Origin: Patescibacteria group bacterium
GTDB taxonomy: Bacteria; Patescibacteriota; Minisyncoccia; Phycocordibacterales; UBA12079
Direction of reading: 5' to 3'
DNA length: 41,577 nucleotides
NCBI GenBank assembly: GCA_018817595.1
Contig: JAHITU010000031.1
Span: forward strand, 1-41,577
The stretch's first letter is position 1, and every line of letters starts with the position of its first letter. Both the position numbers and the translations under genes were made by a program. Below are positions 1 to 41,577 of the stretch, one piece after another. The notes under the pieces were generated by a model. That model saw nothing but the letters and a program-made list of their open reading frames with translations, was not told the origin of the DNA and searched no databases.

Positions 1-2
1 AA

Positions 3-146
3 ATGCAATACCAACTTAATTTGTTTCTTTATTACTATAATCACAGAAAGAAACATCGAGGTTTAGGAATGGATGGAAAAACTCCTGTCGAAAGACTACA
101 AGAACTGACAACTGTAAACTTGACGCTGCAATGCTACAATACTTGA
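3..146 (+). CDS. Transposase / integrase-core C-terminal fragment (partial, runs off left edge)
   Basis: The first 47 visible codons end in TGA at 144-146. They contain the YYNHRKKHRGLGMDGKTP segment followed by VERLQEL, the typical end of DDE integrase-core transposases (rve/rve_3; IS481- and IS3-like elements), where the pattern is YN..R.H..LG..TP.E.L. The ATG at position 3 is an internal methionine, because the similarity begins at once and the family has about 250 further residues upstream. No terminal inverted repeat can be identified with only one end visible. A promoter box overlaps the stop codon, so insertion of the element may have placed that promoter in front of the next gene. The family level is fairly secure; the exact IS family is a guess. 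Confidence 0.75.
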   Translation: MQYQLNLFLYYYNHRKKHRGLGMDGKTPVERLQELTTVNLTLQCYNT

Positions 147-172
147 CTTACTATTATATTTCATAGTATAAT
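143..172 (+). promoter_or_regulatory. Sigma-70-type promoter for the SPFH gene
   Basis: A TTGACT box at 143-148 and a TATAAT box at 167-172 are separated by 18 bp. The -35 box overlaps the transposase stop codon. A start near 179 would give a 5' leader of about 115 nt before the ATG at 295. TACTAT and ATAGTA flank the spacer as a small inverted repeat, and a TATAAT also reads on the minus strand within it. Confidence 0.65.
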
Positions 173-294
173 ATTAGCAGAAAGTATGAGTTATTTCCTC
201 TTGGGTTTAGGTTTAACTTTTTGAAAAAAACATATTAAAAAAACAATTTTTTAATTGAATATATACACTTTTAATTTTTTTAAGGAGATTAAAC

Positions 295-1350
295 ATGGAA
301 GAAAGAGTTGCTGTTAATACTAAATATATGCCCAAATTACTATGGGCATTCATTGTTATTTTTTTTATTTTTGGAACAGGCATTTTTATTTTCGGTATTT
401 TTATCAAATGGTATATATGTTTTGTTTCGATTGTCCCTTTTGGATTAAGTTATTTAATTTACAAGGGTTATGAAGAAACAACATCTAATCCAATAACTTA
501 CAAGGCAATAACTTCCTGGGGAGAAATAACTGGAGAGTATCTGAAAGAAGGAAAGGACCTTTTTGCTAATTACTTCCCTTTCTTTTACCACTTTATACCT
601 GTGAATATGACAAAAAAAGACAGGACATATAAATTTGAAAAAACGCGTTGTAAAATTGAAGAAGATATATCAACTGATGGAGAAAAGACTCAAAGTGGTG
701 GAGCTGTAGATACTTCAATAACTATTACTGCTGAAGCAGATGAAGAAAGATTTATTCATCTTATTAGAAATGGTGGACTAGATGGTGTCTTAGCAAGATT
801 TGAAAGTATAGTAGGAGAAGATTATCGCCAAATGTGTGCAGAATACACATGGGAGGAAATGACTTTCGCAAAAGATCTTCTAAGCGCAAAACTAATCCTA
901 AAAATAGTTGGAGAAAACATTGAAGAACACATTAAAGGTGACCAGAGCTTTGAGAATATTAAGGAAATAATCGAAAAAGGAAAAGCCGGCGACAGCACAG
1001 CACAAGAAAAAGCGAAAGAAGTCCTTCAAAAGGCTCTAGCAAACGGCATCGGTGATGTTGTTGATCTTGGGGTTATAATCAGAAGATTAAATGTCGATGA
1101 TATAAAACCAGAGGAAGCCATTGCTGAGAAAGCTTCTGGACTTGCAGTAGAAATTCTTGAAAAAAGAAAAGAAGATATGAACCTTGAAACCGAAATTTCA
1201 CAAGCAAGAAAGTTGAAAAGAGCTTATAATGAACTTGGTGAAGATGTTGTAAAAGAAATCAGACAAAGAAAAAGCATTGATAGCGGTCAAGGGAAGAGTT
1301 TCGACATCCCAGGATTATCTGATGTCGTTAAAAAAATTCTTAATAAATAG
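295..1350 (+). CDS. SPFH/band-7-like membrane protein
   Basis: 351 aa. Two hydrophobic segments near residues 13-37 and 38-57 form an N-terminal membrane hairpin. The soluble part contains acidic and lysine-rich helices and the segment DLGVIIRRLNVDDIKPEEAI followed by a long charged helix (about residues 260-330), which resembles the end of an SPFH/prohibitin domain, where a beta strand ending in xxVxDIxxPE leads into a coiled coil. SPFH proteins oligomerise on membranes and organise microdomains or chaperone other membrane proteins. The start is fixed by AAGGAG at 282-287, 7 nt before the ATG. The next gene begins 25 nt after the stop and is probably co-transcribed. The gene lies next to a transposase end and has a canonical ribosome-binding site that most core genes here lack, so it may be acquired. 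The SPFH assignment is from pattern only. Confidence 0.6.
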   Translation: MEERVAVNTKYMPKLLWAFIVIFFIFGTGIFIFGIFIKWYICFVSIVPFGLSYLIYKGYEETTSNPITYKAITSWGEITGEYLKEGKDLFANYFPFFYHFIPVNMTKKDRTYKFEKTRCKIEEDISTDGEKTQSGGAVDTSITITAEADEERFIHLIRNGGLDGVLARFESIVGEDYRQMCAEYTWEEMTFAKDLLSAKLILKIVGENIEEHIKGDQSFENIKEIIEKGKAGDSTAQEKAKEVLQKALANGIGDVVDLGVIIRRLNVDDIKPEEAIAEKASGLAVEILEKRKEDMNLETEISQARKLKRAYNELGEDVVKEIRQRKSIDSGQGKSFDIPGLSDVVKKILNK

Positions 1351-1375
1351 CTGAATAAAAAAAACGAGGTTTAAA

Positions 1376-1810
1376 ATGAATAATAAAATCGCCGCTATTA
1401 GTGGAGTAATAATGTTTTTTTTAATAATAGCGTTAACTCTAATTTTTGTTCTTTGGATAACTCCCGATGAAAAGGATTCTAAAAAAAGCACTACTCAAAT
1501 TAAAAAAACTGAAAAGTGGGTTTACTGCTGGAGTGATCCAACAGATAAACGCCCACCGAGATGTGGTTTTGTTAAAACCCTTAAAACTGAGGATGAAAAA
1601 GTTATAAAGTTTGTTGTTCACTGGCCGAAAACTGGAGTGAAGACAACATATGAAAGACTTTCAATTGAAAAAATTGGAAAATATGTCCAACCAGGTGAAA
1701 CAGGGACATGGTCCTTAAGAAAAGGACCATTGAAGAATGAATTCACCGGTTGGGAGGAAGATGAAAGAGGTGTTCGAATGAGCTCTTCTCTTAAAATCCT
1801 CTTAAAATAA
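1376..1810 (+). CDS. Single-pass membrane protein of unknown function
   Basis: 144 aa. Residues 7-28 form one strong transmembrane helix; the remainder is probably extracytoplasmic and contains two cysteines (in WVYCWSD and PRCGFV) spaced to allow a disulphide. The soluble part has alternating beta-strand character. I recognise no family. GAGGT at 1366-1370 precedes the ATG by 5 nt. The gene follows the SPFH gene by 25 nt and is followed at once by a terminator, so the two form a two-gene unit; a partnership between an SPFH oligomer and a small membrane protein is plausible (compare NfeD-type partners), but no NfeD domain is visible. Confidence 0.6.
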   Translation: MNNKIAAISGVIMFFLIIALTLIFVLWITPDEKDSKKSTTQIKKTEKWVYCWSDPTDKRPPRCGFVKTLKTEDEKVIKFVVHWPKTGVKTTYERLSIEKIGKYVQPGETGTWSLRKGPLKNEFTGWEEDERGVRMSSSLKILLK

Positions 1811-1817
1811 CCCAAAA

Positions 1818-1847
1818 AACAGGGGACGAATTTATTCGTTCCCTGTT
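1818..1847 (+). terminator. Rho-independent-type hairpin after the SPFH operon
   Basis: Inverted repeat AACAGGGGACGAAT / ATTCGTTCCCTGTT (14-nt arms, one G-T pair, 2-nt loop) begins 7 nt after the TAA. It is preceded by a run of A and followed by ATTATT, a weak U tract. Confidence 0.6.
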
Positions 1848-1867
1848 ATTATTAGACGAAGTGCTTC

Positions 1868-1980
1868 TATTATCAACGTAGAGCGAGAGTAATTGTAAAT
1901 AACGAAACGCAGTGAAGTTATTTACAATTACCGAGCCGAGGAGTTAATATAGGTGAATATCTTTTAGATATTCACCTATA
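1868..1980 (+). repeat. Double-hairpin element, copy 1
   Basis: The order is an outer half-stem TATTA at 1868-1872; conserved box CGTAGAGCGAGA at 1877-1888; a perfect 14-bp hairpin (1890-1903 with 1917-1930, 13-nt loop); conserved box CGAGCCGAGGAG at 1932-1943 followed by TTAATATA; then a second perfect 14-bp hairpin (1948-1961 with 1967-1980). Copy 2 at 24518-24600 has the same boxes and layout but unrelated stem sequences. It lies 17 nt beyond the pilin stop on the minus strand. The strand given is the one in which it was read; the functional strand is unknown. Confidence 0.7.
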
Positions 1981-1996
1981 TTTTATCTATTTGAAA

Positions 1997-2350
1997 TTAT
2001 TTTAGGCTTTCTATTGTCCCCGCTACAACACCGGATAAAATCTGGGCTCCTAATATAACCATTACCCCTATTAAAACTCCTATTAAAACTTTTTTAGCAT
2101 TTTCTAATTCAGCAGGTTTCCCTTGAGCTTTTACAAAAAGAAAGCCCGAGTAAATAATAGCAAAAATTGCAATAGGTGTAGCAATAGTAACCACAACATC
2201 CAATATTTGAGCAATAAAAGCTTGAATAGTTGGAGTACTTATAGGATTTTCTAAAGTTAAAGCATCCCCTCCTGCTGCTTTACTCAAAAACGGTAAAGAA
2301 ATTAATCCTAAAACAAATAAATATTGAACCCTATTAATTATTTTTTTCAT
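1997..2350 (-). CDS. TrbC/VirB2-like pilin
   Basis: 117 aa. A signal peptide of about 25 residues ends in FLSKA-A. Two long hydrophobic helices (about 43-68 and 85-110) are joined by a short basic loop with KAQGKPAELENAKK. This is the layout of TrbC/VirB2 major pilins of type IV secretion systems, and such pairs are frequent in parcubacterial genomes. The upstream neighbour, 5 nt away, is a paralogue with the same layout. The protein would be processed and held in the membrane as a pilus subunit or channel component. No VirB4, VirB6 or VirD4 gene lies in the window, so the assembly machinery is elsewhere or absent. There is no Shine-Dalgarno sequence. Confidence 0.75.
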   Translation of the reverse strand: MKKIINRVQYLFVLGLISLPFLSKAAGGDALTLENPISTPTIQAFIAQILDVVVTIATPIAIFAIIYSGFLFVKAQGKPAELENAKKVLIGVLIGVMVILGAQILSGVVAGTIESLK

Positions 2351-2355
2351 GTTTT

Positions 2356-2748
2356 TTATCTAAAATTTAATAAACTAGACCCCTCGGCTCCTAATCCTGT
2401 TAATATAGCCTTAACTATTAACCATGCTCCTAAAATAAATATTAAACCAATGGCAACATTTTTAAAAATTCCATGTGCCTGTTTAATTTTCCCAGGATTA
2501 CCACTCAAATACAAGAATCCTGCATAAGCAAACATTATAGCAGAAACAGAGACTGATATTGTGATTATAAAATCAATGATATTATCAACTAATTGAACCA
2601 AAGAATTAAAAGTGCATGAATTTGCCATATTTCCTTCTTCATCAACAGTAGGTTTACATGGAACCAACTCAGCCTTACTTAAAAAAGGAACAGATAGTGT
2701 CATCAAGACGAAACTATATATTAATTTGTTTTTTATTTTTTTCATCAT
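2356..2748 (-). CDS. TrbC/VirB2-like pilin paralogue
   Basis: 130 aa. The N-terminal signal peptide ends in FLSKA-E, the same cleavage context as the neighbouring pilin. A mature hydrophilic stretch with two cysteines (VPCKP and NSCTF) is followed by two hydrophobic helices (about 58-80 and 92-116) with a short basic loop containing GNPGKIKQA. Same family as the 1997-2350 product, with an extra extracytoplasmic segment that can form a disulphide. The start may be the first or second of two adjacent Met codons. It is the first gene of a two-gene unit whose upstream spacer is a GC palindrome inside an inverted-repeat spacer block. No Shine-Dalgarno sequence. Confidence 0.75.
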   Translation of the reverse strand: MMKKIKNKLIYSFVLMTLSVPFLSKAELVPCKPTVDEEGNMANSCTFNSLVQLVDNIIDFIITISVSVSAIMFAYAGFLYLSGNPGKIKQAHGIFKNVAIGLIFILGAWLIVKAILTGLGAEGSSLLNFR

Positions 2749-2750
2749 AA

Positions 2751-2802
2751 CTTTTGACTTTATGGACCTGCCTGCCGGCAGGCAGGCTTTATAGACTTTC
2801 GA
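2751..2802 (-). repeat. Inverted-repeat spacer block with GC palindrome
   Basis: The whole gap between the solute-binding-protein stop and the pilin start consists of TTTTGACTTTATGGAC, the perfect 20-bp palindrome CCTGCCTGCCGGCAGGCAGG at 2767-2786, and GCTTTATAGACTTTCGAC. The AT-rich flanks match the units of the other spacer blocks in this window. Confidence 0.7.
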
Positions 2803-4089
2803 CTACTTTAGCAATTCATTCATTTCTAAATCAGCTCGATTAACAGCCTCACTTAATTTTCTCCTTCCTGAAACTACAGAATTAACCATATCTTCAAAAA
2901 TAAAACTCGTTTCATCTTTGTTTATATCCAAAAATCCTTTAGCTGTCAGTGCTGCCTTAAAAAATATATTCTGATAAGGGTCAATCGGTTCTTTAGCTAA
3001 AATAATTTTTGAAACAGGAGGTAAACCAGTCAATAGATTTAAATATAGTAAAGTTTCTCCTTTAATTAAAGCTGTAGCTAAAGTATAGGCCCCTACTGGA
3101 TTTTTAGAACCTTTAGATATTGCTAAAGCCTCCATTTTCCCAAAATTTACAATGTTTTTTGAATCACCTGTTTGAGGCAAAAAAGTAACATCAAAATTTA
3201 AATTAGGATTCTTATTTCTCAAATCCTCAAGTTCGCTAGCAAAACCGAAATATAGGGCTAAATCCCCAGATAAAAAAGAATTTTTAGAATTAGGCATAGA
3301 GCTATTCCAAGAATATGTATCTAAAGCAGGATTTGAAAATTCTGTATAAAACCTCAGAGAAGACTCTGTTGCTGTTTTCTGACTTCCTAAATCTTTACTT
3401 AAAACAACATCATACTCCTCACCCTCTCTTACCACGATAGGGTTTCCTGTTTGCATTATCAGAGAAGCCAAAATTTCTTTTGAGTGATTTATATTTTTAT
3501 AACTTCCTAAAGCTACAGCAGATGTTAATATATTCATATTTTCATCCTTATCTGTAACTTTTTTAGTAAAAGCAAAAAAAGTATCCCATGAAGAAGGAGG
3601 GTTTGATATACCTAACCGAGAATGTATATCTCTATTCCAATACATTACCATTGGATCAATCATAAAAGGTAAAGCTAATATACCTGTATCGGTCAAGTAT
3701 AATTCCCCTTCTTCAATGAAGTAATCCTTAAAGTTTCTTAATGAAAATGTTTCATAAGGGATAGATAAAATCTTATTTTGATGTTTAATTATTTTGTCTT
3801 GGGGTAAAAAAAACAAATCAGGTCCTTTATCCTCAGCCATAGCTTCTGCTAAGATACTATCAAAGTTAGCATCATCAATTTGTTCATATTTTACTTTTTC
3901 AAAGCGAGAATCTCTATCAACTAGGTCATGAAGTACCTCATCAACAACATCATCCGCTACAGTTCCCCAAATCAAAACAGAACCGATTTCAACATCATTC
4001 CGATCCGTTTTGAAACCAGCAAACAAAATAACCCCGATTAGTATAAAAAAACCAAAAATTGAAGTAACTATAAGTTGAAATTGTGACAT
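2803..4089 (-). CDS. Membrane-anchored extracellular solute-binding protein, family 1
   Basis: 428 aa. An N-terminal hydrophobic helix (about residues 7-26) has no lipobox cysteine, so the protein is probably tethered by an uncleaved anchor. The rest follows the bacterial family-1 (maltose/sugar-type) binding-protein pattern: DLFFLPQDKI, then YLTDTGILALPFMIDPMVMY followed by WNRDIHSRLGISNPPSSWD, which is the hallmark hinge region (..G..Y.lP...d...lyYNkd.f...Gi..pP.TWdE), and a later GDLALYFGF segment. It would bind a sugar or related ligand outside the membrane. No permease or ATPase gene adjoins it, which is unusual for an importer. Pilin genes lie immediately downstream. Family confident, ligand unknown. 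Confidence 0.8.
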   Translation of the reverse strand: MSQFQLIVTSIFGFFILIGVILFAGFKTDRNDVEIGSVLIWGTVADDVVDEVLHDLVDRDSRFEKVKYEQIDDANFDSILAEAMAEDKGPDLFFLPQDKIIKHQNKILSIPYETFSLRNFKDYFIEEGELYLTDTGILALPFMIDPMVMYWNRDIHSRLGISNPPSSWDTFFAFTKKVTDKDENMNILTSAVALGSYKNINHSKEILASLIMQTGNPIVVREGEEYDVVLSKDLGSQKTATESSLRFYTEFSNPALDTYSWNSSMPNSKNSFLSGDLALYFGFASELEDLRNKNPNLNFDVTFLPQTGDSKNIVNFGKMEALAISKGSKNPVGAYTLATALIKGETLLYLNLLTGLPPVSKIILAKEPIDPYQNIFFKAALTAKGFLDINKDETSFIFEDMVNSVVSGRRKLSEAVNRADLEMNELLK

Positions 4090-4115
4090 AATTTTATTAG
4101 GTTATTAGCTGTTAG

Positions 4116-4140
4116 GGAAAAATCGTAAAGCGATTTTTCC
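4116..4140 (-). repeat. AT-rich hairpin between methyltransferase and binding-protein genes
   Basis: GGAAAAATCG and CGATTTTTCC (4116-4125, 4131-4140) form a 10-bp hairpin with a 5-nt loop. A second small hairpin, AAAATC-TTC-GATTTT, follows at 4175-4189 next to the methyltransferase stop codon. Confidence 0.5.
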
Positions 4141-4191
4141 TAATTTAAAATCTAAAATTTAAAATTTTTAATTCAAAATCTTCGATTTTGG

Positions 4192-4752
4192 TTATTCTTC
4201 TCTTCCTGTTAATGGGTCAATTGCTCTTTTTTTAAAAATCATTCCATAATGATTATCCCCCGCATAAATATCTTTTTCATAATCAAAACCATTATTCATA
4301 AAATATTTTTTGGCTTCATTAGGAGAAACTACATCATCATCTATTGGTCCTAAACCCCCAGCCGAATCAATCCACTCTATAAATAAAACCTTTCTATTAG
4401 GCTTTAGTATTCTTTTGGCTTCTTTTACAATATTTTCCTTATTTTCTAATTGAAACATTGTATTAGAAATAATAACAGCATCCATTGAATTATCCTCTAA
4501 TTTTGAACCGCCAATTTTTTCTACGTCGCCCCAAATAGACTTAACATTAAATAAATGTTCAATTTCGGCTGATTGTCTAATTTTATCTAAAAACCGCCTC
4601 TGTACTTCAACAGCGAAAATCTTTCCATCAGGACCAACTTTTTTAGCAGCTGCTATCGCATAAGCACCTATACCTGCACCTAAATCAGCAATGTGCATTC
4701 CAGACATTAAATCAAATTGATCAATATTATTTTGTGGATCTGTAAAAGCCAT
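4192..4752 (-). CDS. Class I SAM-dependent methyltransferase
   Basis: 186 aa. Motif I is clear (HIADLGAGIGAYAIAAAKKV, about residues 20-39). It is followed by GKIFAVEVQRRFLDKI, where the acidic residue ending strand 2 would contact the ribose of S-adenosylmethionine, and by DAVIISNTMFQLENKENIVK and a late LKPNRKVLFIEWIDS strand, all in Rossmann order. This resembles small UbiE/Methyltransf_31-type enzymes; the substrate cannot be told. The N-terminus is unusually short before motif I, but the ATG is the first available. The 5' spacer is an inverted-repeat block and there is no Shine-Dalgarno sequence. Confidence 0.8.
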   Translation of the reverse strand: MAFTDPQNNIDQFDLMSGMHIADLGAGIGAYAIAAAKKVGPDGKIFAVEVQRRFLDKIRQSAEIEHLFNVKSIWGDVEKIGGSKLEDNSMDAVIISNTMFQLENKENIVKEAKRILKPNRKVLFIEWIDSAGGLGPIDDDVVSPNEAKKYFMNNGFDYEKDIYAGDNHYGMIFKKRAIDPLTGREE

Positions 4753-4756
4753 AATA

Positions 4757-4867
4757 AATTAGTCTAAAGTCCTTAATGTCAAAAGTCGAAAGTCAAAATC
4801 TTTAGAAAAATTTGCTCTGCAAATTTTTTGACTTTACGAACTTTACGAACTTTATGGACTTTTAACT
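4757..4867 (-). repeat. Inverted-repeat spacer block
   Basis: One arm is built of AGTCTAAAGTCC, AAAAGTCGAAAGTC units, and the other of GACTTTACGAACTTTACG, AACTTTATGGACTTTT units. The arms are imperfectly complementary and enclose a small hairpin AAATTTGCTCTGCAAATTT. The block lies immediately 5' of the methyltransferase start. Confidence 0.7.
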
Positions 4868-4920
4868 CGTTTATTATTATATCATCAAAAAAACAATGAC
4901 AAAAACAAAAAAGTGAATAA

Positions 4921-4948
4921 AAAGGGCGAGGCTTTAGCCTCGCCCTTT
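4921..4948 (-). terminator. gyrA terminator
   Basis: Perfect 12-bp stem (4921-4932 with 4937-4948, TTTA loop) of the GGGCGAGGC/GCCTCGCCC type, followed on the minus strand by five T. It lies about 40 nt after the gyrA stop. The same stem core is reused after rpoD at 12735-12764. Confidence 0.85.
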
Positions 4949-4988
4949 TGAATTCTAACTTCCTAAAACCTAATCCATAATAACCTAA

Positions 4989-7472
4989 TTAAAGTACCAC
5001 AATCGAAGCCACCTCATCCCCCGCTCTCAATTTCATCACTCGTACTCCTTGAGTTTGTCTTCCTAATTTTGGAACCTCTTTTAATTCAATTCTAATCACT
5101 TGTCCTTTTTTAGAAATAGCCACAAATTCTTCTTGGTCAGAAATTACCTTAGAAGCAATTAAATCACCTACTTTTGAACTTAATTTAATAGTTTTGATTC
5201 CTGAACCACCTCTTTTTTGAACTTTGTACTCTTTCAAATCTGTCATTTTACCAAACCCGTTACTACTAATAACCAATAAATGCGGTTCTTTATCTTCTTT
5301 ACTAATTAAACAAGCCCCAACTACCATATCATCCTTTTTATTTAATTTAATTCCTCTTACACCTCCAGCTGCTCTTCCCATTGGTCGAACATCTTTCTCA
5401 TCAAATCGGATTGATTGTCCTTCTTTTGTTGTCAGAATCATTGTATCTCCTTTCTCAATAAAAGAAGCTACGATTAATTCATCACCACTTCCTAAATTAA
5501 TTGCTATCAAACCTGATCTTCTCACAGAGTAGAATGACTCAGCATCTACTTTCTTAATTACTCCTAATTTTGTTACCATCATCAAAGCCAATTCATCTTT
5601 TTTAACATCCTTTGGCATAGCTAAAATCGAGGTTATTTTTTCCTCTCCCTCCAAAGGTAAGAAATTCATTATTGATTTTCCTTTTGTTGCTCGTCTTCCT
5701 TCTGGAATTTCAAACATTTTCATCTGATAAACCTTTCCTTTATCACTAAAGAATAACAAATCACTATGAGTGCTGGTTCTAACAAATTTAGTTACAAAGT
5801 CCTCGTCTTTGGTATTTAAATCAACTACTCCCACTCCTCCTCTTTTTTGTTTTTTAAACTCATCAGGATTTATTCTCTTAACATAACCTCCGTTAGTCAT
5901 CACAAGAATGTTTTCTTCTTCTTCAATTAAATCCTCTACTGAAATGGATTTAACTCCTTGTTTTACAACCTTAGTTCTTCGATCATCTCCATATTTAACA
6001 GAAATTTCTTCTAATTCTTTTTTAATGATATCTAAAATCTTTGTAGTGGATTTCAAAATTCCCATTAATTTTTTAATTAATTCTTGAATAACTTTCAATT
6101 CATCTTCTACTTTCTTTCTTTCCAGCCCTGCTAATTTCTGCAGCTTCATTTCCAAAATAGCATTAGCTTGAATTTCTGACAATTTAAACTTCTTCATTAA
6201 ATCAAAACGAGCTGAGGGAACATCTTTAGATGCTTTAATTAATTTAATAATAGCATCAATATTATCTAAGGCGATTTTCAATCCTAGCAAGATATGCTCT
6301 CGAGCCTGTGCTTTTCTTAATTCAAATTCAGTTCTTCTTCTCACTACTACTTTTCTATGATCAATGAATTCTTCCAACATTGATTTCAAAGACAAAGTTT
6401 GAGGAACTCCATTAACTAACACAACGGTGTTAAAGTGAAAAGCTTCTTCTAGTTGAGTAAATTTATATAAATTATTTAATAGATTTTGAGGATTGGCATT
6501 ATTCTTTAAATCTATAACAATACGAATATCTTTTGTAGATTCATCTCTTAAAGCTCGAATACCTTCAATCTTTTTATCCCCATGCAGTTGAGCTATCTTA
6601 GTTATCAAGGTTGCCTTATTCACTCTGAAAGGAATAGAAGTAATTATAATTTGGAATTGACCAGATTTTGTCTCTATTATTTCGGCTTCTCCTCGACAAA
6701 TAATTCCACCTCGTCCATTTTGGTAAGCATGTTTAATATCCTTTTGATTAAAAATAATTCCTCCCAAAGGAAAATCAGGACCTTTAACAAAATTCAAAAG
6801 ATCATCTACCCCAGCATCTTTATTATCAATTAAATAAATAGTCGCTCCAATTATTTCTCTTAAATTGTGAGGAGGGATATTGGTTGCCATTCCTACAGCA
6901 ATTCCCAAGGTTCCATTTAAAAGTAAGTTAGGGACAACAGTTGGTAATACTAAAGGTTCCTTATGAGAACCATCATAGTTAGGAACAAAATCAACAGTAT
7001 CTTTTTCTAAATCTTTTAATAATTCTCCAGAAAGTTTTGACATTTTGGCTTCTGTATATCTGTGAGCTGCAGCTGAATCACCATCAATAGACCCGAAGTT
7101 TCCTTGACCAATAACCAAAGGATATCGGTAGGAAAAATCCTGAGCCATTTTAACCATAGTTTCATAAATGGCTGTATCACCATGTGGGTGATATTTACCT
7201 AGAACTTCACCAACTACATTGGCAGATTTTTTGAATTTAGCAGAGGCAGTTAAATTCAAACCATTCATAGCATAAAGAATTCTTCTGTGAACTGGTTTCA
7301 AACCGTCCCTTACATCAGGAAGAGCCCGTGCAGTAATCACAGACATAGCATAATCTAAATATGATTTTCTCATTTCCCCACTGATACCAGTTTCTATAAT
7401 TCCTTTTTCAGTAACAGGAATTATTTGTTCATCTTTTTTAGGGTCAATATTATTTTCTTTATCTTTAGCCAT
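4989..7472 (-). CDS. gyrA: DNA gyrase subunit A
   Basis: 827 aa, full length for the family. The breakage-reunion domain comes first: [20 protein letters not shown] at about residues 49-67, [10 protein letters not shown] at 95-104 (quinolone-determining region, with Thr and Glu at the positions of E. coli Ser83 and Asp87), and the catalytic tyrosine Y139 in [11 protein letters not shown]. The C-terminal beta-pinwheel contains six repeated blade motifs and QKRGGVG, a recognisable GyrA-box (QRRGGKG), which favours GyrA over ParC. With GyrB it introduces negative supercoils; gyrB is not in the window. It is the last gene of a unit with the small membrane protein and the beta-lactamase-fold gene. 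TATAAT lies 19 nt before the ATG and no Shine-Dalgarno sequence is present. Confidence 0.97.
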
Positions 7473-7506
7473 AATTTTTAACTTTCTTTATATTATATCA
7501 CATTTA

Positions 7507-7764
7507 TTATTCTATTTCTTGTAAATTTTCTTCAATTTTTTCTTTTTCGTCTATTATATCCTTATATGAATTAACTAGATTATCTTTAATTTCAACGACA
7601 GAAGATAGGTCTTCTATTGGATTTTTGACTTCTGTTTTTAGAGATTTCTTAAATTGAGAAAACCAAATATTAAAAACAAAAAACATTAGCAATCCGACAA
7701 TAAAAAACAAAATAATTCTTTTTTGTTTTTCTGGTTTGTTCCTCAAATTTAGAATAAAATCCAT
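7507..7764 (-). CDS. Small membrane-anchored coiled-coil protein
   Basis: 85 aa. A basic N-terminus (NLRNKPEKQKR) precedes one transmembrane helix at about 17-36. A charged segment follows, ending in IIDEKEKIEENLQEIE, which should form a short coiled coil. The positive-inside rule puts the C-terminal part outside. No family is recognised. The gene sits 12 nt after the upstream beta-lactamase-fold gene and 34 nt before gyrA, so co-transcription is likely. Confidence 0.6.
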   Translation of the reverse strand: MDFILNLRNKPEKQKRIILFFIVGLLMFFVFNIWFSQFKKSLKTEVKNPIEDLSSVVEIKDNLVNSYKDIIDEKEKIEENLQEIE

Positions 7765-7776
7765 TATGATTAAAAT

Positions 7777-8409
7777 TTAGTATTTTAAAACAACTACTTC
7801 ACCATCTTTTTCATCTACTTCAGTTTTTTTGATAGTCAGTTTATCCACTGATTTTAAGTCCTCATTTCCACTAACTTTTAAGAACCTCTTCAATGCATCC
7901 TTTTCTCCCACTTCTCCATAACACATTGGGATAATCACTTTAGCACTAAATTTAACAGCTATTTTATAAGCTTCCTCTGGATTTAAAGTGCCTTCTCCTC
8001 CAATCGGAACAAACAAAATATCCACGGAATCTAGATTTTCTCCAACTTCTCCTTCTATACCATTTGACTCCAAAGCACCGAGAAAACCAATATTCATATT
8101 ATCCATTAAAATAGTATAAATAGTGTTTATTAATTTTCCGCCTCCGTACATTGTTTCTGAAGCAAAACCTTTTATAAAAACACCAGCGATTTCATATTCC
8201 CCTGGGCCATCAATTACGATTACTTCTTTATTTTTTGAATCTGTTTGATCTATCCCATTAAAATCAGGGTGGTTTGTACTTATACAAGTAACATCAGACC
8301 CAAAACGGACTTGTTTATGTTTTGATTCCTTAGAAATGGGGTTAAAAGCTAGAACAAAATTTCCAGCCTGGAGTTTAAACGATTCTATTCCATTATAATT
8401 TATTATCAT
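7777..8409 (-). CDS. Metallo-beta-lactamase-fold protein (UlaG-like), with degenerate metal motif
   Basis: 210 aa from the ATG at 8409. This start is preferred to two upstream Met codons because TATAAT at 8417-8422 lies exactly 7 nt before it, as in other leaderless genes here. The order of elements matches UlaG-like/Lactamase_B_3 proteins: an N-terminal strand IINYNGIESFKLQAGN, then TCISTNHPDF in place of THxHxDH, GPGEYEIAGVFIKGF, DILFVPIGGEGTLNPEEA and AKVIIPMCYGE. Most histidines of the zinc site are missing, so hydrolase activity is doubtful; a binding or structural role is possible. First gene of the unit leading to gyrA, divergent from def. Confidence 0.7.
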   Translation of the reverse strand: MIINYNGIESFKLQAGNFVLAFNPISKESKHKQVRFGSDVTCISTNHPDFNGIDQTDSKNKEVIVIDGPGEYEIAGVFIKGFASETMYGGGKLINTIYTILMDNMNIGFLGALESNGIEGEVGENLDSVDILFVPIGGEGTLNPEEAYKIAVKFSAKVIIPMCYGEVGEKDALKRFLKVSGNEDLKSVDKLTIKKTEVDEKDGEVVVLKY

Positions 8410-8483
8410 AGAAATCATTATATCATAGGCGAAAATAAAAACAAAAAGCTTTGCTTTTGACAAAAATAGGATATAATGGAGTT
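8410..8483. promoter_or_regulatory. Divergent leaderless promoters (beta-lactamase-fold gene and def)
   Basis: On the minus strand TATAAT (8417-8422) is 7 nt from the ATG at 8409. On the plus strand TATAAT (8472-8477) is 6 nt from the ATG at 8484. Both spacings put the expected transcription start at the initiation codon. Only about 74 bp separate the two start codons and no Shine-Dalgarno sequence is present on either side. Confidence 0.65.
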
Positions 8484-8990
8484 ATGTTGAAAGTATTACA
8501 AAAAGGAGACGAGATATTAAATAAAGTAGCTAAAGAAATACCTTTAGCTGATATTTCTAATCCTAAAATACAGAATACTATTTCAGAGATGAAAGAGATT
8601 TTAAAAAACACTAGTGATGCTATTGCTTTAGCAGCCCCCCAAATAGGAGAATCAATTAGAATGTTCCTAATTTCAAAAAAAGCTTTCGGAGATGAAAACC
8701 GTGATGATTTAGTCTTTATCAATCCTATTATAATAAATACTTCAAAAGACAAATGTTGGGCAGAAGAAGGTTGCTTGAGTGTTCGTGGACTATACGGAGA
8801 AGTAGAAAGATTTAATAAAGCTACTATCAAAGCCTATGATGAGCATGGAAATTCTTTTACTTTTGGTGGCTCTGGCTTATTAGCTCAAGCTTTCCAACAC
8901 GAAACAGACCATTTGAATGGAATCCTATTTACTGAAAAAGCTATTAATATCAGAAAAGACGACACATATTTAGAGAAAAATAGTATTTAA
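8484..8990 (+). CDS. def: Peptide deformylase
   Basis: 168 aa. All three family motifs are present: ALAAPQIG (48-55; the usual first residue Gly is Ala), EEGCLS (94-99, with metal ligand C97) and QHETDH (138-143, with ligands H139 and H143 and catalytic E140). The enzyme removes the formyl group from nascent N-terminal methionine and pairs functionally with fmt about 0.9 kb downstream. The ATG at 8484 is chosen over one at 8451 because the family begins with the MLKVLQKGDEIL segment and a -10 box lies 6 nt upstream, so the mRNA is probably leaderless. The C-terminal 15 residues are variable. Confidence 0.95.
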   Translation: MLKVLQKGDEILNKVAKEIPLADISNPKIQNTISEMKEILKNTSDAIALAAPQIGESIRMFLISKKAFGDENRDDLVFINPIIINTSKDKCWAEEGCLSVRGLYGEVERFNKATIKAYDEHGNSFTFGGSGLLAQAFQHETDHLNGILFTEKAINIRKDDTYLEKNSI

Positions 8991-9000
8991 TATAAAAAAC

Positions 9001-9028
9001 AGCCGTCTGTGCATTACCACAGACGGCT
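9001..9028 (-). terminator. Terminator for the 58-aa gene pair (possibly bidirectional)
   Basis: Perfect 11-bp stem AGCCGTCTGTG / CACAGACGGCT with a 6-nt loop. On the minus strand it is followed by GTTTTTT, a good U tract, about 20 nt after the stop of the small minus-strand gene. It also lies 10 nt after def, where its plus-strand tail is poor. Confidence 0.75.
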
Positions 9029-9049
9029 TAATTGTTGTCATAAACACCT

Positions 9050-9226
9050 CTAAAATTTGAATTTCATTTTCTCGTTTCTAGCATCAATATCATGAATCAA
9101 CCATTTCAACTTATGGTTTAATCTTGAGAGAAATTCAATAAGCCAAAATCTTTTTTTAGAAATAAACTTCTCTTTATCTATTCCAGAATCTTGAATCCTT
9201 TTCAATAAAGTTTTCTTTTTCTTCAT
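9050..9226 (-). CDS. 58-aa basic protein, second gene of an overlapping pair
   Basis: 58 codons from ATG to TAG, beginning MKKKKTLLKRIQDSGIDKEK, rich in Lys and Arg with aromatic residues (KRFWLIEFLSRL). The charge pattern suggests an amphipathic, cytoplasmic, possibly nucleic-acid- or membrane-surface-binding peptide; no family is recognised. Its ATG overlaps the TGA of the upstream gene (ATGA), and GAGGGGG lies 4 nt before it inside that gene, so translation is likely coupled. The terminator at 9001-9028 closes the unit. Confidence 0.6.
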   Translation of the reverse strand: MKKKKTLLKRIQDSGIDKEKFISKKRFWLIEFLSRLNHKLKWLIHDIDARNEKMKFKF

Positions 9227-9399
9227 TGATCCCCCTCAAACTTTTCAGGAAAATATTCTTTCTCATTTTCAAGATAAGTTGGTATTTTTTGAGTTTCATT
9301 TGACCCTAAAAAAGCGAAAATGAGCAAAAAAATTACAATGATTAAAAAACATAAAGCAATCCAATCTGGGACTGAAAACATTTCACTAAAATAAAACAT
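9223..9399 (-). CDS. 58-aa single-pass membrane protein, first gene of an overlapping pair
   Basis: 58 codons from ATG to TGA. Residues 13-32 form one transmembrane helix; the C-terminal half is acidic and hydrophilic (NETQKIPTYLENEKEYFPEK). AAGGGGG lies 6 nt before the ATG and serves as a ribosome-binding site, unlike most core genes in the window. The protein is as long as its downstream neighbour, with which it overlaps by 4 nt. An acidic-tailed membrane peptide coupled to a basic soluble peptide of equal length suggests partners (inference). Confidence 0.6.
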   Translation of the reverse strand: MFYFSEMFSVPDWIALCFLIIVIFLLIFAFLGSNETQKIPTYLENEKEYFPEKFEGDQ

Positions 9400-9484
9400 A
9401 ATTACCCCCTTAAAATTACAAGAAATATTTAAAACTACTAACTGTCCTTATCATACAACATAAAAAAGAAAAAACAAAATTTAC

Positions 9485-9868
9485 TTATTTTATTATTATT
9501 TCCTCTAATTTTATATTTAATTTATTTGTAATTTTCTCTATTATTTCATAATAAGCCTTCCAGCCTTTCGTGTTTATTCCTTCCCCATAAAAAATAATTT
9601 CCGTTATTTTTTCTTGGATTAATTGATCTCTTACTAAAGGAAGAAGATTCTTGATATCTTCTTGCTTTAGTAACTTATCATAAAAAGGAATTAGTTCATT
9701 AGAATTAATAATCCCAAATTTTCCAGACAATATATAAAAGGGTAATTTATTATTTATTGAAATTTGTTCAACTTTTTTAATTCTATCACTTAAATAACGT
9801 TTTCGTGCTGGCATTAAAACTTCATTTTTGTCCTTATTTTTTGAACATATAGTTAAAATAACTTTCAT
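9485..9868 (-). CDS. DUF6884-like protein
   Basis: 127 aa. Features seen: an N-terminal hydrophobic strand ending in a cysteine (KVILTICSKNK), the segment LMPARKRYLSDRI, the core FYILSGKFGII, then IPFYDKLL and a late hydrophobic strand EIIFYGEG. The order C-S-x-K, P-A-R-x-x-Y, I-L-S-x-K-F-G matches DUF6884-type proteins, a small alpha/beta family of unproven role. The gene is divergent from fmt with 30 bp between start codons; TATAAT touches the ATG, so the precise start is less certain. Confidence 0.55.
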   Translation of the reverse strand: MKVILTICSKNKDKNEVLMPARKRYLSDRIKKVEQISINNKLPFYILSGKFGIINSNELIPFYDKLLKQEDIKNLLPLVRDQLIQEKITEIIFYGEGINTKGWKAYYEIIEKITNKLNIKLEEIIIK

Positions 9869-9898
9869 ATTATATTTTTATTATGTTAATATAAATAT
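9869..9898. promoter_or_regulatory. Divergent promoter region of fmt
   Basis: TAATAT at 9887-9892 lies 6 nt before the fmt ATG at 9899, the leaderless spacing seen at def. The AT-only region also contains TATAAT on the minus strand, adjacent to the ATG of the DUF6884-like gene. No Shine-Dalgarno sequence exists for either gene. Confidence 0.5.
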
Positions 9899-10762
9899 AT
9901 GACAAATAACCCAAAACCACAAATAGCATTTTTCGGTAGTCCTCAAATAGCCGTGGATATCTTAGAAGAATTAAAAAAAAGTAGAGGTGCTACCCCTACA
10001 GATTTGATGCCGAGCTTGATTGTTACTCAACCAGATCGCAAAGTTGGTAGAAAATTAATCATTACCCCACCCCCTGTTAAAGTTTGGGCAGATGAAAATA
10101 ACATTCCTACGCTCCAGCCAGAAAAATTAAATGAGAATTTTTTAAAGCAATTAAAAAAACAAAATTGGGATTTATTTATAGTGGTTGCTTATGGAAATAT
10201 CATTCCTCAGTCTGTTTTAGATTTACCTAAAAAAGGTACCTTAAATGTTCACCCTTCTTTATTACCTAAATACAGAGGAGCCACTCCAATTCACAGTCCA
10301 ATCCTGCGAGGTGATAAAGAAACAGGTGTTACGATTATACTTTTGGATGAAAAAATGGATCATGGACCGATTATAAATCAAGAAATCTACTCACTTTGGG
10401 AAAACTCCATTTCAGAAATACCAACAGAAAGCCAACTTGAAAAAACCTTAGCAAAAATAGGAGGGAGGTTATTAACAGAAACCATTCCTCTTTGGTTAGG
10501 AGGTGATATTAGTCCTCAAGACCAAGACCACTCCAAGGCCACTTTTTGTGATAAATTAAAATCCGAAGATGCTCTTATAGATTTAACCGAAGACCCTCAA
10601 AAGAATTTCTTAAAAATCCAAGCATTTGATAAATGGCCCAAAGCTCATTATTTTGAAAATGAAAAAAGAATTCTAATCAAAAAAGCCTGTTTAGAAAACA
10701 ACAAATTAATCCTAGAAAAAATCCTCCCAGAAGGCGGTTCTGAAATAACTTTAGGTAATTAA
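9899..10762 (+). CDS. fmt: Methionyl-tRNA formyltransferase
   Basis: 287 aa, slightly shorter than the usual 310. The N-terminal Rossmann-like formyl-transferase domain contains FFGSPQIAVDILEEL, then LNVHPSLLPKYRGATPIHSP with catalytic N116 and H118, and LLDEKMDHGPI with D154. The C-terminal OB-like domain (about 200-287) is short and truncated relative to E. coli. It formylates Met-tRNA(fMet) using 10-formyltetrahydrofolate, and with def completes the formylmethionine cycle. The start is supported by the -10 box 6 nt upstream. Confidence 0.93.
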   Translation: MTNNPKPQIAFFGSPQIAVDILEELKKSRGATPTDLMPSLIVTQPDRKVGRKLIITPPPVKVWADENNIPTLQPEKLNENFLKQLKKQNWDLFIVVAYGNIIPQSVLDLPKKGTLNVHPSLLPKYRGATPIHSPILRGDKETGVTIILLDEKMDHGPIINQEIYSLWENSISEIPTESQLEKTLAKIGGRLLTETIPLWLGGDISPQDQDHSKATFCDKLKSEDALIDLTEDPQKNFLKIQAFDKWPKAHYFENEKRILIKKACLENNKLILEKILPEGGSEITLGN

Positions 10763-10764
10763 CC

Positions 10765-10809
10765 AAAAAACTATCCATAGGGTATCGATACCTTATAGAT
10801 AGTTTTTTT
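10765..10809 (+). terminator. fmt terminator
   Basis: A long hairpin starts 3 nt after the TAA: outer arms AAAAAACTATC / GATAGTTTTTT and an inner near-palindrome GGTATCGATACC, with one unpaired base on each side. It ends in seven T on the plus strand; the A run on the other side could serve the minus strand. Confidence 0.8.
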
Positions 10810-10834
10810 GTTAACCTAATTTTTTTAATAACCT

Positions 10835-11113
10835 TTATTCTAAAGTTCTTAAGAACTTTAGAATTTCTTTTCCGTTTTTAGTTAATTTATGTCTTACTGA
10901 ATGATTATCGTATCTTTTAATAACTAACCCTGCCACAGCTAAACTCTTGATATGATGAGCTATCGTCTTGAAATTTACTTCTAATTCATCAGAAATATCA
11001 AAAACGGATAATTCTGGTTCTTTTTTTAATAATTCTATTATCTGTATCCTTCTGTGATTAGAAAAACCTTTTACTAATCTTTCTAATTGTTTATAAGTTT
11101 TTTTCTTATCCAT
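10835..11113 (-). CDS. ArsR-like winged-helix transcriptional regulator
   Basis: 92 aa from the ATG at 11113. That start is preferred to upstream in-frame options because TATAAT lies 7 nt before it and the palindromic operator is further upstream. Residues 8-85 follow the ArsR/HTH_20 pattern: LVKGFSNHRRIQIIELL, then ELSVFDISDELEVNFKTIAH with the following HIKSLAVAGLV (recognition helix) and a basic wing IKRYDNHSVRHKLT. No metal-binding cysteine is present, so it is not a classical metal sensor. A 36-bp perfect palindrome lies just upstream of the -10 box and a related 28-bp one overlaps its last codons, suggesting autoregulation. The DUF2779 gene upstream could be a co-regulated partner. Confidence 0.8.
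   Translation of the reverse strand: MDKKKTYKQLERLVKGFSNHRRIQIIELLKKEPELSVFDISDELEVNFKTIAHHIKSLAVAGLVIKRYDNHSVRHKLTKNGKEILKFLRTLE
10837..10864. promoter_or_regulatory. 28-bp perfect palindrome in the 3' end of the ArsR-like gene
   Basis: Centred on TTCTTAAGAA, with core CTAAAGTTCT / AGAACTTTAG. It encodes the last seven residues and part of the stop codon. The 22-bp core is identical to the centre of the upstream palindrome at 11132-11167. Confidence 0.7.
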
Positions 11114-11131
11114 ACCATAAATTATAACATA

Positions 11132-11167
11132 TTGAATGCTAAAGTTCTTAAGAACTTTAGCATTCAA
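11132..11167. promoter_or_regulatory. 36-bp perfect palindrome: probable operator
   Basis: Arms TTGAATGCTAAAGTTCTT / AAGAACTTTAGCATTCAA. It spans the expected -35 region of the leaderless ArsR-like promoter (-10 box at 11121-11126). Its 22-bp centre is repeated exactly at 10840-10861. An alternative reading is a terminator hairpin for the upstream DUF2779 gene, but no U tract follows. Confidence 0.65.
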
Positions 11168-11195
11168 ATAATATAAAACCAAAAATATAAGGACT

Positions 11196-12680
11196 TTATA
11201 GCTTATTAATTACCTCAAAGATTTTAACCATAGCCCAAGTATCTAATTCGCAATATTTAAGTAAAGCTTTTCTTAATTCCTCAAATCTTTCCTTATCTTT
11301 AGTATTTAACATTTCTTCCCAAGCTGACATTGCCATAGTTCCATCCTGCACTTCTAATTCTTTATACGAAAGTTCTGGCACCAAGACAGGTAAAACTTTT
11401 TTAATCGAAGCTGAACCTTTGAATTCAGGCATTAAGTAATCCTTCTTAAAAATCTTCATCAAATCATAAACTCGGTCATTTACATTCAAAAAGAATTTTT
11501 CATATTCAGGATGTAATTTTCCTAATTCTATATTCCGAGTTTTTTCAAAAGGCTCATACCAAACCAACACAGAACCTCTCGGTCCAATATTTTCACTCAA
11601 AGACTTAACTAACCCTTTGGTGGAACTTTCTAAATCGTTGGCTAAATATTCGTAATGCTCCACTTCCTCTAGTGGAGTATCTTTTTCTCTCATCACATGA
11701 AGAGAATATTGAAACAAAATTTGTGAATTAGGATTGTAACCATCTAACAACGGAATGGGCTTCAAAAGAGTTTCGTAATCCAAGAAATATAGTGGATATT
11801 CTAATTTTTCCAAAGTCTCTCTAATACTAGATACATCAATCATTGGTCTTCCAATTTTTTGTAATTGCACCTTTATTTTTTGTGGTTCGGTCAAAGCAAA
11901 ATCTTCTGGAATATCTTTGGGATCATATATATTATCATCAATCAGTTCTCTTAATTTTTTACCCCTTAAAATATGAGCTGTTGAATATTCAGGTACTTGA
12001 GGATTAAATTGAGCAAAACAATCGCATCTTTGCCCTGCAGATTGATAAAGACAATTACAGGAAGTAATTTTTAAATCATCTTTTTTTAATAATTCTAAAG
12101 CTGAATCAACCTGATATTTAACCTCTTCAGAAACTTCTTCTATTCTTTTAGAAACTTCTTCAAAAATAAATAATTTTGATAAATCTAATTCTCCTTGTCT
12201 AACATAGTCTCGGTTTAAATGAGTGATATAACAATTCCCTATTTCCACTCCACATTCCTCTAATGTCATTTTCTGAAAAGCAATATCCTTGATGTGATTA
12301 TGCATCAAATCAGTTTTTATTTCAGAACTAGATTTAACTTCATACAAATCCCATTTCCCGGATTCATCGTTAAATTTGAAGACATCGGCTTTTAAAAACA
12401 AACCTCTGTCCGATTTAAAAGTAGCTTGAAAAATAGTACCCTTTTTCACTAACTCGTCTTGAGTTTTCTTAACCAAAATATCATCATCTACATCATCTAA
12501 AAAAACACCAGAAGGAAACATTTCTTGCACTTTATTTTCTACATCATAACCATCTTGTATTAATTTTTTAAAAAAATCGGTAATTTCACCCCCTGTAAAT
12601 TCTTCTGGTTTTTTCTTTTCCAACCAGAAACTCTCAGGGCAAATTAAATATTTTTTAAAATCTGTTTTAGTTAATTTCAT
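11196..12680 (-). CDS. DUF2779 protein: Fe-S PD-(D/E)XK nuclease plus DEDD-type exonuclease-like domain
   Basis: 494 aa. The N-terminal half resembles Cas4/AddB-type iron-sulfur nucleases: C14 in YLICPESFWL, a PD-(D/E)XK core (FLKADVFKF, then WDLYEVKSSSEIK near 115-125), and a cysteine cluster CNCLYQSAGQRCDC at about 206-219 that would complete a 4Fe-4S site with C14. The C-terminal half (about 295-490) is DUF2779: YFLDYETLL supplies DxE, LVWYEPFEKTRN follows, and KYCELDTWAM supplies the last Asp, as in DEDD RNase-H-fold exonucleases. TATAAT lies 7 nt before the ATG (leaderless type). A role in DNA processing, repair or defence is likely but unproven. Confidence 0.8.
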   Translation of the reverse strand: MKLTKTDFKKYLICPESFWLEKKKPEEFTGGEITDFFKKLIQDGYDVENKVQEMFPSGVFLDDVDDDILVKKTQDELVKKGTIFQATFKSDRGLFLKADVFKFNDESGKWDLYEVKSSSEIKTDLMHNHIKDIAFQKMTLEECGVEIGNCYITHLNRDYVRQGELDLSKLFIFEEVSKRIEEVSEEVKYQVDSALELLKKDDLKITSCNCLYQSAGQRCDCFAQFNPQVPEYSTAHILRGKKLRELIDDNIYDPKDIPEDFALTEPQKIKVQLQKIGRPMIDVSSIRETLEKLEYPLYFLDYETLLKPIPLLDGYNPNSQILFQYSLHVMREKDTPLEEVEHYEYLANDLESSTKGLVKSLSENIGPRGSVLVWYEPFEKTRNIELGKLHPEYEKFFLNVNDRVYDLMKIFKKDYLMPEFKGSASIKKVLPVLVPELSYKELEVQDGTMAMSAWEEMLNTKDKERFEELRKALLKYCELDTWAMVKIFEVINKL

Positions 12681-12734
12681 TCTTGTAATTATATCCTATC
12701 TAATATCTAAAACAAATTTTTCAGACATCATTAA

Positions 12735-12764
12735 AAACGGGCGAGGCTAAAGCCTCGCCCGTTT
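12735..12764 (-). terminator. rpoD terminator
   Basis: Perfect 13-bp stem AAACGGGCGAGGC / GCCTCGCCCGTTT with a 4-nt loop and five T on the minus strand, about 50 nt after the rpoD stop. The stem core is the same as in the gyrA terminator. Confidence 0.85.
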
Positions 12765-12817
12765 CCACTCTCTACATTCTACCTCCTACCCTCTACTTTC
12801 CACATTCTACTATCCAT

Positions 12818-14113
12818 TTAAAAATCAAAGTTCCTCAATCTATCCACCTTATCTGATTGACGGATTTTTTCATGCGCTTTGGCTTCAATTTGTCTAATTC
12901 TTTCACGAGTTACTCCGAATTCTTTTCCTACTTCTTCCAAGGTGTGATTGATTCCATCTTCAATTCCTGACCTCATTTCCAAAATCTTTCTTTCCTTTTG
13001 AGTTAAATCACTCAAGATATCTTTAATTTGATCAACTAAAATTCTCTTTGAGGATTCTTGTTCAGGAGAAATAATAGTTTCATCTTCTACAAAGTTTTCC
13101 AAAGTAGACTTTCCATCACTGTCTTCTCCTCCCACAGGAGATTCCAAAGAAACAATTCTTCTATCAATTCTAAAAATGTTGTAAACTTTATCCAAAGGCA
13201 AATCCATTTCTACAGAAATTTCTTCTGGTGTAGGATTTCTTCCTAAATCTTGGGAAAGCTTTCTTGAAACTTGTTTATATTTAGCAATAGTTTCTACCAT
13301 ATGCACCGGAATTCTAATAGTTCTGGATTGATCAGCTAAAGCACGAGTAATAGCTTGGCGAATCCACCAAGTAGCATAAGTTGAAAACTTAAAACCTTTT
13401 GTGTGGTCAAACTTATCAACCGCCTTAAACAAACCTAATGAACCTTCTTGGATTAAATCCAGCAAAGTTAAATCAGGGCTTCTACCTGTATATTTTTTAG
13501 CAATAGAAACCACCAATCTAAGGTTAGCCCGAGCTAGCAAGTTCTTTGCCTCCTCATCCCCAACGGCAATTCTTTTAGCTAATTCGATTTCTTGAGATTG
13601 TGTTAAAAGTTCATATTGTCCAATTTCTTTTAGATAAATTTGAATAGAATCAAAAGAACGGCCATAATTTGGAATTTTTGGTAGTTTCAACTCTGAATCA
13701 GCTTGCAACATTCCTCCTGATTCCAAAACATCAATACCTGCAGATTCAAGTTGTTCATATAAATCCTCCAAAAAGGGAATATCATCTTCAACCTGAGGAA
13801 AAGCCCTTAAAATAGTATCATGAGTAATAAAGCCCATCTCTTTTCCTTTCTTTAATAGTTCTAGCCTTTTTTTGTTTTTTTGAACAATAGTCATCTTTGC
13901 AAAAACTTCTTTAGGTGCTTTTTTACTACCTTTTGTAGTAACTTTTTTAGGAGCTTTAGACTTAGTAGACTTTATAGCTTTTTTAACAACCTTAACTTTA
14001 TCTTTAGGTTTCTTTACTAGCTTTTTTTTAGAAGACACAGCTTTAATCACGGCTTTCTTTCCAGAAGCCTTTTTAGTAGCTGTTATTTTTTTGTTGGTTT
14101 TTTTATTTACCAT
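12818..14113 (-). CDS. rpoD: RNA polymerase primary sigma factor (sigma-70)
   Basis: 431 aa. Residues 1-70 are an unusual Lys/Ala/Thr/Ser tail resembling histone-H1 tails. A region-1.1-like segment (about 75-135, [14 protein letters not shown]) follows. Region 1.2/2 contains [49 protein letters not shown] and [20 protein letters not shown] (-10 recognition and melting). Region 3 contains [14 protein letters not shown], and region 4 contains [20 protein letters not shown] followed by [15 protein letters not shown] (-35 recognition helix). It directs RNA polymerase to the TTGACA/TATAAT promoters seen here. TAAAAT lies 6 nt before the ATG, so it too may be leaderless. rpoD follows dnaG, the common dnaG-rpoD order. 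Confidence 0.95.
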
Positions 14114-14186
14114 TCCACTATTTTACTTTAATTAATAAATTAATTATATTTTAAATCATTCTTAATTTGTTTAATTGTTTCATTTT

Positions 14187-14219
14187 CCCGCCTCCTCGGC
14201 GGGTCGCCGATGAGGCGAC
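14187..14219 (-). repeat. Tandem GC-rich hairpins between dnaG and rpoD
   Basis: CCCGCC-TCCTC-GGCGGG (14187-14203) is followed directly, with one shared base, by GTCGCC-GATGA-GGCGAC (14203-14219). They stand out sharply against AT-only surroundings. They may partly terminate or stabilise the dnaG-rpoD transcript; on the minus strand the following run is AAAATG rather than T, so a terminator is not clear. Confidence 0.6.
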
Positions 14220-14246
14220 TTCTTTTTTATAATTATTAATAAATTT

Positions 14247-16025
14247 TTAATTTTTTAATTTATCTTTTTGTTTTAGACAATCACTATATTCTTTCATTTT
14301 TTGTTCTAATATCTCTTCATTTCCTGAAATTTGATTTTCCTTAATTTCTACAATTAATTTTTCAATTTTTTCTTCTAATAAAACTATCTCTAGATTTAAA
14401 AATAATTCTGCTATTTTTAACCTTAAATCATTTTTTAAATCTTCAAAATCATCTCCAAACTCTTGATAAAAGATTTCGACTTCAAAAATTATTTCATTCT
14501 TAATTTTTTCAGGTAGTTTTAATATTTTTTGAAAAATATCATCTCCTGCAATTTTTATGAAATTATCTCCAAATTCTTTTAAATCTAAAATAGAATTCTT
14601 ACTTTCCTTCTGCCAACAATATAATCCTGACAATTGTCTTATAATATTATTCTTTCTATCAGATTTTCCAGACAAATTAGATTCATTTTTTACGATTAGT
14701 TCATCAATCATTTCATTACTGGTGTATTTCAGATTTTCTGGTAATTCTACCTTTATTTTACGCAATTCAGTCCAAATAGCTTTCACTGGGATATCTAATT
14801 TATTAGATATGTCTTGAACAAAATCGGCCTTTTCTATTTCTGATTTTACCAAAGAAATAAAAGGTAAAACTTTTGTCTGAACTTCCTTACCTAATTTTCT
14901 TTTATCTTTTACTTCATCTCTTAATTTATCGAAATAGAAATCAATGATATGTTTAGCTTTTTTTATTCCATCCTTCCACTGTCCTTTATCTCTTAAAATA
15001 AGATCTGCTGGATCCATTCCATCAACTATTTTTACTAACCGCACATCCATATCATTCATTAATGCCAATTTAGATGCCTTACAAGCTGAATTAAACCCAG
15101 CTTCATCTCCATCAAAGGCAATCACTATTTTATCTGAAAATCTTTTTAATAAATTAATATGACCTTCTGTTAAAGCTGTTCCTGAACTAGCCACTGTATT
15201 AGTATAGCCAGCCTGATGACTCATCAATAAATCCATTTGACCCTCTACTAGAATAGAAAAATCTGATTTTCTTATAGTATTCTTGGCAAAATTATATGCA
15301 TAAAGAATATTGGATTTACTAAACAAAATAGTTTCTGGGCTGTTCAAATACTTAGCTGTATCCTTATTTTCTTCTCCTTTCTCAACTTCAAACAATCGTC
15401 CTGAAAAAGCCACTGGTCTGTCGGAATTATCAAACAAAGGAAAAATTATTCTCGATCTAAATCTGTCATAATAACCACCACCCTGTGTTTTCTTTTTTAT
15501 TAATCCAGCCTTTTCTATTTCAGTATCCATATATCCGTTTGATTTTAGGTGACTATAAAGAGATTCCCATTCATTTAAGGCAAAACCTAAACGAAATTGT
15601 TTTATAATTTTTTCTTCTAAACCTCTTTCTTTTAAATAATCTAATGCTTCCTTATTTTCCCATAAATTATTTTCAAAAAAAGTAGTAGTTTTTTCTAAAA
15701 CATTATAAATTCTATTTTTTTCGCTTACTTTTTCAGGGTTTTCCTTTACTAATTCAACCCCTGCTTTTTCTGCTAAAATTTTTAAAGAACCTTTAAAATC
15801 AACTCCTTCATATTTTTCCACAAAAGTAAAAATATCTCCACCTTCACCACAACCAAAACATTTGAATGTTCCTCTGTCAGGAGAAATAAAAAACGATGGT
15901 GTTTTTTCGTTATGAAAAGGACAACACGCTTTAAAATTCATCCCCGCTTTTTCTACTTTTATATACGAACTAACAACATCAACAATATTTAATTTCTCTT
16001 TTATTTGTTCAATATTGTTAGACAT
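14247..16025 (-). CDS. dnaG: DNA primase
   Basis: 592 aa. CHC2 zinc finger at residues 35-59 (C35, H38, C56, C59 in CPFHNEKTPSFFISPDRG and FKCFGCGEGGD). The DnaG catalytic core follows, with YYDRFRSRIIFPLFD near 185-199. The TOPRIM domain has ILVEGQMDLLMSHQAGY with E261 and VIAFDGDEAG with D305/D307. The C-terminal region beyond 430 is helical and charged and probably carries the helicase-binding domain. It makes RNA primers for replication. It lies upstream of rpoD and downstream of rpoC on the same strand. Confidence 0.95.
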   Translation of the reverse strand: MSNNIEQIKEKLNIVDVVSSYIKVEKAGMNFKACCPFHNEKTPSFFISPDRGTFKCFGCGEGGDIFTFVEKYEGVDFKGSLKILAEKAGVELVKENPEKVSEKNRIYNVLEKTTTFFENNLWENKEALDYLKERGLEEKIIKQFRLGFALNEWESLYSHLKSNGYMDTEIEKAGLIKKKTQGGGYYDRFRSRIIFPLFDNSDRPVAFSGRLFEVEKGEENKDTAKYLNSPETILFSKSNILYAYNFAKNTIRKSDFSILVEGQMDLLMSHQAGYTNTVASSGTALTEGHINLLKRFSDKIVIAFDGDEAGFNSACKASKLALMNDMDVRLVKIVDGMDPADLILRDKGQWKDGIKKAKHIIDFYFDKLRDEVKDKRKLGKEVQTKVLPFISLVKSEIEKADFVQDISNKLDIPVKAIWTELRKIKVELPENLKYTSNEMIDELIVKNESNLSGKSDRKNNIIRQLSGLYCWQKESKNSILDLKEFGDNFIKIAGDDIFQKILKLPEKIKNEIIFEVEIFYQEFGDDFEDLKNDLRLKIAELFLNLEIVLLEEKIEKLIVEIKENQISGNEEILEQKMKEYSDCLKQKDKLKN

Positions 16026-16029
16026 AATA

Positions 16030-16150
16030 GTTAGTTAAAAGTTTATAAAGTTAAAAGTTTAAAGTTAAAATTTAAATTTGAGAATTTGCAAAGCAAATTC
16101 TTTACTTTATGAACCTGCCTGCGGCAGGCAGGCTTTATGAACTTTTAACT
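16030..16150 (-). repeat. Inverted-repeat spacer block that encodes the end of rpoC
   Basis: Repeated AGTTAAAAGTTT units on one side and ACTTTATGAAC, ACTTTTAACTTTTGACTT units on the other enclose a hairpin GAATTTGCAAAGCAAATTC and the 19-nt palindrome CCTGCCTGCGGCAGGCAGG (16114-16132). The block extends into rpoC: its terminal units supply the last residues and the stop codon. Confidence 0.7.
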
Positions 16151-19100
16151 TTTGACTTCTTAAGGTCTTCAATCATTTTGTATTTTTTAGATCCTTTAAA
16201 TCCTGATCCAGCTGGAACTAATCTACCAATGATAATATTTTCTTTAAGACCAAGTAAATTATCTTGAGCTCCTCTCAAAGAAGCATTAATTAACATCTTT
16301 GTAGTGTGTTGGAATGAAGTTGATGATAGGAATGAATTTCTTGAAAGAGAAACTTCTGTAATTCCTAATACCAAGTTTTCTGCCTTAGCTTCTTGCTTTC
16401 TTTTTGCTAGAGCTTCTTCATTAGCTTCTTTCAATTGATAGTCTTCAACGATTGAACCTGTTGTCAAATTAGTATCTCCAGAACTTATTATTTTTCTTCT
16501 TGAAAGCATTTGTTTAATGATAACCTCAATATGTTTTCTAGCTGTAGCAGCTCCTTGTAATTCGTAAATTCTAATAACTTCACGAATAATATATTCTTGA
16601 GTAGGAATTTTACCAGCATATTTGAACAATTCAGTTATATCAATTGAACCATCTGTCAAAACATCTCCTTTAGCAACCTTGTCTCCAACTTTTACAACAG
16701 GGATTCTTCCGTAAGGTAAAATATATTCAATTTGTTGTTTCTTTTTCTTTGATGAACGGCTATCTAAATCAGGCATTAGAACAATCATTTTTCCAGCTTC
16801 ATCTTCGATAATATCAGTAACTTCTCCGTTTACTTTTGAAAGTACTGCAGGTATCTTGGGTTTTCTCTTTTCAAAAATTTCTTCAACACGAGGTAAACCT
16901 TGAGTAATGTCTCCACCTTGGGAAGCAGTACCTCCTGTATGGAAAGTTCTCATGGTCAACTGTGTTCCCGGTTCTCCAATAGCTTGAGCCGCAATTGTTC
17001 CAACAGTTTCCCCTAAATCAATTTCCAAGTTATTTCCTAAGTCAGCTCCATAACATTTTTGACAAATACCTCTCTTTGTAGCACATGTCATTGGAGACCT
17101 TACAGGAATAGATTCAATCCCAGCCTCAAAAATAACTACGGCATCTTCTTTAGTTAAGATATGTCCTTTTTTAAATAGAACTTTTCCATTTTCTCCAGCA
17201 ACATCTTTTGCCAAAGTTCTTCCTTTAATGTTTTTAATTAACGGAATTTCTAATCCTGAAAGAATTTCTTTACCTAACATTATGTATTCTTTAGTACCAC
17301 AATCATCTTCTATAATAACAACATCCTGAGCTACATCAAATAATTTTCTTGTTAAATAACCTGATTTCGCTGTGTTCAAAGCAGTATCGGCAAGACCCTT
17401 TCTAGAACCGTGAGTAGTTGTAAAGTATTCAATCGGGGTTAACCCTTCTTTCAAACAAGAAATAACTGGGTTTTCAATAGTTTCTCCGGCAGTGTTTTGA
17501 ATCAAACCTCTCATTCCAGCCATTTGAGTGAATTGCCCAATAGAACCTCGAGCTCCAGAACTCCACATAATATGCGCAGAACCTTGCTTATCCAAAGTAT
17601 CAGGAATTATTTCTTCAATCTTATCTTTTGTATCGTGCCAAATTTCGACATTTTTTCTATGTCTTTCTTCTTTAGTTAACAAACCTTCATTATATTGATC
17701 CCAAACTTCAGATGATCTATCTTTTCCTTCTTGAATAACATCTTTTTTCTTTTCAGGAACCATAACGTTATCAATCCCCCAAGTTACTCCTGATTTTGTA
17801 GCATACTTAAATCCGAAATCTTTTATCTTTCCTAAAATTGGAGCAATATTGTTAATTCCGTAGCGGTCTATTAAATCATTAGTTAAACTTGATAAATCTT
17901 TTTTACCTACAGATTTATTTATAAAAGGATACTCCCTAGGTAATACTGAGTTGAATAATAATCTTCCTGCTGATGTTTCAAATAATTCTCCATTGAATTG
18001 AGAATATTTTTCACTCTCAGTAGGTAAAACATGAATTTTTGCTCTTAAATCTAATTCGTCAAATTCATAAGCAATAATAGCTTCATTAACACCTTCGTAA
18101 TAATTATTTTCTCCTTTTGTTCCCTCTACTATTTTTGTCATCCAATAACAACCAAGGGCCATATCCATTTTAGGATCCACAATAGGTTCTCCTGTTCCAG
18201 GTTTTAGAATATTTTTATCAGCAGCCATTATTTCTTTCGCTTCTAATTGAGCTTCATCAGTCAAAGGAAGGTGAACAGCCATTTGGTCTCCATCGAAGTC
18301 CGCATTGAAAGCAGCACAAACTAATGGGTGTACTTGAATAGCCTTTCCTTCTATCAAAAGAGGTTTAAAGGCTTGAATACCTAATCTATGCAGAGTAGGA
18401 GCACGGTTTAGTAAAACATGTTTATCTTTAATTACTGATTCAAGAATTGCCCAAACTTCTGGAGTTCCTTCATCAATCAAACGACCAGCCCATTTAATAT
18501 TGTGAGCTAATTCATCCTTCAATATTCTTGAAATAACAAAAGGTTTAAACAATTCCAAAGCCATTTTCTTAGGCAAACCACATTCATTCAAAGCCAAGCT
18601 TGGTCCAACAACAATTACGGAACGAGCAGAATAATCTACACGTTTTCCCAATAGGTTTTGTCTGAACAAACCTTGTTTTCCTTTTAGGTTATCTGCCAAT
18701 GACTTCAAAGGTCTTCTTTGTGCTTGGCTCATAGCTGAACCTGAACCTGTATAACGAATTGAATTATCAATCAATGAATCCACAGCTTCTTGCAAGATTC
18801 TTTTTTCGTTTCTTAAAATAACATCAGGAGCATTGATTTCCAAAAGTTTCTTAAGACGATTATTTCTGTTGATTACTCTTCTGTATAAATCATTAACATC
18901 TGAAGTAGCATTCCTTCCACCGCTTAGAACCACCATTGGTCGCAATGCTGGAGGAATAACAGGGATATTAGTCAAGAACATCCATTCAGGTCGTACATTT
19001 GATTCAATCATTGGATTAATCAAAGCCAATCTTTTATTGATTTTTACTTTTTTAATTGATCCAGCAGATTCCAATTCTTTAATTAATTCGTCTTTTAATT

Positions 19101-19827
19101 TAACTAAATCAATTTTTTTACAAATATTATAAATAGTTTCAGCACCAATTCCAGCTTCAAACATTGAACCGTATTTAAAAGAATATCTGTTATATGTAAT
19201 CTCATCCAAAACAACCCCTTCTTGAATAAGGTTAATATTTTGCTTAACTTCTAATAACAATTCTTTAAATTTAGTTTTAGTTTTTTCATCTAGAATATTC
19301 TTAATTTTCAATTTGAATTCAGCATCAACTTCCTTAAGAATTCTAGTTCTCTCATCTTCATTTATTTTAGTGATTATATAACCAGCAAAGTAAATAACCT
19401 TTCTTAAATCAGCCATAGAAATATCCAAAATCAAAGCGATTCTTGATGGGATTGATTTCAAAAACCAAATATGAGAAACAGGAGCGGCTAATTGAATATG
19501 TCCCATTCTTTCTCTTCTAACTACTGATTTAGTAATTTCAACTTCACATTTTTCACAGATAATTCCCTTATATCTAATTCCTTTATATCTTCCACAATAA
19601 CATTCGTAATCTTTATCTGGTCCAAAAATCTTTTCATCAAATAAACCATTCTTTTCAGATCTTTGAGTTCTATAGTTTATTGTTTCAGGTTTTGTAACTT
19701 CTCCATAAGACCATTCCAAAATTTTTTCGGGTGAGGCTAATTTTAAAGAAACTAAATCGAAATCAGTTTCTTTGTTCTCGTTGTCGTGAGAGAAAGCGTT
19801 ATTATTTTCTAGATTTTTATTTTGCAT
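16135..19827 (-). CDS. rpoC: RNA polymerase subunit beta'
   Basis: 1230 aa, compact. N-terminal zinc ribbon C76-x-C78 ... C91-x2-C94 (YECYCGRYKGIRYKGIICEK). The active-site NADFDGDQMAVHLP at about 508-521 provides the three catalytic aspartates. The second zinc site (MTCATKRGICQKCYG) lies near 905-920, and the trigger-loop/bridge region includes the QAIGEPGTQLTMRTFHTGG segment. Clamp and secondary-channel domains are present without large lineage-specific insertions. It forms the catalytic centre with RpoB, encoded 29 nt upstream. The last eight residues KKSKVKSS lie in the downstream spacer repeat. No Shine-Dalgarno sequence. Confidence 0.98.
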   Translation of the reverse strand: MQNKNLENNNAFSHDNENKETDFDLVSLKLASPEKILEWSYGEVTKPETINYRTQRSEKNGLFDEKIFGPDKDYECYCGRYKGIRYKGIICEKCEVEITKSVVRRERMGHIQLAAPVSHIWFLKSIPSRIALILDISMADLRKVIYFAGYIITKINEDERTRILKEVDAEFKLKIKNILDEKTKTKFKELLLEVKQNINLIQEGVVLDEITYNRYSFKYGSMFEAGIGAETIYNICKKIDLVKLKDELIKELESAGSIKKVKINKRLALINPMIESNVRPEWMFLTNIPVIPPALRPMVVLSGGRNATSDVNDLYRRVINRNNRLKKLLEINAPDVILRNEKRILQEAVDSLIDNSIRYTGSGSAMSQAQRRPLKSLADNLKGKQGLFRQNLLGKRVDYSARSVIVVGPSLALNECGLPKKMALELFKPFVISRILKDELAHNIKWAGRLIDEGTPEVWAILESVIKDKHVLLNRAPTLHRLGIQAFKPLLIEGKAIQVHPLVCAAFNADFDGDQMAVHLPLTDEAQLEAKEIMAADKNILKPGTGEPIVDPKMDMALGCYWMTKIVEGTKGENNYYEGVNEAIIAYEFDELDLRAKIHVLPTESEKYSQFNGELFETSAGRLLFNSVLPREYPFINKSVGKKDLSSLTNDLIDRYGINNIAPILGKIKDFGFKYATKSGVTWGIDNVMVPEKKKDVIQEGKDRSSEVWDQYNEGLLTKEERHRKNVEIWHDTKDKIEEIIPDTLDKQGSAHIMWSSGARGSIGQFTQMAGMRGLIQNTAGETIENPVISCLKEGLTPIEYFTTTHGSRKGLADTALNTAKSGYLTRKLFDVAQDVVIIEDDCGTKEYIMLGKEILSGLEIPLIKNIKGRTLAKDVAGENGKVLFKKGHILTKEDAVVIFEAGIESIPVRSPMTCATKRGICQKCYGADLGNNLEIDLGETVGTIAAQAIGEPGTQLTMRTFHTGGTASQGGDITQGLPRVEEIFEKRKPKIPAVLSKVNGEVTDIIEDEAGKMIVLMPDLDSRSSKKKKQQIEYILPYGRIPVVKVGDKVAKGDVLTDGSIDITELFKYAGKIPTQEYIIREVIRIYELQGAATARKHIEVIIKQMLSRRKIISSGDTNLTTGSIVEDYQLKEANEEALAKRKQEAKAENLVLGITEVSLSRNSFLSSTSFQHTTKMLINASLRGAQDNLLGLKENIIIGRLVPAGSGFKGSKKYKMIEDLKKSKVKSS

Positions 19828-19855
19828 AATTTTTTATTTTTAAAATTAATTTAGA

Positions 19856-22800
19856 TTATTTACTCTTTTTTAAATCTATATCTAACGCCAATCCTCGTAA
19901 GTTTTTCAACAATACTTTGAATGATGCTGGTAAGTTCGGTTCAGGAATTTCATTTCCCTTAACGATTGCATCAAAGGCTGCAGATCTACCAATAATATCG
20001 TCTGACTTAATAGTCAAAACTTCTCTCAAAATGTGAGCAGTACCATGACCAAGTAAAGCCCAAACTTCCATCTCTCCAAATCTCTGACCTCCTCTTTGAG
20101 CTTTACCTCCAAGTGGTTGTTGATTGATAAGAGAGTATGGTCCAATTGATCTTGAGTGCATCTTATCATCTACCATGTGGTGAAGTTTAAGCATATACAT
20201 ATAACCAACTGCAATATCTTGATTGAATTTTTCTCCAGTTAATCCATCATAAAGAGGCATAGTACCACTTCTTGAGTAACCAGCTTTTTCTAATTCGTCT
20301 TTAATTTCCTCTTCTGTTGCTCCAGCAAAAGGAGGCACTACTGCTTGATAGTTTAATTTTTTGGCAGCCATTCCTAGGTGCAATTCTAAAATCTGTCCTA
20401 GGTTCATACGGGAAGGTACTCCTAAGGGTGTCAAAATAATATCAATAGGAGTTCCGTCTGCCATATAAGGCATATCTTCTCTTGGTAATACTCTTGAAAT
20501 AACCCCTTTGTTTCCGTGTCTTCCGGCTAATTTGTCTCCGACAGATACGTTTCTTAATTGAGCTACCTCAACATAAATTCTCTTGATTACTCCAGGTTCG
20601 TTGATTTCTCCTTTATCTCTTGAGAATACTTTTACTCCGATTACGAATCCTCTCTTTCCACCTTTAACTCTCAAAGAAGTATCTTTCACATCTTGGGCTT
20701 TTTCTCCAAAAATTGATCTTAGTAATCTTTCTTCTGGTGTCAATTGAGTTTCTCCCTTAGGAGTAATTTTACCTACTAAAATATCTCCAGGGAAAACTTC
20801 TGCTCCTACTCTAATAATTCCATCTTCATCAAGATTTTTTAATTTACCTTCTCCTACATTTGGAATATCATGAGTTGTAACTTCTTCTCCTAATTTAGTA
20901 TCACGAACATCTTCCATAAATTCTTCTACTTGAATAGAAGTAAATTTATCTTCTTTTACTAATCGGTCAGAAATAATAATCGCATCTTCGTAATTTGCTC
21001 CATACCATGACATAAAGGCAATCAAAATGTTTTGACCTAAGGAAATCTGACCATTATCAGTTGATGAACAATCAGCTAGAATATCTCCTTTTTTAACTTT
21101 CTGATTTAAATCCACAGAAGGTCTTTGACTCAAAGCAGAGAAGTTATTTGTTCGCATAAAGGAAATCAAAGGATATTCGATTTCTTTTCCGTCATTCCCT
21201 TTTACTTTAATCATATTGGCATCCATAGCAGTAACTACTCCTGATTCTTTAGCAAGAACCATTCTCCCGGTTGCTCTAGCGGCTCTTTCTTCAATACCTG
21301 TAGCAACCAACGGAGCATCCGGGTTAATACAAGGCACTGATTGTTTTTGCATGTTTGATCCCATCAAGGCTCTGTTGGCATCATCGTGATTTAAGAAAGG
21401 AATCATTGATGTGGCTACTGAGAAAGCTTGTTTTGAAGAAACGTCAATGTAATCAACTTTATCTTTGCCAACCATTCCAGGATTTCCAGCAATACGAACC
21501 TCGACTAATTTGTCTTTGATTTTTCCATTAGCATCAATTTCAACTGTCGCATCAGCAATATTATATCTTTGTTCATCAGCTGCATTTAAGAATGCAATTT
21601 CTTTAGTTACTTGTCCTTTGACTACCTTAGCATAAGGAGTTTCAATCATTCCGAAATCATTTACTTTGGCATAATTAGCCAAACGCAAAATCAAACCGAT
21701 GTTTTGACCTTCAGGTGTTTGAATAGGACATAGTCTTCCATAGTGAGAAGGGTGAACGTCACGCACTTCAATAGAAGCTCTTTCTCTTACCAATCCTCCG
21801 GGTCCCAAAGCTGATACAGTTCTCAAGTGTTCCAATTCTGCCAAGATATTATCTTGAAGCATGAATTGTGATAATTGGTTTGTGGTAAAGAATTCCTTGA
21901 TTCTTGCTTGTAGAGGTCGAGGACTAACAAATTGCATTGGTAAAGTAGCATCTACTCCAATAATAGACATTCTGTCTTGAATATTTCTTTGAATTTGGAA
22001 CATTCCTACTCTGAATTTTTGTTGAATCATTTCGCCAAAATATTTCAATCTTCTTGAACCTAGGTGATCAATATCATCTGGCAAAGCATTTGGAGTATTA
22101 TTTAAGGAAACAATGTATTCAATAGAAGTTATCAAATCATCAATAGAAAGAGTAGTTCTTTCTAATTCCTTTTTATCCATAGGTTTATCAAATCTTTGAT
22201 TGAAATAATGCCTTCCTACTTTATGTAAATCATATCTTTCTTCTGAAAAAACAGAATTAACGAATACTTCAGCATGGCTAGCTGTGGTCAATTCCCCATC
22301 TCTTAATCTTTTATGAATTTCAATAAATGAATCTCCTCTATTTTTAGCAGGATCATGTTTAATACATTTTTCAATAATTTCTTTTGTTGCTTTATCTTTA
22401 AATAAATCAGCTACATTTTCTGTTCCTTCTGGAGCTAAAACTCTAAGCAACGAACTCACCAAGAATTTTCTCTTTCTATCAATCTTTACATATATCATTC
22501 CATCTGGTTCAGTATCCATTTCTATCCAAGAACCTCTAGCTGGTAAAATCTTTACTCCAAAATATCTTCCTCCTTTTAATTCTTGCATGGTAAAGAACAT
22601 TCCAAATGATCTGGCCAATTGAGGAACTACAACTCTTTCTACTCCGTTAATGATGAAAGTTCCATGTTCAGTCATCATAGGAAAATCAGTCAAGAATATT
22701 TCTTGCTCTTTTTCAATCTTTAAAATTTTATTAGTTAACTTAACTTTAGCTTTAATACCAGCTTGATAATTTTGCTTGTTTGATTTAGCTTCAAACTCAT

Positions 22801-23020
22801 TTGTGTCAGGTTTGATAAATTCATAATCTAGAAATTCAATTTTGAATTTTTTTCCTGAATAATCTTCGATGGGGGTGAATTCTGAAAGTACTTCAGCAAT
22901 TCCTTTATCTACAAAAGCTTGATATGAAAGTAATTGGGCTTCAACCAAGTTTGGGAGTTCTACACGAGATTCATTATACTTCTTGAAATGTTTTTGCTCC
23001 CTTTTAATTGTTTTTGTCAT
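19856..23020 (-). CDS. rpoB: RNA polymerase subunit beta
   Basis: 1054 aa, much shorter than the 1342 aa of E. coli because dispensable lineage inserts are missing. Recognisable blocks: FIINGVERVVVPQLARS near 113-130, the rifampicin region QLSQFMLQDNILAELEHLRT with VSALGPGGLVRERAS, DVHPSHYGRLCPIQTPEGQN near 424-442, NILIAFMSWYGANYEDAI, GDKLAGRHGNKGVIS, and C-terminal KAQRGGQRFGEMEVWALLGHG. In the drug-contact region the fork residue usually His (H526 in E. coli) is Leu in DNILAEL, as expected for naturally altered rifampicin contacts (inference). Transcribed with rpoC; rplJ/rplL, often upstream, are not present. Confidence 0.98.
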   Translation of the reverse strand: MTKTIKREQKHFKKYNESRVELPNLVEAQLLSYQAFVDKGIAEVLSEFTPIEDYSGKKFKIEFLDYEFIKPDTNEFEAKSNKQNYQAGIKAKVKLTNKILKIEKEQEIFLTDFPMMTEHGTFIINGVERVVVPQLARSFGMFFTMQELKGGRYFGVKILPARGSWIEMDTEPDGMIYVKIDRKRKFLVSSLLRVLAPEGTENVADLFKDKATKEIIEKCIKHDPAKNRGDSFIEIHKRLRDGELTTASHAEVFVNSVFSEERYDLHKVGRHYFNQRFDKPMDKKELERTTLSIDDLITSIEYIVSLNNTPNALPDDIDHLGSRRLKYFGEMIQQKFRVGMFQIQRNIQDRMSIIGVDATLPMQFVSPRPLQARIKEFFTTNQLSQFMLQDNILAELEHLRTVSALGPGGLVRERASIEVRDVHPSHYGRLCPIQTPEGQNIGLILRLANYAKVNDFGMIETPYAKVVKGQVTKEIAFLNAADEQRYNIADATVEIDANGKIKDKLVEVRIAGNPGMVGKDKVDYIDVSSKQAFSVATSMIPFLNHDDANRALMGSNMQKQSVPCINPDAPLVATGIEERAARATGRMVLAKESGVVTAMDANMIKVKGNDGKEIEYPLISFMRTNNFSALSQRPSVDLNQKVKKGDILADCSSTDNGQISLGQNILIAFMSWYGANYEDAIIISDRLVKEDKFTSIQVEEFMEDVRDTKLGEEVTTHDIPNVGEGKLKNLDEDGIIRVGAEVFPGDILVGKITPKGETQLTPEERLLRSIFGEKAQDVKDTSLRVKGGKRGFVIGVKVFSRDKGEINEPGVIKRIYVEVAQLRNVSVGDKLAGRHGNKGVISRVLPREDMPYMADGTPIDIILTPLGVPSRMNLGQILELHLGMAAKKLNYQAVVPPFAGATEEEIKDELEKAGYSRSGTMPLYDGLTGEKFNQDIAVGYMYMLKLHHMVDDKMHSRSIGPYSLINQQPLGGKAQRGGQRFGEMEVWALLGHGTAHILREVLTIKSDDIIGRSAAFDAIVKGNEIPEPNLPASFKVLLKNLRGLALDIDLKKSK

Positions 23021-23106
23021 AGAAAGTTTATTTCTTTTTTATTTTTTGAATTACAAAATGTAGCTTGGAATAATACTATATTTTGTCATCCAAAATATTA
23101 TGTTAT

Positions 23107-23320
23107 ACTAGTAAAAAAGTGTTTCCTATGTGATTTATTATATCTAAATAAATAAGATATACACATAACACAAAAAGCGCTATACCAAAATTTTCTGGAT
23201 AGTCTTTTAATTATTAAAAAAGTAGTTTTGCCTTCTATCAGAACTCAATTAGTGCAGATAAAACTCTAAGACATTAGAATAAACCATTTTACAAAAAATG
23301 TCAACGAATTTCCGTTGACA
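23107..23320 (-). promoter_or_regulatory. rpoB promoter and structured 5' leader
   Basis: On the minus strand TTGACA (23299-23304), a 17-bp spacer and TATTCT (23276-23281) form a promoter that gives a leader of about 250 nt before rpoB. The -35 box lies in one arm of a perfect 8-bp hairpin TGTCAACG / CGTTGACA (23299-23320). Within the leader a longer imperfect hairpin pairs GTGTTATGTGTATATCT with AGATATAATAAATCACAT and AAACAC (about 23118-23170). A TATAAT at 23137-23142 is an alternative closer promoter with a weak -35. The 383-bp interval 23021-23403 holds no other gene that I can support. Confidence 0.5.
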
Positions 23321-23358
23321 ATTGTGTATAAATAGTATCTCAGAAAACTCCAACAATA

Positions 23359-23405
23359 AAAAACAAAACCACTTAGTAGTTGAGTTACTAAGTGGTTTTG
23401 TTTTT
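23359..23405 (-). terminator. Terminator of the Cys-rich protein gene
   Basis: AAAAACAAAACCACTTAGTA pairs with its complement across a 7-nt loop (arms 23359-23378 and 23386-23405). The right arm overlaps the TAA at 23404. T-rich on both strands. The central 35 bp (23365-23399) recur exactly at 23911-23945. Confidence 0.75.
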
Positions 23406-23613
23406 ATTCCTCAATTTGTTCCATTTCGCTAATTTCTTCCTCTTCACTAAAGTCTTCACAACCATCACTCATTGTACAAGAACAACCCTCCATTTTACAT
23501 TTCCCATACCTTTCCCTATTAACAATTTTTTCATCAACCGCTACATCACTAGATTCCATAGGTTCATGCATCTCACAAGGATGCCCACAAGCACACATTT
23601 TTTCTTCCATCAT
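23404..23613 (-). CDS. Small Cys-rich acidic protein (probable metal-binding)
   Basis: 69 aa. Two cysteine clusters: CACGHPCEMH near residues 7-16 and CKMEGCSCTMSDGC near 39-52, a pattern suited to one or two zinc or iron sites. The C-terminal third is almost entirely Glu/Asp/Ser (FSEEEEISEMEQIEE). I recognise no named family; small CxCGHxxxxH proteins of unknown role are common in bacteria. TAATAT lies 7 nt before the first ATG, consistent with a leaderless start; the second Met is an alternative. It is closed by a strong terminator and separated by 46 nt from the next small gene. Confidence 0.6.
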   Translation of the reverse strand: MMEEKMCACGHPCEMHEPMESSDVAVDEKIVNRERYGKCKMEGCSCTMSDGCEDFSEEEEISEMEQIEE

Positions 23614-23659
23614 ATTTTAAATATTATTAATTAATAATTACCTTAATCTAAATTAGATA

Positions 23660-23806
23660 TTAAGAATATAAAATCTTTTTACTATATTCCTCTTCTTCTT
23701 TTTTCAAAGATTTCTTTTGCACGAAAGGAATATTTTTCTTAGTATGATGTTTAGGTGGAAAAACAGGTTTATCCTTTTCAGCTGTAGGTTGTATTTTTTT
23801 AACCAT
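23660..23806 (-). CDS. 48-aa lysine-rich peptide
   Basis: 48 codons, ATG to TAA. The product begins MVKKIQPTAEKDKPVFPPKH and ends with KKEEEEYSKKILYS: highly charged, proline-containing and probably unstructured. No family recognised. Codon content is ordinary for the window. It is flanked, together with the Cys-rich gene, by two identical 35-bp hairpins (23365-23399 and 23911-23945). A 16-bp palindrome ACCTATTTAAATAGGT at 23818-23833 lies just upstream and may be an operator. No Shine-Dalgarno sequence, so the call is tentative. Confidence 0.45.
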   Translation of the reverse strand: MVKKIQPTAEKDKPVFPPKHHTKKNIPFVQKKSLKKEEEEYSKKILYS

Positions 23807-23910
23807 AATATTTCTTAACCTATTTAAATAGGTGTTTTAACTAATAAACAAATTATACAAAACCAAAGATGAAGAAAAGATAAAGATTTCTTAAATTTTC
23901 CATAAAAACC

Positions 23911-23945
23911 AAAACCACTTAGTAGTTGAGTTACTAAGTGGTTTT
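23911..23945. repeat. Exact second copy of a 35-bp hairpin
   Basis: Identical in all 35 positions to 23365-23399 (arms AAAACCACTTAGTA, loop GTTGAGT). It follows no obvious gene, but would terminate transcription from either side: TTTTT follows on the plus strand and a T-rich stretch on the minus strand. Confidence 0.75.
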
Positions 23946-23948
23946 TAA

Positions 23949-23979
23949 AAAATTGCAGGCACCCGGTGCCTGCAATTTT
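23949..23979. repeat. 31-bp palindrome with GGCACC/GGTGCC centre
   Basis: Perfect 15-nt arms around one central base (AAAATTGCAGGCACC, C, complement). It lies 3 bp after the 35-bp hairpin. Its GGCACC-C-GGTGCC centre resembles that of the palindrome at 27687-27709. Confidence 0.65.
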
Positions 23980-24032
23980 CTGTATAATTTTCTATTTTTA
24001 TTTTTTGTTAGCTTTTTGTAATTATATTTTTT

Positions 24033-24062
24033 CATTCTACAATTCTATAGAATTGTAGAATG
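24033..24062. repeat. 30-bp perfect palindrome, copy 1 of a pair
   Basis: Arms CATTCTACAATTCTA / TAGAATTGTAGAATG, followed by TTTTTT on the plus strand. The same 28-bp core with one changed base recurs at 26275-26302. In the interval 23807-24323 I see only such palindromes and no gene. Confidence 0.65.
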
Positions 24063-24078
24063 TTTTTTAGGTTAGATT

Positions 24079-24106
24079 TTCAATGGCTATACCCATAGCC
24101 ATTGAA
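24079..24106. repeat. 12-bp hairpin next to the 30-bp palindrome
   Basis: TTCAATGGCTAT / ATAGCCATTGAA with loop ACCC, 17 bp after the palindrome at 24033-24062. Confidence 0.6.
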
Positions 24107-24288
24107 TCAGGCCTAGATCAAAGCATTTTAGATACTTTAAGGTGAGTTTTTTGGTTAGAGTTAATATAAATACTATATGTAATAATATAAAAAACCCAAA
24201 GGCAAGCACCTCCCCTACTATACTAATACTAACAAATTCATTATAAAGAAAAGATAAAGTTTTTCAGGTTTTAATTCAGCTAAAATCA

Positions 24289-24317
24289 TTGACACATATT
24301 TAAAATAAATGTATTAT
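24289..24317 (+). promoter_or_regulatory. Near-consensus promoter ahead of the MFS leader
   Basis: TTGACA at 24289-24294, a 17-bp spacer and TATTAT at 24312-24317, one of the best promoters in the window. The expected start coincides with an ATG at 24324, 6 nt after the -10 box. Confidence 0.75.
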
Positions 24318-24323
24318 TTAGGT

Positions 24324-24455
24324 ATGAATATAAGAAATTCACAAAAACTAAATAGAGTAGATTATAAGAAAGCCATCACTGGGTCTTTTCCTATGTGTGC
24401 TAACAATCTATTTATATTTAGTCGTGAGTATTTTAGAATTATTTTTAAACTGTAA
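24324..24455 (+). CDS. Possible 43-aa leaderless leader peptide upstream of the MFS gene
   Basis: 43 codons from ATG to TAA, beginning MNIRNSQKLNRVDYKKAITG and ending FIFSREYFRIIFKL. The product is basic and aromatic with no recognised family. Support comes from position: the ATG lies exactly where the strong promoter should start RNA. It is followed by a series of hairpins (24485-24642) and then the MFS gene 240 nt later. Either a true small protein, a regulatory leader peptide, or a chance reading frame at the start of a long structured leader. Confidence 0.4.
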   Translation: MNIRNSQKLNRVDYKKAITGSFPMCANNLFIFSREYFRIIFKL

Positions 24456-24484
24456 CCTATAAAATAATTAAAACCAATCTCCTT

Positions 24485-24642
24485 AGAACTTTCTCGACTA
24501 AATAAAAGTCGGGTTTTTATTAGCGCCGTAGAGCGAGAATAATCTAAAAAACTTTTTAGATTATCGAGCCGAGGAGCTAATATAGTTTGAAAAACTATAT
24601 TTAGTAAATTTTTGAATCTAACTAGATTCACCAGAAAGTTCT
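24485..24642 (+). promoter_or_regulatory. Multi-hairpin leader of the MFS gene
   Basis: The outer inverted repeat AGAACTTTCT / AGAAAGTTCT (24485-24494, 24633-24642) encloses the double-hairpin element copy 2 (24518-24600) and a further hairpin GAATCTA-AC-TAGATTC (24614-24629). The ribosome-binding site of the MFS gene lies about 40 nt beyond. Arrangement suggests RNA-based control (inference). Confidence 0.45.
24518..24600 (+). repeat. Double-hairpin element, copy 2
   Basis: Outer stem TATTAGC (24518-24524) / GCTAATA (24576-24582); conserved box CGTAGAGCGAGA at 24527-24538; perfect 12-bp hairpin 24539-24550 with 24553-24564; conserved box CGAGCCGAGGAG at 24565-24576 followed by CTAATATA; second hairpin ATATAGTTT-GAA-AAACTATAT at 24580-24600. 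Boxes are identical to copy 1 at 1877 and 1932, while both stems differ completely in sequence but remain paired. Confidence 0.7.
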
Positions 24643-24695
24643 TTTAAAATTCAAAAGTCCTAAATCTTAAAAAAGATTGGACAAAGGAGATTCTC

Positions 24696-25858
24696 ATGAA
24701 AGCAAATATTTGGAAAATCTACATCATTAGTTTTTTTGGTGGTTTTTTCTTTTTAAGTAGCGTCCTCGTCCTTTTTTTACAGACTGGGGAGGATTAACCC
24801 TTTCTCAAACATTAAGTCTACAATCATGGTTTATGGTATGTTGTTTTGTGTTCGAGTTCCCTTCTGGAGGTTTTGCTGACCGTTTTGGAAAAAAACTAAG
24901 TCTGGCTTTAGCCTTTATTTTGGAAAGTCTTGGTTTTGTCGTTTATGCTAGTATTCCTAATTTTTGGGTTTTTATATTAGCAGAAACTATTTTGGCCATA
25001 GGTTGTTCCTTAATTTCTGGAACAAAAAGCTCTTTTATTTCCTGTTCTTTAAAAAGCTGTGATCAATCACATCTTTTGAAAAAAGTATTGGGGAAAAATG
25101 AATCTATTTCTATGATAGGAATGTTGCTTGGTTCTTTTATAGGCGGATTTATTGCTCACTACATTGGTTTAAGAGAAACTGTCTTTTACACAGCCATTTC
25201 TCCAGCCATTGCCTTTGTGATAAGTCTGACTCTAATTGAACCAAAAAATGGTGCAATCAAGGAATCATATTGGAAAATTCTCAAAGAGGGATTTCTTTGT
25301 TTCAGAAATTCCAAAGCTTTATCGATGATTGCTTTGGATAAAATTATTGTTCAAATTTTATGTTTTTTCTTAATTTGGATTTACCAACCTTTTTTGAAAC
25401 AAGAAGGAGTAATTATTGTTTATTTTGGAATAATTCATTCTTTGATTTGTTTGTCTCAAATTGCAGTGCTGTCTAATTTTTCTAAGCTGGAAAATATTTG
25501 TGGTTCTGGAAAAAATTACTTATTTATGAGCTCCATAATTCCAGGAATATTTTTGATATTAATAGGAATATCTTTTGGGAATATCTTTTTTAAGATATTT
25601 GGAATCCTTGTAATTAGTGGTTTGGGATTATCCAGAGGAACCCTCTCTATAAATTATATGCTGGGGCATATAAAAGATTCTTATCAAACTACAGCATTAT
25701 CTTTTGCTGAAATGTTTCGTAAGATAATTACAGCCATTCTCTACCCTTTGATTGGTTTGTTAATGGATTGGTCTATTAATAACACTTTTATTATTTTAGG
25801 GTTAACCTTAATAATCTTTAGTTTAATTCCAACTATAAAGGATGAATACTTAAACTGA
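24696..25858 (+). pseudogene. MFS transporter gene with a frameshift in a T7 run
   Basis: AAAGGAG 7 nt before the ATG at 24696 marks the true start. The first frame reads MKANIWKIYIISFFGGFFFL and continues to a TAA at 24795. Changing the T7 run at 24772-24778 to T8 (or T5) joins it to the frame that reads FTDWGGLTLSQTLSLQSWFM, EFPSGGFADRFGKK and onward to 25858, giving about 387 aa with 10-12 transmembrane helices. EFPSGGFADRFGKK is the MFS loop 2-3 signature (G-x-x-x-D-R-x-G-R-R). The drug-exporter-like architecture is intact after the shift. Sequencing error, a recent mutation, or slippage on the T run are all possible; without correction a 342-aa product could start at the ATG 24833 but would lack the first helix. 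Promoter and leader at 24289-24642. Confidence 0.8.
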
Positions 25859-25865
25859 CTCAAAC

Positions 25866-25896
25866 AAAAAAGCGATGACCGACCATCGCTTTTTTT
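25866..25896 (+). terminator. MFS gene terminator
   Basis: AAAAAAGCGATG / CATCGCTTTTTT with a 6-nt loop and seven T, 8 nt after the TGA. Confidence 0.9.
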
Positions 25897-25903
25897 ATTT
25901 GTC

Positions 25904-25931
25904 TTGTTTTTTATATATTGTATGATATTAT
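25904..25931 (+). promoter_or_regulatory. Probable promoter of the 53-aa gene
   Basis: TTGTTT (25904-25909), a 16-bp spacer and TATTAT (25926-25931). The resulting leader of about 100 nt contains a 10-bp hairpin TTCTTTTAAT / ATTAAAAGAA (about 25958-25982). Confidence 0.4.
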
Positions 25932-26040
25932 GATGCTAGAAATATAGGGAGGATATTTCTTTTAATAAGATATTAAAAGAAGTACGCAGAGGGTGTTCTT
26001 TTTTTAGTATATTTATATTTTTTTATTAAAGGAGATTATC

Positions 26041-26202
26041 ATGGGAAAATGGTTTAGTTCAAGCAAAGGAAGCGATGACACTGATTACGAAAAAGGCTAT
26101 GACAATTCAAATGATGAACAAAGAAACCGCGGAAATGGCGGAAGTATGGAATCAGATGCCTGGGCAGAAGCTGCCAAAAATGGCGACGATACCGGAATGT
26201 AA
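26041..26202 (+). CDS. 53-aa hydrophilic small protein
   Basis: 53 codons, ATG to TAA, starting MGKWFSSSKGSDDTDYEKGY and ending NGDDTGM. It is polar and rich in Gly, Asp, Asn and Ser, probably disordered, with an aromatic N-terminus (KWF) and a central WAEAAKNG helix. Translation is strongly supported by AAAGGAG 7 nt before the ATG in the same AAAGGAGATT context as the MFS gene, and by a dedicated terminator at 26231-26260. No family recognised. Its isolation as a single-gene unit with promoter, leader and terminator suggests a regulated, possibly abundant small protein. Confidence 0.65.
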   Translation: MGKWFSSSKGSDDTDYEKGYDNSNDEQRNRGNGGSMESDAWAEAAKNGDDTGM

Positions 26203-26230
26203 TCCATTACAACTGTAAACCCCAAACCCG

Positions 26231-26260
26231 AGAAGGAGCCCACAAACTCCTTCTTTTTTT
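26231..26260 (+). terminator. Terminator of the 53-aa gene
   Basis: AGAAGGAG / CTCCTTCT with an 8-nt loop, followed by T6-7; 29 nt after the stop codon. Confidence 0.85.
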
Positions 26261-26268
26261 ATTTCTAT

Positions 26269-26308
26269 ATTGATATTCTACAATTTTATAGAATTGTAGA
26301 ATATCAAT
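26269..26308. repeat. 40-bp palindrome, copy 2 of a pair
   Basis: 17-nt arms ATTGATATTCTACAATT and complement around TTATAG. The central 28 bp differ from 24034-24061 at a single base. The two copies flank the MFS and 53-aa genes, 2.2 kb apart. Confidence 0.65.
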
Positions 26309-26357
26309 AATTTGTTTTGTACCTTTTTGTGACGATCTTCATAAAAAGATACAAAAC

Positions 26358-26391
26358 AAAAAAATACCCCAATTAATTGGGATATTTTTTT
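26358..26391 (-). terminator. rpsP terminator
   Basis: AAAAAAATACCCCAATT / AATTGGGATATTTTTTT with one mismatch; A/T runs on both sides, 17 nt after the rpsP stop on the minus strand. Confidence 0.8.
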
Positions 26392-26407
26392 ATTCAAGGT
26401 TTTTATA

Positions 26408-26914
26408 TTATTCAGTAGCTTCTTCTTTCTTTTTTTCTTCTACTGGTGTTTCTTCCTTAACTTCCTCAACAGGTGTTTCAGTAACTTCTTCAGCAGGTGT
26501 TTCAGTTACTTCTTCTATTGTTTCTTCTGGAGTGGCTTCTGCTTCAACTGATGCTTCGGCAGTTGCTTTTTCTTCAGCCAATTTTGCTTCTGCCTTAGCC
26601 TTTGCTTCTGCTTCTGCTTTTAGTTTAGCTTCGTTGATTACAGGGGATTTCTTAGGAAGAACATTCTTTTTCTTTCCTTCAATAATATTTTCTGAAACTA
26701 GAATATTATGAACTGTATCTGAAACTTGCGCTCCATTAGCAATCCAATGTTTTACTCTATCAGCTTTAATTTGTTTAACTTTTCTTATTGCGTCATAAAA
26801 ACCTAGATTTTCAATAAAATCTCCGGATTTAGGACCTCTTCGTGAATCAGTCAAAAGAACCCTAAATGAGGGATCGTGTTTTTTACCAACTCTTTGTAAT
26901 CTTATTTTTAACAT
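26408..26914 (-). CDS. rpsP: Ribosomal protein bS16 with long acidic C-terminal extension
   Basis: 168 aa from the ATG at 26914; the typical length is 80-90 aa. Residues 1-80 are canonical S16: MLKIRLQRVGKKHDPSFRVL, DSRRGPKSGDFIENLGFYD, DRVKHWIANGAQVSDTV. From about residue 95 there is a low-complexity tail: first an Ala/Lys/Glu helix (AEAEAKAKAEAKLAEEKA), then repeated ETPAEEVTETPVEEV units and a final KKKEEATE. The upstream in-frame ATG at 26950 is rejected because S16 starts with MLKIRL and TAATAT lies 7 nt before 26914 (leaderless type). S16 assembles into the 30S body. Confidence 0.95.
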   Translation of the reverse strand: MLKIRLQRVGKKHDPSFRVLLTDSRRGPKSGDFIENLGFYDAIRKVKQIKADRVKHWIANGAQVSDTVHNILVSENIIEGKKKNVLPKKSPVINEAKLKAEAEAKAKAEAKLAEEKATAEASVEAEATPEETIEEVTETPAEEVTETPVEEVKEETPVEEKKKEEATE

Positions 26915-27054
26915 AGTGTGTATATTAGCAGATATTTTTAGCAAAAACAAGTATTAATGGCCAATTATGTTTAGTAGCTTGAACATATTTTTAAAATAAT
27001 AAACATTTCTGTTTTTAAATATCTGTTTAATTTTTAATTTTATAATTTTTAATT

Positions 27055-27114
27055 CCTGCCTGCCCCTGCGCGCCCCTGCGCGCCGGCAGGCGTGGGCAGG
27101 TGTGGGCAGGTAGG
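27055..27114. repeat. GC-rich degenerate repeat island
   Basis: About 60 bp of CCTGCC, CCCTGCGCG (twice), GCCGGCAGG and GTGGGCAGGT (twice) units that can fold back on themselves, in an otherwise AT-only spacer. Related to the CCTGCCTGCCGGCAGGCAGG palindrome at 2767, the copy at 16114 and the island at 38615-38653. Confidence 0.65.
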
Positions 27115-27149
27115 TTTAAATAATTTTTAATAACTAAATTTTCAAAACT

Positions 27150-27183
27150 CCTATTATACGATTATATATAATCGTATAATAGG
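27150..27183. repeat. 34-bp perfect palindrome
   Basis: Arms CCTATTATACGATTATA / TATAATCGTATAATAGG with no loop. It lies downstream of the small minus-strand operon and upstream of rpsP. No T tract follows directly. Confidence 0.65.
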
Positions 27184-27201
27184 TATTTATATATAAATTA
27201 A

Positions 27202-27231
27202 AAAGCAGGTTTCAAACACGAAACCTGCTTT
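27202..27231 (-). terminator. Terminator of the small two-gene operon
   Basis: AAAGCAGGTTTC / GAAACCTGCTTT with a 6-nt loop, then TT on the minus strand (five T in all); 10 nt after the stop of the 88-aa gene. Confidence 0.85.
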
Positions 27232-27241
27232 GGGGGTTTGA

Positions 27242-27508
27242 CTACTTTTTATCAAAACCGATTCCATTCATAAGGGAATTGACGAAGTCTTTTTTGGAAA
27301 GATTTTCATAACCAATTGCACCGTTGGTGGTAATCGCCATAGAAGGAATACACCATGGACTGAAATAATAGAATTGGGGATGATTGGCATCTGACCATCC
27401 TCCTTTGAAATAGACGATTTTACCCGTTTCCAATTTTATCAAATGAACCGTATTGGGATCAGAAACGATTTCTTTCAAACCCTTGTAAAACCTGACTTTT
27501 TCAGTCAT
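27242..27508 (-). CDS. 88-aa protein of unknown function
   Basis: 88 aa from the ATG at 27508. A TTG one codon earlier is also in frame but is unlikely. The product has alternating strands (TVHLIKLETGKIVYFKGGWS, then FYYFSPWCIPSMAITTNGAI) and a C-terminal helix. A compact beta-rich domain is likely; no family recognised. It follows the 51-aa gene by 6 nt and has no Shine-Dalgarno sequence of its own, so it is probably translated by coupling. Terminator immediately downstream. Confidence 0.6.
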   Translation of the reverse strand: MTEKVRFYKGLKEIVSDPNTVHLIKLETGKIVYFKGGWSDANHPQFYYFSPWCIPSMAITTNGAIGYENLSKKDFVNSLMNGIGFDKK

Positions 27509-27514
27509 CAAGGC

Positions 27515-27670
27515 TTAATATTTTTTCTGAAGATCAACGAAATCCTTATAAAGCAAATCATCTGGAGGATTATCCAAAAGCAATTTAATTCCAGTGGCTT
27601 TATCCAAAACAGCCTCATACTCTGACAATTGCCAGTCTGCCAATTTCGGTTTTTGAACTATCTCTGTCAT
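27515..27670 (-). CDS. 51-aa protein of unknown function, first gene of a small operon
   Basis: 51 codons, ATG to TAA, starting MTEIVQKPKLADWQLSEYEA and ending LLYKDFVDLQKKY; helical and acidic with no membrane segment. The ribosome-binding site AAGGAGG 7 nt before the ATG is the strongest in the window. A 23-bp GC palindrome lies between it and the probable promoter, suggesting repression or a 5' stem that affects translation. No family recognised. Confidence 0.6.
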   Translation of the reverse strand: MTEIVQKPKLADWQLSEYEAVLDKATGIKLLLDNPPDDLLYKDFVDLQKKY

Positions 27671-27686
27671 TTCACGCCTCCTTGTT

Positions 27687-27709
27687 ATTTGGCACCCCGG
27701 GTGCCAAAT
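27687..27709 (-). promoter_or_regulatory. 23-bp palindrome upstream of the 51-aa gene
   Basis: ATTTGGCACCC, one C, then the complement. It sits 2-3 nt upstream of the ribosome-binding site and downstream of the probable promoter, so it is transcribed. Its centre resembles that of 23949-23979. Confidence 0.55.
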
Positions 27710-27741
27710 TATTATTTAAAACAAAATACTAACCTGAGTTA

Positions 27742-27769
27742 ACTATACTCAAAAATTATCCAAAATCAA
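27742..27769 (-). promoter_or_regulatory. Probable promoter of the 51-aa/88-aa operon
   Basis: On the minus strand TTGATT (27764-27769), a 16-bp spacer and TATAGT (27742-27747). The leader would be about 65 nt and contains the palindrome at 27687-27709. Confidence 0.45.
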
Positions 27770-27838
27770 CACCCTTGTTAGATAATATTATTTGAAGATG
27801 CTAAACTTAAACCAGTTAGCAATCTAATAAAAAATATT

Positions 27839-28423
27839 ATGCAAAAATATACTTCTCAAGAATTTAATTTACCTCAAGAGATTAATGGAATTTCTTCTAA
27901 ACAAATTGAAGAACATCTTAAATTATATGCTGGATATGTAAAGCACTCTAATTTAATTCAGGAAAAAATTGAATTATTATTACAAGACAAAGAACAAAAT
28001 TCATATATCATTTCTGAGTTAAATCGTCGATTTGGTTTTGAATTTAATGGAATGCGAATGCATGAATATTATTTTGAACAATTAGAAGAAGGTCTTAAAG
28101 AAATTAATCCTGAATCTAATTTAAATCAAAAGATTATCAATGATTTTGAGTCTTTTGGTAACTTTATTGAAAAAATTAAAGAAGTAACAAAAACCAGAGG
28201 CATTGGTTGGGTAATCGTTTATTTTGATAAAAAACAAGATAACTTGAATATTTCATGGGTTTCTGATCATGAATTAGGACAATTAGGAGGATTACAGATT
28301 ATTTTAGCCATAGACCTATGGGAACATGCCTTTATGGTTGATTACCTTCCAAATGAAAAAGGTCAATATATAGAAAAATATTTAGAAAATATAAATTGGG
28401 AAAAAGTTGAAAAGAGGTTTTAG
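27839..28423 (+). CDS. Fe/Mn superoxide dismutase family protein
   Basis: 194 aa, the usual SOD length. All four metal ligands can be placed: H26 (IEEHLKLYAGYVKH, the helix corresponding to the HHxxYV motif, though the second His is Leu), H75 (RMHEYYFEQLEE), D159 and H163 (DLWEHAFMVDYL, the DxWEHA hallmark). GIGWVIVYFD near 121-130 matches the Gly-x-Gly-Trp strand. The enzyme converts superoxide to oxygen and peroxide in the cytoplasm; no signal peptide is present. Several normally conserved second-shell residues differ, so it is a divergent member. AT-only upstream sequence; a single-gene unit. Confidence 0.85.
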   Translation: MQKYTSQEFNLPQEINGISSKQIEEHLKLYAGYVKHSNLIQEKIELLLQDKEQNSYIISELNRRFGFEFNGMRMHEYYFEQLEEGLKEINPESNLNQKIINDFESFGNFIEKIKEVTKTRGIGWVIVYFDKKQDNLNISWVSDHELGQLGGLQIILAIDLWEHAFMVDYLPNEKGQYIEKYLENINWEKVEKRF

Positions 28424-28475
28424 GTTTTATGATTGTTTTATAAAATAAAAACTAGATTTTTAAAGCAATTGTTTA

Positions 28476-28600
28476 TTTCTGGATCGCCACGAAATTATTT
28501 CTTAACAAGAAATAATTTCTCGCGAAAACGATTTGTCACAGACAAACCGTTACGAAAATCTTCGATTTTCGTATTTGCGAGCTTGCGCCTGCCCGCCGAA
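28476..28600 (+). repeat. Multi-hairpin element of the second family, copy A
   Basis: Box TTTCTGGATCGC (28476-28487); hairpin CGAAATTATTTCTT / AAGAAATAATTTC; box CGAAAACGA (28523-28531) leading into a hairpin around TTTGTC / GACAAA; box CGTTACG (28548-28554) leading into ACGAAAATC-TTC-GATTTTCGT; then GCGAGCTTGCGC and a CCTGCCCGCC remnant. It occupies most of the 288-bp convergent gap between sod and lysS, where no gene is seen. Confidence 0.6.
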
Positions 28601-28661
28601 TAGATGGAAATCAATCCAACCCCAAGAATATACGATGTAGTAATTCATATTTAAAATTAAA

Positions 28662-28696
28662 AAAGACGGGCGACAGCTTCGTTGTCGCCCGTCTTT
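28662..28696 (-). terminator. lysS terminator
   Basis: AAAGACGGGCGACA / TGTCGCCCGTCTTT with a 7-nt loop and further T on the minus strand; 16 nt after the lysS stop. It can also serve the convergent plus-strand transcript. Confidence 0.85.
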
Positions 28697-28711
28697 CTTA
28701 AATCTTAATTC

Positions 28712-30190
28712 TTAATTCTGCCTATCCACAGGCTTTACTATCGGAAAAAAGACTGTATCTCGTAGATTTGGTTTTTCTGTCAAAATAGCCACCAATCTAT
28801 CAATTCCCATTCCAAAACCAGTCATAGGAGGCATTCCGTATTCCATAGCTTCCACAAACTCATTGTTATAGTCCATTGTCTCTTTGTCCCCCTCTGCCTT
28901 TAATTGAGCTTGTTTTTCCAAGAGTTCTTTTTGTACCACTGGATCAATTAATTCAGCATATTGATTAGTAATTTCAGCCCCTGCAATAATTAACTGAGCT
29001 ACTTCAGCTGTTCCATCTTCGTTCTGGATAGCCAAAGGTTTTAAAGTCCCTGGATAATGAGTAACAAAAGTCGGATTAATTATTTTATTTCTTGAACTCT
29101 TTTTAAAGATAAAATCCAATAGATTTCCGTCTGATATATTTTTTACTTCATTTTTATCAAATCCTAATTCCAAAGATTTAGCTTCTATATCATCTCGACT
29201 GGCTCCTTCTGGGTTCATTCCTGTGTTTTCTAAAATTAAATCATTGAATTTCACTCTTTTCCATTCTCCATCTAAATCAATTTCAACTTCCCTTTCATCA
29301 GCCCCAACTATCTTGAATTGCATTTTTCCAACTACCTCAGCCGCTAAAGTCTTTATCATTCTTTCTGTTAGTTCTAAATTGTAATTTAAATCTTTGTAAG
29401 CCTTATACCATTCCAACATAGTGAATTCCTGCATATGAGTTGAATCAGACCCTTCATTTCGGAAATTTTTTCCAATTTCATAAACAGCTGGATAACCTCC
29501 TGCCATAATTATTTTAAGTTCTGCCTCTAATGAAATTCTCAAAACCATATCCATATCGTAATCATTAAGATGAGTTTTAAAAGTCTCTGCCATAGCCCCT
29601 GATGCTTGGCTTTGCAATATTGGAGTTTCTACTTCCATAAAGTCTTCTTCATTCAATATCTCTCTTATTTTTGAAACCACTTTTGCTCTAATTTGGAATA
29701 ATTTAAAAGAATCAGAATCCATCAAAACATCTAAATATCTTTTTCTATATTTTTGTTCGATGTCTTGAAGTCCATGCCATTTTTCTGGTAAAGGTCGGAG
29801 TGTTTTAGAAATGATTCTCCAATCGGAAACTTCAACGGATTGCTGTCCTCTCTTTGTTGTAAATAGTTTTCCTGACACTTCTATAAAGTCACCGATATCA
29901 ACAACCTCTTCAAAAAAGTCGAATTTATCATCTCCAATGATATCTTTCTTTAATACTCCTTGAAAAGTTTCTGTTCCGTCAAAAAAATTAAAAAATAACA
30001 AAGCTCCTTGGCCACGCAAAGACATTATTCTTCCAACCAATTTTACTTCTAAATTTTCTTCAAATTTTTCGATTACTTCTTTAAGAGAATGTGAAAAGTC
30101 CACATCAGCTGGATATGGATTTATTCCTTTTTGTTCTAGTTTATTTTTTTTCTCTAAACGAGTTTGTTTTATTTCTTCTAGTGAAGCCAT
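28712..30190 (-). CDS. lysS: Lysyl-tRNA synthetase (class II)
   Basis: 492 aa from the ATG at 30190 (MASLEEIKQTRLEKK); a longer in-frame extension to 30229 lies in the upstream repeat and is not expected. N-terminal OB-fold anticodon-binding domain (KLVGRIMSLRGQGALLFFNF), then class II catalytic motifs: motif 1 FMEVETPILQSQASGAMAET, motif 2 RNEGSDSTHMQEFTMLEWYK and motif 3 MPPMTGFGMGIDRLVAILT. It charges tRNA(Lys). It follows greA by about 110 nt (an inverted-repeat spacer block), the greA-lysS order found in many bacteria. Confidence 0.96.
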   Translation of the reverse strand: MASLEEIKQTRLEKKNKLEQKGINPYPADVDFSHSLKEVIEKFEENLEVKLVGRIMSLRGQGALLFFNFFDGTETFQGVLKKDIIGDDKFDFFEEVVDIGDFIEVSGKLFTTKRGQQSVEVSDWRIISKTLRPLPEKWHGLQDIEQKYRKRYLDVLMDSDSFKLFQIRAKVVSKIREILNEEDFMEVETPILQSQASGAMAETFKTHLNDYDMDMVLRISLEAELKIIMAGGYPAVYEIGKNFRNEGSDSTHMQEFTMLEWYKAYKDLNYNLELTERMIKTLAAEVVGKMQFKIVGADEREVEIDLDGEWKRVKFNDLILENTGMNPEGASRDDIEAKSLELGFDKNEVKNISDGNLLDFIFKKSSRNKIINPTFVTHYPGTLKPLAIQNEDGTAEVAQLIIAGAEITNQYAELIDPVVQKELLEKQAQLKAEGDKETMDYNNEFVEAMEYGMPPMTGFGMGIDRLVAILTEKPNLRDTVFFPIVKPVDRQN

Positions 30191-30300
30191 GACTTTGTCT
30201 AGTCGAAAGTTTTTAAAGTCGAAAGTCAAAAGTATTTAAAAAATTTACATTGTAATTTTTTTAACTTTATGGACCTTATGGACTTTATGGACTTTTGACT
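30191..30300 (-). repeat. Inverted-repeat spacer block between greA and lysS
   Basis: On the minus strand, AGTCCATA-type units (AAGTCCATAAAGTCCATA, AGGTCCATAAAGTT) are followed by a small hairpin AATTTACATTGTAAATT region and then ACTTTTGACTTTCGACTTT units. The block runs from the greA stop to the lysS start with no other sequence. Confidence 0.7.
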
Positions 30301-30758
30301 TACTTAATATCAATTATTTTGTATTCCATTTTCCCTTTTGGTGAGTTAAAAGTAAAAGATTCTCCCTTTGTTTTTCCTAACATTGCTGTTACTAAAGGTG
30401 AAGAAACTGAAATTTTAGCTTCAGCCATATTAGCTTCTTGAGAACCAACGATATTAAATTCTTTTTTCTCTTTTTCTCCTTTCTTTTGAACAGTTACATT
30501 TGCTCCAATTCCAACGTTAGTAGATGAACCTTTTTTAACAATAATTGCATTGTCTAAAATATTTTGTAAATCGCTAATTCTTTTTTCTATATTTGCTTGG
30601 TCTTCTCGAGCTTGATGGTATTCAGCATTCTCACTTAAATCACCCAAAGAACGAGCTTCTTTAAGTTGTTCAGCAACTTCTTGTCTTCTTGTTGTTTTTA
30701 AATAGTCCAATTCGTCTAAAAACTCTTTATGTTTTTGTTGTGATAAGTATTCAGTCAT
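30300..30758 (-). CDS. greA: Transcription elongation factor GreA
   Basis: 152 aa, standard length. N-terminal antiparallel coiled coil (about 1-75), with ARSLGDLSENAEYHQAREDQ carrying the conserved acidic tip residues that enter the polymerase secondary channel; C-terminal FKBP-like domain with FNIVGSQEANMAEAKISVSS followed by PLVTAMLGKTKGES. It stimulates RNA cleavage by backtracked RNA polymerase. Upstream neighbour is mrdA, downstream is lysS, both separated by spacer blocks. No Shine-Dalgarno sequence. Confidence 0.95.
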   Translation of the reverse strand: MTEYLSQQKHKEFLDELDYLKTTRRQEVAEQLKEARSLGDLSENAEYHQAREDQANIEKRISDLQNILDNAIIVKKGSSTNVGIGANVTVQKKGEKEKKEFNIVGSQEANMAEAKISVSSPLVTAMLGKTKGESFTFNSPKGKMEYKIIDIK

Positions 30759-30764
30759 AGTTAG

Positions 30765-30997
30765 TAGGTTAGCTTATAGCTTTTAGCCTTTAGCTAAAAA
30801 ATTTACTAAAGTAAATTTTTCAATTATATTTTAATTAATTATGTTTGATTATAGCAATTGCCTATTGCTTTTACAAGCTTTAAAATTAGGAAATTAAGGG
30901 TTAGCTTTTAGCTAATTAGCGTTAAAAAAATTCGCTCTACGAATTTTACAAAGCAAAATTCTTCACTTTTGACTTTATGAACTTTACAAACTTTCAA
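30765..30997 (-). repeat. Degenerate inverted-repeat spacer block between mrdA and greA
   Basis: Contains AGCTTATAGCTTTTAGCCTTTAG-like units cut into shorter pieces, hairpin AAATTTACT-AAA-GTAAATTT, hairpin AAATTCGCTCTACGAATTT at about 30925-30943 (its CGTAGAGCGA on the minus strand matches part of the box of the double-hairpin element), and terminal TTTTGACTTTATGAAC units next to the mrdA stop. No gene seen. Confidence 0.6.
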
Positions 30998-32701
30998 CTA
31001 TTTTAGATATTCTGGTGTATGAATATTCATCCACTCTAATAATTGTCTCATCACATATAAACCTCCAATAGTATTATGAACAGGTCCTTCTTCCATTATT
31101 ACTACAAAGGCATATTTAGGCTCGTCAGAAGGATAATAACCCAAAATCCAGGAGTTAACCCTGTCTTTCAAAACACCTCTTTCAGCTGTTCCTGTTTTAG
31201 CTGAAACATCTATAAAAGATAAATACAAACCTTTGGCAGTCCCATCGGTTACAGCCAATCGCATTCCATCTTTTACTACTTTGAAATATTCTTCGGGAAT
31301 ATTTAATTTTCTATAATCAGTTGATTCACCTTCTTTTTTAAGAATAGTGGGTTTCAATAATTTTCCTTCATTGGCGATAGTAGAAATAGCTCTCACTGCC
31401 TGTAATGGAGTCACTTGGAAACCATATTGTCCAATAGCAGTATGGTAAGTATTTCCAATTGACCATTCCTCTCCATCAAAATTCTCGGCTTTCCATTTAG
31501 GATTAGGAATCACACCCCTTTCTTCAATAAACCCTTCAACCCCTGTTTCTTCACTAAAACCAAATAATTTTATATATTCATTTATTTTTTCAATTCCAAG
31601 ACCGACTTGGTCTTTATATCCTCCCCCAATAGCATAAAAATAGACATCAGAAGAAACCGATAAAGCTTGTCTCATATCTGTCCAACCATGAGCTTTCCAG
31701 TCCTTAAAAACAGTTTGCTTATCTTCGAAATAGGGATTTTGAATAGAGATAGAACCCGAACTATAAATTGATTTGTAGGGACTAATTATTTCCTCATTCA
31801 ATGCCGCTACAGATAAAAATGGTTTTACAATTGACCCAGGAGTGTAAAGTCCCATGGTTGCCCTACTTAAATATGGTTTTTGTTGATCTAAATTAAATTT
31901 TGCAATTGTTTCTTTATCTTCCCCATCTGACATTATTTTCAAATCAAATTCAGGATAAGAAACCATAGCTAAAATTTCACCATTTTGAACGTTCATCAAA
32001 ACAGCAGCTCCTCCTTTGAAATCAACATTTTTAGCCAATGATTCCATATAACCATAAAGAGCATTTTGTATTTTAGCATCCACTGACAAAATTACAGATT
32101 CTCCACACTCAGGAAACTTAATTGAAGACTCTGAAATTATATTAAAAGAAGCATCTTCTTCTATAATTTTTAATCCATTTTCTCCACTCATTTTTTCATT
32201 AAAAAAGCTTTCTACTCCTGATTTTCCAATATAATCAGTTTGATAATAATTTCCTGAACTATCTTTAAGAGGATATCCTACATAACCCAATATATGAGCC
32301 AATCCCTTATAATCAGAATACTCTCTCTTGAAAAATTCTTGGTCCTCTTTTTTTTGAGGAGAATTCCAAACCAACTCTTCCCCATTTCTATCATAAATGA
32401 TTCCTCTTTCAGAAAAAATAATAGAATGTTTTAGGCGATTATTATCCCCTTTTGAAGAAAAGAATGCTCCTTGGGTTATCTGTAAATTTTTGACCCTGAA
32501 AGAAAACAAAATTAAAATACACATAAAAAAACAACCTAATAAAAAAATGGTTCTTCTAGAAATAGTTTTTTCTATTTGACCTTCAAACTGAAAAGTATCA
32601 AAATCAGGTAAATTACTAGAATCTAAAAAAATATCATCAGGGGTAATATCAACCTGATTTCTTCTTCCCAAAAATCTTCTTTTAAAGTTTCTTAAAAACA
32701 T
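30998..32701 (-). CDS. mrdA: Penicillin-binding protein 2 (peptidoglycan D,D-transpeptidase)
   Basis: 567 aa. A cytoplasmic basic N-terminus, one transmembrane helix near 50-67, then a PBP dimerisation/pedestal domain and the transpeptidase domain. Catalytic motifs: SxxK at S290-x-x-K293 (YTPGSIVKPF), S350-S-D352 (SVSSDVYFYAIG) and KTG in SAKTGTAERG near 505. The enzyme crosslinks peptidoglycan during cell elongation. It lies in the order mreB-mreC-mreD-like-mrdA, so it belongs to the elongasome operon. RodA is not present in the window. Confidence 0.92.
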   Translation of the reverse strand: MFLRNFKRRFLGRRNQVDITPDDIFLDSSNLPDFDTFQFEGQIEKTISRRTIFLLGCFFMCILILFSFRVKNLQITQGAFFSSKGDNNRLKHSIIFSERGIIYDRNGEELVWNSPQKKEDQEFFKREYSDYKGLAHILGYVGYPLKDSSGNYYQTDYIGKSGVESFFNEKMSGENGLKIIEEDASFNIISESSIKFPECGESVILSVDAKIQNALYGYMESLAKNVDFKGGAAVLMNVQNGEILAMVSYPEFDLKIMSDGEDKETIAKFNLDQQKPYLSRATMGLYTPGSIVKPFLSVAALNEEIISPYKSIYSSGSISIQNPYFEDKQTVFKDWKAHGWTDMRQALSVSSDVYFYAIGGGYKDQVGLGIEKINEYIKLFGFSEETGVEGFIEERGVIPNPKWKAENFDGEEWSIGNTYHTAIGQYGFQVTPLQAVRAISTIANEGKLLKPTILKKEGESTDYRKLNIPEEYFKVVKDGMRLAVTDGTAKGLYLSFIDVSAKTGTAERGVLKDRVNSWILGYYPSDEPKYAFVVIMEEGPVHNTIGGLYVMRQLLEWMNIHTPEYLK

Positions 32702-32707
32702 AATAAT

Positions 32708-32911
32708 AAATTAGTCGAAAGTCTGTAAAGTCCTTAAAGTCGAAAGTCGTTTTTTTAAAAACTTGCGGAGCAAATTTTTGTTGTTTCTGGATCGCTTCGC
32801 TATGGCTCACGAAAACGAATCACTAAAGTGATTCGTTACGGATTTTGGCTTCGCCAAAATCCGTGACGTTTGACTTTATAGACTTTATAGACTTTATGGA
32901 CTTTTGACTCT
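32708..32911 (-). repeat. Inverted-repeat spacer block containing a second-family element
   Basis: Outer units AGTCGAAAGTCTGTAAAGTCC on one side and GACTTTATAGACTTTATAG, ACTTTATGGACTTTTGACTC on the other. Inside are the hairpin remnant AACTTGCGGAGCAAATTTTT and copy B of the second multi-hairpin family at 32784-32865. It runs from the mreD-like stop to just before the mrdA start. Confidence 0.7.
32784..32865 (+). repeat. Multi-hairpin element of the second family, copy B
   Basis: Box TTTCTGGATCGC (32784-32795); box CGAAAACGA (32810-32818) opening the hairpin AACGAATCACT / AGTGATTCGTT; box CGTTACG (32834-32840) opening the perfect hairpin ACGGATTTTGGC / GCCAAAATCCGT. Boxes match copy A at 28476, while the stems are unrelated. 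Confidence 0.6.
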
Positions 32912-33175
32912 CTATACCCTTAACTGCTTACGGACCGACTCACTAAAAATAAAAAAGATAACAAGAGAAACAAAAAATACAGGCAACCCTAAAAATAAAT
33001 CTCTTTCAATAAAATAAAATATATCATAAATAAGAGCCAATATTAAACCTTCATAATAATAGTTAATTTTAATAAATCCTAAAATAAATAATACAGCCAA
33101 AAGCCACCAAGGTAAAATAAAAATACCTAGAAACAAACACAAAGTAATTATTATTCTTGTCTTATCTGCACCCAT
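32912..33175 (-). CDS. Small polytopic membrane protein in the mreD position
   Basis: 87 aa with three hydrophobic segments (about 8-24, 27-55 and 62-80) and short charged ends. The start overlaps the end of mreC by 25 nt, so the genes are tightly coupled. MreD proteins are about 160 aa with 5-6 helices; this one is about half that length. Position between mreC and mrdA makes it the probable functional equivalent, a reduced MreD, but sequence alone does not prove it. Confidence 0.6.
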   Translation of the reverse strand: MGADKTRIIITLCLFLGIFILPWWLLAVLFILGFIKINYYYEGLILALIYDIFYFIERDLFLGLPVFFVSLVIFFIFSESVRKQLRV

Positions 33176-33951
33176 CTTAATTCAAAAATATTTACAGGAC
33201 TTTTAAACAAAATAGTTTCAAAAGGATCCTCTGGATTCATAATTATCTCTTCGACTACTCCTAGAACATTCAAATTTTCTTCTGGGAAAGTAACAAAATC
33301 ACCTCTTTCTATATTAGTTCCTTGAGGTAATCTTATTTCAAAAACTCCATCCCCTTTACCTTCAGCAATGGTTAATATTTTATTAAAACCAATCACAACC
33401 TCTATTTTGTCTTTAGGAAAAGAATATAGTCTAACTTTTGAAGATTTTTTAAATACTTCTTCAATTTCACCAATAATTATATCTTCCCCAGCAAACACCT
33501 TATCCCCTTTTTTAATTTCATTCTCTAACCCCACATCAATTATTAAAGAATTATAAATAGATAAACCAGGTTTTAAAATAACATTTGCCAAAATTAAATT
33601 AGATTCTAATTCAGTCCTTCCCAACATTTTCTTTAAAGCTAAATTCTCTTGTAATATTAATTTTTTATTAATTAAAATTAATTCATTCTTAGAGAGATTA
33701 TCTTTAAGTAATTTATTTTCTCTTAATAAATTCTCTTTTGAATCAAGAAAGGAAAAGAAGTCACTGACTAATTCACTAGAATTAGTTTTTAGATTTGAAA
33801 TTGGTTTAACAATAAAGCTTAAAGGTTTGTTAAGAAAAGATAATTTCCCAAAAAAGAATAGTAGGAATAACAATAAAAAAAATAAGAATATTGTTCCATT
33901 TTTTTTAAAATTATTTTTTTTGTTATTCTTTGAGAGATATACCATCATCAT
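33151..33951 (-). CDS. mreC: Rod-shape-determining protein MreC
   Basis: 266 aa. Lys/Asn-rich N-terminus, one transmembrane helix near 20-38, a coiled coil at about 70-110 (LLRENKLLKDNLSKNELILI), then the beta-rich MreC domain with ANVILKPGLSIYNSLIIDVG, KKGDKVFAGEDIIIGEIEEV and a C-terminal VTFPEENLNVLGVVEEI. It links MreB to PBP2 outside the membrane. The start overlaps the last 29 nt of mreB; three successive Met codons (33951, 33948, 33945) are possible starts. Part of the elongasome operon. Confidence 0.88.
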   Translation of the reverse strand: MMMVYLSKNNKKNNFKKNGTIFLFFLLLFLLFFFGKLSFLNKPLSFIVKPISNLKTNSSELVSDFFSFLDSKENLLRENKLLKDNLSKNELILINKKLILQENLALKKMLGRTELESNLILANVILKPGLSIYNSLIIDVGLENEIKKGDKVFAGEDIIIGEIEEVFKKSSKVRLYSFPKDKIEVVIGFNKILTIAEGKGDGVFEIRLPQGTNIERGDFVTFPEENLNVLGVVEEIIMNPEDPFETILFKSPVNIFELRWVQIRQE

Positions 33952-35002
33952 CTTGAATTAAAACTTCCCTAAAACTATCTATATCCTCCAAAACAACCCC
34001 TGTTCCTCTTGCCACTGCTGTCAATGGGTTATCTACTACATAGACAGGAACTTTTATTACGTCAGCCAATAATTTGTCTAAATTCTTAATTAAAGCACCT
34101 CCTCCTGAAAGATAAACTCCTCGATTTAAAATGTCAGCTACTATTTCTGGAGGAGTCATTTCCAAAACTTGTTTTACTCCATCCAATAACAAAACAAGAG
34201 ATTGAGAAATAGCTTTTCTAATATGAGTATCATTTATTTTTATTTCTTTAGGTAAACCTGAAATCAAATCCCTGCCTCGCATAGTTGTTTCTAAAGGAAC
34301 ATCTAAAGGAATAGCCGAACAAATATCAATTTTTAACCTTTCAGCTGTTTTTTCCCCAATCAAAATTTTAAATTTAGATCTTACATATTGAATAATATCA
34401 TCGTTAAATCTATCCCCAGCAATTCTCATATTTTTGGAATTCACAACCCCGCCCAAAGACATAATAGCGATATCTGTTGTTCCTCCTCCAATATCAATAA
34501 CTACAGAACCAATAGCATCCTTGATAGGTAGTCGGCTACCAATAGCAGCTACCATAGGTTCTTCGATAAGATGAACTTCTCTGGCTCCGGCATTTCTTAC
34601 AGCATCTCGTACGGCTCTAGTTTCTACATTGGTAATTCCTGAAGGTACCCCCACGACTACGCGAGGCCCAATAATTTTTCTAGAATTTCCTTGTGCCTTG
34701 TTTAAAAGATAAGCAATCATTTCTTCTGTTACTTCGAAGTCTGAAATTACTCCGTCCACCAAAGGTCTCACAGCCACAATATGCAAAGGAGTTCTCCCTA
34801 TCATATCTTGGGCTTGTTTCCCCACAGCCACAACTCTTCCAGTTTTTCTATTTAGGGCCACCACAGAAGGTTCATTTAGAACAATTCCTCTATCTTCTAC
34901 ATAAACCAAGGTATTTGCAGTACCTAAATCAATCCCAATATTATTTGAGAATAAATTTTTAAACTTTCTTTTCATTTTGTCGAAAAATTTTGGTTTTTGC
35001 AT
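33923..35002 (-). CDS. mreB: Rod-shape-determining protein MreB
   Basis: 359 aa. Actin-like ATPase: N-terminal basic patch, then phosphate 1 motif NNIGIDLGTANTLVYV near residues 20-35, RPLVDGVISDFEVTEEMI, connect/phosphate 2 VVIDIGGGTTDIAIMSLGG and adenosine motif GVYLSGGGALIKNLD near 305-319. It forms membrane-bound filaments that guide cell-wall synthesis, which suggests a non-coccoid cell. The amphipathic N-terminus (FFDKMKRKFKNLFSN) fits membrane binding. Follows proS by 6 nt. Confidence 0.96.
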   Translation of the reverse strand: MQKPKFFDKMKRKFKNLFSNNIGIDLGTANTLVYVEDRGIVLNEPSVVALNRKTGRVVAVGKQAQDMIGRTPLHIVAVRPLVDGVISDFEVTEEMIAYLLNKAQGNSRKIIGPRVVVGVPSGITNVETRAVRDAVRNAGAREVHLIEEPMVAAIGSRLPIKDAIGSVVIDIGGGTTDIAIMSLGGVVNSKNMRIAGDRFNDDIIQYVRSKFKILIGEKTAERLKIDICSAIPLDVPLETTMRGRDLISGLPKEIKINDTHIRKAISQSLVLLLDGVKQVLEMTPPEIVADILNRGVYLSGGGALIKNLDKLLADVIKVPVYVVDNPLTAVARGTGVVLEDIDSFREVLIQDDDGISLKE

Positions 35003-35008
35003 ATTATT

Positions 35009-36238
35009 TTACATTCCTAAAAGCTCTTCAATAGAAATAATTTTTGATCCTTGTTCATCTCTTTTTTTAATTTCTATTCCTCCGTTATCTAAAGATTTTT
35101 GGCTAATGACTAAACGATAAGGAATTCCTAATAAATCAGAGTCAGCAAACTTCTCCCCAGCGCTAACCTCTCTATCGTCAAATAAAACTTCTACTCCTTT
35201 TTCTGTTAATTGTTTGTAAATTTCCTCTGATTTTTCATCTTGACCTAAACTTAATAAATGAAATTTAAAAGGAGCGATTGATTCTGGCCAAACTAGACCT
35301 TTGTCGTCAGATAAAACCTCAACCACAGTCCCCATTAATCTTGTAATTCCCATACCATAAGAACCCATAAAAACAGGTTTCATTTCACCATCTTTGTCTT
35401 GATACAACAAACCCAATGGCTCTGAAAATTTATGTCCCAAAGTAAATATGTTTCCTGTTTCTATTGATTTTTTTTCAACTAATTTTTCTCTATCTAAGTC
35501 TAATTCTTTCAAAATATCATCAGTTAAAACTTCTTTATTAACTGCAATTTTTTTGTTTTCATCAACATAAATGGTGTCTTCACCTGCCTCCGAGATAGTT
35601 TGGAATTCATGTGAAAATTTAGAAAAAGTTCCCCCTGAAGCAAAAGTTAAATAGGTTATGTCTCCTAGACCAACTCTTTCAAAGACATTTTTGTAAGCTA
35701 TCTTAGAATTTTCATAGAAAACATTATGTTCCTCTTCATCTTTAGAAAATGAATATAGAGCCTTCCAAAAAAACTCTCGACCTCGCATTAAGCCGGATTT
35801 ACCTCTTAATTCATTCCTAAACATAGTTCTTACATCATACGGATATACAGGTAAATCTTTGTACGAACTAATAAAATTTTTCATTAAATTGGAAAAAGCT
35901 TCTTCATGAGTAAAAGCTAAACCTAAAGAAGTTCCGTTCTTAAGTTCTGTTTTAAACCAATTATCAACAACATCATCACTCCATCTATTGGTTTTTTCCC
36001 AAACTTCTTGCTTTTGTAGAGCTGTACTCTTTACCTGAATCCCCCCAATATTATTCATTTCTTCTTTTATGATTTCGGAAATTTTTTCAACAACTCTTAA
36101 ACCTAAAGGTAAAAGAGAATAGACACCTGTCATTTCTTTATTCACAAAACCAGCTCTAATTAAAAGTTGAGCATTTTTAGATACTTCATCTTTAGGAGCT
36201 TCTTTTCTTGTTTTTGTAAATAATTTAGATTGCTTCAT
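35009..36238 (-). CDS. proS: Prolyl-tRNA synthetase, short form without editing domain
   Basis: 409 aa. Class II motifs: motif 1 region YSLLPLGLRVVEKISEIIKE, motif 2 MFRNELRGKSGLMRGREFFW and motif 3 YGMGITRLMGTVVE, followed by the anticodon-binding domain (FHLLSLGQDEKSEEIYKQL, EVLFDDREVSAGEKFADSDL). The common bacterial enzyme has about 570 residues with an INS editing insertion between motifs 2 and 3; there is no room for it here, as in alphaproteobacterial and mitochondrial types. Mischarged Ala-tRNA(Pro) may need a separate deacylase. TATTAT lies 6 nt before the ATG (leaderless type). Confidence 0.95.
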   Translation of the reverse strand: MKQSKLFTKTRKEAPKDEVSKNAQLLIRAGFVNKEMTGVYSLLPLGLRVVEKISEIIKEEMNNIGGIQVKSTALQKQEVWEKTNRWSDDVVDNWFKTELKNGTSLGLAFTHEEAFSNLMKNFISSYKDLPVYPYDVRTMFRNELRGKSGLMRGREFFWKALYSFSKDEEEHNVFYENSKIAYKNVFERVGLGDITYLTFASGGTFSKFSHEFQTISEAGEDTIYVDENKKIAVNKEVLTDDILKELDLDREKLVEKKSIETGNIFTLGHKFSEPLGLLYQDKDGEMKPVFMGSYGMGITRLMGTVVEVLSDDKGLVWPESIAPFKFHLLSLGQDEKSEEIYKQLTEKGVEVLFDDREVSAGEKFADSDLLGIPYRLVISQKSLDNGGIEIKKRDEQGSKIISIEELLGM

Positions 36239-36350
36239 ATAGCTATAATATTACCTTATTATTACAATTTAATCAAAATTTTAAAATATCATCATTTTTT
36301 AAAAAATAGGAGTGTTAGAAGCACTCTAATTTTAAAAAAAATTTCCACGG

Positions 36351-36379
36351 TAGACAATTTAATCTTTTTTTTGTATAGT
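36351..36379 (+). promoter_or_regulatory. Probable promoter of the two-gene GKGP-repeat unit
   Basis: TAGACA (36351-36356), a 17-bp spacer and TATAGT (36374-36379). The leader would be about 45 nt and includes the ribosome-binding site. Confidence 0.5.
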
Positions 36380-36430
36380 TTAGACAGAAAAAAGTCCCTA
36401 ACAAATAATATTTTTATGGAGGTTTTAAAA

Positions 36431-36691
36431 ATGCCACAACCTTCCCAATGGAGAAGATTAGAAAAATTTAATCAACCCTTTATAGATGAGGATTCAAATA
36501 ACTTCATAGGAGACCGTCAATTTATTTCTGGGATTGAAACAGACAGGTTCAAAACCGAAGCAAGAGAAGCTCGCCCAGGTAATGGTCCTTGTGTTCATTA
36601 TTCCAATGGTATCCTTGTATATGTTCGTGATATAAGAGGTCTTGAGTATATTAGTTTAGAAGATCCCGAAAATTACGAAATGGAATTTTAA
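36431..36691 (+). CDS. 86-aa protein with one copy of a GKGP-type repeat domain
   Basis: 86 aa from the ATG at 36431, chosen because GGAGG (36419-36423) lies 7 nt upstream; a longer in-frame extension would run through the promoter. Residues about 28-86 (RPGNGPCVHYSNG, ILVYVRDIRGLEYISLEDPE, NYEMEF) align with both halves of the next gene's product around the common pattern G-x-GP...H/Y...(I/V)Y.R...(V/L)E.I.L..P..Y.(F/M)E. A small beta-rich domain is likely. The function is unknown. No signal peptide or membrane segment, so it is probably cytoplasmic. Confidence 0.65.
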   Translation: MPQPSQWRRLEKFNQPFIDEDSNNFIGDRQFISGIETDRFKTEAREARPGNGPCVHYSNGILVYVRDIRGLEYISLEDPENYEMEF

Positions 36692-36712
36692 AACTTTCAA
36701 TAAGGAGAAATC

Positions 36713-37102
36713 ATGGACACAGCAAAAAATCTTTTCACACATAAAAGCAAACATATTATCCCTGAAAGAGAGATTGATTATTTTTTGGAAATTGGGAGGA
36801 AACATTGCCTAGGTAAAGGTCCCAACACTCATCATGTAGGAAGACTCCTTATCTACAAGAGAGTAGATGGAGTAGAAAAGGTTATCCTGAAATACCCGAG
36901 AGAATACTGTTTTGAAGAAAAATCCCCGAAGACAATTATTTCCAGGAAGCAACAAATTTTTTTCCTACAAGTCGGCAAAAAAAACTGCTGGGGTAAAGGT
37001 CCTAATTTTTATTATCGTGGTTGTGATATGACATTCACCCGAAAAAACTGGGTGGAAAAGATTACCATCAACAATCTTGAGGAATATGAATTTGAAAATT
37101 AA
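36713..37102 (+). CDS. 129-aa protein with two GKGP-type repeat domains
   Basis: 129 aa. Two internal repeats of about 50 residues: DYFLEIGRKHCLGKGPNTHH followed by VGRLLIYKRVDGVEKVILKY and PREYCFEE (about 21-71), and IFFLQVGKKNCWGKGPNFYY followed by RGCDMTFTRKNWVEKITINN and LEEYEFEN (about 80-129). Each has the C-x-GKGPN motif, and both align with the product of the upstream gene. AAGGAG 6 nt before the ATG fixes the start. The gene follows its paralogue by 21 nt and ends before a strong terminator. The conserved Cys-x-Gly-Lys-Gly-Pro could be a binding loop; no known family is recognised. Confidence 0.65.
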   Translation: MDTAKNLFTHKSKHIIPEREIDYFLEIGRKHCLGKGPNTHHVGRLLIYKRVDGVEKVILKYPREYCFEEKSPKTIISRKQQIFFLQVGKKNCWGKGPNFYYRGCDMTFTRKNWVEKITINNLEEYEFEN

Positions 37103-37122
37103 ATTTTATTCCTCAAAACAAA

Positions 37123-37154
37123 AAGGTCTGGAAAGCTACTGCTTTCCAGACCTT
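37123..37154 (+). terminator. Terminator of the GKGP-repeat unit
   Basis: Perfect 14-bp stem AAGGTCTGGAAAGC / GCTTTCCAGACCTT with a 4-nt loop, then GTTTTA, 20 nt after the stop. Confidence 0.85.
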
Positions 37155-37200
37155 GTTTTAATTTTATTTAATTGGCATAAAATTATACCACAATATTTAT

Positions 37201-37235
37201 AAAAAATCGGAGAGGTTGAACCTCTCCGATTTTTT
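37201..37235 (-). terminator. secD terminator
   Basis: Perfect 17-bp stem around one central base (AAAAAATCGGAGAGGTT and complement), with six T at the 3' end on either strand. Between it and the secD stop, 37245-37298 is a degenerate repetition of TCCGCAT-like units. Confidence 0.85.
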
Positions 37236-37298
37236 ATATTAATATACTCCGCATTTTATCCACATCTCATCCGCATAACTTCCGCGTCCAGTCTGCAT

Positions 37299-38591
37299 TT
37301 ATTCCGCGCTTATTCCTGAACTAAATAAGAATTTTTTAAATCTTGAATCGCGTTTAGGACTAATTGCAAATAACAATGTTCGAGTAATTGAAATAGCAGT
37401 CAACATACTCACCAATACCCCTAATCCAAAAGTTAGAGCAAATCCCTCTACTAAAGAAGTTCCAAACCAGAACAAAATGACAGCGGTAATAATACTTGAA
37501 ATATTCGAATCTCGGATACTCAACCAAGCTCGAGAAAATCCTTCACTAATAGCAGATGCAATATCTCTTCCGTCTTTTAGTTCTTCTTTTATTCTTTCAA
37601 AGATCAAAACATTTGCATCAACAGCCATTCCAATAGATAAGATAAATCCTGCAATTCCAGCAGAGGTTAGAGTAACAGGAATTAATTTAAAGATTGCCAT
37701 CAAAACTGAAATATAAATAATTAAAGAAATAGAAGCTAATAATCCTGGAACTCTGTACCATAGAACCAAGAAAATAATTACAGCTAATAAACCATAGAGA
37801 CCAGCTGTAACACCTTTGGTCAAAGTGTCTTCTCCAATAGAAGCTCCAATAGTTTGAGTTGAAATTAACTCAATAGGTACAGGCAAAGCTCCGTAATTAA
37901 TATCCCTAACAAGTAATTTTGCTTCTTGAGGTGTAAATCCTCCAGCAATTTGGGCTTTACCATCCTTAATTTCATCTTGAATCACAGGAGTTGAAATAGG
38001 AGCATTATCCAAGAAGATAGCTAAAATTTTCCCAATATTTTCTTTTGTTACTTTAGCAAAAAGCTCTTTGCCTTCATCACTAAAATCCAAAAGAACAATC
38101 GGTTCACCAGAAGTTGAGTTAAACTGTAATTGGGCTTTATCAATCATTCTTCCTGTAATTCCTGTACTTTCGAACTCTACCATTGGTTCTTCAGTATCTC
38201 CTATAACTTCTCTGGCTAATTTAAATTCTAACAAAGGAGTTTGTCCTATCATTTCTACAGCTATGTTGATATCTGTTACTCCTGGAAGTTCAACAATTAA
38301 TCTTTGTTCTTTGGAACTATCTTCTGAACTTGATTTTTCTGTTTGTACCAATGGTTCTGATACACCAAAAAGATTAGTTCTTCTCTCAATAACATCCCTC
38401 AAAGAATCCATAGAATCTTTTATTTCGTTGGTATTTAAATCTGAAACATCTGCTTTATAAACAAGATGTGTCCCTCCTGCTATATCCAATCCAAATTTAT
38501 ACGGAAATTTAGTCTCTTCTGTTCTAAGAGCAAATAAAGTTATAAAAACGGCTATGGCTAAAATTATTATTGCTAAAATTCTGGTTTTCAT
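37299..38591 (-). CDS. secD: Protein translocase subunit SecD
   Basis: 430 aa, the compact form. An N-terminal helix (about 5-21) is followed by YKFGLDIAGGTHLVYKAD, the SecD signature region, then the periplasmic P1 domain with IVELPGVTDINIAVEMIGQT and ALPVPIELISTQTIGASIGE, and five C-terminal helices with AGFILSIGMAVDANVLIFER, the RND-type motif with key Asp and Glu/Arg. It uses the proton gradient to pull secreted proteins through SecYEG. SecF, normally adjacent or fused, is not downstream: a terminator follows directly. Confidence 0.93.
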   Translation of the reverse strand: MKTRILAIIILAIAVFITLFALRTEETKFPYKFGLDIAGGTHLVYKADVSDLNTNEIKDSMDSLRDVIERRTNLFGVSEPLVQTEKSSSEDSSKEQRLIVELPGVTDINIAVEMIGQTPLLEFKLAREVIGDTEEPMVEFESTGITGRMIDKAQLQFNSTSGEPIVLLDFSDEGKELFAKVTKENIGKILAIFLDNAPISTPVIQDEIKDGKAQIAGGFTPQEAKLLVRDINYGALPVPIELISTQTIGASIGEDTLTKGVTAGLYGLLAVIIFLVLWYRVPGLLASISLIIYISVLMAIFKLIPVTLTSAGIAGFILSIGMAVDANVLIFERIKEELKDGRDIASAISEGFSRAWLSIRDSNISSIITAVILFWFGTSLVEGFALTFGLGVLVSMLTAISITRTLLFAISPKRDSRFKKFLFSSGISAE

Positions 38592-38595
38592 AGAT

Positions 38596-38745
38596 ATGTA
38601 GTTAAAAGTTTGTAACCTACCTGCCCACGCCTACCGACGCGCAGGGGCAGGCAAGAGTTAAAAGTTTATTAAACAAAAGATAAAAAATTGTCCCCCTACA
38701 GAGGATCACCCGTCAGGGTAACAAATTTTTTTGACTTTTGACTTG
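38596..38745 (-). repeat. Inverted-repeat spacer block with GC island between rseP and secD
   Basis: AGTTAAAAGTTTGTAA and GAGTTAAAAGTTTATT units flank a GC island (38615-38653) of CCTGCCCACGCC / GGGGCAGGC pieces. Then an imperfect hairpin TTGTCCCCC ... AGGGTAACAA, and TTTTTTTGACTTTTGACTTG units follow. About 200 bp to the rseP stop with no gene. Confidence 0.65.
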
Positions 38746-38801
38746 TTTATTAATTTATTAATAAACGGATTATAGCTTAAATAAAGAAAAAATCCAAATT
38801 C

Positions 38802-39929
38802 TTAAAAAAGTTTAAAGACATCACTAACAGTCACAATTAACATCAGACCCATTAGTAAAATAAATCCTAAAAGATTTAATAAGTTAACCGCTTTAGGATT
38901 CATTGGTGAACCTTTCACAGCTTCAATAGCTAAGAACAGTAGTCTACCTCCGTCCAAAGCTGGAATAGGAATTAGGTTAATCACTCCTAGGTTTATAGAA
39001 ATCAAAGCTACAAAACTCATCAAATAAACTATACCAAACTCAAAGGCTGAACCAACCATAGAAACTATTCCGACTGGTCCCGAAACTTGTGCCAAGGAAC
39101 TTGTTCCTGTGAAAATTCCATAAACAAACATAATCAAACTTAAAGCTATTATTTTAATTAGAGAAAGAGTCATCTTTAAACCTTCCCAAATTGATTCAAA
39201 AAAACCTAAATCCACAACACCAACTACGTCAAAGGAAACACCTATTGCAACAGAGTCTTCATTTATTAAACCTTTCTCAGGAGTTAATTTTGTTAATAAT
39301 ATCTCTTCACCCCTTTTATATAAAATTTCTATTTCCTTTTCTCCTGTTGAAACGATAAAATCGGTTGGGGTTTCTATATTAACAAAATCCTGCACAGCTT
39401 CAGTCCCAGAATTTAAATATAAAATAGTGTCTCCTATTTCCAAACCAGCATTTTCAGCAGGAGAATTAACCATAACATCCATTAAAACTAAGGCGGGATC
39501 TTCTACAACCTTGTCCTTGAATTGACTGGCAGAAACAGGCATTCCTGAAACAAAAGAAATTGAAAATAATATCCAAGCTAAAATAAAGTTAAAACCAACT
39601 CCTGCAATTAAAACTAAGGCTTGATTTTTTTTAGGCTGATTAACAAACTTTCTTTTATCTTCTTTCTTAGATGTTTCATTTTTCTCTCCTTGCCCGACTG
39701 AAAGTTTAGGGTCGTCATAATCTTCTCCTAAAATCTTACAATAACCACCAAGAGGAATAATCCCAAATGAATATTGGGTTTCTCCTTTCTTCCTGCTAAA
39801 TATTCTTGGAGGAAAACCAATAGCGAATTCTTCCACCAGCATTCCGGTTTTTTTTGCAAAAATAAAATGACCTAATTCATGCACAAAAATTAGAATAGCC
39901 AAAACTACAACGAAAATTAATATATTCAT
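38802..39929 (-). CDS. rseP: Site-2 protease, M50 family (RseP-like)
   Basis: 375 aa. The catalytic HExxH lies in the first helix (H17, E18, H21 in FVHELGHFIFAKK), and the third ligand is in NLIPIPALDGGRLLFLAIEA near 325-340. A PDZ domain (about 165-235, VNSPAENAGLEIGDTILYLN) lies between helices. Four transmembrane segments. It cuts single-pass membrane proteins within the membrane, for example anti-sigma factors or signal-peptide remnants; the target is unknown here. A Lys/Glu-rich loop at 76-98 (KNETSKKEDKRKF) is unusual. Follows frr by 13 nt, as in many bacteria. Confidence 0.92.
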   Translation of the reverse strand: MNILIFVVVLAILIFVHELGHFIFAKKTGMLVEEFAIGFPPRIFSRKKGETQYSFGIIPLGGYCKILGEDYDDPKLSVGQGEKNETSKKEDKRKFVNQPKKNQALVLIAGVGFNFILAWILFSISFVSGMPVSASQFKDKVVEDPALVLMDVMVNSPAENAGLEIGDTILYLNSGTEAVQDFVNIETPTDFIVSTGEKEIEILYKRGEEILLTKLTPEKGLINEDSVAIGVSFDVVGVVDLGFFESIWEGLKMTLSLIKIIALSLIMFVYGIFTGTSSLAQVSGPVGIVSMVGSAFEFGIVYLMSFVALISINLGVINLIPIPALDGGRLLFLAIEAVKGSPMNPKAVNLLNLLGFILLMGLMLIVTVSDVFKLF

Positions 39930-39942
39930 AATAAAAAGTAAA

Positions 39943-40494
39943 TTACCCCTTGATCTCTTGTTCCTTCTTAATAAATAATCCTTCTAAAATCTTTCCTCCC
40001 TCATCAATTATTTTTTGCATATCTTCCTTATAGGTAAACTTTTCATCTTGACTTATTTCCCCTTCCTTTTCTTTAGCTTGGATATCACTCCATACACTTT
40101 CTCTTTCTCCTCTTAGTCTTACCTTACCTTGCTCCAAAATATCTTTCGCTTTTTTAATAAGTTCTTCTCTTCTTTCTCCTGTTAAATCAGGGAAAGATAA
40201 TCTTACTCCTGAACTATCAACTGATACTGAAACACCTAAATCAGCGTTAATAAGGGCTTTTTCAATTGCTTTTACCAAAGAAGAATCATAAGGGTTAATT
40301 TTCAAACTTTTTGCACTCTCTATACTGATATTGGCTATTTGACTAACCGGGGTAATAACTCCATAGTTTTCAACTAAAACATTGTCTAAAATAGAAATTG
40401 AAGCTGTACCAGTTCTTAAATTAGAGAATTCTTTTGAAAGCCATGATTCTATATTTTTAATTTCCTCATTTAATTTTGTAAAATTGTAACTCAT
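39943..40494 (-). CDS. frr: Ribosome recycling factor
   Basis: 183 aa, standard length. The three-helix bundle with the small beta domain is recognisable: NLRTGTASISILDNVLVENY near 26-45, PVSQIANISIESAKSLKINP, then VRLSFPDLTGERREELIKKA near 106-125 and a long C-terminal helix. RRF releases ribosomes from mRNA with EF-G after termination. It lies between the ATP-cone gene (12 nt upstream) and rseP. pyrH and tsf, often upstream of frr, are absent. Confidence 0.96.
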   Translation of the reverse strand: MSYNFTKLNEEIKNIESWLSKEFSNLRTGTASISILDNVLVENYGVITPVSQIANISIESAKSLKINPYDSSLVKAIEKALINADLGVSVSVDSSGVRLSFPDLTGERREELIKKAKDILEQGKVRLRGERESVWSDIQAKEKEGEISQDEKFTYKEDMQKIIDEGGKILEGLFIKKEQEIKG

Positions 40495-40506
40495 ATTATT
40501 TTTTAA

Positions 40507-41349
40507 TTATTTTAATAATTCTTTTATCTCTTTTAAAATTATCTTGGCTTTTTCTGTAGGAATATCCAACCTATCCATTAATAATTCCCCTCCATCCAAA
40601 ATATCCCTACACAATAATATATTTTTTTCTAAAAATCTCTTTTTATCATTTGAACTTAAAGAGTTCAATACAGTTATAGGATAAAGACCAGTTTCTCCTA
40701 TTAATCCAAACAAATTATTCTGAGGAGGATAATCCCAACTCATTAGATTTAAATCTGGATTACATTCAGCATACTGTACAGCCTGTGAACTGAATTTTGT
40801 GTTAGTAATTAACCAATTTTCTTTCTTTAAATTTTTATTTATATTTCTAAAAAATTCACCTTTAGCAATATCATCAAATCTTTCTTTAACATATAAAACA
40901 ACTTTTAAATCAGATTTGAGACCCTGATGATTATGAAATTTAATTTCAGCCATTAAAAATTTTTCTTCATTTTGAGCAACTAAATCAACTTCATGAGAAA
41001 CACATAAACCTTTTATATTATTTCTTAACATAACTTTGTACCCCAATTTTTTAAAAACCGCACCCATGAAGTCTTCAAAAACAAAACCTTGTGGACCTAA
41101 ACTCATCACAGCCTTTTTTAATGAGTACTTTGAAGCAGAGATAAGGGAATCTTCATTTAATAACTTAAAAGCAGCCCGATATATTTCGGCTGTTGTCATT
41201 TTATCTTCTAAACTTGATTCTATCTTAGTGACAATATCAAAAATCTTTTTTTTATCTGCTCCCGCTCTTCTTAAAGAATTTTCCAATTTAGATGAATCAA
41301 ATAATTCTTTCTCTCCATTAGCTTTTATTATATATATTTCTTTTTCCAT
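40507..41349 (-). CDS. ATP-cone domain fused to a PD-(D/E)XK nuclease-like domain
   Basis: 280 aa. Residues 1-90 form an ATP-cone (YIIKANGEKELFDSSKLENS, LRRAGADKKKIFDIVTKIES, TTAEIYRAAFKLLNEDS), the nucleotide-sensing domain of ribonucleotide reductases and NrdR. Residues about 95-240 look like an Mrr/restriction-type PD-(D/E)XK core: GFVFEDFMGAVFKKLGYKV, HEVDLVAQNEEKFLMAEIKF with the D ... E-x-K triad. This combination is known as a family of unclear role. A nucleotide-gated nuclease is the natural reading (inference). TATAAT lies 6 nt before the ATG, part of TG-A-TATAAT (extended -10). Confidence 0.8.
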   Translation of the reverse strand: MEKEIYIIKANGEKELFDSSKLENSLRRAGADKKKIFDIVTKIESSLEDKMTTAEIYRAAFKLLNEDSLISASKYSLKKAVMSLGPQGFVFEDFMGAVFKKLGYKVMLRNNIKGLCVSHEVDLVAQNEEKFLMAEIKFHNHQGLKSDLKVVLYVKERFDDIAKGEFFRNINKNLKKENWLITNTKFSSQAVQYAECNPDLNLMSWDYPPQNNLFGLIGETGLYPITVLNSLSSNDKKRFLEKNILLCRDILDGGELLMDRLDIPTEKAKIILKEIKELLK

Positions 41350-41355
41350 TTGAAT

Positions 41356-41361
41356 ATTATA
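41356..41361 (-). promoter_or_regulatory. Extended -10 promoter of the ATP-cone gene
   Basis: On the minus strand TGATATAAT, with the TATAAT at 41356-41361, lies 6 nt upstream of the ATG. It borders the outer arm of the 24-bp inverted repeat that terminates the upstream gene. Confidence 0.6.
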
Positions 41362-41412
41362 TCACAGGAACAAAAAACCAACAGCTAACTGTTGGTTTTT
41401 TGTTCCTGTGAT
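41361..41412 (-). terminator. 24-bp-arm terminator hairpin overlapping a promoter
   Basis: Perfect inverted repeat with arms 41361-41384 and 41389-41412 and a 4-nt loop. The inner part CCAACAG / CTGTTGG is followed by TTTTTTG on the minus strand, ending transcripts of the upstream surface-protein gene whose stop is 18 nt away. Its outer arm includes the TG-AT of the next gene's extended -10. Confidence 0.75.
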
Positions 41413-41429
41413 AATTTTAACAATATTTC

Positions 41430-41577
41430 CTAAATCTCTTGATATTTAGGGATAAGTAGAATCTCAAAAGTATCTGTTCCTACAGGAGCTCCATCACCCA
41501 CCCCATTCTGACAAGTAAGAGTAAAATCAGTTCGGTGATTAATAGAAGGTGGTGTTACAGAACCACAAACTAAACCT
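41430..41577 (-). CDS. C-terminal end of a probable secreted/surface protein (partial, runs off right edge)
   Basis: 48 codons are visible before a TAG at 41430-41432, reading VTPPSINHRTDFTLTCQNGV, GDGAPVGTDTFEILLIPKY and a short end. Thr/Gly-rich alternating strands with two Cys (one in VCGSV, one in LTCQNG) suggest an extracellular beta-sandwich (Ig-like or similar) at the end of a surface protein. The frame is open to the window edge. The terminator at 41361-41412 follows. Family not identifiable from this length. Confidence 0.65.
   Translation of the reverse strand, partial: GLVCGSVTPPSINHRTDFTLTCQNGVGDGAPVGTDTFEILLIPKYQEI

Follow-up and report, generated by a model that had tools for sequence, protein, structure and literature searches.

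The region upstream of an MFS efflux-like gene in a Patescibacteria group bacterium is, we conclude with good though not full confidence, a ribosome-mediated transcription attenuator, in which alternative pairings predicted by folding would couple the position of a ribosome on a short leader frame to the formation of an intrinsic terminator. The window, by which we mean the whole stretch of 41,577 nucleotides analysed, is one entire contig of a genome of 816 kb (34 contigs, 97% complete) from a lineage represented by metagenome assemblies, and the features discussed below are collected in Table 1.

Table 1. Features of the leader, the MFS gene and the dispersed element, in window coordinates.
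Feature	Position	Strand	Remarks
Promoter TTGACA-17-TATTAT	24289-24317	+	11/12 consensus match; -10 end 6 nt 5' of leader ATG
Leader-peptide frame MNIRNSQKLNRVDYKKAITGSFPMCANNLFIFSREYFRIIFKL	24324-24455	+	43 codons; leaderless if transcribed from the promoter above
Segment 1	24346-24363	+	codons about 8-14; predicted to sequester segment 2 when ribosome-free
Segment 2	24405-24427	+	part encodes NLFIFSRE; ATTTAGTCG (24416-24424) pairs with 24495-24503 as predicted antiterminator
Outer 10-bp inverted repeat AGAACTTTCT/AGAAAGTTCT	24485-24494/24633-24642	+	span 24485-24642
Segment 3	24492-24503	+	terminator 5' arm and partner of segment 2
Intrinsic terminator CTCGACT-AAATAAA-AGTCGGG + TTTTTA	24493-24519	+	-7.3 to -7.9 kcal/mol
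Double hairpin (dispersed-element copy)	24515-24601	+	P1 24518-24524/24576-24582; second hairpin 24579-24588/24592-24601
7-bp hairpin TGAATCT-AACT-AGATTCA	24613-24630	+	no evidence of function found
Shine-Dalgarno AAAGGAG of MFS gene	24683-24689	+	
MFS efflux-like gene, broken frame	24696-25858	+	zero frame 24696-24797, rest in -1 frame
Second dispersed-element copy	1865-1952	+	unrelated context

The individual signals that a sequence-only reading had picked out in this region are all there, among them the near-consensus promoter, the 43-codon frame, the further 7-bp hairpin, and the AAAGGAG and MFS start some 370 nt from the transcription start (we place the ATG 372 nt from the predicted start). 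That the frame is leaderless holds if it is transcribed from this promoter, because its ATG then lies only 6 nt after the -10 hexamer. Promoter-grade matches number two in the window, this one included, where whole-window shuffles yield 0-6, and shuffles of 23021-24696 contain a mean of 0.155; a frame comparable to the leader frame occurs in 2.4% of shuffles. The outer 10-bp repeat, which had been taken as part of the control region, is also present, but at least one such repeat arises in 29% of leader shuffles and we therefore do not consider it meaningful alone. The leader as a whole folds much better than its shuffles (z -7.0), in part because of the dispersed element inserted in it. A caveat on the analysis as a whole is that the region had been chosen beforehand for its structured look.

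The terminator, which the earlier reading had not named, follows the small frame and precedes the double hairpin. It is tied to the frame by segment 2, which has two alternative partners, segment 1 upstream and the 5' arm of the terminator downstream, and the alternative pairings in the window follow the 1:2, 2:3, 3:4 logic of an attenuator. The duplex between segment 2 and the terminator arm has a predicted energy of -14.0 kcal/mol, a value reached in 0.25-0.3% of shuffled leaders. We folded the leader with a simulated ribosome footprint at successive codons, using a thermodynamic model that ignores kinetics. In this model the ribosome-free leader has a terminator probability of 0.97, while a ribosome at codons 5-15 gives an antiterminator probability of 0.93-0.99 and a terminator probability of at most 0.06; with the ribosome at codon 17 the values are 0.76-0.93 and 0.05-0.23, respectively, and past codon 17 the modelled leader is again mainly in the terminator form, apart from a partial drop around codon 25. 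Three consecutive switching positions were seen in none of 729 dinucleotide shuffles (any switching position in 5 of 729), and among 56 natural AT-rich terminators a run of three was found for the window's terminator only. In silico, then, the leader carries an antiterminator that excludes the terminator and depends on where the ribosome stands.

Is this arrangement peculiar to one contig? We first met the same layout upstream of MFS genes 27-30% identical to that of the window, in other families of the same order. A pattern search of 397 genomes then gave 12 matches and the reversed pattern, used as a control, gave none; nine of the 12, the window included, are leaders of one layout and the other three lack such a leader. 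The eight other genomes with the layout all belong to the same order as the window's genome. Eight of the nine leaders, again counting the window's, precede an MFS gene and one a GNAT acetyltransferase (L296, G051:C13:16859). The distance from the start of the -35 hexamer to the leader ATG is 34-36 nt in all nine, and the -10 hexamer ends 6 nt before that ATG in eight. The frames comprise 35-46 codons and in every case their ATG is in phase with codons for S/G-R-D/E; the motif is S-R-D/E, once G-R-D, its commonest form is L-x-F-S-R-D-x-F, and the frames usually end L-x-F-S-R-D. This constancy of position and reading phase in nine of nine leaders suggests that the short frame is translated. A terminator hairpin with a U-tract stands between leader frame and structural gene in all nine, starting 23-36 nt after the leader stop, and the gap from terminator to gene is 55-74 nt in seven of the eight leaders other than the window's.

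CGTGA and the core of the terminator were prescribed by the search pattern, so their conservation is in part a product of the search. The match between segment 2 and the terminator arm was not imposed in this way, and the two covary in all nine leaders: AGUCG or GGUCG in segment 2 goes with CGACU in the arm and AGCCG with CGGCU, the variable letter U being matched by A and C by G. The modelled drop in terminator probability with an early ribosome exceeds 0.9 in six of the nine leaders, is 0.59 in one and is small in two, and shuffles of each leader show a drop above 0.5 in 0-1.7% of cases; L299 and L306 have little or no switch and L302 switches at one position only. As to conservation of the small frame, which had been proposed as a check on the earlier reading, a protein search of 60 relatives found no homologue of the leader peptide, yet the layout is the same in eight other genomes. 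Between the terminator and the MFS start, L300, L302, L306, L307 and the window (24636-24648) also share a GTTCTTT box with a stretch rich in A, C and G after it; in L302 and L306 this region contains TTGACA, and an extra promoter or an RNA box are the options for it.

From parts, alternative pairings, a recurrence in eight other genomes and a reading phase that are all computational observations, we infer the following scheme. RNA polymerase would start at about the ATG of the leaderless frame. By default segment 1 would pair with segment 2, the terminator would form and transcription would stop. A ribosome that slows or stalls at about codons 5-17 would instead cover segment 1, and the freed segment 2, the RNA encoding F-S-R-E/D, would pair with the terminator's 5' arm so that polymerase reads into the MFS gene. 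The signal would be a translation-inhibiting compound that the pump exports. Leader-peptide or attenuator control, as the sequence-only reading had it, therefore stands in outline, because the terminator/antiterminator pairing, which goes beyond that of shuffles, overlaps the frame and because the layout recurs before MFS genes; the parts that carry it had been misassigned, and the window's own MFS gene is frameshifted.

This frameshift, missed before, is found when the MFS frame is read from its ATG, as it meets a stop at 24795-24797. A -1 shift at the run U_UUU_UUA (24773-24779) restores the frame, and the break may be an assembly error in the T run, a real loss or a case of slippage; the fold downstream of the run, where a structure stimulating frameshifting was sought, is no better than that of shuffles. 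The protein matches MFS_1 (PF07690) with 61 bits against a cut-off of 33. Models for Tet(40), TetA(P) and multidrug exporters match it far below their cut-offs, and for the MFS proteins of the family that were tested the nearest models are likewise Tet(40) and TetA(P), yet far below cut-offs. Close orthologues were found neither in the genus nor in the family, a scan of the genome collection with the window's MFS protein returned nothing, and relatives on plasmids reach no more than 36% identity, over part of the protein. A palindrome around CTACAATT.TATAGAATTGTAGAAT is present in two copies (24033-24062 and 26268-26309), one on each side of the MFS region. The window's terminator is also the weakest of the nine (-7.9 versus -14 to -19 kcal/mol), and it is this weakness together with the broken frame that leads us to think that the window's attenuator copy may be damaged or decaying. 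With the dispersed element seated in the U-tract of this terminator as well, the claim for the family is stronger than any claim for the present function of the window's copy. Here 182 nt separate the terminator from the MFS ATG; without the 87-nt element the distance would be about 95 nt.

What, then, is the double hairpin? Its presence, reported earlier, is confirmed by a copy that is complete but minimal, and we conclude that it is a later passenger in the attenuator and does not control the MFS gene. The window's genome holds six copies at unrelated sites. A covariance model built from these six found 1-11 copies of the element in each of 26 genomes out of 61, the window's own among them, and a rebuilt model, run on 380 genomes from across the phylum, found it in 35, for an overall copy number of 1-13 per genome (loci L043-L077, L081-L120, L154-L171 and L187-L266). 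The exact pattern occurs in species genomes at no fewer than 80 loci, about 12 of them titled only 'bacterium'; those informatively named, among the matches listed, are Patescibacteria (Kaiser-, Yonath-, Doudna-, Nomura-, Komeili-, Buchanan-, Magasanik-bacteria and others), and viral contigs did not appear among the matches listed. In a second, model-found copy set compensatory changes occur at 21 of 23 pairs, a count as high being reached in 0 of 500 shuffles. The internal loop has nearly invariant G.A/A.G juxtapositions, and the element runs from TTTATT-AGC to CC-TTTATT with a central AATATA able to pair with either end. An Rfam search at gathering score gave no match in the window and only tRNAs at 20 related loci, so a riboswitch or other known RNA family was rejected, and for the element itself we found neither an Rfam family nor a description in the literature searched.

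The element is probably mobile. We draw this from its unrelated neighbours, from a strand relative to them that is nearly free (++42, +-32, -+26, --24), from one genome in which near-identical copies have different flanks, and from an occupied and an empty site: in L048 (own C31:60241-60313) the element separates gatC from gatA and is antisense to both, and in L179, from a genome of the same genus with GatA 86% identical, the gatC-gatA gap is about 1 nt. It favours terminator U-tracts as a bias, a hairpin ending at its 5' boundary in 18 of 75 copies versus 7.5% at control positions. Tandem arrangements were seen as well: in L074 (G053) and L173 (G675) element-like copies are found next to or within partial tRNA gene duplicates, and in L172 (G451:C6:90779-90916) two stand in direct tandem 69 nt apart.

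Like the GTAG- or CGTC-tagged REP repeats of REP/RAYT systems (PMC3733652, PMC8266576), the element is a short palindrome dispersed between genes, its stem is interrupted and it carries the letters GACGTAG. Unlike in those repeats, its GTAG is found within the internal loop and not as a terminal unpaired tag, its ends being TTTATT; it also has a longer core, a second hairpin and the low copy number given above. A Y1 transposase (Y1_Tnp) was not found in six of 26 carriers, among them a genome with 11 copies, and on these grounds we rejected mobilisation of the element by a RAYT. The Y1_Tnp genes of the window's own genome carry other palindromes, and across the 61 genomes a single element copy lies within 1 kb of a Y1_Tnp gene, which likewise has other palindromes; Y1 transposases thus do not track the element. 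In L041 and L042 (own contigs C7 and C32) Y1_Tnp genes are flanked by and contain such palindromes (AGTAGGGGTGCTACCCCTACT; CGTAGTCGGAGTACG), and these are probably REP/RAYT systems distinct from the dispersed element.

Could the leader be explained otherwise? One alternative is translational attenuation of the ermC type, with the leader frame governing access to the MFS ribosome-binding site and not termination. The stretch AATCTCCTT (24475-24483) could base-pair with the Shine-Dalgarno region of the MFS gene, AAAGGAGATT (24683-24692), the minimum-energy fold of the entire leader pairs the two, and L302 and L299 have a similar TCTCC stretch between leader stop and terminator. However, this pairing is not present in all members, whereas the terminator with its U-tract is, and the conserved pairing is accounted for by the exchange between terminator and antiterminator, so we regard control by this means instead of termination as unlikely; as a second, translational layer working jointly with termination it is possible. 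That the small frame is a gene with its own terminator, and the MFS gene a chance neighbour transcribed from elsewhere, strikes us as quite improbable. A terminator does come after the small frame, whose codon usage is gene-unlike, differing from that of the window's genes by -0.12 bits per codon (the MFS gene is atypical too, at 0.04), but against independent units stand the antiterminator pairing and the same arrangement before eight other genes, seven of them at the 55-74 nt gap noted above.

The suggestion that an unknown RNA element controls the MFS gene did not survive, and a riboswitch-like role for the double hairpin itself is in our judgement very improbable, despite its high structure and conservation and an excess of G-U over A-C among the non-Watson-Crick pairs of its long stem (34 versus 11), which fits selection on RNA. 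The distribution of its copies speaks against it: those elsewhere in the genome are at unrelated sites, genes 3' of other copies are as diverse as thioredoxin reductase, murB, nusA, secD and lemA, either strand is used, and the element is missing from the other eight attenuators.

Transcription attenuation therefore remains our preferred reading, and its closest parallel is the bmrB-bmrCD system of Bacillus subtilis, a ribosome-mediated transcription attenuator in which slowed ribosomes favour read-through (PMC4191407). Both have a short leader frame, an intrinsic terminator and drug-exporter genes downstream, and in both an antiterminator and an anti-antiterminator, predicted by folding for the window-type leaders, overlap the frame (PMC4191407). 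The differences are that bmrB is preceded by a 5' UTR and carries its terminator within the coding region (PMC4191407), whereas the window-type frame is leaderless with its terminator 23-36 nt beyond the stop; that the bmrCD exporter is of the ABC and the window-type exporter of the MFS type; and that window-type leader peptides, unlike bmrB, mostly end L-x-F-S-R-D. The pairing logic is also that of the trp-type attenuators of Escherichia coli (PMC4191407), but the window-type leader has no run of a regulatory amino acid and its target is an exporter, not biosynthesis.

We lean towards the view that the nine leaders represent an undescribed Patescibacteria family of leaderless leader-peptide attenuators with a shared switch segment encoding F-S-R-D, which would activate efflux pumps, as well as at least one acetyltransferase, upon early ribosome stalling; this would amount to antibiotic-type sensing in bacteria that depend on hosts and are for the most part uncultured. 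Among cultured bacteria, pumps under inducible control that senses ribosomes are known. The kind of regulation is thus a known one, and our search, which covered a subset of the literature, found no earlier description of attenuation or of such repeats in Patescibacteria. The nine leaders provide a ready test set, and the element lodged in one of them is a conserved dispersed structure with a terminator bias. If the proposal is true, reduced and mostly uncultured Patescibacteria would meet translation inhibitors and respond to them.
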